DNA from: Bacteroidota bacterium
GTDB lineage: Bacteria; Bacteroidota; Ignavibacteria; Kryptoniales; JAKASW01
Length of the DNA: 43,741 nt
Direction of reading: 5' to 3'
Assembly (NCBI GenBank): GCA_023480735.1
Contig: JAMCXB010000042.1
Coordinates: 1 to 43,741 of the forward strand
Within the stretch, counting starts at the first letter, position 1; the number at the start of each line of letters is the position of its first letter. Positions 1 through 43,741 of the stretch are shown in pieces. The position numbers were made by a program, and so were the translations under genes. The notes under the pieces were generated by a model. That model ran no database searches, was not told the origin of the DNA, and worked only from the letters and a program-made list of their open reading frames with translations.

Positions 1-937
1 TTTGTTTCGGTACTGAGATGTAGTCTTTGAATCTTTCCGGTACAGGAGTATAGATCTCGGACACGACCCCGTAGACGGAGAAGCAGTCGTTCTTGTCGGC
101 GGTGTCGAGAATGACGCGTACGGCAAATAGGTCGTAGATTTCCTCTATCGGCTTGCTGCGCTTGACCATCTTGTTATAGATGCTGTAGATATGCTTCGGC
201 CGACCGGTGATCTCAAATCTGTATTCGTCCGTGGTGAGCCTCTCCTTGATGGGCTGAATGAACTTCCTGATGTACGCTTCGCGCTCGCGCCGCTTCGCGT
301 TGAGCTTCCTCGATATATATTCGTAATCCGAAGTGTTCAGGTGTTTGAAAGCAAGATCCTCGAACTCCCACTTGACCTTTGCCAGTCCGAATCTGTGGGC
401 AAGCGGTGCGTATATCTCGAGCGTCTCCTTAGAGATGCGCTTCTGCTTCTCGGACGACAGGAAACCCAGCGTCCTCATGTTGTGGAGCCGGTCGGCGAAC
501 TTCACGAGTATGACCCGAACGTCCTTCGCCATCGATAGAAGCATTTTGCGGTAATTTTCCGCGCGCGTAATCTCGTGACTCTCGACGGCGCCCGATATTT
601 TTGTGACTCCGTCTACGATATCGGCGATTCCGTCGCCGAATTCGGCGCGGATCGCCCTGAGATCGTAGGCCGTGTCTTCCACGACATCGTGAAGCAGCGC
701 CGCCGCGACCGAAATGTCATCGAGCGGAATTTCCTTGGCTACAACGAGAGCAACTTCGTATGGGTGTGAGAAGTAGGGCTCACCCGACGCCCGCGGCTTA
801 CCCTTGACATGCGCGTTCCAGCTGAACTCGAAGGCCCGCCTTATCAAATTTTCGTCGAATGTATAGAGGTTATTCCGGCATAGATCAATGAGCCGGGTCA
901 ACTTCTCGACACTCCTCACATCTGCTAAGTATGACAA
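1..937 (-). CDS. rel: Bifunctional (p)ppGpp synthetase/hydrolase (RSH family), 3' end cut by window
   Basis: Makes and degrades the stringent-response alarmone (p)ppGpp in the cytoplasm. 312 codons are visible. Residues about 45-160 form the HD hydrolase domain: His58, the HDVVED motif at 83-88 and FADRLHNMRTL at 147-157 are intact, so hydrolase activity is expected. The synthetase domain begins near residue 245 (GRPKHIYSIYNKM, then IYDLFAVRVI) and has RFKDYISVPK at 302-311. The RxKD form of that motif is typical of bifunctional Rel/SpoT enzymes rather than synthetase-only RelA, which has ExDD. The start is a TTG at 937 preceded at 6 nt by AAGGAAGG; a stop codon lies 11 codons upstream and no ATG is available. 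The TGS and ACT regulatory domains should lie left of the window. Confidence 0.95.
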   Translation of the reverse strand, partial: MSYLADVRSVEKLTRLIDLCRNNLYTFDENLIRRAFEFSWNAHVKGKPRASGEPYFSHPYEVALVVAKEIPLDDISVAAALLHDVVEDTAYDLRAIRAEFGDGIADIVDGVTKISGAVESHEITRAENYRKMLLSMAKDVRVILVKFADRLHNMRTLGFLSSEKQKRISKETLEIYAPLAHRFGLAKVKWEFEDLAFKHLNTSDYEYISRKLNAKRREREAYIRKFIQPIKERLTTDEYRFEITGRPKHIYSIYNKMVKRSKPIEEIYDLFAVRVILDTADKNDCFSVYGVVSEIYTPVPERFKDYISVPKQ

Positions 938-1506
938 TTCAAACCTTCCTTGCGAAATGGGCCATTACTGATTTCTCATTTAATTTATGCTGATAAGCAC
1001 AAATTCCAAACACCGAAGAAGACAGCCGGATCGCGATAATAGAGATCGGTCCATCCCGGACACCGGGTCCGGAATCGGCCGGAATTTTCTGCATAGGAGC
1101 GGTCTGCCTTCTTTCGGCAGAAGATTCGAATATTGAAACTCGCGTAATCGGAATTCAGATGGATCAGGTCATTACACAAAATGGGACAGCAACGCCGCGG
1201 TAATTGCCAACGGGAGCTGGAATCGACAGGCAATTTCCGCAAGTCAATCCCGTTTGGATGAAGCGGAGGGACGCCGGACGTTGGCCGCTGACTTCGTTTC
1301 AAGCGACGGTTGTCACGCCGTTAGAGTTATACACGGAGCGACACTCCGTCGGCTGGAAGCGGGAACCGGGGCGCACTCTGCGAATACCCTGAGCAAGATA
1401 TTCGCACTTGTGGATCAATGTGGACCACGTCCGAAATAACACGAGGCCCGACTTCCTGCTAATCGGGCCCCGAACAGTTACTCTCGACGGGAGGTGCAGT
1501 ACAGAA
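938..1506. other. Intergenic stretch with no recognisable gene
   Basis: About 570 bases between the rel start and the end of the next minus-strand gene. Open frames here are short and match no family I know. Small hairpins are visible: TCTGCC/GGCAGA at 1103-1121, and CGAC/GTCG around loop ACTCC at 1339-1351. The second resembles other hairpins in this window. Confidence 0.5.
1445..1469 (-). terminator. Possible terminator hairpin after the BNR/T9SS protein gene
   Basis: Perfect 7-bp inverted repeat GGCCCGA/TCGGGCC with an 11-nt loop, about 40 bp past the stop codon of the minus-strand gene. On the minus strand the downstream sequence has only a weak T-rich stretch, so termination strength is uncertain. 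Confidence 0.4.
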
Positions 1507-4491
1507 TCACTTCATAAGGATCATCTTGTTCACCTGCGCAATACCAAGAGCGGTGAGACGGTAGAAATAAACACCGCTAGCGAGGTTATCTCCGTTGAAC
1601 TGAACGGTATGCACACCCGCCGACTGATAGCCTTCAACCAGCGTTGACACAAGCCGGCCCAGGACATCATAAATCTTGAGAGTGACCTGGCCGTTCCGTG
1701 GCAACTGATAGCTGATCTCTGTTGTCGGATTGAACGGATTCGGATAAGCCTCTCCGAGGTAAGTCTTCATCGGTTGCTGCTCTCTGTCGACTGCCTTTTG
1801 AGTCACTCTCTGGGTCAGGCTTGCCGAAGCCGTTGCGCCCATAATATATTGGGCCTCCTTTGTGAGGTCCGCTCCGGGGTAATCCGAAACCAGCTGTGAC
1901 AGATAACTTTGTGCTTCTTGGGAGTTCTTTGCTACCACGAGATTGTATTCCATGAGATCGTAAAGCGCGGTCATCTGGTTTACAGAATTCGGATAATTAT
2001 TGACCAGTTCAGTGTTGTAACTGTTCGCTGCTGCAAAGTCCTTTGAAAGCGCGGCCTCGCGAGCCAGAAGCCTTATGGCGAACGGTTTCAGGGAGTCCGC
2101 GGCGCTTCTACCGGCAACACTCTTTAACATCGTGATCATCCCGTTATACTGAGATGTGTCCGCATGGTTTGTGAAGCTGTCGAAGTAAAGGAGTGCAAGC
2201 GGCGAATACATATTGTCGTACCTCGCGCTTATCAAGGTTTGAAGCATCGACCTCGCCTGAGCCGGGTTCCCGCTTTCTCCGGCCGACACCGCCTGCCAGA
2301 ACTGTTTGGAAGTCTGGCTTGTGTCTGCTGTCTGCGATGAATTGGTGAGTGATGTTGCTATCAAGGCACCGGAGCAACCCGCGTTGTTCGGGTCGGAGCT
2401 GAGCGGGTTCGCAGTCGAAATCGTGGAGGTTCCGTCAGCCACGCTGGCCGGTCCGGACGCTCCCCAGTAGTTGTTGTCGGCGAGGATATTTGAGTGGTTG
2501 ACCGCGTCCAGATATGGGAAGTTACTCTCGCACAGAGTATTGTACCCACCGTCTATGTCGTGGCCCATGTATACCACAGAGTAGTTCTCCGCCTCTACGT
2601 TCGGTTCTCCGGAACAATTGATGACATTATAACCTCTCAGATCATAGCCCTCCGGCTGCTCCGTCCAGATATTGAGCTCGTTGCTTGAGGTGGCAGTGAT
2701 GCCGGATGCCATATCTGAAGAACGGTTGAAGGCGTACGAAGGCGTGGCGTTGTTGCAGTACATTGTGAATTCATTGTTGTTCAAGGTATTCCCTCTATAG
2801 TAAGCTGAAGTGGTGACGTTGCTCGCGTATATGGCGTAGTTCGAACTGTTTGAGATGGTGTTATAAAAGATAGAATCGCTTGATGCGTAGCAGTAAATCC
2901 CGATGCCGTTGTTCGTGAACGTTGAGCTGTCGACGAGAACGTCAGAGTTGTTCTCATAGACCCCGTCGGAGGCGTTCTCAATCACAGCGTGCCTGATAAT
3001 GTTCTGAGAACTCATGCTGTTGTTGAACTGTATTCCACCCCACGTGCCGCTGGAACTGGTAAAGGTAACGGGATTCGAAGAGGTGCCTTCTGCAACGAGG
3101 GCACCATCCAACACCAGAGCAGCGCCATTTTCAAATATTGTATTTGCTCCAGGTGCAAAGACGATTTTCTCGCCTTGTGGTACTGTCAAAATCTGCGTGA
3201 TATCACCTCCCGAGAAGTAATTCGGAGCAGTGTAAACATCGGCATCGGTCCCTGTTGTGTAATCCATAAAGACCGCCCAAACTTCTCCCTGTGGATCCGA
3301 AGCTACACCAATGTAATCGGAAGGGTATTGGGCTTCACTTGGATTACTATATTCCGAACTGAGCTGATAATCGGAACCAGAGAACGAGGTCCCATGATTG
3401 TACGATTGGGTGCAGAATGCGCCGACGGAAGTTGATGTTCCCTCATAATAAACGAGGGAGATTACCCCTTCACTGTTGACAGTTAGCCACGGGAAAAACT
3501 CTTGCTCGTAGGTTGACTCGGTTGCAATTTGAGGAGCGCTCCAAGTAGAGTCTTTGTCTGTAGACCGGGTAAAATATATGTTGTAGTTCCCATTGTCATT
3601 CGCGGTGTAGGCGACATAGACATATCCCGTAGTGGGGTCCACTGCTATGGTTGGGATGGATGATACACGTAAGTGGCCGATATTATCTTGGTATAATCCA
3701 TTGATCGATTGGACGGTACTAATGACAGGGAAAGATTGACCCCCATCCGTGGACTTCGCGACCCTAATTTGCGCAGAACCGTCGCTATTGGAACCGACGT
3801 AATATGCGACGTACAGAGTTCCATCTGGACCCACGGCGGGCTCAGCAAAAGTAGCAAGTGGCCAAGAAGAGGTCAGGACTTCCTGCACATGATAATTGAG
3901 CCATGTGGCCCCCTGATCGGACGACCGGGCGAGGCGAATTATGCTCTCCCCACTCGCTGAAAGGTCAGTCCATGCAACGTAAATATTTCCGCTGTGAACG
4001 CTGTTAGTATTGTCAACGGTCATGTACGGCTTGTCTTGTCCAGTCGTATGAGAGCTTACCTGAATTGCCCCACTCCACGTCGCTCCATTATCAGTTGTGT
4101 ACTCAATCTTCACTGACCCTTCATTGGTGTTCTCATATTGATTCACAAATGTATAATACTCTCGCCCAGAGGCGTCAATGGCGCAGGAAGGATCGAAGCC
4201 GCCGTCATATCCGCCTGAATTGAGTCCCTGGGTAAGCAAGTTTTGATGAATCCAGGTATTCCCACCATCTGTTGAGAATGCGTATCCTGGTTGAGAGTAA
4301 CTTCCGTTGCTAAAATCGTTCCACGTTGCCATAAGAACATTGGAGTTGTTGGGGTCAATAGCAACGGAGGTCTCGCTCTGATCACCTGAGCCGCCGTCAA
4401 TTGTCACATTGGTCAACGACTGACAGTTGGCTGATGCCTGCAAGATCAGAAAGGTAGAGAATCCGATTACGCAGTTCTTTACGCACTTCAT
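1507..4491 (-). CDS. Secreted multidomain protein: BNR/sialidase-fold propeller, parallel beta-helix, T9SS sorting domain
   Basis: 994 residues from the ATG at 4491, chosen because AAAGGAGG lies 9-10 nt upstream; an ATG ten codons earlier lacks that spacing. Residues 1-24 are a signal peptide. Residues about 30-425 contain Asp-box repeats of the SxDxGxxW kind at 73-80, 132-139, 190-197, 248-254 and 310-317, typical of sialidase-like propellers. Residues about 435-690 look like a right-handed beta-helix rich in Asn and Ser. A helical region with tetratricopeptide-like spacing follows (about 730-890). The last 85 residues are a T9SS type A sorting domain (YPNPFNPTTEISYQLP, then SGVYFYRL, ending MILMK). 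The substrate is unknown; presence of Asp-boxes alone does not prove glycosidase activity. It is probably released or anchored at the cell surface through the PorU/PorV system encoded at the right end. Confidence 0.9.
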   Translation of the reverse strand: MKCVKNCVIGFSTFLILQASANCQSLTNVTIDGGSGDQSETSVAIDPNNSNVLMATWNDFSNGSYSQPGYAFSTDGGNTWIHQNLLTQGLNSGGYDGGFDPSCAIDASGREYYTFVNQYENTNEGSVKIEYTTDNGATWSGAIQVSSHTTGQDKPYMTVDNTNSVHSGNIYVAWTDLSASGESIIRLARSSDQGATWLNYHVQEVLTSSWPLATFAEPAVGPDGTLYVAYYVGSNSDGSAQIRVAKSTDGGQSFPVISTVQSINGLYQDNIGHLRVSSIPTIAVDPTTGYVYVAYTANDNGNYNIYFTRSTDKDSTWSAPQIATESTYEQEFFPWLTVNSEGVISLVYYEGTSTSVGAFCTQSYNHGTSFSGSDYQLSSEYSNPSEAQYPSDYIGVASDPQGEVWAVFMDYTTGTDADVYTAPNYFSGGDITQILTVPQGEKIVFAPGANTIFENGAALVLDGALVAEGTSSNPVTFTSSSGTWGGIQFNNSMSSQNIIRHAVIENASDGVYENNSDVLVDSSTFTNNGIGIYCYASSDSIFYNTISNSSNYAIYASNVTTSAYYRGNTLNNNEFTMYCNNATPSYAFNRSSDMASGITATSSNELNIWTEQPEGYDLRGYNVINCSGEPNVEAENYSVVYMGHDIDGGYNTLCESNFPYLDAVNHSNILADNNYWGASGPASVADGTSTISTANPLSSDPNNAGCSGALIATSLTNSSQTADTSQTSKQFWQAVSAGESGNPAQARSMLQTLISARYDNMYSPLALLYFDSFTNHADTSQYNGMITMLKSVAGRSAADSLKPFAIRLLAREAALSKDFAAANSYNTELVNNYPNSVNQMTALYDLMEYNLVVAKNSQEAQSYLSQLVSDYPGADLTKEAQYIMGATASASLTQRVTQKAVDREQQPMKTYLGEAYPNPFNPTTEISYQLPRNGQVTLKIYDVLGRLVSTLVEGYQSAGVHTVQFNGDNLASGVYFYRLTALGIAQVNKMILMK

Positions 4492-4578
4492 TTTGATTAT
4501 CCTCCTTTTTGTTTTAATCATTGCCTCCCAGATGCTCCGAACCGTACTCCCATTGACTCACCATAAGTGGTAAGATTT

Positions 4579-4611
4579 CCTGATCGGCGACACTCCGTTG
4601 TCGCGATTAGG
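4579..4611. repeat. Imperfect intergenic palindrome
   Basis: Between two minus-strand genes. The core is GCGACA/TGTCGC around loop CTCCGT (4587-4604), with arms extending to CCT...AGG with one bulge and one mismatch. It shares the 12-mer GCGACACTCCGT with 1338-1349. It could serve as a terminator for the upstream secreted-protein gene, but no T-run follows on the minus strand. Confidence 0.5.
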
Positions 4612-4656
4612 AATTGTACCCCCCAATAACTTGCCAAGAGCATGCCTTCAGATCCC

Positions 4657-6912
4657 TCACCTCAGCAAAAGCATCTTCCTAACTGCTGACAGACCGTTGA
4701 CCCGCAGCCGGTAGAAATAAACGCCAGATGACAGATTCTCCCCGTCGAATTTGACGGAGTGAGCGCCGGGACTCTCGTAATCACTTACCAGCCTCTCCAA
4801 CCTCCTTCCTAGAATGTCGTAAATCTCAAGGACCACAAATCCGCCGACCGGCAGCTGGTAGTCGATAGTTGTTGAAGGATTGAACGGATTGGGGTAATTC
4901 TGCGAGAGTTGAAAGAGAATCGGCGCAACAACCGGCGGTGAGTAAGGCGACATGAGGTTGTTGTTGATAATGTAGAACCCATCCTCCCCGGCTCCAAGCA
5001 AAATGAAATTCCCGTCGGCCTCCACATACCAGGTGAAGGAACCTGTTGTATCAAACACGGTGACAGGACTATAAGGATTGGAGACATCGGTCACAAGCAA
5101 GGAGGTCCCATATGACGCGTAAACATAGTTGCCTGATGAAGAAAGACTGACGGTCGTTATGTCCCCGCCGGGAAGGACGCTGCCCGCAATAAGTCTCGGG
5201 TTTAGAGGGTTCGATAAATCATAGACAGAGAATGAGTCAGCTGTTACGTACATCCGGTTTTGATATGTGTAAGCTCCGCGAATGTCACGGACAGAGAACG
5301 AAGCCATCGGTTCGAAAGGTACTGAGGAGCTCGTGCTGAAAATTTCGATTCCGGTGTCTGCTTCTGTTACGTACATATAGCCACTATCTATTGACACGTC
5401 GATCGGGGTTCCGGCCAGTCTGCATTTCTCCGTGAGTAGCGGATGGTGAGGGTCGGAGACATCTATCCTCAGTAACTCATCCGAAGCAGCAGCAATGTAC
5501 AGCCGATCGCCGTCCACGGCCATCGTTCCAAATACTACAAGATTCCGCGCGGCACCTGCGCTGTCGATCTGAAGCGAGCCCAGCTCGATGGGACTGGCCG
5601 GCTTTGACAGATCAAGTAGGATCAAATCCTTGCTGCATAGGACATAGGCAATGTCCGAAGAGACCACCATATCACCTATGTCTTCATCGCTTGTGTACTG
5701 ACCGACCGTAGCGGGTGTAGACGGCCGTGATATGCTGACTATGTTTACTCCGAAATCCGAGCTGACAACTGCGTCACCGGAAGAATCGAGGGCTATCTGA
5801 TTCACCGACCATCCCGTCGAATAGAAATACAATGGTTTTAATGAGGGGAGTCCACTCAGACCGATCACCCACAGCCCTGTGCCCGTCGATATGTAAGCGT
5901 GATTTGAGGCGATGCTTGCACTCTGGGGGCCGGGCACTATTTCACTCTTGTTCGCACTTTCTATGGGTCCGCGAATTGTTGCCAGCGGCCTAATGGAAGA
6001 CGGGTTAGATACATCAAGCACCTCGAACCCTGCCGTGTCTAGACAGACGTACGCGTACCCTCCCGAAACGGAAATGCCCGCGGGATAGTTGGAGACTTCC
6101 ATTCCCCCGGCGAAGCGTGGATTCGAAGGATTGCTGATGTCGAAAACCTGAAAGTTTGGCTCCGTTGTGGTTATGCCCATGTACAGGTAATGCCCTGCAA
6201 TTCCAAGACTCATACCGATACCTGTAAAGGGGATACGATCAACGAGTCTCGGCGATTCAGGATTGGAAACGTCAAAATCGTCAAGATGCATGCCGTCACC
6301 TGTTACTGCGAAGAGATGTGTCCCGCTCACTGCTATGGCCGCCGTGAATTCCCCGCTGGCCTGCATTACACCGACGGATCGGGGAGAGGCCGGATTAGAT
6401 ATATCGATTATGCAGATGTCCCCATTGAAATCTCCGACGTAGGCGTAACTCCCATTTACTATAAATGTTGTCGGAGGATATGCTGTGGGCAACGGATATG
6501 TGCTCAGCAGTCTAGGAGAGACCGGGTTGGATATGTCTATTACCTGGAAGGGACTTATCGTATAAGCGTAGTTCCCGGACACTACAACTCCGAAGACGGT
6601 GCCTTTCGTCAAGAGTTGCCCCACCAGCCTTGGGCTGCCTCCGTCGCCCATCTCCAACACCTGGAGTAATTGACCGTTCCCGATAAATGTCAGGTCCCCT
6701 TCCGAAGCAACCCCGAGGCACGGCCCCCATCCCCATTGCCCAATTTTGCTGAGAACCGAATCGGCTGAAACCGATGCGGGACCCATTTCATGGGCGCGTT
6801 CTCGCATATATTCTTTCACTGCGTAGAGATACGACTGCGCGAGGCCAACGTTCACCAGCATTCCAAGCCCCAATACAATTGCAGCCAAGAGCCCTTTTTT
6901 CCACGCGGCCAA
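4657..6912 (-). CDS. Secreted LVIVD-repeat beta-propeller protein with T9SS sorting domain
   Basis: 751 residues. The start is a TTG at 6912, preceded at 8 nt by GGAGGAG. Residues 1-25 are a signal peptide ending in a run of Leu and Val with Ala-Gln at the end. The body holds many copies of a roughly 45-residue unit with DVSNPxxPR (also DISNPASPR, DLSNPLNPR), each followed by a short strand set; this is the signature of LVIVD-type propeller repeats found on surface and secreted proteins. The last 85 residues are a T9SS type A sorting domain (YPNPFNPSTTIDYQLP, IYDILGRRLERL, SGVYFYRL, ending KMLLLR). No catalytic motif is visible. The role is probably structural or binding at the cell surface. 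It lies 165 bp from the next T9SS substrate gene, on the same strand. Confidence 0.9.
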   Translation of the reverse strand: MAAWKKGLLAAIVLGLGMLVNVGLAQSYLYAVKEYMRERAHEMGPASVSADSVLSKIGQWGWGPCLGVASEGDLTFIGNGQLLQVLEMGDGGSPRLVGQLLTKGTVFGVVVSGNYAYTISPFQVIDISNPVSPRLLSTYPLPTAYPPTTFIVNGSYAYVGDFNGDICIIDISNPASPRSVGVMQASGEFTAAIAVSGTHLFAVTGDGMHLDDFDVSNPESPRLVDRIPFTGIGMSLGIAGHYLYMGITTTEPNFQVFDISNPSNPRFAGGMEVSNYPAGISVSGGYAYVCLDTAGFEVLDVSNPSSIRPLATIRGPIESANKSEIVPGPQSASIASNHAYISTGTGLWVIGLSGLPSLKPLYFYSTGWSVNQIALDSSGDAVVSSDFGVNIVSISRPSTPATVGQYTSDEDIGDMVVSSDIAYVLCSKDLILLDLSKPASPIELGSLQIDSAGAARNLVVFGTMAVDGDRLYIAAASDELLRIDVSDPHHPLLTEKCRLAGTPIDVSIDSGYMYVTEADTGIEIFSTSSSVPFEPMASFSVRDIRGAYTYQNRMYVTADSFSVYDLSNPLNPRLIAGSVLPGGDITTVSLSSSGNYVYASYGTSLLVTDVSNPYSPVTVFDTTGSFTWYVEADGNFILLGAGEDGFYIINNNLMSPYSPPVVAPILFQLSQNYPNPFNPSTTIDYQLPVGGFVVLEIYDILGRRLERLVSDYESPGAHSVKFDGENLSSGVYFYRLRVNGLSAVRKMLLLR

Positions 6913-7731
6913 ATTTTGTTCTCCTCCGTCCTCAATCCCGGTTCACCTGTGCGCAAGTTACGCTACAACCGGCGAATCGTAATCCTCCTCATATTCTCCC
7001 GGGTCTCTTCATCTTCCTCTCGAACGCCAGAAGACCGGAAACTACTCGTGGCGGTAGTATAAGCGACCCCCAGGAATTTGTCAAGTCGCGCGATGTTAGG
7101 ATTTGACTAATCCCTTCACCGCGAGCGGTGTTCCTGCGGAACTACGCGGGCGTCTACTAGTGTACTGCGTTATACCTAGCTACCTGCTGCTCCCACTCTT
7201 CCATATACAGCTGTCTGTCGAGGCTCCTGTACTGTATCGCCTCCGCTATGTGCTCCGGTATTATGTCAGAACTTGCAGCGAGGTCCGCGGTCTCGTCGCC
7301 TACCTCAACAACGGACTTTCCAACCCTACGGCACCTCCAATCGCGACATCTATGAAAGACATCACAACAGACTTCCGTATGGATGCGCTTGCGGTCGTGG
7401 ATTTCTTCTTCAATCGGAACGTGAGTCTAAGCGTCAAAAACGGTACGGGGTGCATCTAACGGGCGGCTCGGCCCAGAGCGAAGCACAGTTCGGTCTACCG
7501 ACAGGATCAATTTCACTCGGGATCCAGTTCCAGGATTCAGCAATCGTTTCCATCGACTGCGGCTCACTCTTCCTACACCGTTGTTCCCCGAAGATGAGAC
7601 GCAGTTCTTTTCCTACTAAGGTCTATGCCTCGCTCGCTGAACCTTTAATCCCGTTCCCATGTTAGGGAATCTATATGTTAGGCTTTCTTATAATCGCAAA
7701 CGCAAGGCAAAGATAGAAGGAGGGACTACAA
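6913..7731. other. Long non-coding/decayed stretch before the peroxiredoxin gene
   Basis: About 820 bases without an intact gene. It contains the relic at 7157-7426 described separately. From 7427 to 7680 I see only short broken frames on both strands. A TATAAT box at 7689-7694 lies 38 bp before the peroxiredoxin start and could be its -10 element; no good -35 is seen at the right distance. Confidence 0.5.
7157..7426 (-). pseudogene. C-terminal relic of a ComM/YifB-type Mg-chelatase-like ATPase
   Basis: On the minus strand an open frame ending in two stop codons (7157-7159 and 7154-7156) contains IPEHIAEAIQYRSLDR. This matches the very conserved C-terminus of the YifB/ComM family, where it is preceded by VARTIADL; here that part reads VGDETADL, so it is already diverged. 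Further upstream the frame no longer resembles the family, and a stop occurs at 7427-7429. The whole AAA+ and N-terminal portion is missing. ComM-family proteins act on DNA branch migration during transformation in other bacteria. It is most likely the leftover 3' end of a deleted gene; a chance match to this motif is unlikely. Confidence 0.6.
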
Positions 7732-8400
7732 ATGGTTGAGCATAATGGAGCAAACGGATCTGAGACGTTCCGCGGTCTGCCGCGGCTGGGCGAACCGGCG
7801 CCCGATTTCGAGGCGGTGACAACTCATGGAGTACTGAGACTCTCGGATTTCAAGGGAAGCTGGCTGATTCTCTTTTCTCATCCCGCGGATTTCACCCCGG
7901 TTTGCACGACTGAGTTCGTCGGATTCTCCGAAATCAACTCCGAACTGAACAAGAAGGGCGTGCAATTGCTCGGATTGAGCATAGACTCTGTGTACTCGCA
8001 TATTGCCTGGACTCGCAACATAGAAGAGAAACTCGGCGTGAAGGTGCCGTTTCCCGTGATCGCGGACATAAACAGAGAAGTGGCTACGAAGTATGGGATG
8101 ATAATGCCGGGCGAGAGCAGGACAGAGACATCCCGTTGTGTCTTTTTCATCGACCCGGACAGCAAGCTCCGCGCGATGATATACTACCCGCTCACGACGG
8201 GAAGGAACATGCAGGAGATAATCCGCGTAGTCGACGCCTTGCAGGCGACCGACAAGTTCCAAGTCGCTACCCCGGCCAATTGGAAGCCCGGGGAGAAGGT
8301 CATCGTCGGTGCCCCGAACACCGCATCGATGGCGGATCAGCGAATGAAGGACAAGAGTCTGGAAGTAGTCGAATGGTATTTGAGCAAGAAGGCGCTTTGA
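7732..8400 (+). CDS. Peroxiredoxin, Prx6-like
   Basis: 222 residues; reduces hydrogen peroxide and organic peroxides in the cytoplasm. The peroxidatic site PADFTPVCTTE has Thr55 and Cys58, and Arg135 fits the conserved active-site Arg. The length and the C-terminal extension (about 155-222, with NWKPGEKV) match the Prx6 subfamily, common in archaea and in deep bacterial lineages. No Cys occurs in the last 80 residues, so the C-terminal resolving Cys of some archaeal Prx6 proteins is absent. The only other Cys is Cys136. It is thus probably a 1-Cys enzyme, unless Cys136 takes part. The start ATG has AGGAGGG upstream. A small winged-helix-like gene follows after 3 bp. Confidence 0.93.
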   Translation: MVEHNGANGSETFRGLPRLGEPAPDFEAVTTHGVLRLSDFKGSWLILFSHPADFTPVCTTEFVGFSEINSELNKKGVQLLGLSIDSVYSHIAWTRNIEEKLGVKVPFPVIADINREVATKYGMIMPGESRTETSRCVFFIDPDSKLRAMIYYPLTTGRNMQEIIRVVDALQATDKFQVATPANWKPGEKVIVGAPNTASMADQRMKDKSLEVVEWYLSKKAL

Positions 8401-8403
8401 TTC

Positions 8404-8643
8404 ATGCCCTGCATCAATTCCGATGGGACCCTGACTGAGGCGGCCGTCACACTTATGAACGTTATGGTCGAACACCATTCGCTCGAAGAGGTCGCATCGA
8501 TTACCGACATCCCGCTATATCTCGTTCGGGCAACTGCAAGGGATCTGATTGAAACAAAGTTGGTTACTGAACAGAGCGGTGCTTACTATATTACAAAAAT
8601 GGGCTCTGATAAGCTGAAACTTACTCTGGCCAAAGTGCATTGA
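8404..8643 (+). CDS. Small winged-helix-like protein linked to the peroxiredoxin gene
   Basis: 79 residues, starting 3 bp after the peroxiredoxin stop, so almost certainly co-transcribed and possibly translationally coupled. The pattern of helices (LEEVASITDIPLYLVRATARDLIETKLV) followed by a beta-hairpin (SGAYYITKMGSDKLK) fits a winged helix-turn-helix DNA-binding fold. It has Cys3 only, so an intramolecular disulfide switch is not possible. I do not recognise a named family. A redox-linked regulator of the operon is an inference from position alone. Confidence 0.75.
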   Translation: MPCINSDGTLTEAAVTLMNVMVEHHSLEEVASITDIPLYLVRATARDLIETKLVTEQSGAYYITKMGSDKLKLTLAKVH

Positions 8644-8839
8644 TTTTATACTCCGGAGTTGGTCGTTGCCGCCGTTAAAGAGGAGCCGCTCCGGGAGCCA
8701 TTCTCGCTGCTGAAGGATACTACAGTAGTAGCGGTGACAGGAAGCGAAACCATTGTGTTTTTGCGCCTTGGGACGACTTTTTCGCCAAAACCGTCATGGG
8801 GGAGAGACTGATCATAGCGTGAATTACCCCTCATTCACG

Positions 8840-8868
8840 TTGACTTTCTGACGGTTGGTGCCTAAATT
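8840..8868 (+). promoter_or_regulatory. Sigma70-like promoter for tRNA-Leu
   Basis: TTGACT at 8840-8845 and TAAATT at 8863-8868 with exactly 17 bp between them. Transcription would start near 8875, leaving a leader of about 40 nt before the tRNA. That leader contains a small hairpin GCCG/CGGC around TCCTT. Confidence 0.6.
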
Positions 8869-8914
8869 AACCAGTCCCGACACTATCGGTTTTGCCGTCC
8901 TTCGGCGGGATAAT

Positions 8915-9000
8915 GCCGGGGTGGCGGAATTGGTAGACGCGAAGGACTTAAAATCCTTTGGCCCAAAAGGGCCGTGCGGGTTCAAGTCCCGCCCTCGGCA
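8915..9000 (+). tRNA. tRNA-Leu (anticodon TAA)
   Basis: A full cloverleaf with a long variable arm as expected for Leu. Acceptor GCCGGGG pairs with CCTCGGC (one G-T), with discriminator A at 9000. Anticodon stem AAGGA/TCCTT encloses loop CTTAAAA, giving anticodon TAA at 8949-8951. The variable-arm hairpin (GGCCC/GGGCC around AAAA) and the T-arm with TTCAAGT are present. CCA is not encoded. Confidence 0.95.
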
Positions 9001-9018
9001 CGGTCGGATTTCACATAG

Positions 9019-9087
9019 GGGCGATTAGCTCAGTCCCGCTAACGCGGGATCGAGTCCTGCTCGAATCGCAGGACTCGATTGGTTTAG
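9019..9087 (+). repeat. tRNA-Val-derived copy 1: head and D-loop split by two palindromes
   Basis: Begins with GGGCGATTAGCTCAG, identical to the start of the intact tRNA-Val at 9269. After the AG of the D-loop, 45 bases are inserted (9034-9078) that form two perfect hairpins: TCCCGC/GCGGGA around TAAC, and TCGAGTCCTGC/GCAGGACTCGA around TCGAATC. The tRNA sequence then resumes exactly with TTGGTTTAG (9079-9087) and is lost. CAGTTCTTTTT follows at 9095-9105. It cannot fold as a functional tRNA. Confidence 0.8.
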
Positions 9088-9126
9088 GATGTTGCAGTTC
9101 TTTTTAGGTTTCGTTCTTGATATCTC

Positions 9127-9240
9127 GGGCGATTAGCTCAGTTGGTTTAGAGCGTCCCGAATCGACTCCGTCGAATCGGGAAGGTCAGAGGTTCTCCCGA
9201 AGGGACTACTACGTAGGAATCCCGATGACTCGGCTCACAG
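9127..9240 (+). repeat. tRNA-Val-derived copy 2: anticodon arm replaced by a 27-nt palindrome
   Basis: 9127-9154 matches the tRNA-Val head through the D-arm. The 17-nt anticodon hairpin of the intact gene is replaced exactly by a palindrome at 9155-9181: TCCCGAATCGAC/GTCGAATCGGGA around TCC, with one A-A mismatch. The tRNA sequence then resumes (AGGTCAGAGGTTC, 9182-9194). A second insertion follows, with GGGA/TCCC and CTA/TAG arms at 9202-9223. CAGTTCTTTT follows at 9238. It is not a functional tRNA gene as written. Confidence 0.8.
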
Positions 9241-9268
9241 TTCTTTTCGGTCTTGATTTAGAAACATC

Positions 9269-9343
9269 GGGCGATTAGCTCAGTTGGTTTAGAGCGCTAC
9301 ATTGACATTGTAGAGGTCAGAGGTTCGAATCCTCTATCGCCCA
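9269..9343 (+). tRNA. tRNA-Val (anticodon GAC)
   Basis: An intact cloverleaf. Acceptor GGGCGAT pairs with ATCGCCC, with discriminator A at 9343. The D-arm is GCTC/GAGC. Anticodon stem CTACA/TGTAG encloses loop TTGACAT, giving GAC at 9304-9306. T-arm AGAGG/CCTCT encloses TTCGAAT. CCA is not encoded. It is the only intact member of a cluster of four related copies and is followed after 18 bp by a GIY-YIG nuclease gene. Confidence 0.95.
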
Positions 9344-9361
9344 CAGACAAGTTTTAAGGCG

Positions 9362-9631
9362 TTGAGACCGGTGTTCTACGTCTATGTTCTTGAAAATGAA
9401 GCGACGCACCAGTTTTACACTGGAAGTACTGACGACCTTGCCAGAAGGCTTGACGAACATATTCATGGCAAGAGCATGTTTACCAGACACAGAGGCTTTT
9501 GGAAACTCGTCTATTCGGAAAGCTTCGAGACAAGAAGTCTGGCGGTCAGAAGAGAACTGGAAATCAAGAGCAAAAAGAGCAGGACGTACATCGAACGACT
9601 GATCGCTCGGCATTGCAAATCGGGCGATTAG
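9362..9631 (+). CDS. Single-domain GIY-YIG nuclease (UPF0213-like)
   Basis: 89 residues from a TTG start; a GTG three codons later is also possible, and the ribosome binding site is weak. The GIY-YIG fold is seen in FYVYVLENEATHQFYTGST near the N-terminus, then the Arg of LARRLDEH and a C-terminal Lys/Glu-rich helix (RRELEIKSKKSR). The family cuts DNA, and members are often associated with mobility. The frame reads straight into the tRNA-Val-derived copy at 9622: its stop codon TAG is the TAG at 9629-9631, inside the tRNA head sequence. It therefore lies exactly between an intact tRNA-Val and a modified copy, which fits a nuclease that inserted with or into a tRNA gene. That role is an inference. 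Confidence 0.85.
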   Translation: MRPVFYVYVLENEATHQFYTGSTDDLARRLDEHIHGKSMFTRHRGFWKLVYSESFETRSLAVRRELEIKSKKSRTYIERLIARHCKSGD

Positions 9632-9705
9632 CTCAGTTGGCTTAGAGCTTCCCGAATCGACTCCGTCGAATCGGGAAGGTTATCCCGCTTTGCGGGATAT
9701 CGCCT
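9622..9705 (+). repeat. tRNA-Val-derived copy 3: cloverleaf with anticodon and T arms replaced by palindromes
   Basis: Acceptor halves GGGCGAT (9622-9628) and ATCGCCT (9699-9705) still pair, and the D-arm GCTC/GAGC is intact. The anticodon arm is replaced at 9650-9676 by the same 27-nt palindrome as in copy 2 (all 27 bases identical). The T-arm is replaced by ATCCCGC/GCGGGAT around TTT (9682-9698). The result could still fold as a four-way junction but has no usual anticodon or T-loop. CAGTTCTTT follows at 9719-9727. Confidence 0.8.
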
Positions 9706-9840
9706 GCAGTCAAAATTGCAGTTCTTTCGATATTTGTTTGCAAGTTCGTCGGTTCATTAGATATGTTGGCGAACGCGATCCGGCCGACGAGCATAATTTT
9801 GTTCATAAGATAGGTTCTGAATTTGTTTGTTGAAAAACTT

Positions 9841-9940
9841 GTCTCTGGATATTGAGACGACGATCAAGAGTTTCGGATTTTGCCCCGCTGAAGAATGGGG
9901 ACTTTTACACCTGTCGATCGGAGGTTACTCCGATTTTTTT
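9841..9940 (+). terminator. Three-hairpin leader ending in an intrinsic terminator, just before thrS
   Basis: Hairpins in order: GTCTC/GAGAC (9841-9858), CCCC/GGGG (9883-9900), then ATCGGAG/CTCCGAT around GTTA (9917-9934) followed by six T. The last is a textbook intrinsic terminator ending 21 bp before the thrS ATG. It either stops read-through from the tRNA cluster or works as an attenuator of thrS. No T-box sequence is visible. The 136 bases between copy 3 and this leader show no gene. Confidence 0.65.
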
Positions 9941-9961
9941 ATCTTAGTCTGAAAAGTATCT

Positions 9962-11863
9962 ATGGCAAAAATAAAGCTACCGGATAATTCCACATTAGAA
10001 ATCGAAGTTTCTGTCGCAGCTTCGGAGATAGCGCGAAGAATAAGTCGTTCTTTATCCGAAGACGCGTTGGCCGTGAAAATCAATGGGAAAGTCTCAGATC
10101 TTGGCACTCCCGTCACTGATGACTGCGAGGTGCGGTTCCTGACCTTCGAGGATCCTGAGGGACGTGAAGTTTATTGGCATAGCAGCTCCCACCTGATGGC
10201 ACACGCTATACAATCGATTTTCCCCGAAGCAAAGTTTGGCGTGGGTCCGGCCATAGATGACGGTTTTTATTACGATATCGACATCAACAAGACGCTGACG
10301 CCGGCCGATCTCGAGGCAATCGAAAAGAAGATGCACGAAATTGCCGAGAAAAACGACCCTTTTGTGAGAAAAGTCATACAAAAGGACGATGCGCTGAAAT
10401 TCTTCGGAGAGAAACACGATCCCTACAAAGTAGAGATTATCAGCGCACTGGACGAGACGATTAGTTTCTACAGCGAAGGCGATTTTACGGACCTTTGCCG
10501 CGGGCCTCATGTTCCTTCGACAGGAAAGTTAAAGTACTTCAAACTCCTCGGCACCAGCGGCGCATATTGGCGCGGCGACAGCAGGAACAAGATGCTCCAG
10601 CGTGTATACGGCGTTTCGTTCCCCAAAAAGAAGATGCTTGACGATCACCTTAAGATGCTTGAGGAAGCCAAGCTGCGGGACCACAGGCGGCTGGGTCGAG
10701 AACTCGAACTATTTGTATTCCATGACATAGCTCCTGGAGCGCCATTCTGGCTGCCGAAGGGAATGATAATCTTTCGCGAGCTGGAGAAGTTCATACGGGA
10801 AGAGCTCGACAGGCGCAACTACCTCGAGATATCCACACCGATGCTCGTGAAGAAGGACCTCTGGGAAAGATCCGGCCACTGGGGACATTATAAAGAGAAC
10901 ATGTTCATCCTCGATGTCGAAGAGGACACCTATTCTTTGAAGCCGATGAACTGCCCTGAGAGCACCTTTGTGTATAGCCACAAAATCAGGAGCTACCGGG
11001 ACCTTCCGCTGCGCTATTCTGAAATCGGGCGACTTCATCGCAATGAGATCTCCGGCGCGCTTGGCGGCATGTTCAGAGTCCGGCAGATCACAATGGACGA
11101 TGCTCACATCTACTGCCGGCCCGACCAGATATTGTCCGAAATAAACGATCTTATCGGTCTCGTCAAGTACGTTTACGGACTCTTCAAATTCGAAGTCTCG
11201 TTTAAGCTTTCCACTAAACCGGACGATGCCATGGGCGACCCGCAACTTTGGGAGCAGGCCGAGGCATCCTTGAGACAAGCGCTCGAGCAAAACGGGATCA
11301 AATACGGCGTCAAGGAAAAAGACGGCGCTTTTTATGGGCCGAAAATAGACATCCAAATCAAAGATGCAATCGGAAGAGATTGGCAGGTCGCGACAATTCA
11401 ACTAGACTTCGTAATGCTTCCGGAGAGGTTTGACCTGACATATGCCGACGCTGACGGACAGGCGAAACGGCCTGTCGCGATCCACCGGGCGATATTTGGC
11501 TCTTTCGAAAGATTTATTGGAATTTTGACCGAGAACTTTGCTGGCGCGTTCCCGACCTGGCTTTCACCCGTACAGGCTGTTGTTCTGCCGATAACCGACA
11601 GTTTCAACGATTACGGAAAGATGGTTGTAGATGCGTTGAAAAAGGAGAATGTTCGCGTCGAGCTGGATGATCGCAATGAGAAGGTCGGCTACAAGATACG
11701 CGAATGGGAAACCAAGAAGGTTCCGTACATGTTGATTATTGGACAGAAGGAAAAAGAATCCGAAACTGTCTCAATCCGCAAACACCGTGAAGGCGACAAA
11801 GGAGCCATCGGGCTTGCGGAGTTCATTTCAAAGATAAAGAATGAAATAGTAGAAAAAACTTAG
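9962..11863 (+). CDS. thrS: Threonine--tRNA ligase
   Basis: 633 residues, usual length. Charges tRNA-Thr with threonine in the cytoplasm. Residues 1-62 are the TGS domain. The editing domain has HSSSH at 73-77 and Cys179/His183, so proofreading of Ser-tRNA-Thr should work. The class II catalytic core has the zinc ligands Cys331, His382 and His508 and motif 2 Arg360. The C-terminal 110 residues are the anticodon-binding domain. It heads a thrS-infC-rpmI-rplT operon, a common arrangement. The start ATG has a poor ribosome binding site and is preceded by a terminator-like hairpin, which suggests regulated expression. Confidence 0.98.
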   Translation: MAKIKLPDNSTLEIEVSVAASEIARRISRSLSEDALAVKINGKVSDLGTPVTDDCEVRFLTFEDPEGREVYWHSSSHLMAHAIQSIFPEAKFGVGPAIDDGFYYDIDINKTLTPADLEAIEKKMHEIAEKNDPFVRKVIQKDDALKFFGEKHDPYKVEIISALDETISFYSEGDFTDLCRGPHVPSTGKLKYFKLLGTSGAYWRGDSRNKMLQRVYGVSFPKKKMLDDHLKMLEEAKLRDHRRLGRELELFVFHDIAPGAPFWLPKGMIIFRELEKFIREELDRRNYLEISTPMLVKKDLWERSGHWGHYKENMFILDVEEDTYSLKPMNCPESTFVYSHKIRSYRDLPLRYSEIGRLHRNEISGALGGMFRVRQITMDDAHIYCRPDQILSEINDLIGLVKYVYGLFKFEVSFKLSTKPDDAMGDPQLWEQAEASLRQALEQNGIKYGVKEKDGAFYGPKIDIQIKDAIGRDWQVATIQLDFVMLPERFDLTYADADGQAKRPVAIHRAIFGSFERFIGILTENFAGAFPTWLSPVQAVVLPITDSFNDYGKMVVDALKKENVRVELDDRNEKVGYKIREWETKKVPYMLIIGQKEKESETVSIRKHREGDKGAIGLAEFISKIKNEIVEKT

Positions 11864-11873
11864 GAGACCGCCT

Positions 11874-12461
11874 ATCAACACACCTAAACTTAGGATCAAC
11901 AACGAAATCAGAGTCCCCAACGTACGCTTGATCGACTCTGACGGAAAACAACTTGGGGTTATGCCACCTCGTGAAGCTTTAAGACTTGCAGAGACCAGAG
12001 GATTAGACCTGGTCGAGATTGTTCCGACTTCGAATCCACCCGTTTGCAAGCTCGTCGACTACGGAAAATACATGTACGAGTTGACGAAGAAAGAAAAATT
12101 GAAGACGAAGGGGCAATCTTCCGCACAGATGAAAGAAATAAGGTTTCACCCAAACACCGATGAGCACGACTTTCTGTTCAAATCCAGACACGCGAAAGAA
12201 TTCCTCGAACAGGGGCACAAGGTCAAAGGGAGCGTGTTTTTCAAGGGGCGCGAAATAACGTACGTCGCTCATGGAGAAGAGCTCTTGAATAAGTTCATCG
12301 AATTTCTTTCTGAAGTCGGGAAAGTTGAACAGAAGCCTAAGCTGGAAGGTAAGAACATGGCGGTAATCATAGCCCCGGACAAAACCAGGAAGAAGGTGGC
12401 GCCGAAGGATTCTCAGGATGTTCGGGAAGAGCAGAAGCAGAAAGAGATAAAGGAGAATTGA
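11874..12461 (+). CDS. infC: Translation initiation factor IF-3, probably starting at ATC
   Basis: IF-3 binds the 30S subunit, blocks premature 50S joining and checks start codons. The frame carries the conserved [24 protein letters not shown], but no ATG, GTG or TTG precedes it before the stop at 11850. The first usual start would be TTG at 11928, inside this conserved block, which would remove its first half. ATC at 11874 lies 6 nt after AGGAGA, giving 195 residues and an N-terminus like other IF-3 proteins. Non-canonical infC starts (ATT in E. coli) are known to allow IF-3 to limit its own synthesis, so the same logic is likely here. The ribosome binding site overlaps the thrS stop codon, suggesting coupling. 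Confidence 0.9.
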
Positions 12462-12462
12462 A

Positions 12463-12657
12463 ATGCCGAAGACAAAGACAAACCGCGCGATGGCAAAGAG
12501 AATAAAGAGAACCGCAACCGGTAAATACCTTAGAGAAAAGGCCTTCAGAAGCCATATTTTGACATCGAAGACTCAGAAGCGGAAACGGCAGCTGAGGAAA
12601 GCGGCCGTTCTCGACAAGACAGACTCGAACCGCGTTCGCGGAATGTTAAACGAATAA
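12463..12657 (+). CDS. rpmI: 50S ribosomal protein L35
   Basis: 64 residues, very basic, with the usual [17 protein letters not shown] start and a K/R-rich middle. It begins 1 bp after the infC stop, with AAAGGAG in the end of infC as ribosome binding site. Structural protein of the large subunit. Part of infC-rpmI-rplT. Confidence 0.97.
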
Positions 12658-12837
12658 TCCCGGTGCCAAATTCAGCGGCAAGCGCCCAAAGGCAATCATT
12701 TGCACGGTGAAGATGTCGCAACCGGACAATTTTCTTCACGAGGCGCCATTTAGTTATGACGTCGAAAAAAATGGGGCCCAGGGTGACTATTTTGCCCGAT
12801 GTTGTTATATTTAAATCGTTAATGGAGAAAAGGTAGA

Positions 12838-13185
12838 ATGCCACGAGCAAAAAATAAGGTAGCATCTCATAGAAGACGCAAGAAGACTCTTGAGCTGGCA
12901 AAGGGTTATTGGGGAGCCCGTAGCAAAGTACACACGATTGCAAAGCATCACGTCGAGAAGGCCCTCCAACACGCTTACAGAGACCGAAGGAAGAAGAAAC
13001 GCGAATTTCGCAGTCTCTGGATAGTGCGTATTAACGCTGCGGCCCATGAAAATGGGACGACTTATTCCCGTCTGATAGCCGCCCTCGCCAAGAAAGAAGT
13101 CTCTATAAACAGAAAAGTATTGGCCGATCTTGCTGCGAACAATCCGGAGACGTTCAAGCAGGTTGTTCAGTTCGCTTTTAACTAA
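12838..13185 (+). CDS. rplT: 50S ribosomal protein L20
   Basis: 115 residues, usual length, starting MPRAKNKVASHRRRKKTLELAKGYWGARS in family style (basic N-terminal tail, then a globular C-terminus). L20 is essential for early 50S assembly and in several bacteria represses its own operon by binding leader RNA. The 180 bp between rpmI and rplT hold no gene but do hold pairing segments (CCATTT/AAATGG near 12750-12775), so an L20-binding leader is possible. The ATG is preceded by GGAGAAAAGG. Confidence 0.97.
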   Translation: MPRAKNKVASHRRRKKTLELAKGYWGARSKVHTIAKHHVEKALQHAYRDRRKKKREFRSLWIVRINAAAHENGTTYSRLIAALAKKEVSINRKVLADLAANNPETFKQVVQFAFN

Positions 13186-13188
13186 TAC

Positions 13189-13290
13189 AATCTTCCTACG
13201 TTCAGTCCGAAGGACCCCTTCGGGGAAGTCCGGTCCCTTGCGCTGAAGGCGCACGAGACTCCGACAGACTGCAACGCAGGAAGATTTTTT
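13189..13290 (+). terminator. Long branched terminator after rplT
   Basis: Outer stem AATCTTCCT (13189-13197) pairs with AGGAAGATT (13278-13286), continued by CGTT/AACG after one mismatch, and is followed by a T-run (13285-13290) and TAT. Inside the 75-nt loop is a perfect hairpin CCGAAGG/CCTTCGG (13207-13223) and a GCGC/GCGC hairpin. It separates the rplT operon from pheS. The enclosed part looks like an inserted palindromic element within a terminator. Confidence 0.7.
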
Positions 13291-13383
13291 ATATCCGGAC
13301 ATTTGAAAACTGGCCGAAAAAACGGAGAGAGGTCGGGAATTCAGCTTATCACTATCCTGCCTCTCATGTAAGGGTTTCACGAG

Positions 13384-14430
13384 ATGGGAATGCTTGAGGA
13401 AATTGAAAAGTTGAAAGAAGAAGCGACGGCTTCTTTAGCCCACATCAAGACTCCAGACGACGCGGAAAATTTCAGACTGAAGTTCCTCTCCAGAAGGGGG
13501 TCGCTCGCTCAGCTGTTTGAGGAGATGAAACAAATCCCGAAAGAAGAGAAGCCTGGAATAGGCAAATTACTGAACGAGGTCCGTACACAGCTCGAATCGG
13601 AATTCGAGTCGGCGCGGGAAAAGTCAGAATCCGAAAAGAAACGGGAACTTGGCAGGATCGACCTCTCGATTCCGGGCAGAAAAAGATACATCGGTAGAAA
13701 ACATCCGCTCACTCAGACGGCAGAAGAGATAAAGAGGATATTTACCTCCATCGGCTTTGGAACTGCGGACGGGCCGGAAATAGAAGACGACTACCACAAT
13801 TTTGAGGCGCTTAATTTTCCTCCCGATCATCCAGCGCGCGATATGCAGGACACCTTTTTTGTGAAGCCTGTCCAGACAAAGGAGGGAAACGAAACCGGCA
13901 AGTACGTGCTAAGGACACATACCTCCGGCGTTCAAATCAGGGTAATGGAAAACAATAAACCTCCTGTCAGGGTTATCATGCCCGGAAGAGTGTACCGGAA
14001 CGAGGCCATAAGCTCAAGAAGCTACTGCCTCTTCCATCAGGTAGAAGGCCTATACGTCGACAAGAATGTCAGCCTGGCCGAGCTGAAAGGAACCATCACC
14101 TACTTCGCTAAGGAGTTCTTTGGTTCCGGCGTAAAGCTCCGGTTCCGCCCAAGCTTCTTCCCTTTTACTGAACCGAGTGCGGAGGTCGATGTAAATTGCT
14201 TCATTTGTAGCGGAAAGGGCTGCCGGATCTGCAAGTACACCGGGTGGCTCGAAATAATGGGCTGCGGAATGGTTGATCCGAACGTGTTCAAGTTCGTCGG
14301 ATACGATGAAAAGGAAGTAAGCGGCTATGCGTTCGGAATGGGTATCGAAAGAATCACACTCCTCAAGTACGGCATCGATGACATTCGCCTCTTCTTCGAA
14401 AACGACGTTCGATTTCTAAATCAATTTTGA
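13384..14430 (+). CDS. pheS: Phenylalanine--tRNA ligase alpha subunit
   Basis: 348 residues. Catalytic subunit of the alpha2beta2 enzyme. An N-terminal coiled-coil (about 1-85) that binds tRNA is followed by the class II core, with motif 2 in GRVYRNEAISSRSYCLFHQVEG and motif 3 in GMGIERITLLKYGI near the C-terminus. A cysteine cluster CFICSGKGCRICKYTGW near residues 265-285 is seen in many bacterial PheS proteins. The ATG at 13384 is followed by a second ATG two codons later; either could be used. pheT follows after 6 bp. Confidence 0.98.
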   Translation: MGMLEEIEKLKEEATASLAHIKTPDDAENFRLKFLSRRGSLAQLFEEMKQIPKEEKPGIGKLLNEVRTQLESEFESAREKSESEKKRELGRIDLSIPGRKRYIGRKHPLTQTAEEIKRIFTSIGFGTADGPEIEDDYHNFEALNFPPDHPARDMQDTFFVKPVQTKEGNETGKYVLRTHTSGVQIRVMENNKPPVRVIMPGRVYRNEAISSRSYCLFHQVEGLYVDKNVSLAELKGTITYFAKEFFGSGVKLRFRPSFFPFTEPSAEVDVNCFICSGKGCRICKYTGWLEIMGCGMVDPNVFKFVGYDEKEVSGYAFGMGIERITLLKYGIDDIRLFFENDVRFLNQF

Positions 14431-14436
14431 ATAAAT

Positions 14437-16863
14437 ATGAAAATTTCCCGAAAGTGGATTGAACAACTTGTTGACTTGAACGGGGTTTCCGACCAGGATA
14501 TCGCGACCCGTCTCACAATGGCAGGTATAGAAGTAGAGTCGTTTGAGAATCTGTCCGAGAAGTACAATGGATTTGTCGTGGGCAGCGTGATGGAGGTGGT
14601 CAAACATCCGAATGCCGACAAGCTGCGACTTTGCCAGGTTGACATAGCCGGCGAAATCAAGAGCATCATCTGCGGAGCGCCAAATGTCTCGGCGGGACAG
14701 AAGGTTCCGGTGGGACTCGTCGGTGCGCTTGTGCCCCACGATCAGCACGATCCCGACGGAAAGCCTTTCCAGCTTACGCGCGCTAAAATCCGAGGAATTG
14801 AATCTGAGGGTATGATTTGCTCCGAATATGAGCTCGCCCTCGGTGACGACAAAAATGGCATCATGGTTTTCGAAGAAGATGCACCGACAGGAAAACCGCT
14901 GGCAGAGTACCTGGGAATGGACGACACGATATTCGAAGTGAGCCTCACGCCCAATCGCGCAGACTGCCTCTCGCATCTGGGAATTGCCCGCGAACTCTCT
15001 TCCGCATTCTCAAGAAAGTTGAATCCCAAGAAGCCCAGCCTCCATGAAACCGGTGAGCCGATTGCAAAGGCTGCAAAAGTCGAAGTGTCAGATCCGGAGC
15101 TTTGCCCGCGTTATTCGGCTCGGGTCGTCAAGGGGATAAAAATTGGCAGGTCACCCCGATGGCTGAGGGTTGCTGTAGAAAAGGCAGGGATGCGTTCGAT
15201 AAACAACGTGGTCGATGCAACAAATTATGTTATGCTGGAGCTGGGACAGCCTCTGCATGCCTTCGATCTGAATCTAATCGAGGGACACAAGATTATCGTT
15301 CGCAGACCGCATGAGAGCGAGATGAAGTTCGCAACTCTTGACGGCAAGGAGAGAGCCCTCAGCAGCGACATGTTGATGATTTGCGACAAGGACAGTACCA
15401 TTGCGATCGCAGGAGTAATGGGAGGAGCGAACAGCGAGATAAACCCGGTGACGACAGACATCCTGATAGAGAGCGCCAACTTTTCGCCGTCGTCCGTACG
15501 AAGAACGTCGAAGAAGCTCGGCCTGTCGACCGAAGCATCCTACAGATTTGAAAGAGGCGTCGATCCGAACCTGACTCTCGCGGCGCTCGACCGAGTCACT
15601 GAGATAATCGTCCAGACAGGCGGTGGCACGGTAGCACAGGGAGTAATTGATATTGCCTCGACGAAGTTCGCACCGAGAAGGATAGAACTTCATGTCGACC
15701 AGGTGAACAGGCTTCTGGGCACAAGGTTAGCGTCAGGAGAGATAAGAAGGCTCCTCGAATCGATAGAAATCCATTGCGATAAGAAGTCAGAAACGATTTT
15801 TGTTTGCTTTGCGCCCACATTTCGGGGAGACCTGGAACGCGAAGTCGATTTGATTGAAGAGGTCGGCAGGCTTTACGGTTATGAAAAGATCGAAGAGCAG
15901 CATCAGACCAGGCTCGTCTTCGACACGCGTTTCAAAGAGACGAACAACACTGAAGACCTGAAAGGCTACCTGGCCGGCTCCGGGTTTAATGAAATAGTAA
16001 CCAACTCCCTCCAGCCGACCGATGTTGCGGGCTTTCACAGCGAGAGCTTCGTGAAGATTGCCAACCCCATAAGTGAGGACATGGCCTCATTGCGGACTTC
16101 CCTTCTCCCCGGTGCTCTCCAGGTTGTAAAACTCAACCTCTCCTATGGCTTGAAAGATTTGAAGCTGTTTGAGATGGGTAGGATATACTCATCGAATGGT
16201 GGTTCAAACGGAGAGAGTTTCGCGGAGACGGAAATGCTTTCAATCCTTCTTACAGGCTCTGCGGACCCCATTTCTTTCGATAGGAACGGTTCGGAATTCG
16301 ACATTTTCGACCTCAAAACCGAGGTCGAACGTCTGTTAAAGCACCTTAATCTTGACAATTGGGACTTTATTCCTTATGATAGTACAAGAGAATACAAACA
16401 AGTATTAAAGCTGTTTATGAACGGGAGTGAAGTTGGCATTTTAGGCCAAGTCAGTGAAACAGCGCTCGATAAGTTTTCCATCAAGCAGGGCGTTTATTTC
16501 GCTGAGTTGAATTTGGCGGAGATTCTCTCGGCAAGGAAGAAGACCAACAAGTTCCACCCACTTCCGAAGTTCCCGTTCGCATCATTCGACCTTGCTTTCA
16601 TAGTTGATTCAAGCACGCCCGTGGGGAGCTTGATTAATTCTCTAAAGTCTCTCGCGGGAAATTTGTTCCGTGACATTTACGTTTTCGACATTTATTCCGG
16701 CAGCGGAATACCTGAAGGAAAGATAAGCGTCGCATTCAGCGTCATTCTCGGGAGCGATGAACGAACGCTGAATGATGGCGATATTGCCAGATTCATCGAG
16801 AATGCGGAGAGCAAACTTGCTAAAGAGTTCGCCGCCGCGTTGCGAAAACAGTCAACGAAGTGA
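14437..16863 (+). CDS. pheT: Phenylalanine--tRNA ligase beta subunit
   Basis: 808 residues, usual length. Domains in order: EMAP/tRNA-binding fold (about 40-150, with GSVMEVVKHPNADKLRLC), the B3/B4 editing region (about 210-390), the B5 domain (about 405-475) and the C-terminal ferredoxin-fold anticodon-binding domain (about 715-805, with FPFASFDLAFIVD). The beta subunit recognises tRNA-Phe and removes mischarged Tyr. It lies directly after pheS and 19 bp before the small coiled-coil gene. Confidence 0.98.
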   Translation: MKISRKWIEQLVDLNGVSDQDIATRLTMAGIEVESFENLSEKYNGFVVGSVMEVVKHPNADKLRLCQVDIAGEIKSIICGAPNVSAGQKVPVGLVGALVPHDQHDPDGKPFQLTRAKIRGIESEGMICSEYELALGDDKNGIMVFEEDAPTGKPLAEYLGMDDTIFEVSLTPNRADCLSHLGIARELSSAFSRKLNPKKPSLHETGEPIAKAAKVEVSDPELCPRYSARVVKGIKIGRSPRWLRVAVEKAGMRSINNVVDATNYVMLELGQPLHAFDLNLIEGHKIIVRRPHESEMKFATLDGKERALSSDMLMICDKDSTIAIAGVMGGANSEINPVTTDILIESANFSPSSVRRTSKKLGLSTEASYRFERGVDPNLTLAALDRVTEIIVQTGGGTVAQGVIDIASTKFAPRRIELHVDQVNRLLGTRLASGEIRRLLESIEIHCDKKSETIFVCFAPTFRGDLEREVDLIEEVGRLYGYEKIEEQHQTRLVFDTRFKETNNTEDLKGYLAGSGFNEIVTNSLQPTDVAGFHSESFVKIANPISEDMASLRTSLLPGALQVVKLNLSYGLKDLKLFEMGRIYSSNGGSNGESFAETEMLSILLTGSADPISFDRNGSEFDIFDLKTEVERLLKHLNLDNWDFIPYDSTREYKQVLKLFMNGSEVGILGQVSETALDKFSIKQGVYFAELNLAEILSARKKTNKFHPLPKFPFASFDLAFIVDSSTPVGSLINSLKSLAGNLFRDIYVFDIYSGSGIPEGKISVAFSVILGSDERTLNDGDIARFIENAESKLAKEFAAALRKQSTK

Positions 16864-16882
16864 TCCCTTTGGGAAAAAACTA

Positions 16883-17206
16883 ATGGGCATCGACATAAGT
16901 CAATCTGACGAGCAAACAGCATTATCGATGAAGAAGCAACTCCTAGGCGAGTTGTGGAACGAAATCAGAAGAGCGGTCGATGTTATCAATACCGTTCGAG
17001 GTGAAAACGAGTCCCTTAAATTAAATGTCGCAAGATCAGCGGCCGAGATCGAGAGGCTGAAGTTTCAAATATCCGACCTCGAGAAAATGTTGACGGCGAG
17101 AGAGACTGCTTCATCAAACGGATTCGAAGAGAAGGAGAGAAACCGTTTGGTTGAGATTGCTAGGGACTTGATCGCGAGAATTGACAAACAACTTAGTCTC
17201 TTTTGA
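16883..17206 (+). CDS. Small coiled-coil protein upstream of zapA
   Basis: 107 residues from the ATG at 16883, placed just after pheT; an earlier in-frame start would lie inside pheT. Residues about 15-75 show heptad spacing of Leu, Ile and Val (ENESLKLNVARSAAEIERLKFQISDLEKML), so a coiled-coil is expected. No catalytic motif and no membrane segment are present. It sits between pheT and zapA, and its stop lies 14 bp before the zapA start. By position and coiled-coil nature it may work in cell division, in the manner of ZapB, but there is no sequence match I can vouch for. Confidence 0.8.
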   Translation: MGIDISQSDEQTALSMKKQLLGELWNEIRRAVDVINTVRGENESLKLNVARSAAEIERLKFQISDLEKMLTARETASSNGFEEKERNRLVEIARDLIARIDKQLSLF

Positions 17207-17220
17207 CGGCGGAGTTGATG

Positions 17221-17514
17221 ATGGAAAAGAAGAGCATACGAGTTACTATCCTGGGTAGAGAATACCCGCTCCGCGTGGAAAACGAGGAAAAAGCACTCAA
17301 AGTAGTCGCCTATGTAGATTCTCTATTAAATGAACTGATTGAAAAAAATCCAGGGGCACCTACGTCGACCATTGCAGTAATAGCCGCTCTAAATATAGCC
17401 GAACAGCTTTTCGACCTGAAGGAGCACGTGCAGAATGAGGGTATTGATATTGCCGATCTGGTTGGCGTGTTGAGCTACTTGAGAGAGAGTTTTCCGATCG
17501 AAGAAGCGAACTAA
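17221..17514 (+). CDS. zapA: Cell division protein ZapA
   Basis: 97 residues. ZapA binds FtsZ and bundles its filaments at the division site. MEKKSIRVTILGREYPLRV matches the N-terminal strand region, and a long C-terminal helix follows (TSTIAVIAALNIAEQLFDLKEHV). The start at 17221 is chosen because GGAG lies 6 nt upstream; ATG at 17218 is too close, and TTG at 17203 would overlap the previous gene. Placement next to a possible 6S RNA matches E. coli, where zapA precedes ssrS. Confidence 0.9.
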   Translation: MEKKSIRVTILGREYPLRVENEEKALKVVAYVDSLLNELIEKNPGAPTSTIAVIAALNIAEQLFDLKEHVQNEGIDIADLVGVLSYLRESFPIEEAN

Positions 17515-17543
17515 GTTCTTTTAAAATTTTCGGTAAGTCTTAG

Positions 17544-17780
17544 GCCGTAACGGCGCCGTGGTCACGCGTGAAAGAACTGCTAAGTAAGAAATAATGGGAG
17601 CCCGGCTCGTGGACGACAAGAGCAGGCCGCATCCTGCTCCGGCAGGACAACCTTCGATGTTGTTCCCGGAAGTTTCTTTCGGGAGAAGGTTCCGGCGGAA
17701 GCATGAGTCGTTCAGGAGGGCACCCACCGTGTCAAGATGGGGTTCTTTCCTATCTTCCACGTGCGCCTTACGGCTTTTTT
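17544..17780 (+). ncRNA. ssrS: Probable 6S-like regulatory RNA between zapA and rny
   Basis: The 289-bp gap is not coding but is strongly structured. GCCGTAA (17544-17550) pairs with TTACGGC (17768-17774), GGCGC with GCGCC, and CGTGG with CCACG, giving 17 bp with single-base bulges, followed by TTTTTT (17775-17780). Inside this, AAAGAAC (17571-17577) pairs with GTTCTTT (17742-17748). A large internal loop follows (about 20 nt on each side), then inner hairpins including GAGCAGG/CCTGCTC. A long closing stem, a central bubble and a terminator end match 6S RNA, which binds RNA polymerase in stationary phase. The zapA neighbourhood supports it. The inner part looks more branched than in E. coli 6S, so the identity is not certain. 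Confidence 0.55.
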
Positions 17781-17803
17781 GTATATAAACCTGGAGGTCC
17801 TAA

Positions 17804-19357
17804 ATGGTTACAGTCGCGGTCGCCGCGCTTTGCGCTGCGGTGGCATTCCTCATAGGATGGTTCGTTCAGGCCGCATTCACCAAGAAGAAGCTTGGGAGCG
17901 TCGAGGCTCGCTCTAAAGAGATTCTTGAGGCGGCCGAACGAGAAGCGAATGCGATGAAGAAAGAGAAACTCATTGAAGTAAAGGATGAATGGATAAAGAA
18001 GAGACAGGAACTTGATAATGATTACAACTCGAAGCAGAGAAAGATTCAAAACATTGAGAGGCAGCTAAGCGCCAAGGAGGAAAACCTTGATCGCCGTGCA
18101 GACTCACTGAGACAGCAGGAGAAGTCGATCAGGACTCTGGAGACTGAGACGCGGGAAAAGTTGAAGACGATCCAGACAAAGGAGCAGGAAGCCGACCGGC
18201 TGGTGGGCCTCCAGACGGAAAAGCTGGAAAAACTTGCGGGGGTATCACGGGAAGAAGCAAAGAAACTCCTTACTGAAAACATGATAAACGAGGCAAGATC
18301 CGAAGCGGCGCTGGAAATAAGAGAAATTCGCGAAAAAGCCCGCATCGACGCCAAGAAGGAAGCTCAAAAAATCATTGTCCAGGCGATTCAGCGCACGGCA
18401 GCAGATCACTCGGTCGAAACGACGGTAAGCGTCGTCAGCCTACCAAATGAAGAGATGAAGGGCCGGATCATAGGACGGGAGGGAAGAAACATTCGCTCTT
18501 TTGAGGCGGTAAGCGGGTGTGATATTATCGTAGACGATACTCCCGACGCCGTTGTAATATCCGGCTTCGATCCGTTTCGCCGGGAAATCGCGAAGATTGC
18601 TCTCGAGCGGCTAATCTCCGACGGACGAATTCATCCGACCAAGATTGAAGAGGTTGTTGAGAAAGTCCGTGCAGAGCTTGAGGAGGAGATCGTACAAATC
18701 GGTGAAGATGCGCTCCTTGAGGTCGGCATTCACGGAGTTCATCCGGAAATTGTTAAGCTCTTAGGGAAGATGCGATACCGTTCGAGCTACGGACAGAACG
18801 TGCTCCAGCACAGCATCGAAGTGGCGTTCCTCAGCGGCCTGATGGCAATTGAGCTTGGGCTTGACTCGACTCTGGCAAAGCGCGCCGGATTGTTCCATGA
18901 TATCGGTAAGGTGGTCGACAAGAACGTCGAAGGCCCGCACGCCTTGCTAGGCTACGAGTTGGCAAAAAAGTACGGTGAAAACTCGGCGGTGTCCAATGCA
19001 ATCGGCTCCCATCACGAAGACATTGAGATGGAAACGCCCATCGCGCCCCTCGTTCAGGCTGCAGACGCAATAAGCGGCGCGCGGCCAGGCGCAAGGCGGG
19101 AGTCGCTCGAAGGATATATAAAGCGGCTCGAGAAGCTGGAAAGCATCGCAAACTCCTTCTCGGGTGTGGGAAAGACATATGCAATCCAGGCAGGGCGGGA
19201 AGTCCGCGTCATTGTCGAGCCGGAGAAAGTAAATGACCTGTTCGCCGATCAGCTTGCTCACGAAATTTCTCAGAAGATCCAGGAGCAAATGGAATATCCC
19301 GGACAGATCAAGGTAATGGTCATACGGGAAGTTCGCAGCATATCATATGCGAAGTAA
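17804..19357 (+). CDS. rny: Ribonuclease Y
   Basis: 517 residues, usual length. Membrane-anchored endoribonuclease that starts mRNA decay. Residues 1-25 are a membrane helix, about 30-190 a charged coiled-coil, about 205-270 a KH RNA-binding domain ([15 protein letters not shown]) and about 330-430 an HD domain with His365-Asp366 in LFHDIGKV and a downstream SHHEDIE. The ATG is preceded by CTGGAGGTCC. The gene follows the structured RNA described above. Confidence 0.97.
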
Positions 19358-19414
19358 CCCGGGTGGCGAAAGACCTAAACCGGTGAAGTTGATGACCAGC
19401 ACAGGAAACATTCT

Positions 19415-20026
19415 TTGACTAAAGATCTACCCCTGATAGTCGGATTGACAGGCAACATCGGCAGCGGAAAGTCTACCGTAGCGAAGGCCTTCTCGCAGCT
19501 CGGGGTCCCTACGTTTGATGCCGACAAGGTCGGCCACGAGCTCCTCGACTCAGACACAAACGTCCGCAAGAAAATTCTCTCAATCTTCGGAAAAGAAGTC
19601 ATTGTCGACGGGAAAATCAGCCGGCGCCGGCTTGGGCAAATTATCTTTGCCGATGCATCAAAGAAAGCCGCACTCGAGGGTATTTTACATCCAGCGATAA
19701 TGAAGACAATCGCCGAACGCGCGGCCCGATTCAAGGACAGCCGCTACGTTATAATGGAAGTGCCTCTGCTCTATGAGGCCGAGCTAACAGAAAACTTCGA
19801 CTACATAATCCTTGTAAAGGCGAAGAAGAATATAGCCGTTCAACGAGCGGCAGAGAACCTGGAAATCAGCCGCGAGGAAGTTCTGAGGCGGCTTGCAACT
19901 CAAATCCCGCAAACCGACAAGGAGAAGCTCGCCGACTTCGTGATTTCGAACGACAGCTCCCTCGCGGAACTCAATGAAAGAGTTGAGCTCCTTCACGGGA
20001 TTCTTACATCCATCGGCCGGGTTTAA
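19415..20026 (+). CDS. coaE: Dephospho-CoA kinase
   Basis: 203 residues. Phosphorylates the 3' hydroxyl of dephospho-CoA, the last step of coenzyme A synthesis. P-loop GNIGSGKST at about 13-21, FDADKVGHELL just after, and the lid region with Arg residues near 145-160. The start is a TTG with AGGAAA 8 nt upstream; no ATG is in frame nearby. After the gene, 224 bp before dapF contain no gene that I can see. Confidence 0.95.
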   Translation: MTKDLPLIVGLTGNIGSGKSTVAKAFSQLGVPTFDADKVGHELLDSDTNVRKKILSIFGKEVIVDGKISRRRLGQIIFADASKKAALEGILHPAIMKTIAERAARFKDSRYVIMEVPLLYEAELTENFDYIILVKAKKNIAVQRAAENLEISREEVLRRLATQIPQTDKEKLADFVISNDSSLAELNERVELLHGILTSIGRV

Positions 20027-20250
20027 TATCGGTATATCACTGTTTACCGAGGTGCCCCTTGAAGGCCGGAAGCTGAAAGAGATTCGCTAAACAACCAGGA
20101 CGCACCCGAAAAGCCGCGGCGGAGGTCTTTCACCTTTGTGGAGCTTCCAGTGTTCAGCCGGTCGGCATTCGAGGATCGACTTGCAGGAGACAGCCGGAGG
20201 CATGAATCTGGCAATCAGAAAAATCCAGAACGACAAGAAAGACCGATGTA

Positions 20251-21126
20251 ATGATAGAGATTAGTTTCACGAAGATGAATGGTGCAGGCAACGATTTCGT
20301 CGTCCTGAACAATTTCAACGGCGCGCTGCAAATAGAATTGCCCGACTTCGCGGAAGCCGTCTGCGCGAGAGGATTCGGAATAGGGGCAGATGGACTTCTC
20401 GTGCTGCAGAAGAGCAGGGAATCGGATTTCGAGATGATATACCTCAATTCCGATGGAAGCGAGGGCGGAATGTGCGGCAACGGCGGCAGGTGTATCGCCC
20501 GGTTCGCCGTATTGAACGGAATATGCAAGCCGACAATGCACTTCACTGCGCATGGCGGCTCTTACGCTGCCGAAGTCTTTGGACACGACAAGGTCAGACT
20601 TCATTTGCCTGATCCGGACAAAGTAACTCCGTCGATGAAGATTCCACTGGGGTCTCAGTTCCTGGACGCTACCTACGTGCATCCCAACACTGACCATGTC
20701 GTTTTGACGAGCGGAGGCGGATTTGACAAGGTGGATTCTGCCGATCTCCTGGCTTTAGCACGAAAGGTCAGATACAATTTCGAGATTTTTCCAAAGGGGA
20801 CTAATGTAAACCTCATTGAAAAGATCGCCGAGAACAAAATCAGGATGAGGACTTACGAACGCGGAGTCGAAAACGAGACTCTCGCCTGCGGCACAGGTGC
20901 CGTTGCAAGCGCAATAACATCCTCGATCCGGTACGGCGTACAATCTCCGGTCAGTATTCTGACGACGGGAGGAGAAACCCTGAAGGTATCATTTGACAGG
21001 ACCAACAACAGATTTTCAAACATTGTTTTAGAGGGAAGCGCAAGAGTAGTCTTCCAGGGAAAAGTTTTGTATAATGAGCAGAATCACAAAGTACTGGACT
21101 TGATTGATGGACAGGGACAAATTTGA
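20251..21126 (+). CDS. dapF: Diaminopimelate epimerase
   Basis: 291 residues. Converts LL- to meso-diaminopimelate for lysine and peptidoglycan synthesis. Both catalytic Cys are present: Cys75 in MCGNGGRC and Cys213 in ETLACGTGAVAS. The N-terminus FTKMNGAGNDFVV is typical. The 3' end overlaps the next gene by 20 bp, so translation is likely coupled. Confidence 0.97.
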   Translation: MIEISFTKMNGAGNDFVVLNNFNGALQIELPDFAEAVCARGFGIGADGLLVLQKSRESDFEMIYLNSDGSEGGMCGNGGRCIARFAVLNGICKPTMHFTAHGGSYAAEVFGHDKVRLHLPDPDKVTPSMKIPLGSQFLDATYVHPNTDHVVLTSGGGFDKVDSADLLALARKVRYNFEIFPKGTNVNLIEKIAENKIRMRTYERGVENETLACGTGAVASAITSSIRYGVQSPVSILTTGGETLKVSFDRTNNRFSNIVLEGSARVVFQGKVLYNEQNHKVLDLIDGQGQI

Positions 21127-21478
21127 GAGCCTCGTCGAGAAGGCGTTCGAAGAGCTTCCTCCTGAATTCAAGTCAAGAATCGACAATGTTCACATCGTCG
21201 TGGACGATCTTCCGGATGCTTTCGACATGATAAGCGCTCGAATCAAAGACCCCTACACCCTTCTTGGGCTCTATTCGGGGGTTCCGCTCAACAGCCGAGG
21301 ACCTAACTACGGAGTCTATCCTGTCGTCCCCGATCGAATAAAACTCTTCAAGCAAAACATCGAACGTCTCTGCAAGAACGAGGGTGAAACTGAAGCTAAA
21401 ATAAGAGAGGTCCTGATACACGAAGTAGCACATTACTTTGGTATGACCGATCAAGAAATCAGAAAAGCGGGTTACTGA
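21107..21478 (+). CDS. Small zincin-type metallopeptidase family protein
   Basis: 123 residues. Carries HEVAHYFG at 105-112, the HExxH zinc motif placed near the C-terminus as in the MMP/zincin-1 family (DUF1025 type). A middle segment PDRIKLFKQNIERLC is also typical. The biological substrate of this family is not known. The start ATG at 21107 overlaps the end of dapF; a TTG directly before it is also possible. The stop TGA overlaps the ATG of the following DedA gene. Confidence 0.88.
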   Translation: MDRDKFESLVEKAFEELPPEFKSRIDNVHIVVDDLPDAFDMISARIKDPYTLLGLYSGVPLNSRGPNYGVYPVVPDRIKLFKQNIERLCKNEGETEAKIREVLIHEVAHYFGMTDQEIRKAGY

Positions 21479-22050
21479 TGGAGACTTTGCTACGAGAGTA
21501 CGGCTACTTGCTGATATTCGCAATTACTCTTTTCGAGGGGGAGACCGTTCTCATCATAGCCGGCATCCTGGCTCACCAGGGTTTCCTTAATCTGGAGCTG
21601 TCTATGTTATCGGCGTTTCTGGGATCTACAGTCGGTGATCAGATTTTCTTCCAATTCGCTCGTCAGGAAGGACTGTCGTTTGTAAAGAAATTCAAGTACG
21701 TCGCCGCCGTTCTCCCGAGAGCCGAAAGGCTGGTAAAAAAGCACGGCAACTATATTGTGCTATTCTCGCGGTATCTTTATGGGCTCCGAACCGCGCTGGT
21801 CGTGATGTGCGGGTTGGGAAAAATGCCCCCATTAAAGTTTTCAGCATATAATATTGTGGCATCACTGATTTGGGCTGTTTCTTATGGGTTTCTTGGTTAT
21901 TTTTTCAGTAAGGTAATCGGTTCGTTCGCCGGCGTAGGAAAAACCGAGATTATTGTCACAGTGGCAATTGCCGTGGCAGCGGTTGTCTACTGGATCGTGA
22001 GAACGGCAAACACAAGACCGATTGCTGACGAACCAAAACAGGAGGAATAA
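21478..22050 (+). CDS. DedA/VTT family inner-membrane protein
   Basis: 190 residues with about five hydrophobic segments. The DedA signature is seen in FEGETVLIIAGILA and GSTVGDQIFFQFARQEG, followed by FSRYLYGLRTALVVMCG and a C-terminal membrane pair. Members move undecaprenyl phosphate or phospholipids across the membrane and affect membrane homeostasis. It overlaps the zincin stop codon by one base and ends one base before the start of the next small gene. Confidence 0.9.
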   Translation: METLLREYGYLLIFAITLFEGETVLIIAGILAHQGFLNLELSMLSAFLGSTVGDQIFFQFARQEGLSFVKKFKYVAAVLPRAERLVKKHGNYIVLFSRYLYGLRTALVVMCGLGKMPPLKFSAYNIVASLIWAVSYGFLGYFFSKVIGSFAGVGKTEIIVTVAIAVAAVVYWIVRTANTRPIADEPKQEE

Positions 22051-22338
22051 ATGTCGAAAGTTTTACTGGAGATCAATTACGAAGTGCAGACTGCAAAGCG
22101 CGATGAGTATTTGAGATTAATTAACGAATTAAAATCCGCGTATGAAAACTCGAAGATTGCAAAATTGGAGGTCTTTGAGGTTCAGGGCTCGCCAAACAAC
22201 TTCATGGAGATATACACCTATGGCAGCGAAGAGGCCTTCCAGAATGCGGACGACAGTGCATTCGACGACACCGTCGTAAAGATAAACGACTGCCTCGTGC
22301 CGGATAAACTCCGCTCTTACACGTTGCACCAGATATGA
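22051..22338 (+). CDS. Small alpha/beta protein, possibly a ferredoxin-like dimer
   Basis: 95 residues, soluble and without a signal peptide. Pattern strand-helix-strand-helix (VLLEINYEV, KRDEYLRLINELKSAYE, KLEVFEVQG, NFMEIYTYG) fits dimeric alpha/beta barrel folds such as ABM or NIPSNAP-like proteins. The residues that would bind haem or substrate cannot be assigned. Its ribosome binding site CAGGAGGA lies in the end of the DedA gene. Function not recognised. Confidence 0.7.
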   Translation: MSKVLLEINYEVQTAKRDEYLRLINELKSAYENSKIAKLEVFEVQGSPNNFMEIYTYGSEEAFQNADDSAFDDTVVKINDCLVPDKLRSYTLHQI

Positions 22339-22344
22339 TACCGG

Positions 22345-23586
22345 ATGGCTTTAGTCGCCGTAATCATCTTCGGTTTTACCTATCTAACCATTTCGGTACA
22401 GAGGTTACCATACTTTCGTTTAGATAGAACCTCAGGGGCTATGATCGGGGCGGTCGCAATGATCGCCTTCGGGGTTCTCACCATCAAAGATGCCTACCAG
22501 TCACTCAATCTCGATACGATAGTCCTTCTATTGGGAATGATGATTGTCGTGGCATATCTGCAGGTCAGCGGCTTCTTCGACCTGATGGCGACTTCTGTTT
22601 TGAAGCGAGCTCGCACTGGAAACGGGCTGCTCCTTACCATAATAGTCTCAAGCGGAATACTCTCGGCCTTTTTTGTCAACGACACGATCTGCGTCATGCT
22701 GACTCCGTTTGTCCTACTTCTATCCAGCCGGTCGCGAGTGGACGCAAAGCCATACCTGATTGCGCTTGCAACCAGCGCAAATATCGGAAGCGTCGCGACA
22801 CTCGTGGGAAATCCGCAAAACATGCTTGTCGGGACCTTTTCACATTGGCCGTATCTGGGGTTTTTCCTCGCCATGCTTCCGATAGCGATTGGAGGACTCC
22901 TGATGGATTTCTTCGTGTTGAAGTTCTTTTTCAGGGAACAACTTAACCACGCACTGACGCTGGAGGGTATAACGGATAAGCACAAGCTCGACAAACCGCT
23001 GCTATACAAGTCCATTGCCGTGATGTCGATAGTCGTGATCGGGTTTTCCGCCGGAGTCGAACTGTCATTCATGGCAATCCTCGGCGCGGCCCTCCTCATA
23101 CTGGTTGCCAACCGTCGGCCGGACGAAATCTTCGCTAAGGTCAACTGGTCGCTGCTATTGTTCTTCGCAAGCTTGTTCATTGTAGTGGGTGGTATAAATA
23201 AGGTCGGGCTGGTGGACGATGCGCACAGAATGCTTCAAGGTTATTTCTCAATTTCCACGTTTCAGCAGATCACGAGTTTCTCTTTCGCCTCGCTCATCAT
23301 CTCCAATATTGTGTCCAATGTTCCGTATGTCATGATAGTCAGGCACTGGGTCGCGTCGTTCAATTCGCCTCCCTTGATGTGGCTTGTATTGGCGATGAGC
23401 TCCACATTCGCAGGGAACCTGACAGTAGCTGGCTCGGTGGCAAATATGATTGTGCTTGAACTCTCGAAGGAACACGCGCCATTCAGGTTTTGGGAATTCA
23501 CGAAGATTAGCGGGGCCATCGCCCTGCTTACATGGGGTTTCGGCACTCTTTTGCTGGTCGTTTACGGAGCGGTCGGCAGGTTCTGA
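22345..23586 (+). CDS. ArsB/SLC13-type anion or ion transporter
   Basis: 413 residues with about ten hydrophobic helices. The motif TSANIGSVATLVGNPQNMLVG and the second half-repeat SSTFAGNLTVAGSVANMIVLE are typical of the CitMHS/ArsB/NhaD superfamily, which moves anions such as arsenite, sulfate or dicarboxylates, or Na+/H+. No arsenic resistance neighbours are present, so the substrate cannot be inferred. It starts 6 bp after the preceding gene and is the last gene of the coaE-side plus-strand run. Confidence 0.88.
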   Translation: MALVAVIIFGFTYLTISVQRLPYFRLDRTSGAMIGAVAMIAFGVLTIKDAYQSLNLDTIVLLLGMMIVVAYLQVSGFFDLMATSVLKRARTGNGLLLTIIVSSGILSAFFVNDTICVMLTPFVLLLSSRSRVDAKPYLIALATSANIGSVATLVGNPQNMLVGTFSHWPYLGFFLAMLPIAIGGLLMDFFVLKFFFREQLNHALTLEGITDKHKLDKPLLYKSIAVMSIVVIGFSAGVELSFMAILGAALLILVANRRPDEIFAKVNWSLLLFFASLFIVVGGINKVGLVDDAHRMLQGYFSISTFQQITSFSFASLIISNIVSNVPYVMIVRHWVASFNSPPLMWLVLAMSSTFAGNLTVAGSVANMIVLELSKEHAPFRFWEFTKISGAIALLTWGFGTLLLVVYGAVGRF

Positions 23587-23608
23587 TCCGGAAGGAATCC
23601 GAACGCTG

Positions 23609-25162
23609 CTACAATCCGCACGCCGTTAAATCACCCGACTCATCAGTTATATACAAGACTCCGTCAGCCACTATCGGACTCTCCCAATGAATCCCTCCGA
23701 TAGTCGTGTCGTGCCACAGAAGCCTGCCCGTGGTTGGATCCAGGGCCCTCATATCGTGGCTCCCGGCGCAGAACAAAACATTATTGGCCACAATGGGAGA
23801 GCTTCCTTCATCGGCGTTCTTCCAAATTACCTGCAGGCTCGGCTCACCGCGTCCGTCAACATGGAGCCTCAATCCCGACAGCCCTCCAAAAGTTGCGACG
23901 AAAACCCAGGTCGAGTGATTTCTGGGATTCACCCAAACCGCAGGTTGTGTGAACACCATTCCGCCCTGCGGGACGTCTATGATCCTTCCTATTTCACCTC
24001 CGACATTGCCTGGACATCCCTTTCCGCTCAGGTCGGCAAGATTGACAAGCCGCAGCTTCATGTCTTTTCCGCCCTGAACCGCGAGATTGCGAACCGTGCA
24101 ATTTTCCGGCGTCGGGATTATGGCCGGAGCAGTACTTCCCAAGTCCAAGTCGGCAGCATTCAGGTAACTATGGTTCCCTGGCGTGTACGAATCGACCGGG
24201 TTGCCATCGCGCCCCGTTCCGTCCGGATTGAGAGAGAAGATCGTGTCTCCCCAGTCATGTTTCTTAGGATCGAAAGTTCCGTTCCCTGTGGCCGCATAGA
24301 TTCTATCGGTAGCAGCATCATATACTACCCCGGGACGAGCCCAGATGGCCGACTGAACTGAAGAACAATCCGGTTTGCCCGGTCGCTGAACGAAGTGTAC
24401 GCTTTCATCACTGCAGTCAGCGTTGAATACATGCTGAGAACCGTTTCCGAGATTTATCGCCGTTATGTGTCCCTGATAGTCTCCCCTGTCTCCGAGATAT
24501 CCGCCGCTGGTAACATAAAGATAGGACACGCCACTCTTTGCCGTCGCAATCGCAAGAGCCGAGGAACCCTTTTCATTGAAAGATTTTGTGGTACAAAGCT
24601 CCGGCCATCCGCCGCCCTTTATCTCCTCGCCATTGCCGACGCGATACTTATGTACATATCCATCGAGTCCGTAACTGTACACGTATCCCCTGTTAGGGTC
24701 CACTGCAGGCGACGACGTTGTGTACACAGGCTGGTAGCCATTATTAATGCGATATGAGCCTGGACCATACTGATGCTGCCATACAATTGTGCCGGTTGAA
24801 GCATCGAGTGCAAGGATTCGCCCATCCTTCGTGGTCAGGAAGAGCAGATTCATCGTGCCTCGCGGTGTGCGGACATCGCTCAAGTACGCGGGCGCCCCAT
24901 CTGCGACATCGGGGAGCAAGACTCTGTACAGCCGATGCAGGTGACCGACATTTCTTGCATCGATCCTTGCCTCTTTCGTGTTGTCTCCCGAATGTGCCTG
25001 GTCAAAGCCAAACTGAAGCCAGTCGTAAGCGCCTTTCCTGGCTTCAGTCGCCTGTGGCCCGCTGAACCGTTCCAACCCGATTCCCAGGAATGATAAGGCG
25101 AACAGAACTACACCGACATAGAATTTATGAAGTTGCAGATCCGACTGGAAATTTTTCATCAT
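23609..25162 (-). CDS. PQQ-repeat beta-propeller protein, exported
   Basis: 517 residues from ATG 25162, with AAGGAGG 5 nt upstream; a longer frame upstream is less likely. A hydrophobic segment (about 14-30) should be a signal peptide or anchor. The rest consists of propeller blades of the PQQ type (GRILALDASTGTIVWQHQYG, then GYVYSYGLDGYVHKYRVGNGEE, DMRALDPTTGRLLWH). Several Cys (LCTTKSF, NADCSDES, GKPDCSS, ENCTV, GKGCPG) could form periplasmic disulfides. Calcium/PQQ active-site residues are not clear, so a dehydrogenase function is not supported; a binding or scaffold role is as likely. Confidence 0.8.
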   Translation of the reverse strand: MMKNFQSDLQLHKFYVGVVLFALSFLGIGLERFSGPQATEARKGAYDWLQFGFDQAHSGDNTKEARIDARNVGHLHRLYRVLLPDVADGAPAYLSDVRTPRGTMNLLFLTTKDGRILALDASTGTIVWQHQYGPGSYRINNGYQPVYTTSSPAVDPNRGYVYSYGLDGYVHKYRVGNGEEIKGGGWPELCTTKSFNEKGSSALAIATAKSGVSYLYVTSGGYLGDRGDYQGHITAINLGNGSQHVFNADCSDESVHFVQRPGKPDCSSVQSAIWARPGVVYDAATDRIYAATGNGTFDPKKHDWGDTIFSLNPDGTGRDGNPVDSYTPGNHSYLNAADLDLGSTAPAIIPTPENCTVRNLAVQGGKDMKLRLVNLADLSGKGCPGNVGGEIGRIIDVPQGGMVFTQPAVWVNPRNHSTWVFVATFGGLSGLRLHVDGRGEPSLQVIWKNADEGSSPIVANNVLFCAGSHDMRALDPTTGRLLWHDTTIGGIHWESPIVADGVLYITDESGDLTACGL

Positions 25163-25330
25163 TGGTTCCTCCTTCTCTTCAAACGCCGAGGATGGGGGAA
25201 TATGTTCCATAACGAGTTGGTCCGTTTGCGATTGATCAGCCTGAGGAAGAAAGGATTGCCCTGACTTTACATGAGATCTAGCATCGGTTTCACCTGCCGG
25301 CAGTCCCGCCGTTAGCTTAACTGACAAAAC

Positions 25331-25366
25331 GCCTGCCTGCCGCACTCAGCAATGCGGAAGGCAGGC
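25331..25366 (-). terminator. Strong intrinsic terminator after the M1 aminopeptidase gene
   Basis: GCCTGCC/GGCAGGC outer arms (25331-25337 and 25360-25366) and CCGCA/TGCGG inner arms separated by two unpaired bases, with an 8-nt loop. On the minus strand it is followed by GTTTTGTC. It lies 30 bp past the stop codon. Confidence 0.8.
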
Positions 25367-25395
25367 TTGCGCATATCAATATTCCGATACGTCTG

Positions 25396-27837
25396 TTAGC
25401 CGTTATCTCTTTTCTCTATTCTATCAATGGCCTGCCGTGCTGCCGCCTTTAGCCTGCCGTCGTTTTCGATCTTTTCTCTCTGCTGAAGAAGCGGAATAAC
25501 GCTTTGATCTCCTACAGTTCCTAACGAGTTTATTGCCATCATTCTTGCCCAAATGTAAGGATCGCTTGCATATTTCTTCAGAAGGTTAATGGTCTCCTCG
25601 TTGCCCGGCCCGAGACGCACCATCTCGCTTATTCCCTGCAGTCGGAGAGAATGCGGTTCGCCGTATCTTGAAAACTTGACGGCAACCTTGTAAGCCTCGG
25701 CGGAATCTATCTCCGCAAGGGAAGCCAACCCCGCACTCCTTATGACCTGGTTATACGAATCCTGCTTCAATGCGTTTTCGACCATGGGCTTCGCCTTCCT
25801 GCCTTCGACTTTCACCAGCGACTGGATCGCCGCAGCCCTGACAAAGTAGTTTCTCCTGGTCTTGTACAGGTTTTCCAGAAGTTTACCGAGGCCTTTGCTC
25901 TTGAAATTTGCCAGCCCCTGAATTGCGGCTGCCTGAACACGCGGGTCCTTATCCATTGCGGCAGCCTTGAGGGCGGCTTCGACGGAATCGCCGGTGAAAC
26001 CGGAAAGTGCCCGTGCACATTCCAGCCTGACACCCCAGAATGTATTGTCTTTCAATCCTGAAATCAGCGGGGCGACGGCTTCGTTCCCTTTCTCCCGTCC
26101 GAGCTGCTGAGCAGCCCATACTCTGCCCGCCGCATCAGGATCGTTTTTTATTTGATATGCCAATTCGGCAACTGACTTCTTGAAGTCTAACTCCTTGAGC
26201 AAATAGTCTCCCTCGTCAAAGTTCACCATAAGCGGTTTCTGGGCGACCTCGAATGTGTAGGTGTTGCTCAGCGAATCCACCCAGACCTTTTTGGTAATCT
26301 TTTGAGAGGGAGTAACGATGTAGATATCGACCGGCATCTTGTAGACCGGGGTCAGGCTGTCCACCCGTTGCGTTTGTTCAACGTTCATTGTGAGGCGGTG
26401 CGAGCCTGCGTCGTAACTATAGCTTACGTCGAAAATCGGGTGTCCGCCTTTGTAAAGCCACTCATTGAAAAACCAACCGAGGTCATAACCGGTGGCTTCC
26501 TCTACCGCGTCGATGAAATCATGTGAGTCGACATTCTGGTGCTGGAATTCATGCACATAGTGCTGTATTGCCTTAAAGAAGAGGTCCTTGCCGACTATGC
26601 CTCTCAGCATATGAAGTATGGAGGCGCCGCGCTGGTAAATATCCGGCCCGAACAAGTCGACCGTGCTGTAATAGCGGTTATAGACCGTCGGCCGTCTCTC
26701 CATCTTATCCGCCCCCACAACCTCCTCGTGATCGCGGTACATTTCGTAGTTGAAGTGGTCCTCTCCAAACGCGTGCTCGCCGTAAAGCGCCTCGAAGTAG
26801 GTCGCAAACCCCTCATTGAGCCAGGCGTTTGCCCACGAGCGGCATGTCAAAAGATCGCCGAACCACTGATGAGCTGTCTCATGTGAAACAAGGTCGGTGG
26901 TCGAAACCTGCGGCTCGGCGTCTATGCCGTGCATAGTCTGGTCCGTCAGCGTGATAGCCGAGACGTTCTCCATCCCACCAAATGTAAAATCAGACACGGC
27001 GGATAGTGCCAGTTTCTGCCACGGATATGGATAATGTGTTACGTCGGAATAAAATCTCAGTATGTCGGGCGTATGGGAAAAATCGAGCTTTGCATACTTG
27101 GCGTACTCCGGAGCGACATAGTAATAAATAGGAATATTACCGTAATGGTCGCGCACTACCGAAAATTCGCCGGCCACGATTGAAATCAAATAGATAACAT
27201 GAGTCTTGCTTTCAACCCAATGGAAGGTTTTTGTTTTGTCCTTCCTGTCCGTCGTAACTTTCTCAAGCAGACCGTTGGAGATGACGACCCAATTCTCGGG
27301 GACGGTAGCGGTAACGGAGCTGGTCATAAAATCATCGGGATAATCGTGGCAGGGGAACCAATACCTCGCGTCTTCCATTTCGCTCTGGCTCCACACTTGA
27401 GGCGTACGATTGGGATACGCTGAATCGGGCTCGACAAAAAATATCCCCTTCTTGGGAAAAGTGGAATAGACAATTGTATAGGTCAGAGTGTCTTTGAGGC
27501 CGTAATTCCTCCCCAATCCGATCGAAAGGGTCTCTCCGTCGTACCTGTAGCCGAGCTCCTTATTGTTCATGAGAACCTTGTCTATGGTCATATCCACCGC
27601 GTCCAGATGAAGAGTATCATAGTGCTCGCGGAGGGGAACAATCTTCTCGACCGCGGTTCCGAACAGCTCCTTTTTCTGCATGTTGAATTTGAAACTGAGG
27701 CTGACGTTCAGCATGTCAAACTCCCTGTTCGGAGCGTGATGGGCAGGCGGAAGTTTGCGTTGTTGCCCGGGTTGAGCATACGATATCGCGGCAGCGAAAA
27801 CCAGAACGAGAAACAAAAGGAATGATTTACGATGCAT
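25396..27837 (-). CDS. Exported M1-family zinc aminopeptidase with C-terminal HEAT repeats
   Basis: 813 residues from ATG 27837, preceded by GGAGGAG. Residues 1-21 are a signal peptide ending in Tyr-Ala-Gln. Substrate motif GGMEN at 287-291 (GAMEN in most relatives) and zinc motif HETAH at 319-323 with Glu342 exactly 18 residues on, so the enzyme should be active on peptide N-termini. The part from about 590 to 800 carries repeated 30-residue helical pairs (DNTFWGVRLECARAL, DPRVQAAAIQGLAN, NYFVRAAAIQSLV) of the HEAT type. It probably acts in the periplasm or outside the cell. Confidence 0.93.
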   Translation of the reverse strand: MHRKSFLLFLVLVFAAAISYAQPGQQRKLPPAHHAPNREFDMLNVSLSFKFNMQKKELFGTAVEKIVPLREHYDTLHLDAVDMTIDKVLMNNKELGYRYDGETLSIGLGRNYGLKDTLTYTIVYSTFPKKGIFFVEPDSAYPNRTPQVWSQSEMEDARYWFPCHDYPDDFMTSSVTATVPENWVVISNGLLEKVTTDRKDKTKTFHWVESKTHVIYLISIVAGEFSVVRDHYGNIPIYYYVAPEYAKYAKLDFSHTPDILRFYSDVTHYPYPWQKLALSAVSDFTFGGMENVSAITLTDQTMHGIDAEPQVSTTDLVSHETAHQWFGDLLTCRSWANAWLNEGFATYFEALYGEHAFGEDHFNYEMYRDHEEVVGADKMERRPTVYNRYYSTVDLFGPDIYQRGASILHMLRGIVGKDLFFKAIQHYVHEFQHQNVDSHDFIDAVEEATGYDLGWFFNEWLYKGGHPIFDVSYSYDAGSHRLTMNVEQTQRVDSLTPVYKMPVDIYIVTPSQKITKKVWVDSLSNTYTFEVAQKPLMVNFDEGDYLLKELDFKKSVAELAYQIKNDPDAAGRVWAAQQLGREKGNEAVAPLISGLKDNTFWGVRLECARALSGFTGDSVEAALKAAAMDKDPRVQAAAIQGLANFKSKGLGKLLENLYKTRRNYFVRAAAIQSLVKVEGRKAKPMVENALKQDSYNQVIRSAGLASLAEIDSAEAYKVAVKFSRYGEPHSLRLQGISEMVRLGPGNEETINLLKKYASDPYIWARMMAINSLGTVGDQSVIPLLQQREKIENDGRLKAAARQAIDRIEKRDNG

Positions 27838-28146
27838 CTCTCCTCCATTTTTGATGATTGGAAATATCGGCAAGAACCGTGTCGGTAAGTGAAAGTCTTC
27901 GGGGTGACATCCAAGCCATTGTGTTACGGATAAAATGTAAATCGGGGATGCGATTAATCAAAGCCCGTCCTCCGGCAGGCTCCGGCATTAAAAGGTACCG
28001 CTAAGCGAGAAATTGTCTTGATAATTGGCAGGATAAGCCCGCTTCAGTCGAACGTGTTTTCCGGATTGTGCAGCGAATAAAACAGACTGCTCGCCCGTGA
28101 ACCGAGAATCCTGAAGATGGGTTGGGCCAGGATTTTATGTGTGGTG
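27838..28146. other. Intergenic region between motB and the aminopeptidase gene
   Basis: Starts with the aminopeptidase ribosome binding site. A stem AATCCTG/CAGGATT with a 14-nt loop lies at 28107-28134, and TTTTAT follows on the plus strand, not in the direction needed for motB. No gene is recognised. Confidence 0.45.
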
Positions 28147-28977
28147 CTAGCCGCCGATTTTCATAGTGTCCACAGCTTCCCCTGCAGTGACAGTCGCGTC
28201 GTTTGTCATGGGAGTCACGAGGATACTCACCCTTCGGTTCGAAAAGTCGTATGGATGGGCGGGATCGCGGAGTCTTCGGTCGCCGTAGCCACGCACTTCA
28301 AGAATCTGTTTCGTAAGCAGCCCTCCTTCGTCCATGACCTTCCTAGCGGCGTTTGCCCTGTCCGTACTCAGTTCCCAGTTAGTGTAATTGGGACTAACGT
28401 ACGGCCGGGCATCGGTGTATCCCTCAATGATTATCTGATTCGGCATTGTGGAGAGTTCTTTTGCTATCATTTGAAGAAGAGTAACTGTTTCCGGCTTGAG
28501 TTGTGCACTTCCCACATTGAAAAACAGTCCGTGTGCATTTTCGATCAATTCAATTCTCAAGCCTTCCTTGGAAACCGTGATGCTTATTTGGTTGGTGAAT
28601 TTCTTAAATTCAGGTGTATGGGCGATCATCTGCTCCAGCTTCTTCCCCTCGCGTTGGAGTGAATTCATCTCCATCGCCGAGCTATTCATCGGAAGCCCCC
28701 TGGTCCCGGCATTCGCGTTACTCATCGGTGAAAGGCCGCCGTTTAGAACGCTTGATTTGGTCTCCTGGAAGGAGGCGCCGGGATCTCTGAAATAGTGCGC
28801 CACGTAATCTTTAACCTGCTTACTTTGGCCGACGCACCAAAGCACAATGAAGAGTGACATCATCGCGGTTACAAAATCGGCATATGCAACCTTCCACGCC
28901 CCGCTATGTCCGGCGTGTACGACTTTCTTCCTTCTGATGATATTAATAGCGGGCTTACTATCGCCGTCGAGTGCCAT
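28147..28977 (-). CDS. motB: Flagellar motor stator protein MotB
   Basis: 276 residues. MotB anchors the stator to peptidoglycan and carries the ion-conducting Asp. The N-terminus has GHSGAWKVAYADFVTAMMSLFIVLW, with Asp34 at the position of E. coli Asp32, followed by a single membrane helix. The C-terminal half is an OmpA/MotB peptidoglycan-binding domain (IIIEGYTDARPY, NWELSTDRANAARKVM, NRRVSILV). It overlaps the motA stop by one base. No other flagellar genes are near, so the rest of the motor is elsewhere. Confidence 0.95.
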   Translation of the reverse strand: MALDGDSKPAINIIRRKKVVHAGHSGAWKVAYADFVTAMMSLFIVLWCVGQSKQVKDYVAHYFRDPGASFQETKSSVLNGGLSPMSNANAGTRGLPMNSSAMEMNSLQREGKKLEQMIAHTPEFKKFTNQISITVSKEGLRIELIENAHGLFFNVGSAQLKPETVTLLQMIAKELSTMPNQIIIEGYTDARPYVSPNYTNWELSTDRANAARKVMDEGGLLTKQILEVRGYGDRRLRDPAHPYDFSNRRVSILVTPMTNDATVTAGEAVDTMKIGG

Positions 28978-29933
28978 TACGACTTACCCTTCAATACGGT
29001 TTCCATTTCCTTGAATGAGGGGCGGTAATCCTGAAAGATTGTTCGTCTGGCGAACTCCACGGCTATGAGCGGCTGCATCCCTTTCGCAAACGCAACCACT
29101 CCCGCCTTGACTGCCTCGAACATTCTAGCCTCTTCCTCGGCAGAGATATCCAGATTCGTGGCAAGTGGCTGAACAAAGCCGTATGAAAGCAGGATTCCGA
29201 GAAACGTCCCGACTAAAGCCGCGGCAACTTTATGACCAATTTCCTGAGGAGGACCGTTTATGGCCTGCATGGTGATGACAATCCCGAGGACTGCCGCGAC
29301 AATTCCAAGTCCCGGCATGGAATCGCCGATCTTCTGCATGATCATTCCCGGTTTCGAGCCTTCCTGATGATGCGTCTCAATGTCTGCATCCATCAGGCTT
29401 TCAAGATCAAACGGTTCCGCCCCGCCCACAACAACCAGTCTCATAGTGTCAGTAAGAAAATGAAGGAGGTGCTTGTCCTCGAGCAGAGTCGGATACTTGG
29501 CAAATATCTTGCTCTTGTCAGGATTCTCGACATGCTGCTCAAGCCCGATGACCCCTTCTTTCTGAGCAACCTGAAAGAGCTCATACATCAGCTTAAGGAG
29601 GTCCAGATAAACGGCTTTGCTAACCTTAACTCCCTTAAAGACCCCAATCAGCTTCTTCAATATCTTTCCAAGAAGTTTGCCCGGCGTAGAAATAAGAAGT
29701 GCGCCTACGGAAGCCCCGATTATGATCAGGAATTCCGAGTATTGCATTAATACGAGAAAAGGGCCGCCCTCCAACGCAAAACCGCCGAGAACGGCCACAA
29801 GAACCAGAACAATTCCAATAATTACGAACAAGAGAGCCCTCTCTAATTGTACTTCTACACTATCATTTTTCGGATTTGTAACAGCTAACTTTAAAATAAC
29901 ACATTCAAGATTAAAAATTGTTAAGCGAAGCAC
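28977..29933 (-). CDS. motA: Flagellar motor stator protein MotA
   Basis: 318 residues from GTG at 29933. Four membrane segments, two near the N-terminus (LLFVIIGIVLVLVAVLGGFAL, LIIIGASVGALLI) and two near 200-250, with the conserved Pro residues of GDSMPGLG and SYGFVQPLAT and a cytoplasmic loop containing the NPDKSKIFAKYP segment. The MotA/MotB pair drives flagellar rotation. The start is uncertain: a TTG at the first residue of LFVIIGIV, with AGAGAGGG upstream, would give an N-terminus like that of E. coli. Confidence 0.93.
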   Translation of the reverse strand: MLRLTIFNLECVILKLAVTNPKNDSVEVQLERALLFVIIGIVLVLVAVLGGFALEGGPFLVLMQYSEFLIIIGASVGALLISTPGKLLGKILKKLIGVFKGVKVSKAVYLDLLKLMYELFQVAQKEGVIGLEQHVENPDKSKIFAKYPTLLEDKHLLHFLTDTMRLVVVGGAEPFDLESLMDADIETHHQEGSKPGMIMQKIGDSMPGLGIVAAVLGIVITMQAINGPPQEIGHKVAAALVGTFLGILLSYGFVQPLATNLDISAEEEARMFEAVKAGVVAFAKGMQPLIAVEFARRTIFQDYRPSFKEMETVLKGKS

Positions 29934-29992
29934 TTTACTTAAACTTGAGGTAGCTTCGCACGTTATATTTACAAAAAGAAGCGGAGGTTAAG

Positions 29993-30997
29993 ATGAAAAA
30001 ATTATTATTAGCAGCGTTATTTGCCTCCACAATGCTGATAGTTCCCCAAAAGACAAATGCTCAGGAACTTTCGTTCGGAGTCTTCTATTCATCGCTTTCA
30101 CCGTACGGCAGATGGATAAACAACAACGCGTACGGGATGTGTTGGCAGCCCGTAGGGGTGCCAACATGGTGGAGGCCGTACACATACGGACATTGGGTCT
30201 GGACCGATTACGGTTGGACCTGGGTCTCGAATTATCCGTGGGGGTGGGCTACGTTTCATTACGGAAGATGGACATATGATCCCGCTTATGGCTGGATCTG
30301 GGTTCCCGGTTACGTTTGGGCGCCCGCTTGGGTCGAATGGCGCTGGGGCGGCGGCTATGCAGGCTGGGCTCCAATACCTCCCGGGTTCCATTTCAGACTC
30401 GACGCAGTTATGGGACCGGAGGGTGATGACTTCGGAGTTGCCATCGGCGGCTGGACCTTCATCCGTGCTAACGAAATGGGATTGGCACGTTATCGATTCA
30501 TGCAAAGACGGGAGATCCCCCACTTTTTCGGAAATACCAGAAATGTCACTCGTTTCAACTTCACAGCTCGTGGTGTTTTCAGCGTCGGCCTTTCCAGAGA
30601 ACAGGTTGAGAGAGTCGCTCGCAGACGAATAGAGACGGTAAACATCTATCGCTCATCTGACCCGGGACGAGAGAGGATCGAAGGAAATAGAATCCACATC
30701 TATTCTCCCGCTCCGTTCAGGCCCCAAATAAGGAATGAGCAGGAAGTAATCCAGAGAGAAAGGGTGATTCAGCGCTCCTATTTTAGACAGGGGCACCCTG
30801 CACCTCCCGATCGGATTCGGGGAGGAAGAGAGCAGGTTCAACCACGGAATGAGCGTGACGCCCCCGCGGTTCGCCCTCGCGGCGAAGTGAAGGCTCGTCA
30901 ACGCGAGGAAGTGAAGCCCGGTAAGAACAAAGATGCACACGAAAAAGCGCCCCAAGACCGACCCAGAGAGAGAAAAGGTCCGGGCAGAGGACGCTAG
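29993..30997 (+). CDS. Exported Trp-rich DUF6600-like protein
   Basis: 334 residues with signal peptide 1-23. The mature start has four to five repeats of a Trp/Tyr-rich unit (YGRWINNNAYGMCWQP, YGHWVWTDYGWTWVS, YGRWTYDPAYGWIWVPG), typical of DUF6600-type proteins, with GWAPIPPGFH after them. The C-terminal 120 residues are Arg/Pro-rich and likely disordered. The family function is unknown; many members are in the outer envelope. The ATG follows GCGGAGG at 5 nt. It is divergent from motA. An intrinsic terminator follows directly. Confidence 0.85.
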   Translation: MKKLLLAALFASTMLIVPQKTNAQELSFGVFYSSLSPYGRWINNNAYGMCWQPVGVPTWWRPYTYGHWVWTDYGWTWVSNYPWGWATFHYGRWTYDPAYGWIWVPGYVWAPAWVEWRWGGGYAGWAPIPPGFHFRLDAVMGPEGDDFGVAIGGWTFIRANEMGLARYRFMQRREIPHFFGNTRNVTRFNFTARGVFSVGLSREQVERVARRRIETVNIYRSSDPGRERIEGNRIHIYSPAPFRPQIRNEQEVIQRERVIQRSYFRQGHPAPPDRIRGGREQVQPRNERDAPAVRPRGEVKARQREEVKPGKNKDAHEKAPQDRPRERKGPGRGR

Positions 30998-31019
30998 TCT
31001 GATTCGGAAATTTGATTGT

Positions 31020-31048
31020 AGAGCCCTGTCAAGTACGGGGCTCTTTTT
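31020..31048 (+). terminator. Intrinsic terminator after the DUF6600-like gene
   Basis: AGAGCCC (31020-31026) pairs with GGGCTCT (31038-31044) around an 11-nt loop, followed by TTTT. Lies 23 bp past the stop codon. Confidence 0.8.
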
Positions 31049-31218
31049 CTCTTCAAGGCACCACGCCAACGTACAACGACCTCAGACAAAATTTTCGCTT
31101 GACCACGGAGAGCAGAATTCTTACACGGGTCACTCCGGAGAATTTATCACAGTGAACGATTGTTAATCATGAAGACCAGGCAAAACATGAACCTCAATCA
31201 TTGTAAATTACATTGGTT

Positions 31219-31890
31219 ATGAAGATCCTTGTCGTAGAGGACGAGAAAAAAGTCGCCAGATTCCTCAAGCTGGGCCTTGAAGCCGAGGGTCACGATGTGG
31301 CAAATGTCTACGACGGCGAGAAGGGGGAGAGTCTCGCTCTGTCGGAGAAATACGACGTAATCGTTCTAGACATTATGCTGCCTAAGAGGAACGGGATAGA
31401 AGTTCTGAGGTCTCTTCGGAGCAGCGGGATTTCGACACCGGTTTTGGTACTGACCGCCAAAGGAACCCTAGAAGACAAGGTCGAAGGTCTCGATGAAGGG
31501 GCAGACGACTATCTCGTTAAGCCGTTCGCTTTTGCCGAGTTTATCGCAAGGGTGCGTTCGCTCGGCAGGAGGAGCGGGATAGAAAAACCCACGACTCTGA
31601 AAGTAGCGGACCTGGAACTCGACACGTTGACCAGAAAGGCGCGACGCGGAGGCAAGGAAATCGAGTTAACGAACCGCGAATATGCCTTGCTGGAATACTT
31701 CGTGCGAAACGTGAACCGGGTGCTGACCCGTACGGTAATTTCCGAACATATCTGGGAATATAATTTCGACACCGGAACAAATATAGTCGAAGTATACGTC
31801 AATAAGCTCCGGAACAAGATTGACTCCGATGCGGAGACGAAACTAATCCACACTATCCGCGGCACGGGTTACATGATGAAGATGGAATAA
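31219..31890 (+). CDS. OmpR-family response regulator
   Basis: 223 residues from ATG 31219; a TTG two codons earlier is also possible, and no clear ribosome binding site is seen. Receiver domain: phospho-acceptor Asp51 in VLDIMLPKR, Thr79 and Lys101 (LTAKG, LVKPF). Winged-helix output domain from about 125 to 223, ending RGTGYMMKME. The stop overlaps the start of the histidine kinase, so they form a pair. Its target is not shown by sequence; the Lys-rich exported protein downstream is a candidate. Confidence 0.95.
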   Translation: MKILVVEDEKKVARFLKLGLEAEGHDVANVYDGEKGESLALSEKYDVIVLDIMLPKRNGIEVLRSLRSSGISTPVLVLTAKGTLEDKVEGLDEGADDYLVKPFAFAEFIARVRSLGRRSGIEKPTTLKVADLELDTLTRKARRGGKEIELTNREYALLEYFVRNVNRVLTRTVISEHIWEYNFDTGTNIVEVYVNKLRNKIDSDAETKLIHTIRGTGYMMKME

Positions 31891-33368
31891 TGTTCATATC
31901 TATCAGGCTGAAGCTCACAATCTGGTATTCGCTCGTTTTGCTGATAGCACTCGGGACATTCGGAGTAACGGCATACCTATACACCGGAGAGACACTGACT
32001 AAGAACCTGAACATATCTCTCAGGAACGAGACCGAGTGGCTGAGAGAGATTCTCGAAGGAAAGCTTGACAATGCACGCGGCAAGATGCGGCATCTACGGA
32101 GCGACATTTTCAATCCGCCGTCGGAGGCGGATACGAGTTCAGAAAGTGAGGGGCCCGGAGAATCGGCAGAAGACTTCACTATATGGAATAAGATTTACGA
32201 ACACTCTCTCGTAAACTCGAAGAAGCAATTTGTATATATATTCGACAAACGCGGAAGAGTCTTCTACAAATCTTTTAATCTTCGCGAGGATACGCTTCCT
32301 ACCCCGCCTGGCCTGAAGCCCTACCAGGTTTCCGTAGTCAAGTCCAAATTGGCAGATCAAAACATTCTCCTTGCGGCCATGGACACGAGATTCTACAGAA
32401 TCCGGGTTGCATATCCGGAGGAGGAGATTAATGAAGTCCTGAGAAATCTCTTTTCTATCTTTCTCTTTTTGATTCCCATCGTTCTTCTGATTTCCGTGAC
32501 GGGAGGATACTTCCTCGCCAAACAGTCGCTGAAGCCGGTCGACGAGATCACGCAGACAACCCGGAAGATCACGGCGACTAGCCTGAAACAGCGGATCCGC
32601 GTGAAGAACCCGAAGGATGAAATCGGCAGGCTCACGGAGACTCTAAACGATATGATAGGCAGGCTGGAAACCTCGTTCGAACAGGTCGGACAGTTCTCGA
32701 TGGATGCTTCTCATGAACTTCGCACACCACTCACTATCATGAGAGGAGAAATCGAACTGGCGCTGCAGGAAAATAGAACGGCGATATCTCATCGAGAGAC
32801 ACTGGCGAGCCTTCTTGACGAGGTTATCCGGATGACCAGCATAGTTGAAGGATTGATTTTGCTTGCCAAAGCCGATAGCGGCACCGCCAGGCTTGACAAA
32901 AAGCCAATGAGGCTCGACTTGCTGGTGAGCGAGATAAAGGAAGACGCCGAAGTCCTTGCCGAGCAAAAGAAAATCTGCGTGTCCGTCTCCAAACTGGATG
33001 AATCCACCGTTCTCGGCGATCCTATTCGGCTGCGCCAATTAATGCTGAACCTTGTGGACAATGCCATCAAATATACACCGGAAGGCGGCGCGGTGACTCT
33101 TTCGCTGGCGCGGCGGAACGGAGATGTATGGTTCTCGGTTGAGGATTCCGGGATTGGGATACCGGAGAAAGACCTAAAGAAAATATTCGATCGGTTCTAC
33201 AGGGTGGACAAGAGCAGGAGCCGTCTGCCGGACGGTCTGGGGCTGGGACTCTCAATATCAAAATGGGTAGCCGAAGCGCATGGGGGACGCATATTCGCCG
33301 AAAGTAAAATCGGTTCAGGTACGAAATTTACTGTTGTTCTGCCGGCGAACAACCCCGTTCGCAATTAA
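31890..33368 (+). CDS. Sensor histidine kinase
   Basis: 492 residues. Membrane helices at about 10-30 and 185-210 enclose a periplasmic sensor of about 155 residues with no known fold. HAMP linker (LKPVDEITQTTRKI) at about 210-265. HisKA with His275 in DASHELRTPL. HATPase with N-box NLVDNAIKYTP, G1 DSGIGIPE and G2 GLGLGLSI. The ATG overlaps the stop of the response regulator. All residues needed for phosphotransfer are present. Confidence 0.95.
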   Translation: MFISIRLKLTIWYSLVLLIALGTFGVTAYLYTGETLTKNLNISLRNETEWLREILEGKLDNARGKMRHLRSDIFNPPSEADTSSESEGPGESAEDFTIWNKIYEHSLVNSKKQFVYIFDKRGRVFYKSFNLREDTLPTPPGLKPYQVSVVKSKLADQNILLAAMDTRFYRIRVAYPEEEINEVLRNLFSIFLFLIPIVLLISVTGGYFLAKQSLKPVDEITQTTRKITATSLKQRIRVKNPKDEIGRLTETLNDMIGRLETSFEQVGQFSMDASHELRTPLTIMRGEIELALQENRTAISHRETLASLLDEVIRMTSIVEGLILLAKADSGTARLDKKPMRLDLLVSEIKEDAEVLAEQKKICVSVSKLDESTVLGDPIRLRQLMLNLVDNAIKYTPEGGAVTLSLARRNGDVWFSVEDSGIGIPEKDLKKIFDRFYRVDKSRSRLPDGLGLGLSISKWVAEAHGGRIFAESKIGSGTKFTVVLPANNPVRN

Positions 33369-33461
33369 TTTTTTTTAATCTCCCTTTAATTGCCTCTCAT
33401 AGAGCACGTGGAGTATGTTATGTCACTAACAAACTTAAGAACAAAAAGGAGACAGTTGAGA

Positions 33462-33788
33462 ATGAAACGACTCATTGCAGTGATGCTGATGGCATCATTC
33501 ATGGCCTTCGGATTCGGATCTGCATATGCTCAGCAGACGAAGAAGCAGGAAAAGAAAGTGGCGAAGACAGAAATGTCAAAAAAAGTCACTAAGAAAATGA
33601 CCCACAAGATGAGCATGAAGAAGGGGACTAAATCACGTGTGAAGAAAGAGGCGACGACGAGAAAGGTCGTTCATAAGAGCGCGACGCACAAGAAAGTGAT
33701 GAGAACGACGAAAAGGGAGCCGGTTAAGAAACACGTAATGACAAAAAAGATGGCAATGAAAAAAGAGAAAAAGGCACCGAAGAAGTAA
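33462..33788 (+). CDS. Small exported Lys-rich basic protein
   Basis: 108 residues from ATG 33462, with AAGGAG 10 nt upstream. Residues 1-24 are a signal peptide (LIAVMLMASFMAFGFGSAYAQ). The mature part is almost only Lys, Thr, Met, Val, Arg and His, with KK and KM patterns (KKVTKKMTHKMSMKK), and should be disordered and very positive. It follows the two-component pair by 94 bp. It may bind acidic envelope polymers or buffer charge; no family is recognised. Confidence 0.75.
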   Translation: MKRLIAVMLMASFMAFGFGSAYAQQTKKQEKKVAKTEMSKKVTKKMTHKMSMKKGTKSRVKKEATTRKVVHKSATHKKVMRTTKREPVKKHVMTKKMAMKKEKKAPKK

Positions 33789-33815
33789 AGTCCCTCTGTT
33801 TACGCCCCTAGGTTG

Positions 33816-33861
33816 CCCGAAGAGTTCTTCGGGAAAGTCCGCCTCGCGGCGGACTTTTTTT
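33816..33861 (+). terminator. Double-hairpin terminator
   Basis: First hairpin CCCGAAGA/TCTTCGGG (33816-33833) and, immediately after it, AAAGTCCGCC/GGCGGACTTT around TCGC (33834-33857), then TTTT. A strong intrinsic terminator for the Lys-rich protein gene. Confidence 0.85.
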
Positions 33862-33864
33862 ATG

Positions 33865-33917
33865 AAACAGCGACTCACCTGCAGAGAGTAATGACATAAG
33901 GAGGTGAGTCGCAGTTT
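33865..33917. repeat. Dispersed inverted repeat, copy A
   Basis: GCGACTCACCT (33870-33880) pairs with AGGTGAGTCGC (33902-33912), extended by AAAC/GTTT after one mismatch; the loop has 21 nt. It lies between convergent genes. The right arm with its tail (GTCGCAGTTTAC) recurs at 36250-36302. Could be a terminator for the aspartase gene, since no other hairpin follows that gene. Confidence 0.65.
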
Positions 33918-33924
33918 ACAAAGT

Positions 33925-35316
33925 CTAGTGCCTGCCCGCTTCCGTCAGCTTGTACGGATCCAGTATCTCGTTCAAGAGCTTTTCATCCACCAGTTTCTTC
34001 TCGAGAAGGACGGCTCGTATCGTCTTGTTCTTCCCGACAGCCTCTTTAACAACTTCCGCAGCCTTTAGGTATCCGATGTGTGGAGTCAAAGCGGTGACTA
34101 TGCTTACGCTTTTCTCGGCAAAGTCTCTGCATACCGCCTCATCGGCTTCGATACCGTCGACGCACTTTTCGCGCATAACCTGTAGAGCATTTCTGTAAAT
34201 CTCGAGCGCAAAAGTAATGTTGAACCCGATTACAGGCATCATCACATTGAGTTCCATCTGACCCGCCTGAGTCGCATACGCGACGGTCGTGTCCAGACCG
34301 ATGACCTGGAATGAGACCATGTTCACCATTTCGAGAATGCTCGGGTTCACCTTTCCCGGCATGATCGACGACCCCGGTTGAACCGCCGGAATCTTTATTT
34401 CCGCAAAACCGGTCCGAGGCCCGCTGCTCAGCAAACGCAGGTCGTTGGCAATTCTGGTTATGTCGAGGGCAAGATTTCTGAGTGCCCCGCTCAGTGACGC
34501 CGCGCCCGCCATGCTTTGCATCGCCTCGAAGTAGTTGTTTGCCTGTTTGAAATCAATCCCTGTCAAATTGCCGAGCTCCTTCGGCATCATTCCGCGATAT
34601 TTCGGATCTGCATTAACACCTGTCCCGACTGCAGTCCCGCCAATCCCGAGATATGTCAAGTCTTCGCGCACAGCCTTTATTCTTTCGATGTGACCCCGCA
34701 TACAAGCGGCATATCCGGAAAACTCCTGGCCCAGCCTGATCGGGGTCGCGTCCTGGAGATGTGTCCTCCCCGATTTTATCACGTGATCGAACTCCTTCGC
34801 CTTCTTCTCGAAAGACTTTCCCAGTTTATCCAGGACAGGAAGAAACTTGTCAACCAGCAAAATCGCCGACACCCGGATGACTGTGGGGATAAGGTCGTTT
34901 GTCGACTGCGCCATATTGACATCGTCATTCGGGCTTATGATGGAATAGTCGCCACGCTTGCCGCCCAAGATTTCTATCGCACGATTCGCCAGTATCTCGT
35001 TTGCATTCATGTTGTGCGAGGTGCCCGCTCCGGCCTGGAAGACGTCCACGACAAATTCATCCGCATGCTTGCCGCTCAAGACTTCGTCGCATGCCTGGAC
35101 AATCACGTCCATCTTCTTCTTGTCGAGCAGGTTCAGTTTGTTATTGACGATCGCAGCCGCTTTCTTAACAAGAACCGTGGCTTTCACCCAGTCCGCGTGA
35201 GGTTTCAGGCCGCTAATTGGAAAATTCTCAACCGCCCGTTGAGTTTGTACTCCATAATATGCGCTCACCGGGACCTTCAGTTCTCCCAGCGAGTCCTTCT
35301 CGATTCGATATTCCAT
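33925..35316 (-). CDS. aspA: Aspartate ammonia-lyase (aspartase/fumarase superfamily)
   Basis: 463 residues. Cleaves aspartate into fumarate and ammonia if the assignment holds. The N-terminus (RIEKDSLGELKVPVSAYYGVQTQRAVENFPIS) is close to the aspartase style rather than fumarase, and the superfamily signature GSSIMPGKVNP with its catalytic Ser lies near residues 314-325. SGRTHLQDATP and the TSHNMNANE segment are also typical of the superfamily. Class II fumarase remains possible. The start ATG has no strong ribosome binding site (GAAAGGGAC lies 3-4 nt upstream). Confidence 0.85.
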   Translation of the reverse strand: MEYRIEKDSLGELKVPVSAYYGVQTQRAVENFPISGLKPHADWVKATVLVKKAAAIVNNKLNLLDKKKMDVIVQACDEVLSGKHADEFVVDVFQAGAGTSHNMNANEILANRAIEILGGKRGDYSIISPNDDVNMAQSTNDLIPTVIRVSAILLVDKFLPVLDKLGKSFEKKAKEFDHVIKSGRTHLQDATPIRLGQEFSGYAACMRGHIERIKAVREDLTYLGIGGTAVGTGVNADPKYRGMMPKELGNLTGIDFKQANNYFEAMQSMAGAASLSGALRNLALDITRIANDLRLLSSGPRTGFAEIKIPAVQPGSSIMPGKVNPSILEMVNMVSFQVIGLDTTVAYATQAGQMELNVMMPVIGFNITFALEIYRNALQVMREKCVDGIEADEAVCRDFAEKSVSIVTALTPHIGYLKAAEVVKEAVGKNKTIRAVLLEKKLVDEKLLNEILDPYKLTEAGRH

Positions 35317-35357
35317 TTTTGTCCCTTTCGGATTAAGCAGCTTCCAGCATTCGGCTG

Positions 35358-36011
35358 TCAGCCTTTTTCGTTTTTGGCCAGCAAAGTCCCGCGTTCCACT
35401 ACTGATGTACTAATTAGTTTGACCCCTCTTTGGGTCCAGGACTCAATGAGTTCCCGGCCTTTGTCCTCGTAAATTGCCCTTACCGCATCCGTTACAAGAT
35501 ACAAGTTGTATTTATTAAGACGCAGGAAACCTTCAATTGCATGGGCATCGCAGACATCGAGTGCGACCCCGTAGATGACGATTTCTGTTGGCCGGAGAAA
35601 ATCCAGCACATCAGATATGTTAGGATTTGAAAAAACGTCGAACTTCTGCTTTCTAAGGATGATTTCACCACGATGATTCTCAAGCAGCCTCTTCAACAGG
35701 CCCGGATCATATCTGTTGCCATCGATCCACAGCGGGTTCTTCGGCTTGGTGGCACCTATTTTTTCCTGGCCGGCCGTTCCCTGCAGGCAATGCGGCGGAA
35801 AGGTTTCATGAAAGTCTGGATCGTTAGAAATCTCGGTATCGCCCATGACATGATAATCGACCGACCCGCATATCCGTATCCCGTTCGAGCGGGCGAAGGC
35901 CGTAAGCCTGGTCAGGTTAGGAATCAAAGACTCGGCGCCAGGGACATAGAGCTTGCCGTCCGGCATCATGAAATCATACTGTGTATCGACGTCCCAAAAA
36001 ATCAACTTCAT
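35358..36011 (-). CDS. Nicotinamidase-like cysteine hydrolase (isochorismatase superfamily)
   Basis: 217 residues from ATG 36011, for which GGAG lies 9 nt upstream; another ATG two codons earlier is too close to it. Asp9 in WDVDTQYDF, Lys near 121-123 and Cys154 in GVALDVCD form the likely catalytic triad. The segment SVDYHVMGD with FPPHCLQGT resembles the metal and substrate region of nicotinamidases, so hydrolysis of nicotinamide to nicotinate is a reasonable guess. Other isochorismatase-like hydrolases cannot be excluded. It ends 42 bp before the aspartase start on the same strand. Confidence 0.8.
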   Translation of the reverse strand: MKLIFWDVDTQYDFMMPDGKLYVPGAESLIPNLTRLTAFARSNGIRICGSVDYHVMGDTEISNDPDFHETFPPHCLQGTAGQEKIGATKPKNPLWIDGNRYDPGLLKRLLENHRGEIILRKQKFDVFSNPNISDVLDFLRPTEIVIYGVALDVCDAHAIEGFLRLNKYNLYLVTDAVRAIYEDKGRELIESWTQRGVKLISTSVVERGTLLAKNEKG

Positions 36012-36147
36012 TCTCATTCACTCCATTTGGATTGGCATAGAGTATCGCGAAGTACCATCCGACAAAACATGCATTAATTTAAAAAAAGATTGGGGCTTGC
36101 TCAACAGATTGGAAAACCTCTACCGTAATGCCTCACTGAAAGGGTTA

Positions 36148-36226
36148 TTTCTCTCGCAAAGGCGCCAAGAACGCAAAGAAATGTTGACGAGCGGTTCGCT
36201 TTGCGAGCTTGCGGCTTGGCGAGAAA
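36148..36226. repeat. Imperfect inverted repeat with CGCAAAG units
   Basis: Left part TTTCTCTCGCAAAGGCGCC and AAGAACGCAAAG; right part CTTTGCGAGC and GGCTTGGCGAGAAA. The two halves are imperfect reverse complements with several bulges. CGCAAAG-rich repeats of this kind occur in many unrelated genomes. No gene is visible in 36018-36311. Confidence 0.5.
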
Positions 36227-36249
36227 CCATAAGTGTGGGGGTACCCTCT

Positions 36250-36302
36250 AACTGCGACTCACTTACACAGAGCAATCCCCGCCGGAAAAGTGAGTTGCAG
36301 TT
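36250..36302. repeat. Dispersed inverted repeat, copy B
   Basis: AACTGCGACTCACTT (36250-36264) pairs with AAGTGAGTTGCAGTT (36288-36302) over 15 bp with one G-T pair, around a 23-nt loop. Arms and the CAGTTTAC tail match copy A at 33865-33917, while the loops differ. It starts 9 bp beyond the stop of the T9SS-tail relic. Confidence 0.65.
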
Positions 36303-36311
36303 TACGGAAAC

Positions 36312-36497
36312 TTATTTAGCCAGCAGCATCTCCTTCGCCGCGGTGAATGTCTGCCCTTGTTTCCCGCCAATGCTCCTTTGCTCAACGGGAATAGCCACCA
36401 GCCTGCAGAAATACGTCCCGCTCGCGTACTTCCCTCCATTGAACGCAACCACTATCAGCGGACCAACTGGCGGAACGTAAATGCGACTCAGTTGCAA
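36312..36497 (-). pseudogene. Orphan T9SS sorting-domain tail (relic)
   Basis: The last 60 codons of a vanished gene. VAFNGGKYASGTYFCRLVA and then FTAAKEMLLAK at the stop match the second half of a T9SS type A sorting domain as in the proteins at 1507 and 4657 (SGVYFYRL, KMILMK). The PNPFNPTT half and any body are missing; the frame upstream (about 36498-36570) is without resemblance. Most likely the 3' end of a deleted secreted-protein gene. Confidence 0.65.
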
Positions 36498-36568
36498 AGG
36501 GAAAGGCCGTGAGAAAATGAACCGCAGCCCATTGGAAACGAGGTAATAAGGTTTGAGACGGGGAAGCT

Positions 36569-37000
36569 CTATTTCTTCTCCCCCGATTTGAACGCTTCTT
36601 CAAGCGTATGCCACCCGAGGGTGGCACATTTCACTCGCACAGGAAATTTAGACACACCCTGAAAAGCGATCGCATCCCCGAGTTCTTCCCCGTAATTATC
36701 ATCGTTTCCTTTCACCATCTCGTAGAACTTGGCGGCAAGACTCTTTGCATCGTCTACCGATTTCCCGATTACGAGATCCGTCATGATCGAGGCAGAAGAC
36801 TGGCTGATCGAGCACCCGGCTCCGGAGAATTTCGCCTCGGCGATCACTCCGTCCCGAACAACCACCGAAACCTGGATATCGTCGCCGCACGATTCGTTGA
36901 ATCCACGCGAGCTCATGGTCGGCTTGGCGATGACGCCATGGTTGTGCGGATGCTGGTAATGGTCAAGAATTATCTCGGTGAATAGATCATTTAAAGACAT
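36569..37000 (-). CDS. sufU: Iron-sulfur cluster assembly protein SufU
   Basis: 143 residues from ATG 37000, with AAGGA 14 to 10 nt upstream. Ligands Cys38, Asp40, Cys63 and Cys125 are all present (ESCGDD, GAGCSIS, VKCATLGW), which fits the zinc-containing SufU that receives sulfur from SufS. It could be described as an IscU-type scaffold. The gene overlaps the 3' end of sufS by 14 bp, so the two are co-translated. Confidence 0.93.
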   Translation of the reverse strand: MSLNDLFTEIILDHYQHPHNHGVIAKPTMSSRGFNESCGDDIQVSVVVRDGVIAEAKFSGAGCSISQSSASIMTDLVIGKSVDDAKSLAAKFYEMVKGNDDNYGEELGDAIAFQGVSKFPVRVKCATLGWHTLEEAFKSGEKK

Positions 37001-38228
37001 CTGCTTTTTTCCTTGGTTTAAATATAGCCACTCCCTTTTCAAGGGCCTTTGCCAGTGCTTCCACATCCTGCTTATCGTTGTAAACATAGAAACTCGCGCG
37101 CGCAGTCGATTGTACTTGCAGCGTTCTCATCAGCGGCTGTGCACAGTGATGACCGGCCCTGATCGCAATTCCTTCCGAATCAAGAATGGTGGATATATCA
37201 TGCGGATGGACGTTATCCACAGTGAACGATATGACTCCCGTCCCGGCTTTTTTAGGCCTGAAGATGTGAATCCCTTCAATAGCGCCCAGTCTTTCCGCGG
37301 CGTAGTTTCCCAATTCTATTTCGTGGGCCATTACGTTCTGTAAGCCGATATTCTCGAGATATTCGATTGCAGCCTTCAGGCCAATTGCGCCTGAGATGTT
37401 CGGTGTGCCAGCTTCGAACTTGTACGGCGGCTTCGCATAGTTGGAAGTCGTCGGAAAGACTTCGTTTATCATCTCGCCGCCGCCGAGAAAAGGCTCCATT
37501 CTATCTAGGATTTCAAGGCGGCCATAGAGCACACCAATTCCGGTCGGACCGCACATCTTGTGTCCGCTGAAGGCGAAGAAATCGCACCCGATATCCTGTA
37601 CATCGACGGGCATATGCGGGACGCTCTGCGCGCCGTCTATTATTACCATAGCGCCCGCCTCATGTGCCAGCCTCGCAATCTCTTTGACAGGATTGATCGT
37701 CCCGAGAACATTCGAGACATGTACAACCGAAACAATCTTCGTTTTGGCCGTCAGGTTTTTTCGCAGCGAACTCAGATCAAGCTGGAAGTCTCCGCCCATC
37801 TTAATAAATTTAAGAACGGCGCCGGTATGCCTGGCGACTATGTGCCAGGGTACAAGATTGCTGTGGTGTTCCATCTCGCTCAGGATCACTTCGTCACCCT
37901 CATGAAGGTTATTCAACCCCCATGCATACGCTATCAGGTTGAGCGATTCCGTGGCGTTCCTCGTGAAGACTATCGATTCGGACTCATGAGCGTTTATGAA
38001 TCGGGCCACTTCTGTCCTCGACTCTTCGTACAAATCCGTTGCGACCTGGCTCAGCTCGTAAGTCCCGCGATGAACATTTGCGTTGTATTTGGAATAGTAG
38101 TCGTCGATGGCCTGTATCACCTGACGCGGCTTCTGCGTCGTTGCAGCACTGTCCAGATAAATGAGCGGTTTCCCCTTTGAATCCCAATGAAAGAAGATCG
38201 GGAAATCGTGTTTTAGATCGTGGTTCAT
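36987..38228 (-). CDS. sufS: Cysteine desulfurase SufS
   Basis: 413 residues. Releases sulfur from cysteine as a persulfide for Fe-S cluster assembly. PLP-binding Lys224 in FSGHKMCGPTG, catalytic Cys362 in RAGHHCAQPLM and the N-terminal LDSAATTQKPRQVI are typical of group II (SufS) enzymes. Operon with sufU; no sufBCD genes follow in this window. Confidence 0.96.
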   Translation of the reverse strand: MNHDLKHDFPIFFHWDSKGKPLIYLDSAATTQKPRQVIQAIDDYYSKYNANVHRGTYELSQVATDLYEESRTEVARFINAHESESIVFTRNATESLNLIAYAWGLNNLHEGDEVILSEMEHHSNLVPWHIVARHTGAVLKFIKMGGDFQLDLSSLRKNLTAKTKIVSVVHVSNVLGTINPVKEIARLAHEAGAMVIIDGAQSVPHMPVDVQDIGCDFFAFSGHKMCGPTGIGVLYGRLEILDRMEPFLGGGEMINEVFPTTSNYAKPPYKFEAGTPNISGAIGLKAAIEYLENIGLQNVMAHEIELGNYAAERLGAIEGIHIFRPKKAGTGVISFTVDNVHPHDISTILDSEGIAIRAGHHCAQPLMRTLQVQSTARASFYVYNDKQDVEALAKALEKGVAIFKPRKKADVFK

Positions 38229-38351
38229 TATTGTTCAAATCCTTTCGCCGGATACCGCTCGGACAAATGCCCGGCGGGCATCATCGGCACAATTAAGAAA
38301 TTGACTTCTCTTTCGTCTACCTGTTAAAATTAGCAACGGCGCCCATTGAAT

Positions 38352-38867
38352 TCAATGTTGACGAAGGACAAGGACCAAAGTGCCGACACCCGAGAAAATC
38401 AGCGCAACATCGCGGAATAAAGCCACTATTTGTTGAATCGCATCGAAAGTCGAACCGGGAACGATAATTGTGTCGCCCGGCAAGAGGAGCGGCGTCTTCT
38501 GTCCGGTCAGCTGGAATTTCTGCAGATCTACCGGTATCACTTCGGTCTTGTAGGAAGAATCCGGCTGCATTATCTGTCTTATGATTTTTACTCCATCGAG
38601 TTGAGCGTGTTCGAGCGGCCCCCCGCCGAAGGAAATCAGCTGCACTAAATCGGTAGAACTTGGTACGTCGTACCTTCCCGGATTCTTCACAAACCCCCAG
38701 AGGTTGACGGAGATAGTCAGCCCTTCTTTACCTCCCAGGTAATAATATGATGCGGCACTGGATCCGATGGGGACGTTTTGATTACCGAACAACCCCTGTG
38801 CAAAGACAGAGTCAGCAAACAGCAGAATAGTACCAGCTGTTAGAATGTTAAGTAAGTTCTTTAGCAT
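38352..38867 (-). CDS. Exported SLBB-domain protein
   Basis: 171 residues with a signal peptide (1-23) and a hydrophobic C-terminal segment (about 145-168) that may anchor it. The middle has a SLBB/beta-grasp pattern: VNLWGFVKNPGRYDVPSSTDLVQLISFGGG, then LLLPGDTIIVPG. SLBB domains occur in Wza-type polysaccharide export proteins, but the export (PES) domain is absent. The ATG has AAAGGG upstream. Last gene of the porU cluster, 11 bp after the lipoprotein gene. Confidence 0.8.
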   Translation of the reverse strand: MLKNLLNILTAGTILLFADSVFAQGLFGNQNVPIGSSAASYYYLGGKEGLTISVNLWGFVKNPGRYDVPSSTDLVQLISFGGGPLEHAQLDGVKIIRQIMQPDSSYKTEVIPVDLQKFQLTGQKTPLLLPGDTIIVPGSTFDAIQQIVALFRDVALIFSGVGTLVLVLRQH

Positions 38868-38878
38868 TTATTCCCTTT

Positions 38879-39622
38879 CTATTGGATCATGAAAATCTGC
38901 CAGATGGATCTGGCGCCTTCATCGGCACCCGGGTTAAACCTGTCCACCCGCCATTGATAAGGATGACCGTTGACCAATTGCCCAACGGCAGCGCTGTCGA
39001 AGTTGAACGATTTCCGGGCCGATGTACCAAATAGCTGAAATCTTTTTGAGACCCAGACACAGTTCGAAGGGATCACGCTTGCGTCCTCTACACGGATTAC
39101 AGTATAGCCTCCCCCGGTGTTATCGTGCCAGCTGAAGTATAAACCATTCTTACCGACCGCAGCGTTCACTCCGGGATAAGATAAACTCGGTCGGTCAAGC
39201 AAGGTATAATTTATAGTGTCAGACTCGGTGCTTTGACTTCCGTCGGAGGCGTATGCCCTGATATAATAGTAATACTTCACGCCTGTCATTACAAAGCTTA
39301 CGTCGACCATCGAAGTGTCGTTCAATGCGGACGACGATATTACGTTGCCCACGACCACAAAACCGGTCGGGAGTCCCTTTATATCGAGCGAATCCGTCCG
39401 GAAGACCTTGTACCCCGACGCACCGATAGTCGAATACCACTGCAAATAAATCCCGCCCGTCTTCGGGTCCTGTCCGATTCCGGTTTCAACAAGTGAATCC
39501 GGCTGGGACATCTCAACAAACCGGGGCGTCCCGAACTGAAGTATCGGCGCGCCGCCCATCTTGCAGCCAGAGATTATTGCAGTCAGCCAGCTGGCCAGAA
39601 CAATCCCAATAAACTTCTTCAT
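38879..39622 (-). CDS. Fibronectin-III-like lipoprotein
   Basis: 247 residues. Lipobox IISGC near residues 16-20 after a hydrophobic N-terminus, so Cys20 should be lipidated. The mature part has two units of about 95 residues with the fibronectin-III pattern (YLQWYSTIGASGYKVFRTDS, YYYYIRAYASDGS; then YFSWHDNTGGGYTVIRVED, YQWRVDRFN). It overlaps the stop of the porV-like gene by 4 bp (ATGA), so translation is coupled. A role as a T9SS accessory is inferred from context only. Confidence 0.8.
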   Translation of the reverse strand: MKKFIGIVLASWLTAIISGCKMGGAPILQFGTPRFVEMSQPDSLVETGIGQDPKTGGIYLQWYSTIGASGYKVFRTDSLDIKGLPTGFVVVGNVISSSALNDTSMVDVSFVMTGVKYYYYIRAYASDGSQSTESDTINYTLLDRPSLSYPGVNAAVGKNGLYFSWHDNTGGGYTVIRVEDASVIPSNCVWVSKRFQLFGTSARKSFNFDSAAVGQLVNGHPYQWRVDRFNPGADEGARSIWQIFMIQ

Positions 39623-40629
39623 TTGAAAATCCTGTCGAGATAAATTGATGCGCTTATCCTGTTCACATTTCCCAGATCTTGGACCAGAAAAGCATAATCA
39701 ACACGCAGAAAATTCAAGAGTATTCCGACACCGGCTGTCAGACTGGACGCGTCGGAGCCAACCCTGACCGACAGCAATTTGTCATAAAGATACTCTGCTC
39801 CAAACAAGTAATCACCGTATCGCGAATCTCTATTGAACGCAAACTCCAAGTCTCCGCGGAGAATCGTGACGGGTACACGATAAGAGACTCCCCAGACAAG
39901 GCTGTGTGGTATAGTCTCGTTTCTTTGTGTATCCCAGGCGATCCGGGTATTTGTCATATCTCTGACGTTCATGCCGAAAGAGAATGTTCCGGTCTTCATC
40001 TTATTGTCAAAGGCTCCAAAAGGAAACCGAAGCATGAAGCCTCCATCCAATCCGATGCCCGATGCTGCACGGCCACCGAGAAGCCGATGGATTATTTTGA
40101 AGTTGATTCCAATCGGCAATTGCACCGGTATCTTGAAGAGTGACCATCCCATGTCGAGATTGAAGTTGAACATCCTCGAGAAGTTGAGGTATACGGCATC
40201 ATCGGCGCTGGTGAAGTATCCAGTGGGCGAACTTGTCTTGACCAGCAATTCTCTTTGCGCCGGTGAATCATACACTGTCAGATCAGGTTCTGCGGGTATG
40301 TTGTCCACGCTGAGTCTCACCCAGTCAATTGAGACGCTGAGGTCCTGCAGTTTTTGCGCGTAACCTATGAAAAAAAAACTGGACAGCGGTGCGAACAGCG
40401 TGCCATATTGGGAGGAATACATCATGGAGAGAACTTTCGTGTCTATGAAGGCAGTTCCCGCCGGATTGTAGTGAAACGCTGTCCCATCGTCCGCCAGCGA
40501 GACAAAGGCATCTCCCATGCCGAGTGCCTTAGCTCCGACCGGAATCTCAAGGAAGCTCCCTGCATATCTAGTTGTCTGGCCGAAGGCTATGGAACCGAAG
40601 AGAAGAATCGCAAAGACGGTCCTTCTCAT
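39619..40629 (-). CDS. porV: PorV/UPF0164-family outer-membrane beta-barrel protein
   Basis: 336 residues with a signal peptide (1-18). The mature start SFLEIPVGAKALGMGDAFVSLADDGTAFHYNPAG is the signature of PorV/PorQ/UPF0164 proteins, which are FadL-like barrels. PorV shuttles T9SS substrates to the attachment complex, and the last residues (LRVDYAFLVQDLGNVNRISASIYL) form C-terminal strands. It overlaps both neighbours by 4 bp. The adjacent PorU-like sortase supports PorV; PorQ or a generic family member is the alternative. Confidence 0.85.
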   Translation of the reverse strand: MRRTVFAILLFGSIAFGQTTRYAGSFLEIPVGAKALGMGDAFVSLADDGTAFHYNPAGTAFIDTKVLSMMYSSQYGTLFAPLSSFFFIGYAQKLQDLSVSIDWVRLSVDNIPAEPDLTVYDSPAQRELLVKTSSPTGYFTSADDAVYLNFSRMFNFNLDMGWSLFKIPVQLPIGINFKIIHRLLGGRAASGIGLDGGFMLRFPFGAFDNKMKTGTFSFGMNVRDMTNTRIAWDTQRNETIPHSLVWGVSYRVPVTILRGDLEFAFNRDSRYGDYLFGAEYLYDKLLSVRVGSDASSLTAGVGILLNFLRVDYAFLVQDLGNVNRISASIYLDRIFK

Positions 40630-43600
40630 CTCAGCCTCGCCATTTTTCCAATGTCTTCAAACATTTTCCCACCGCTGCTGACAGTAATTTTGTAAAAGTA
40701 TACGCCGTTTGCAACCTGATTGCCGTAATTATCTGTGCCGTCCCACCATGCCTCGTGGTATCCGACGGCTGTCGGAGAGCCCGTACCGCCCTCCAATAAC
40801 CCGATCGTCTCCATCGGATTTCCACTGGGGTAGCGAATTGTCTTCACTAGCCGTCCGCTGACTGAATATATCTTAACCGCGACCGCATCAATCGGATTTC
40901 CTGAAGTGACTTCGAATGCGATGAACGTTTTGTCGACAAACGGGTCCGGGTACGCGCCATAGACTCTCAGACTGAAATCAGACCGTACAACAAAACTCGC
41001 AGAGACCGGACTAGAGATATTACCGTTTGCATCCTGGGCAGTCACCTGAAGTGTGTGCGATCCCGTCTTTACCGGCAACTGCACTGTTGCCGTAATAGAA
41101 GTTGGATTAGACACGGTGTCCGGCACGGTGATTAAGCTTGGATCGACAAGTTGACCGTCGAGCTCAATGTCCATGGCTTTCCTGCTGAGGTTCACGCCAT
41201 CTTCATCATGGATCAGAAATGAAAAACGCGGGGTCGGTGGGACGAAATCGCCATTACTGAAGAACTGATGGCCGACCGAGACTGTGACTTCCGGAGGGGT
41301 CCGGTCTGTCGAAAAGGCGGCGGTGAAAATGCCGAAATCTGAAACCGTACCACTCACAATTTCTCCCGAATAATTGCCGCCAGTCAAATTCAGAGTTCGC
41401 GTCCTCGGATCGTAGAGGTAAAGGTGAAGGGCCGACAGGTTGGCATGTGTCATTGAATCGGGATCAAAAATCCTGATAGAGACTGTGTAAGTACCGGTTT
41501 GACCGCTTCTCAGGGGCACAAACTGGTAGAACCGCGGGCTCCCATTCGTCTCTTTTGCAGTGACAATGAACGGCTGGTCATACAGAGCGGGTGAGACTCT
41601 GTTTACCCGGAAGACCTCGCCCGAAGATGCACCCGACAGCGACGCCGACGAATCTATCTTTACAACACCGGAAGAATCAGCGGTTGCAAAATCGACACTG
41701 ATCCTGTCAGAGGCGTAATTGTTTTCCGGATGAAGATCGTATCCGACACTTAAACTGTCAAACACGAGATACATGTATACCATATGATTCCCCGGCAGCA
41801 GGTTTGTCGGTATACTCGCAACAGCCCGCGTCGTAGTATCGAAGCTTACTCTTGTACTCCCCAGAAACGTACCCGTCCCACGCGCTCCATCGTAGAAGTC
41901 AACCCTGATATCTTTAGCAGGTACAGAATTCCAATCGTAGACTGTGCCCTCTAACCTCACCACGCTGTCGACAACAACCCCGATAGATGAATTAACATTT
42001 GTGTACCCGTGCCGGGAAAATGCGGAAAGGTCTGCTGCGCCGGGCACCGTGTATGTCACCTGTCTACTCGAAAACGTGTTTCCGTCCAAAAGGCTCGCTT
42101 GCAGTCCGCCGACTATTACATAGCCCGGCTGCAATGTATCTCCACACAATGAGAACGTTGCCGAATACTCATTAGCTGCGTAAGCTGATAGCGGAACATC
42201 GAGCAAAGCGATGAGCTGGCCCGATGCGGGGACGCCGGAGGGATAGACTTTTCCGACAAAGCTCAACGACATCATGCCTGAATCTGAACTCGCCAGCGCA
42301 ACCACGCTCAGCTGAAAGCCATTCCCGTTTGACGTAATCCCCAGACTGCTTATCTGTACGAAAGAACTACCTGTTGACAAATCGACGCTTGATGCGCTCT
42401 GAACCGTGCTGCTGTAGGTGTATACCTTGACGTGCGATACTCCGGAAAGGCCATCCCGGAAAGGAACACTGAACTGACCCGCCCCACTGTTACTGAGGGT
42501 GACATTTGACTGAGCGGCAACATCTCCGGCGAGATTAGTGATTTGTATCGTACCTGAAGCTCCGCTCGGCCCGTTCGAGACGGTCCCAGAGATATTTTGA
42601 CCGGGTGCGGCAGTATAGGAGTTCAGCTTAACGATGGAATTATTAGGCGGTAGCTGAAGCTTAAGCGCCGGATCACCGATCAAATTGTATTGGTTCACCA
42701 TGGTTACCGCCTGCGGCCAGAAGAAATACGACGAATAGTAACTGACCTTGCCAAGGGCGACGTTCCAGCCGATGCTGTTGCCGGATGTAGCAGAATCGAA
42801 GATAATGGGAAGCAATTCGCTGTCCATGAAGAAGTCGTTATACATCCATCCCAGCCCTGCCGACGCAAGGGCCCCCACGACACCTTTTTCCTTCGCGAAA
42901 AGGAGCGTCGATGCGAGTGGTAAACCTATCTGGCCATCAAAGGCCCCGGTGAAACATGTCATACTGATTGCAAACGGATATTTCCCGGCATTCGACATAT
43001 TAGCGACTTCGTCGTTAGTCAGGATTCCGTTGTCGGCCCAGATCGCGCCGCCACCATGACCCATGTAGTTTACAAGCACCGCACCCTGGTTGAACCCTTT
43101 AAGCAAGTCCTGGGTCACGCCGTAGTATTTTGTATCGATACCAGGATTCTGAATGCTGGTGTAGAGCCGATTGACAAAGATACTCGGCGGGAGCATGGAG
43201 CTCACTACGGAATCAGTCTCTATATGAAACTCCTCCTCTTCGCCGGCAATCAACAGCGCCGTGTTTTGCCATCCGAAGCTCGAATTGGAGTAATACGAAA
43301 GTATCTTGTCAACGGCAGCCTTCATCTGGCCGATATTCACCGCTGGGATCCTGCCCACAGCTACGTCGGGGATCGGGTCGTCTCCATCTACACAAGCATA
43401 GAAATTATCGGCAGCCGTAGCGCCGAAGTTGTATGTCTGTACCATCATAACCGGCACCTGGTTCAGGCTGTCACCGGCCGTCTTCGTATTCCATGTCCCG
43501 CTTCCGGCAAGTAGTATATAGCGCGGCACAACGGACCAGTTGTGATAAGCATAAGCTATGAAGTTCTTTATCGCATAAGGGGACTTTATTCCATAATTGA

Positions 43601-43741
43601 AATCGTCATACACTTCCGCTCCATCGACAACAAGTGTTTTTGTACCGTGGGAGTTGTACCAGGATGCCAGCTGGTTAACGGGATTAGATGGATCCTGCTG
43701 TTTTTTTGTGAGATCATCGAGTCTACGGCTCGTGACTATTA
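40626..43741 (-). CDS. porU: PorU-like type IX secretion sortase (C25 gingipain fold), 5' end cut by window
   Basis: About 1038 codons are visible, open at the right edge; the true start lies beyond it. The peptidase C25 domain has the catalytic His in VNYMGHGGG (43056-43058) and the catalytic Cys in ISMTCFTGAF (42954-42956), plus the DNFYACVDGDDPIPDVAVGRIP segment. Ig-like and FlgD-like beta domains follow, and the end has SGRLVKTIRYPSG and GVYFYKITVSSGG. PorU removes the sorting domain of secreted proteins and attaches A-LPS. The gene overlaps the porV-like gene by 4 bp, the same order as in known PorU-PorV pairs. Confidence 0.88.
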   Translation of the reverse strand, partial: IVTSRRLDDLTKKQQDPSNPVNQLASWYNSHGTKTLVVDGAEVYDDFNYGIKSPYAIKNFIAYAYHNWSVVPRYILLAGSGTWNTKTAGDSLNQVPVMMVQTYNFGATAADNFYACVDGDDPIPDVAVGRIPAVNIGQMKAAVDKILSYYSNSSFGWQNTALLIAGEEEEFHIETDSVVSSMLPPSIFVNRLYTSIQNPGIDTKYYGVTQDLLKGFNQGAVLVNYMGHGGGAIWADNGILTNDEVANMSNAGKYPFAISMTCFTGAFDGQIGLPLASTLLFAKEKGVVGALASAGLGWMYNDFFMDSELLPIIFDSATSGNSIGWNVALGKVSYYSSYFFWPQAVTMVNQYNLIGDPALKLQLPPNNSIVKLNSYTAAPGQNISGTVSNGPSGASGTIQITNLAGDVAAQSNVTLSNSGAGQFSVPFRDGLSGVSHVKVYTYSSTVQSASSVDLSTGSSFVQISSLGITSNGNGFQLSVVALASSDSGMMSLSFVGKVYPSGVPASGQLIALLDVPLSAYAANEYSATFSLCGDTLQPGYVIVGGLQASLLDGNTFSSRQVTYTVPGAADLSAFSRHGYTNVNSSIGVVVDSVVRLEGTVYDWNSVPAKDIRVDFYDGARGTGTFLGSTRVSFDTTTRAVASIPTNLLPGNHMVYMYLVFDSLSVGYDLHPENNYASDRISVDFATADSSGVVKIDSSASLSGASSGEVFRVNRVSPALYDQPFIVTAKETNGSPRFYQFVPLRSGQTGTYTVSIRIFDPDSMTHANLSALHLYLYDPRTRTLNLTGGNYSGEIVSGTVSDFGIFTAAFSTDRTPPEVTVSVGHQFFSNGDFVPPTPRFSFLIHDEDGVNLSRKAMDIELDGQLVDPSLITVPDTVSNPTSITATVQLPVKTGSHTLQVTAQDANGNISSPVSASFVVRSDFSLRVYGAYPDPFVDKTFIAFEVTSGNPIDAVAVKIYSVSGRLVKTIRYPSGNPMETIGLLEGGTGSPTAVGYHEAWWDGTDNYGNQVANGVYFYKITVSSGGKMFEDIGKMARLR

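Follow-up and report, generated by a model that had tools for sequence, protein, structure and literature searches.

The window, the whole 43,741-nucleotide stretch of DNA analysed here, corresponds to contig C36 in a genome of 2.8 Mb and 72 contigs (G000), which is Candidatus Kryptoniota-like (Bacteroidota). Of the named genomes searched, Candidatus Kryptoniota bacterium Ww171 has the nearest thrS, with 85% identity. A Leu-Val tRNA pair is present in 11 of the 12 same-genus loci, the exception (L015) being a Val alone close to a contig end. The terminator-like hairpin is also not peculiar to the window, as similar hairpins precede thrS in several relatives. The features between the tRNA-Leu and thrS are listed in Table 1. 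An Rfam scan of the window at gathering scores gave two tRNAs and nothing else, thus no group I intron.

Table 1. Features from the tRNA-Leu to thrS, in coordinates of the window
Feature	Coordinates	Strand	Basis or remark
tRNA-Leu(TAA), intact	8915..9001	+	ARAGORN, Rfam; opens the tRNA pair conserved upstream of thrS
Copy 1: tRNA-Val positions 1-15, 45-nt double hairpin (9034-9078) in the D-loop, positions 16-24	9019..9087	+	Sequence, folding
CAGTTCTTT in the spacer after copy 1	9095..9103	+	Also at 9238-9246 (after copy 2) and 9719-9727 (after copy 4)
Copy 2: tRNA-Val positions 1-28, hairpin 9155-9181 for the anticodon arm, positions 46-58, T-loop insert from 9195, degenerate 3' part	9127..9237	+	Sequence, tRNA-versus-flank comparison
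Intact tRNA-Val(GAC), equal to copy 3	9269..9344	+	ARAGORN; Rfam 73.3 bits
GIY-YIG nuclease ORF, 89 aa	9362..9631	+	PF01541, 55.5 bits
Copy 4: tRNA-Val positions 1-27 (one change), hairpin 9650-9676 for the anticodon arm, hairpin 9682-9698 for the T-arm, acceptor 3' strand kept	9622..9704	+	Sequence, folding
Terminator-like hairpin with T-run before thrS	9917..9941	+	By eye, borders approximate
thrS, conserved right-hand neighbour	9962..11863	+	ORF and relatives' loci

The original prediction held that four tRNA-Val heads occur here, one of them intact, and both points are borne out. Exact GGGCGATTAGCTCAG lies at 9019, 9127, 9269 and 9622, where shuffles expect 0.10 at up to two mismatches, and these four are its sole matches in the whole genome at up to one mismatch. 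Of the four, ARAGORN calls just 9269-9344 (Val, GAC) and Rfam agrees with it. The identical tRNA-Val(GAC) is found in eight other same-genus genomes.

The other three copies had been described as interrupted by hairpins. Hairpins do occur in all three, but the anticodon arm of copies 2 and 4 is replaced rather than interrupted, in both by the same 27-nt hairpin. In copy 1, the double hairpin splits the D-loop with a lossless junction as claimed, but the tRNA resumes for just 9 nt (TTGGTTTAG, 9079-9087) and then diverges. The folding z-scores are -4.48 for copy 1, -4.85 for copy 4 and just -0.26 for copy 2. CAGTTCTTT was rightly placed after each broken copy, at 9095, 9238 and 9719, the last lying beyond 9705 where the predicted cluster ended. 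It sits each time in the spacer ahead of the next unit, and we take it to resemble a boxA-like antitermination motif.

The ORF directly behind the intact tRNA-Val encodes a GIY-YIG catalytic domain, scoring far above the PF01541 cut-off of 22.6 bits. The ORF ends on a TAG (9629-9631) that the head of copy 4 provides. At the Val site, G000 alone has a PF01541 match among the genus hits searched. Copies at this site are more common, being found by the tRNA-versus-flank comparison at E <= 0.01 in 7 of the 13 genus genomes (G000, G002, G003, G004, G005, G007 and G011). A counterpart of copy 1 exists in G002 (locus L013), and its diverged versions are legible by eye in two more genomes, G009 and G012. 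The occupancy differs among the 13 genomes, also between close relatives. Of the 80 named loci around thrS, 35 contain tRNAs, 63 in all, and a partial copy (E <= 0.01) accompanies 7 of these, which means that the feature is by no means present everywhere.

We considered whether the feature is confined to the window and rejected it, as the same layout stands at other G000 genes and at genus and phylum loci. In G000, the sole set taking in every tRNA found in one genome, 12 of the 35 tRNA/tmRNA genes score copies. One of them (Thr) is a cross-hit to Gly copies, which leaves 11: Val, Gly, two Ser, Leu, Arg, Pro, Met, Ala, Gln and tmRNA. Four copies of about 146 nt each stand in tandem at its tRNA-Gly(TCC). 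Over all loci examined, tandem copies reach three at Arg and at Asp, and ORF-bearing units are found in tandem at Gln, Pro, Arg and fMet. The assemblies of the genus are drafts in 30 to 420 contigs, with N runs inside some arrays.

Several loci in these genomes show further arrangements. The tmRNA of G000 (L139/L149) is followed by a hairpin-split copy of its own 3' end, and more diverged hairpin matches come directly after the tmRNA in G002 (L204) and G005 (L202). L267 (G004:C40) has a series of three nearly identical tRNA-like units, spaced by about 106 nt, upstream of a fourth unit, which is an ARAGORN call without amino acid, and a GIY-YIG ORF comes next. The T-stem sequences of Val(TAC) and Gln(TTG) differ between genomes of one genus (L222, L218, L196; L224, L229), and at L222 and L229 the T-stem matches the neighbouring copy in the same genome.

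Copies were counted beside 165 tRNA genes from the window's own genome and the genus, class and phylum loci, part of which had been chosen for a GIY-YIG hit or a double hairpin. On the same strand, 90 of these genes have copies of their own tRNA nearby, in 140 tRNA-copy pairs at 128 distinct places. The opposite-strand control over the same 165 genes gave no copies, and the different-tRNA control gave 15 copies beside 9 genes. Some joined segments are chaining artefacts, such as one from window copy 1 to copy 2 and those running through an ORF. Most copies stop short of one or both tRNA ends.

The displaced copies are mostly interrupted, 101 of the 128 having an inserted or replaced internal segment of 11 nt or more, yet the intact tRNA persists beside them. 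Of 136 inserts, 117 have a better fold than 95% or more of their 60 base shuffles, and the tRNA sequence flanking the inserts is often 100% identical to the parent. Distinct copies lacking an internal insert number 27; 19 of them start or stop at a hairpin border while 8 do not or are ambiguous, as judged by hand.

The insert positions are far from scattered. Pure inserts past position 40 lie directly after the T-loop TTC in 33 of 41 cases; the other eight are elsewhere and some of these are chaining artefacts. This count used no preset band, since an earlier band of 17–19 nt from the 3' end (29/30 at 18) was circular. The anticodon-region junctions (n=65) are not uniform: 16–18 nt of the parent are lost in 25, of which 21 lose exactly 17 nt, with a hairpin instead, while 9 are pure inserts and others lose 6–15 or 19–21 nt. 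Here, replacement by a hairpin is thus commoner than interruption.

The T-loop insert forms a defined element. Copies of several unrelated tRNAs, and of tmRNA, have a related 42-nt double hairpin at one and the same T-loop position, and eight such inserts align over 61 columns. In a three-helix model comprising the two hairpins and the T-stem, 94.6% of cells are paired. Double changes keep the pairing in 9 of 21 pairs, which none of 500 shuffles reaches, although 3 of the 9 belong to the T-stem and reflect different parent tRNAs. A covariance model of this insert has matches in at least 9 of the 13 genus genomes and none in the other 4, in a scan that scored 150 candidates per genome, fewer than a first look found, so that matches may be missed.

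Strong double-hairpin matches (E <= 1e-6) keep close to tRNA genes, 31 of 35 having a same-strand tRNA or tmRNA no more than about 1.5 kb away by hand inspection. The other four comprise two at contig ends, one Arg copy about 2 kb from a tRNA-Arg and one (G011:C67) with no tRNA nearby. Some weaker matches in G007 are away from tRNAs. G007 also has a repeat at L208, L210, L211 and L212 with similar flanks (cccttgcgaaaatgtcccgctcc..GGATCCCTTCGGGAGAGTCC) and no tRNA in the fetched stretch, which is another hairpin family.

For the hairpins of the anticodon arm, a single mobile palindrome family was considered and dismissed, as their sequences differ between tRNA species. Perfect palindromes of the form TCCCGA-N(3-20)-TCGGGA number 40 in G000 and a reversed control pattern gives 0. 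Of these, 36 are away from the tRNA genes as a dispersed hairpin repeat of the genome, and therefore this hairpin type is not special to the element.

Small GIY-YIG genes often adjoin the affected tRNAs. In the 13 genus genomes, 84 of 119 PF01541 rows were used, after 35 had been omitted by eye as long frames (UvrC-like, fusions) or weak or partial rows. Among these 84 hits, 29 begin within 60 bp 3' of a same-strand tRNA call, two of the calls being doubtful: Cys(aca) and one given as ???. Behind 31 of 33 tRNA-adjacent or nearby ORFs is a match to that same tRNA at a loose threshold (E 0.5), and in 20 of the 31 the stop falls inside or beyond the start of the match; two of these 20 look spurious. 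The ORFs are chromosomal and small, with open frames of about 75–155 aa. The association is incomplete in G000, where 5 of the 11 copy-bearing genes (Gly, Leu, Met, Ala and tmRNA) have no GIY-YIG hit alongside and the hits adjoining Ser(GCT) and Pro are partial.

The tRNA-linked nucleases fall together in one group. A tree was built from 76 of the 84 hits, the 8 short or N-bearing ones being dropped, with linkage defined by a same-strand tRNA within 800 bp. A branch with 99/94 support splits 25 unlinked domains from all 39 linked ones together with 12 unlinked, some of which sit at contig ends. The unlinked small group is presumably of the UPF0213 type; such proteins are alike in domain and similar in size but branch apart from the tRNA-linked group. 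Separately, four GIY-YIG ORFs of the linked clade lie on one 20 kb contig of G007 (C20; L245, L247, L270), with no tRNA called in the fetched stretches.

Within the linked clade, the nuclease branches track the tRNA identity. Only 9 changes are needed for 8 states over 32 domains, against a mean of 20.9 and a minimum of 17 in 300 shuffles. This test took 32 of 38 labels, one per contig save one contig with two, and two labels (G001 Pro) were set by hand. As to phages, a search for homologues of the window ORF met weak matches in 14 phage records, none covering 80%, and so a recent phage origin is not supported.

The layout extends beyond the genus. Among the matches listed in the class search, a tRNA is present in 14 of the 27 loci fetched. 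With the window nuclease as query, at least 59 of 118 genomes match and, again among the matches listed, 25 of 28 fetched loci carry a same-strand tRNA. Copies passing the copy thresholds are held by 22 of these 28 loci, by hand inspection and with three loci repeating earlier ones. Remainders behind the ORF, or in mirrored form a 5' remainder ahead of it, recur in several families, as do TCCCGA-type hairpins in the anticodon arm or T-loop.

Two forms of the unit can be read across these loci. In the full form, an intact tRNA gene is followed directly 3' by a short GIY-YIG ORF and then by a displaced copy of the same tRNA's 3' part. In the mirrored form, a 5' remainder and an ORF precede the intact tRNA. 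A direct repeat of about 18 nt of the tRNA 3' end flanks the units, for instance at Arg(ccg), Val and Leu.

The repeated insertion first noticed at the Val site is real and larger than was described. The original prediction allowed for a simpler case, in which the hairpins occur here alone and relatives show plain decay. This is not what we found, because the related 42-nt double hairpin recurs in unrelated tRNA copies and relatives show the same; several tRNAs, tmRNA and relatives carry the hairpins. As for the predicted insertion of palindromes into tRNA genes, the hairpins have indeed been inserted repeatedly and not by chance, and the TCCCGA..TCGGGA type is dispersed as the reversed pattern is not. 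However, they occupy surplus copies beside an intact gene and not working tRNA genes, their sequences vary (TCC..GGA, TGG..CCA, TCTACG..CGTAGA), arms are often replaced and a nuclease gene is present.

Rickettsia palindromic elements, named as the nearest precedent in the original prediction, are short palindromes at many sites of bacterial genomes that include in-frame inserts in protein genes. They are like the present hairpins in being short and at many sites of a bacterial genome. They are unlike them in that surplus tRNA copies are occupied here, a nuclease is linked, and the inserts vary and differ by tRNA species instead of making up a single conserved dispersed palindrome family. The tRNA-linked GIY-YIG gene had been missed in that prediction, and therefore these elements are a weaker precedent than phage SegB.

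Integrative elements use tRNA 3' ends as attachment sites. The present units resemble them in that the tRNA 3' end from the T-loop on is repeated on both sides and that tmRNA is also a target. They differ in size, being only about 90–320 bp, and the GIY-YIG ORF is the sole gene seen when the units were inspected.

The nearest known system is SegB, a free-standing GIY-YIG homing endonuclease of T-even phages, which cuts inside tRNA genes according to the available text of PMC13096335. Free-standing GIY-YIG genes beside tRNAs are thus already known in phages. The same text reports that phage T6 SegB is needed for the tandem amplification of tRNA-segB units and that the segB 3' end shares microhomology with the tRNA (PMC13096335). 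Hence the likeness covers the GIY-YIG gene adjoining tRNA genes, the tandem units and the ORF 3' end overlapping tRNA sequence. As to the differences, SegB is phage-borne whereas the elements here are chromosomal, with small ORFs sorted by tRNA species, and hairpin-bearing tRNA remainders are not mentioned for SegB, 'hairpin' and 'palindrom' being absent from the main text of PMC13096335.

SegB favours the motif RAWTSGAAC, which was at 23 of 83 sites and is helpful but not strictly required for cutting in vitro, as given in the available part of PMC13096335. On the other strand it becomes GTTCSAWTY, the T-loop; this is our own reading and is not stated in that available part. The T-loop double hairpin falls inside GTTCSAWTY.

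Double hairpins have another parallel in mitochondria, where short, potentially mobile double-hairpin or repetitive hairpin-forming elements with conserved stems are described in the available text of PMC2800124. They share with the T-loop insert the two adjacent hairpins with conserved stems. They are organellar and mostly intergenic, with no linked nuclease or rule of tRNA-loop position in that text (PMC2800124), unlike the present ones. For chromosomal units with hairpin-remodelled tRNA remainders, no description was found in the open-access journal literature searched, most of it by titles and the openings of abstracts.

The observations appear best explained by minute mobile elements with tRNA and tmRNA genes as their targets, an account to which we give a probability of about 0.6. 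Observed in support are the architecture, its recurrence, the fixed hairpin positions, the tRNA-sorted nuclease clade, the variable occupancy and the tandem units; the cutting, the homing and the role of the hairpins are deduced from these. Reading the SegB motif as GTTCSAWTY and finding the T-loop hairpin inside it, we infer that the Kryptoniota nucleases may cut tRNA genes, that the tRNA flanks would serve as repair homology and that the hairpins would remove the target in the copy.

In such a cycle, the nuclease would cut a tRNA gene and the repair would copy the element in, using the tRNA sequence at both element ends as homology. This would restore an intact target tRNA gene and leave a tRNA remainder beyond the element. 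Within that remainder, a hairpin would replace the anticodon arm or enter the T-loop or D-loop, removing the recognition site. It might also shorten the homology that would delete the element. The units would then amplify in tandem, and those with no ORF could persist as non-autonomous or decaying derivatives.

The T-loop was considered as the sole target and set aside. Many remainders keep an intact T-loop and are broken just in the anticodon arm (Gln, Pro, Val, Lys, Asp). These remainders, together with the tRNA-specific nuclease branches, suggest that the anticodon arm is what other nuclease lineages recognise. The intact tRNA adjoining the ORF, however, keeps any tRNA-borne target, so self-protection is unexplained unless the recognition extends past the tRNA end.

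A broader form of this proposal can be put forward tentatively, as less likely than not. The elements may be phylum-wide tRNA-gene parasites of about 90–320 bp whose hairpin-remodelled fragments would act as a nuclease-immune homology arm. Separate lineages would be specialised for single tRNA species through the anticodon arm and for the universal T-loop.

The main competitor, which we consider unlikely, is that small palindromic repeats, akin to the Rickettsia palindromic or mitochondrial double-hairpin elements, move alone into the loops of tolerant surplus tRNA copies and the nuclease genes are bystanders. The related 42-nt double hairpin at one T-loop position in copies of different tRNAs and tmRNA would suit it, and so would the pairing kept through double changes (9/21 pairs versus 0/500 shuffles, with the T-stem share of 3/9 from parent tRNAs) and the dispersal of TCCCGA..TCGGGA in G000 (40 sites versus 0 reversed). 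But a repeat moving alone leaves the ORF linkage unaccounted for, anticodon arms are mostly replaced with hairpins differing by tRNA species, and 31 of the 35 strong double-hairpin matches stay near a same-strand tRNA or tmRNA. Less probable still is that the copies are functional tRNA-derived RNAs, such as decoys or elements for processing or attenuation within tRNA operons, which would keep a tRNA-like overall shape despite their swapped arms. Such a shape is seen in copy 4, which folds with paired acceptor strands and swapped arms, and by eye in a G004 copy (L006) retaining both acceptor strands with three remodelled arms; the commonest anticodon-arm replacement, removing exactly 17 nt (21/65 junctions), also agrees with it. 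Against this, most copies fail to reach both tRNA ends, the occupancy differs between close relatives and copy 2 folds no better than shuffles (z -0.26).

Ordinary tandem tRNA duplication followed by random decay would produce tandem copies, and these exist (Gly x4, Arg x3, Asp x3). Yet decay would scatter the changes, whereas the inserts are at fixed positions (33/41 after the T-loop TTC) between flanks often 100% parental; random decay is rejected because the insert positions cluster, and this account is very improbable. An artefact in assembling the metagenome-derived genomes would be conceivable from the drafts of 30 to 420 contigs and the N runs in some arrays. It is hardly credible when the same layout appears in other families, including genomes of one contig (G096, L329) and two contigs (G079, L332).

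Few targets in a genome are as conserved as the tRNA genes. If the tRNA-directed elements are what we propose, a chromosomal nuclease family sorted by tRNA species, accompanied by copies in which the anticodon arm has been excised and replaced at its borders, would let minute selfish elements persist within essential genes while sparing the host, in a manner that would be new. Such elements could also account for the small GIY-YIG genes and the unusual tRNA fragments seen in genomes of Bacteroidota.
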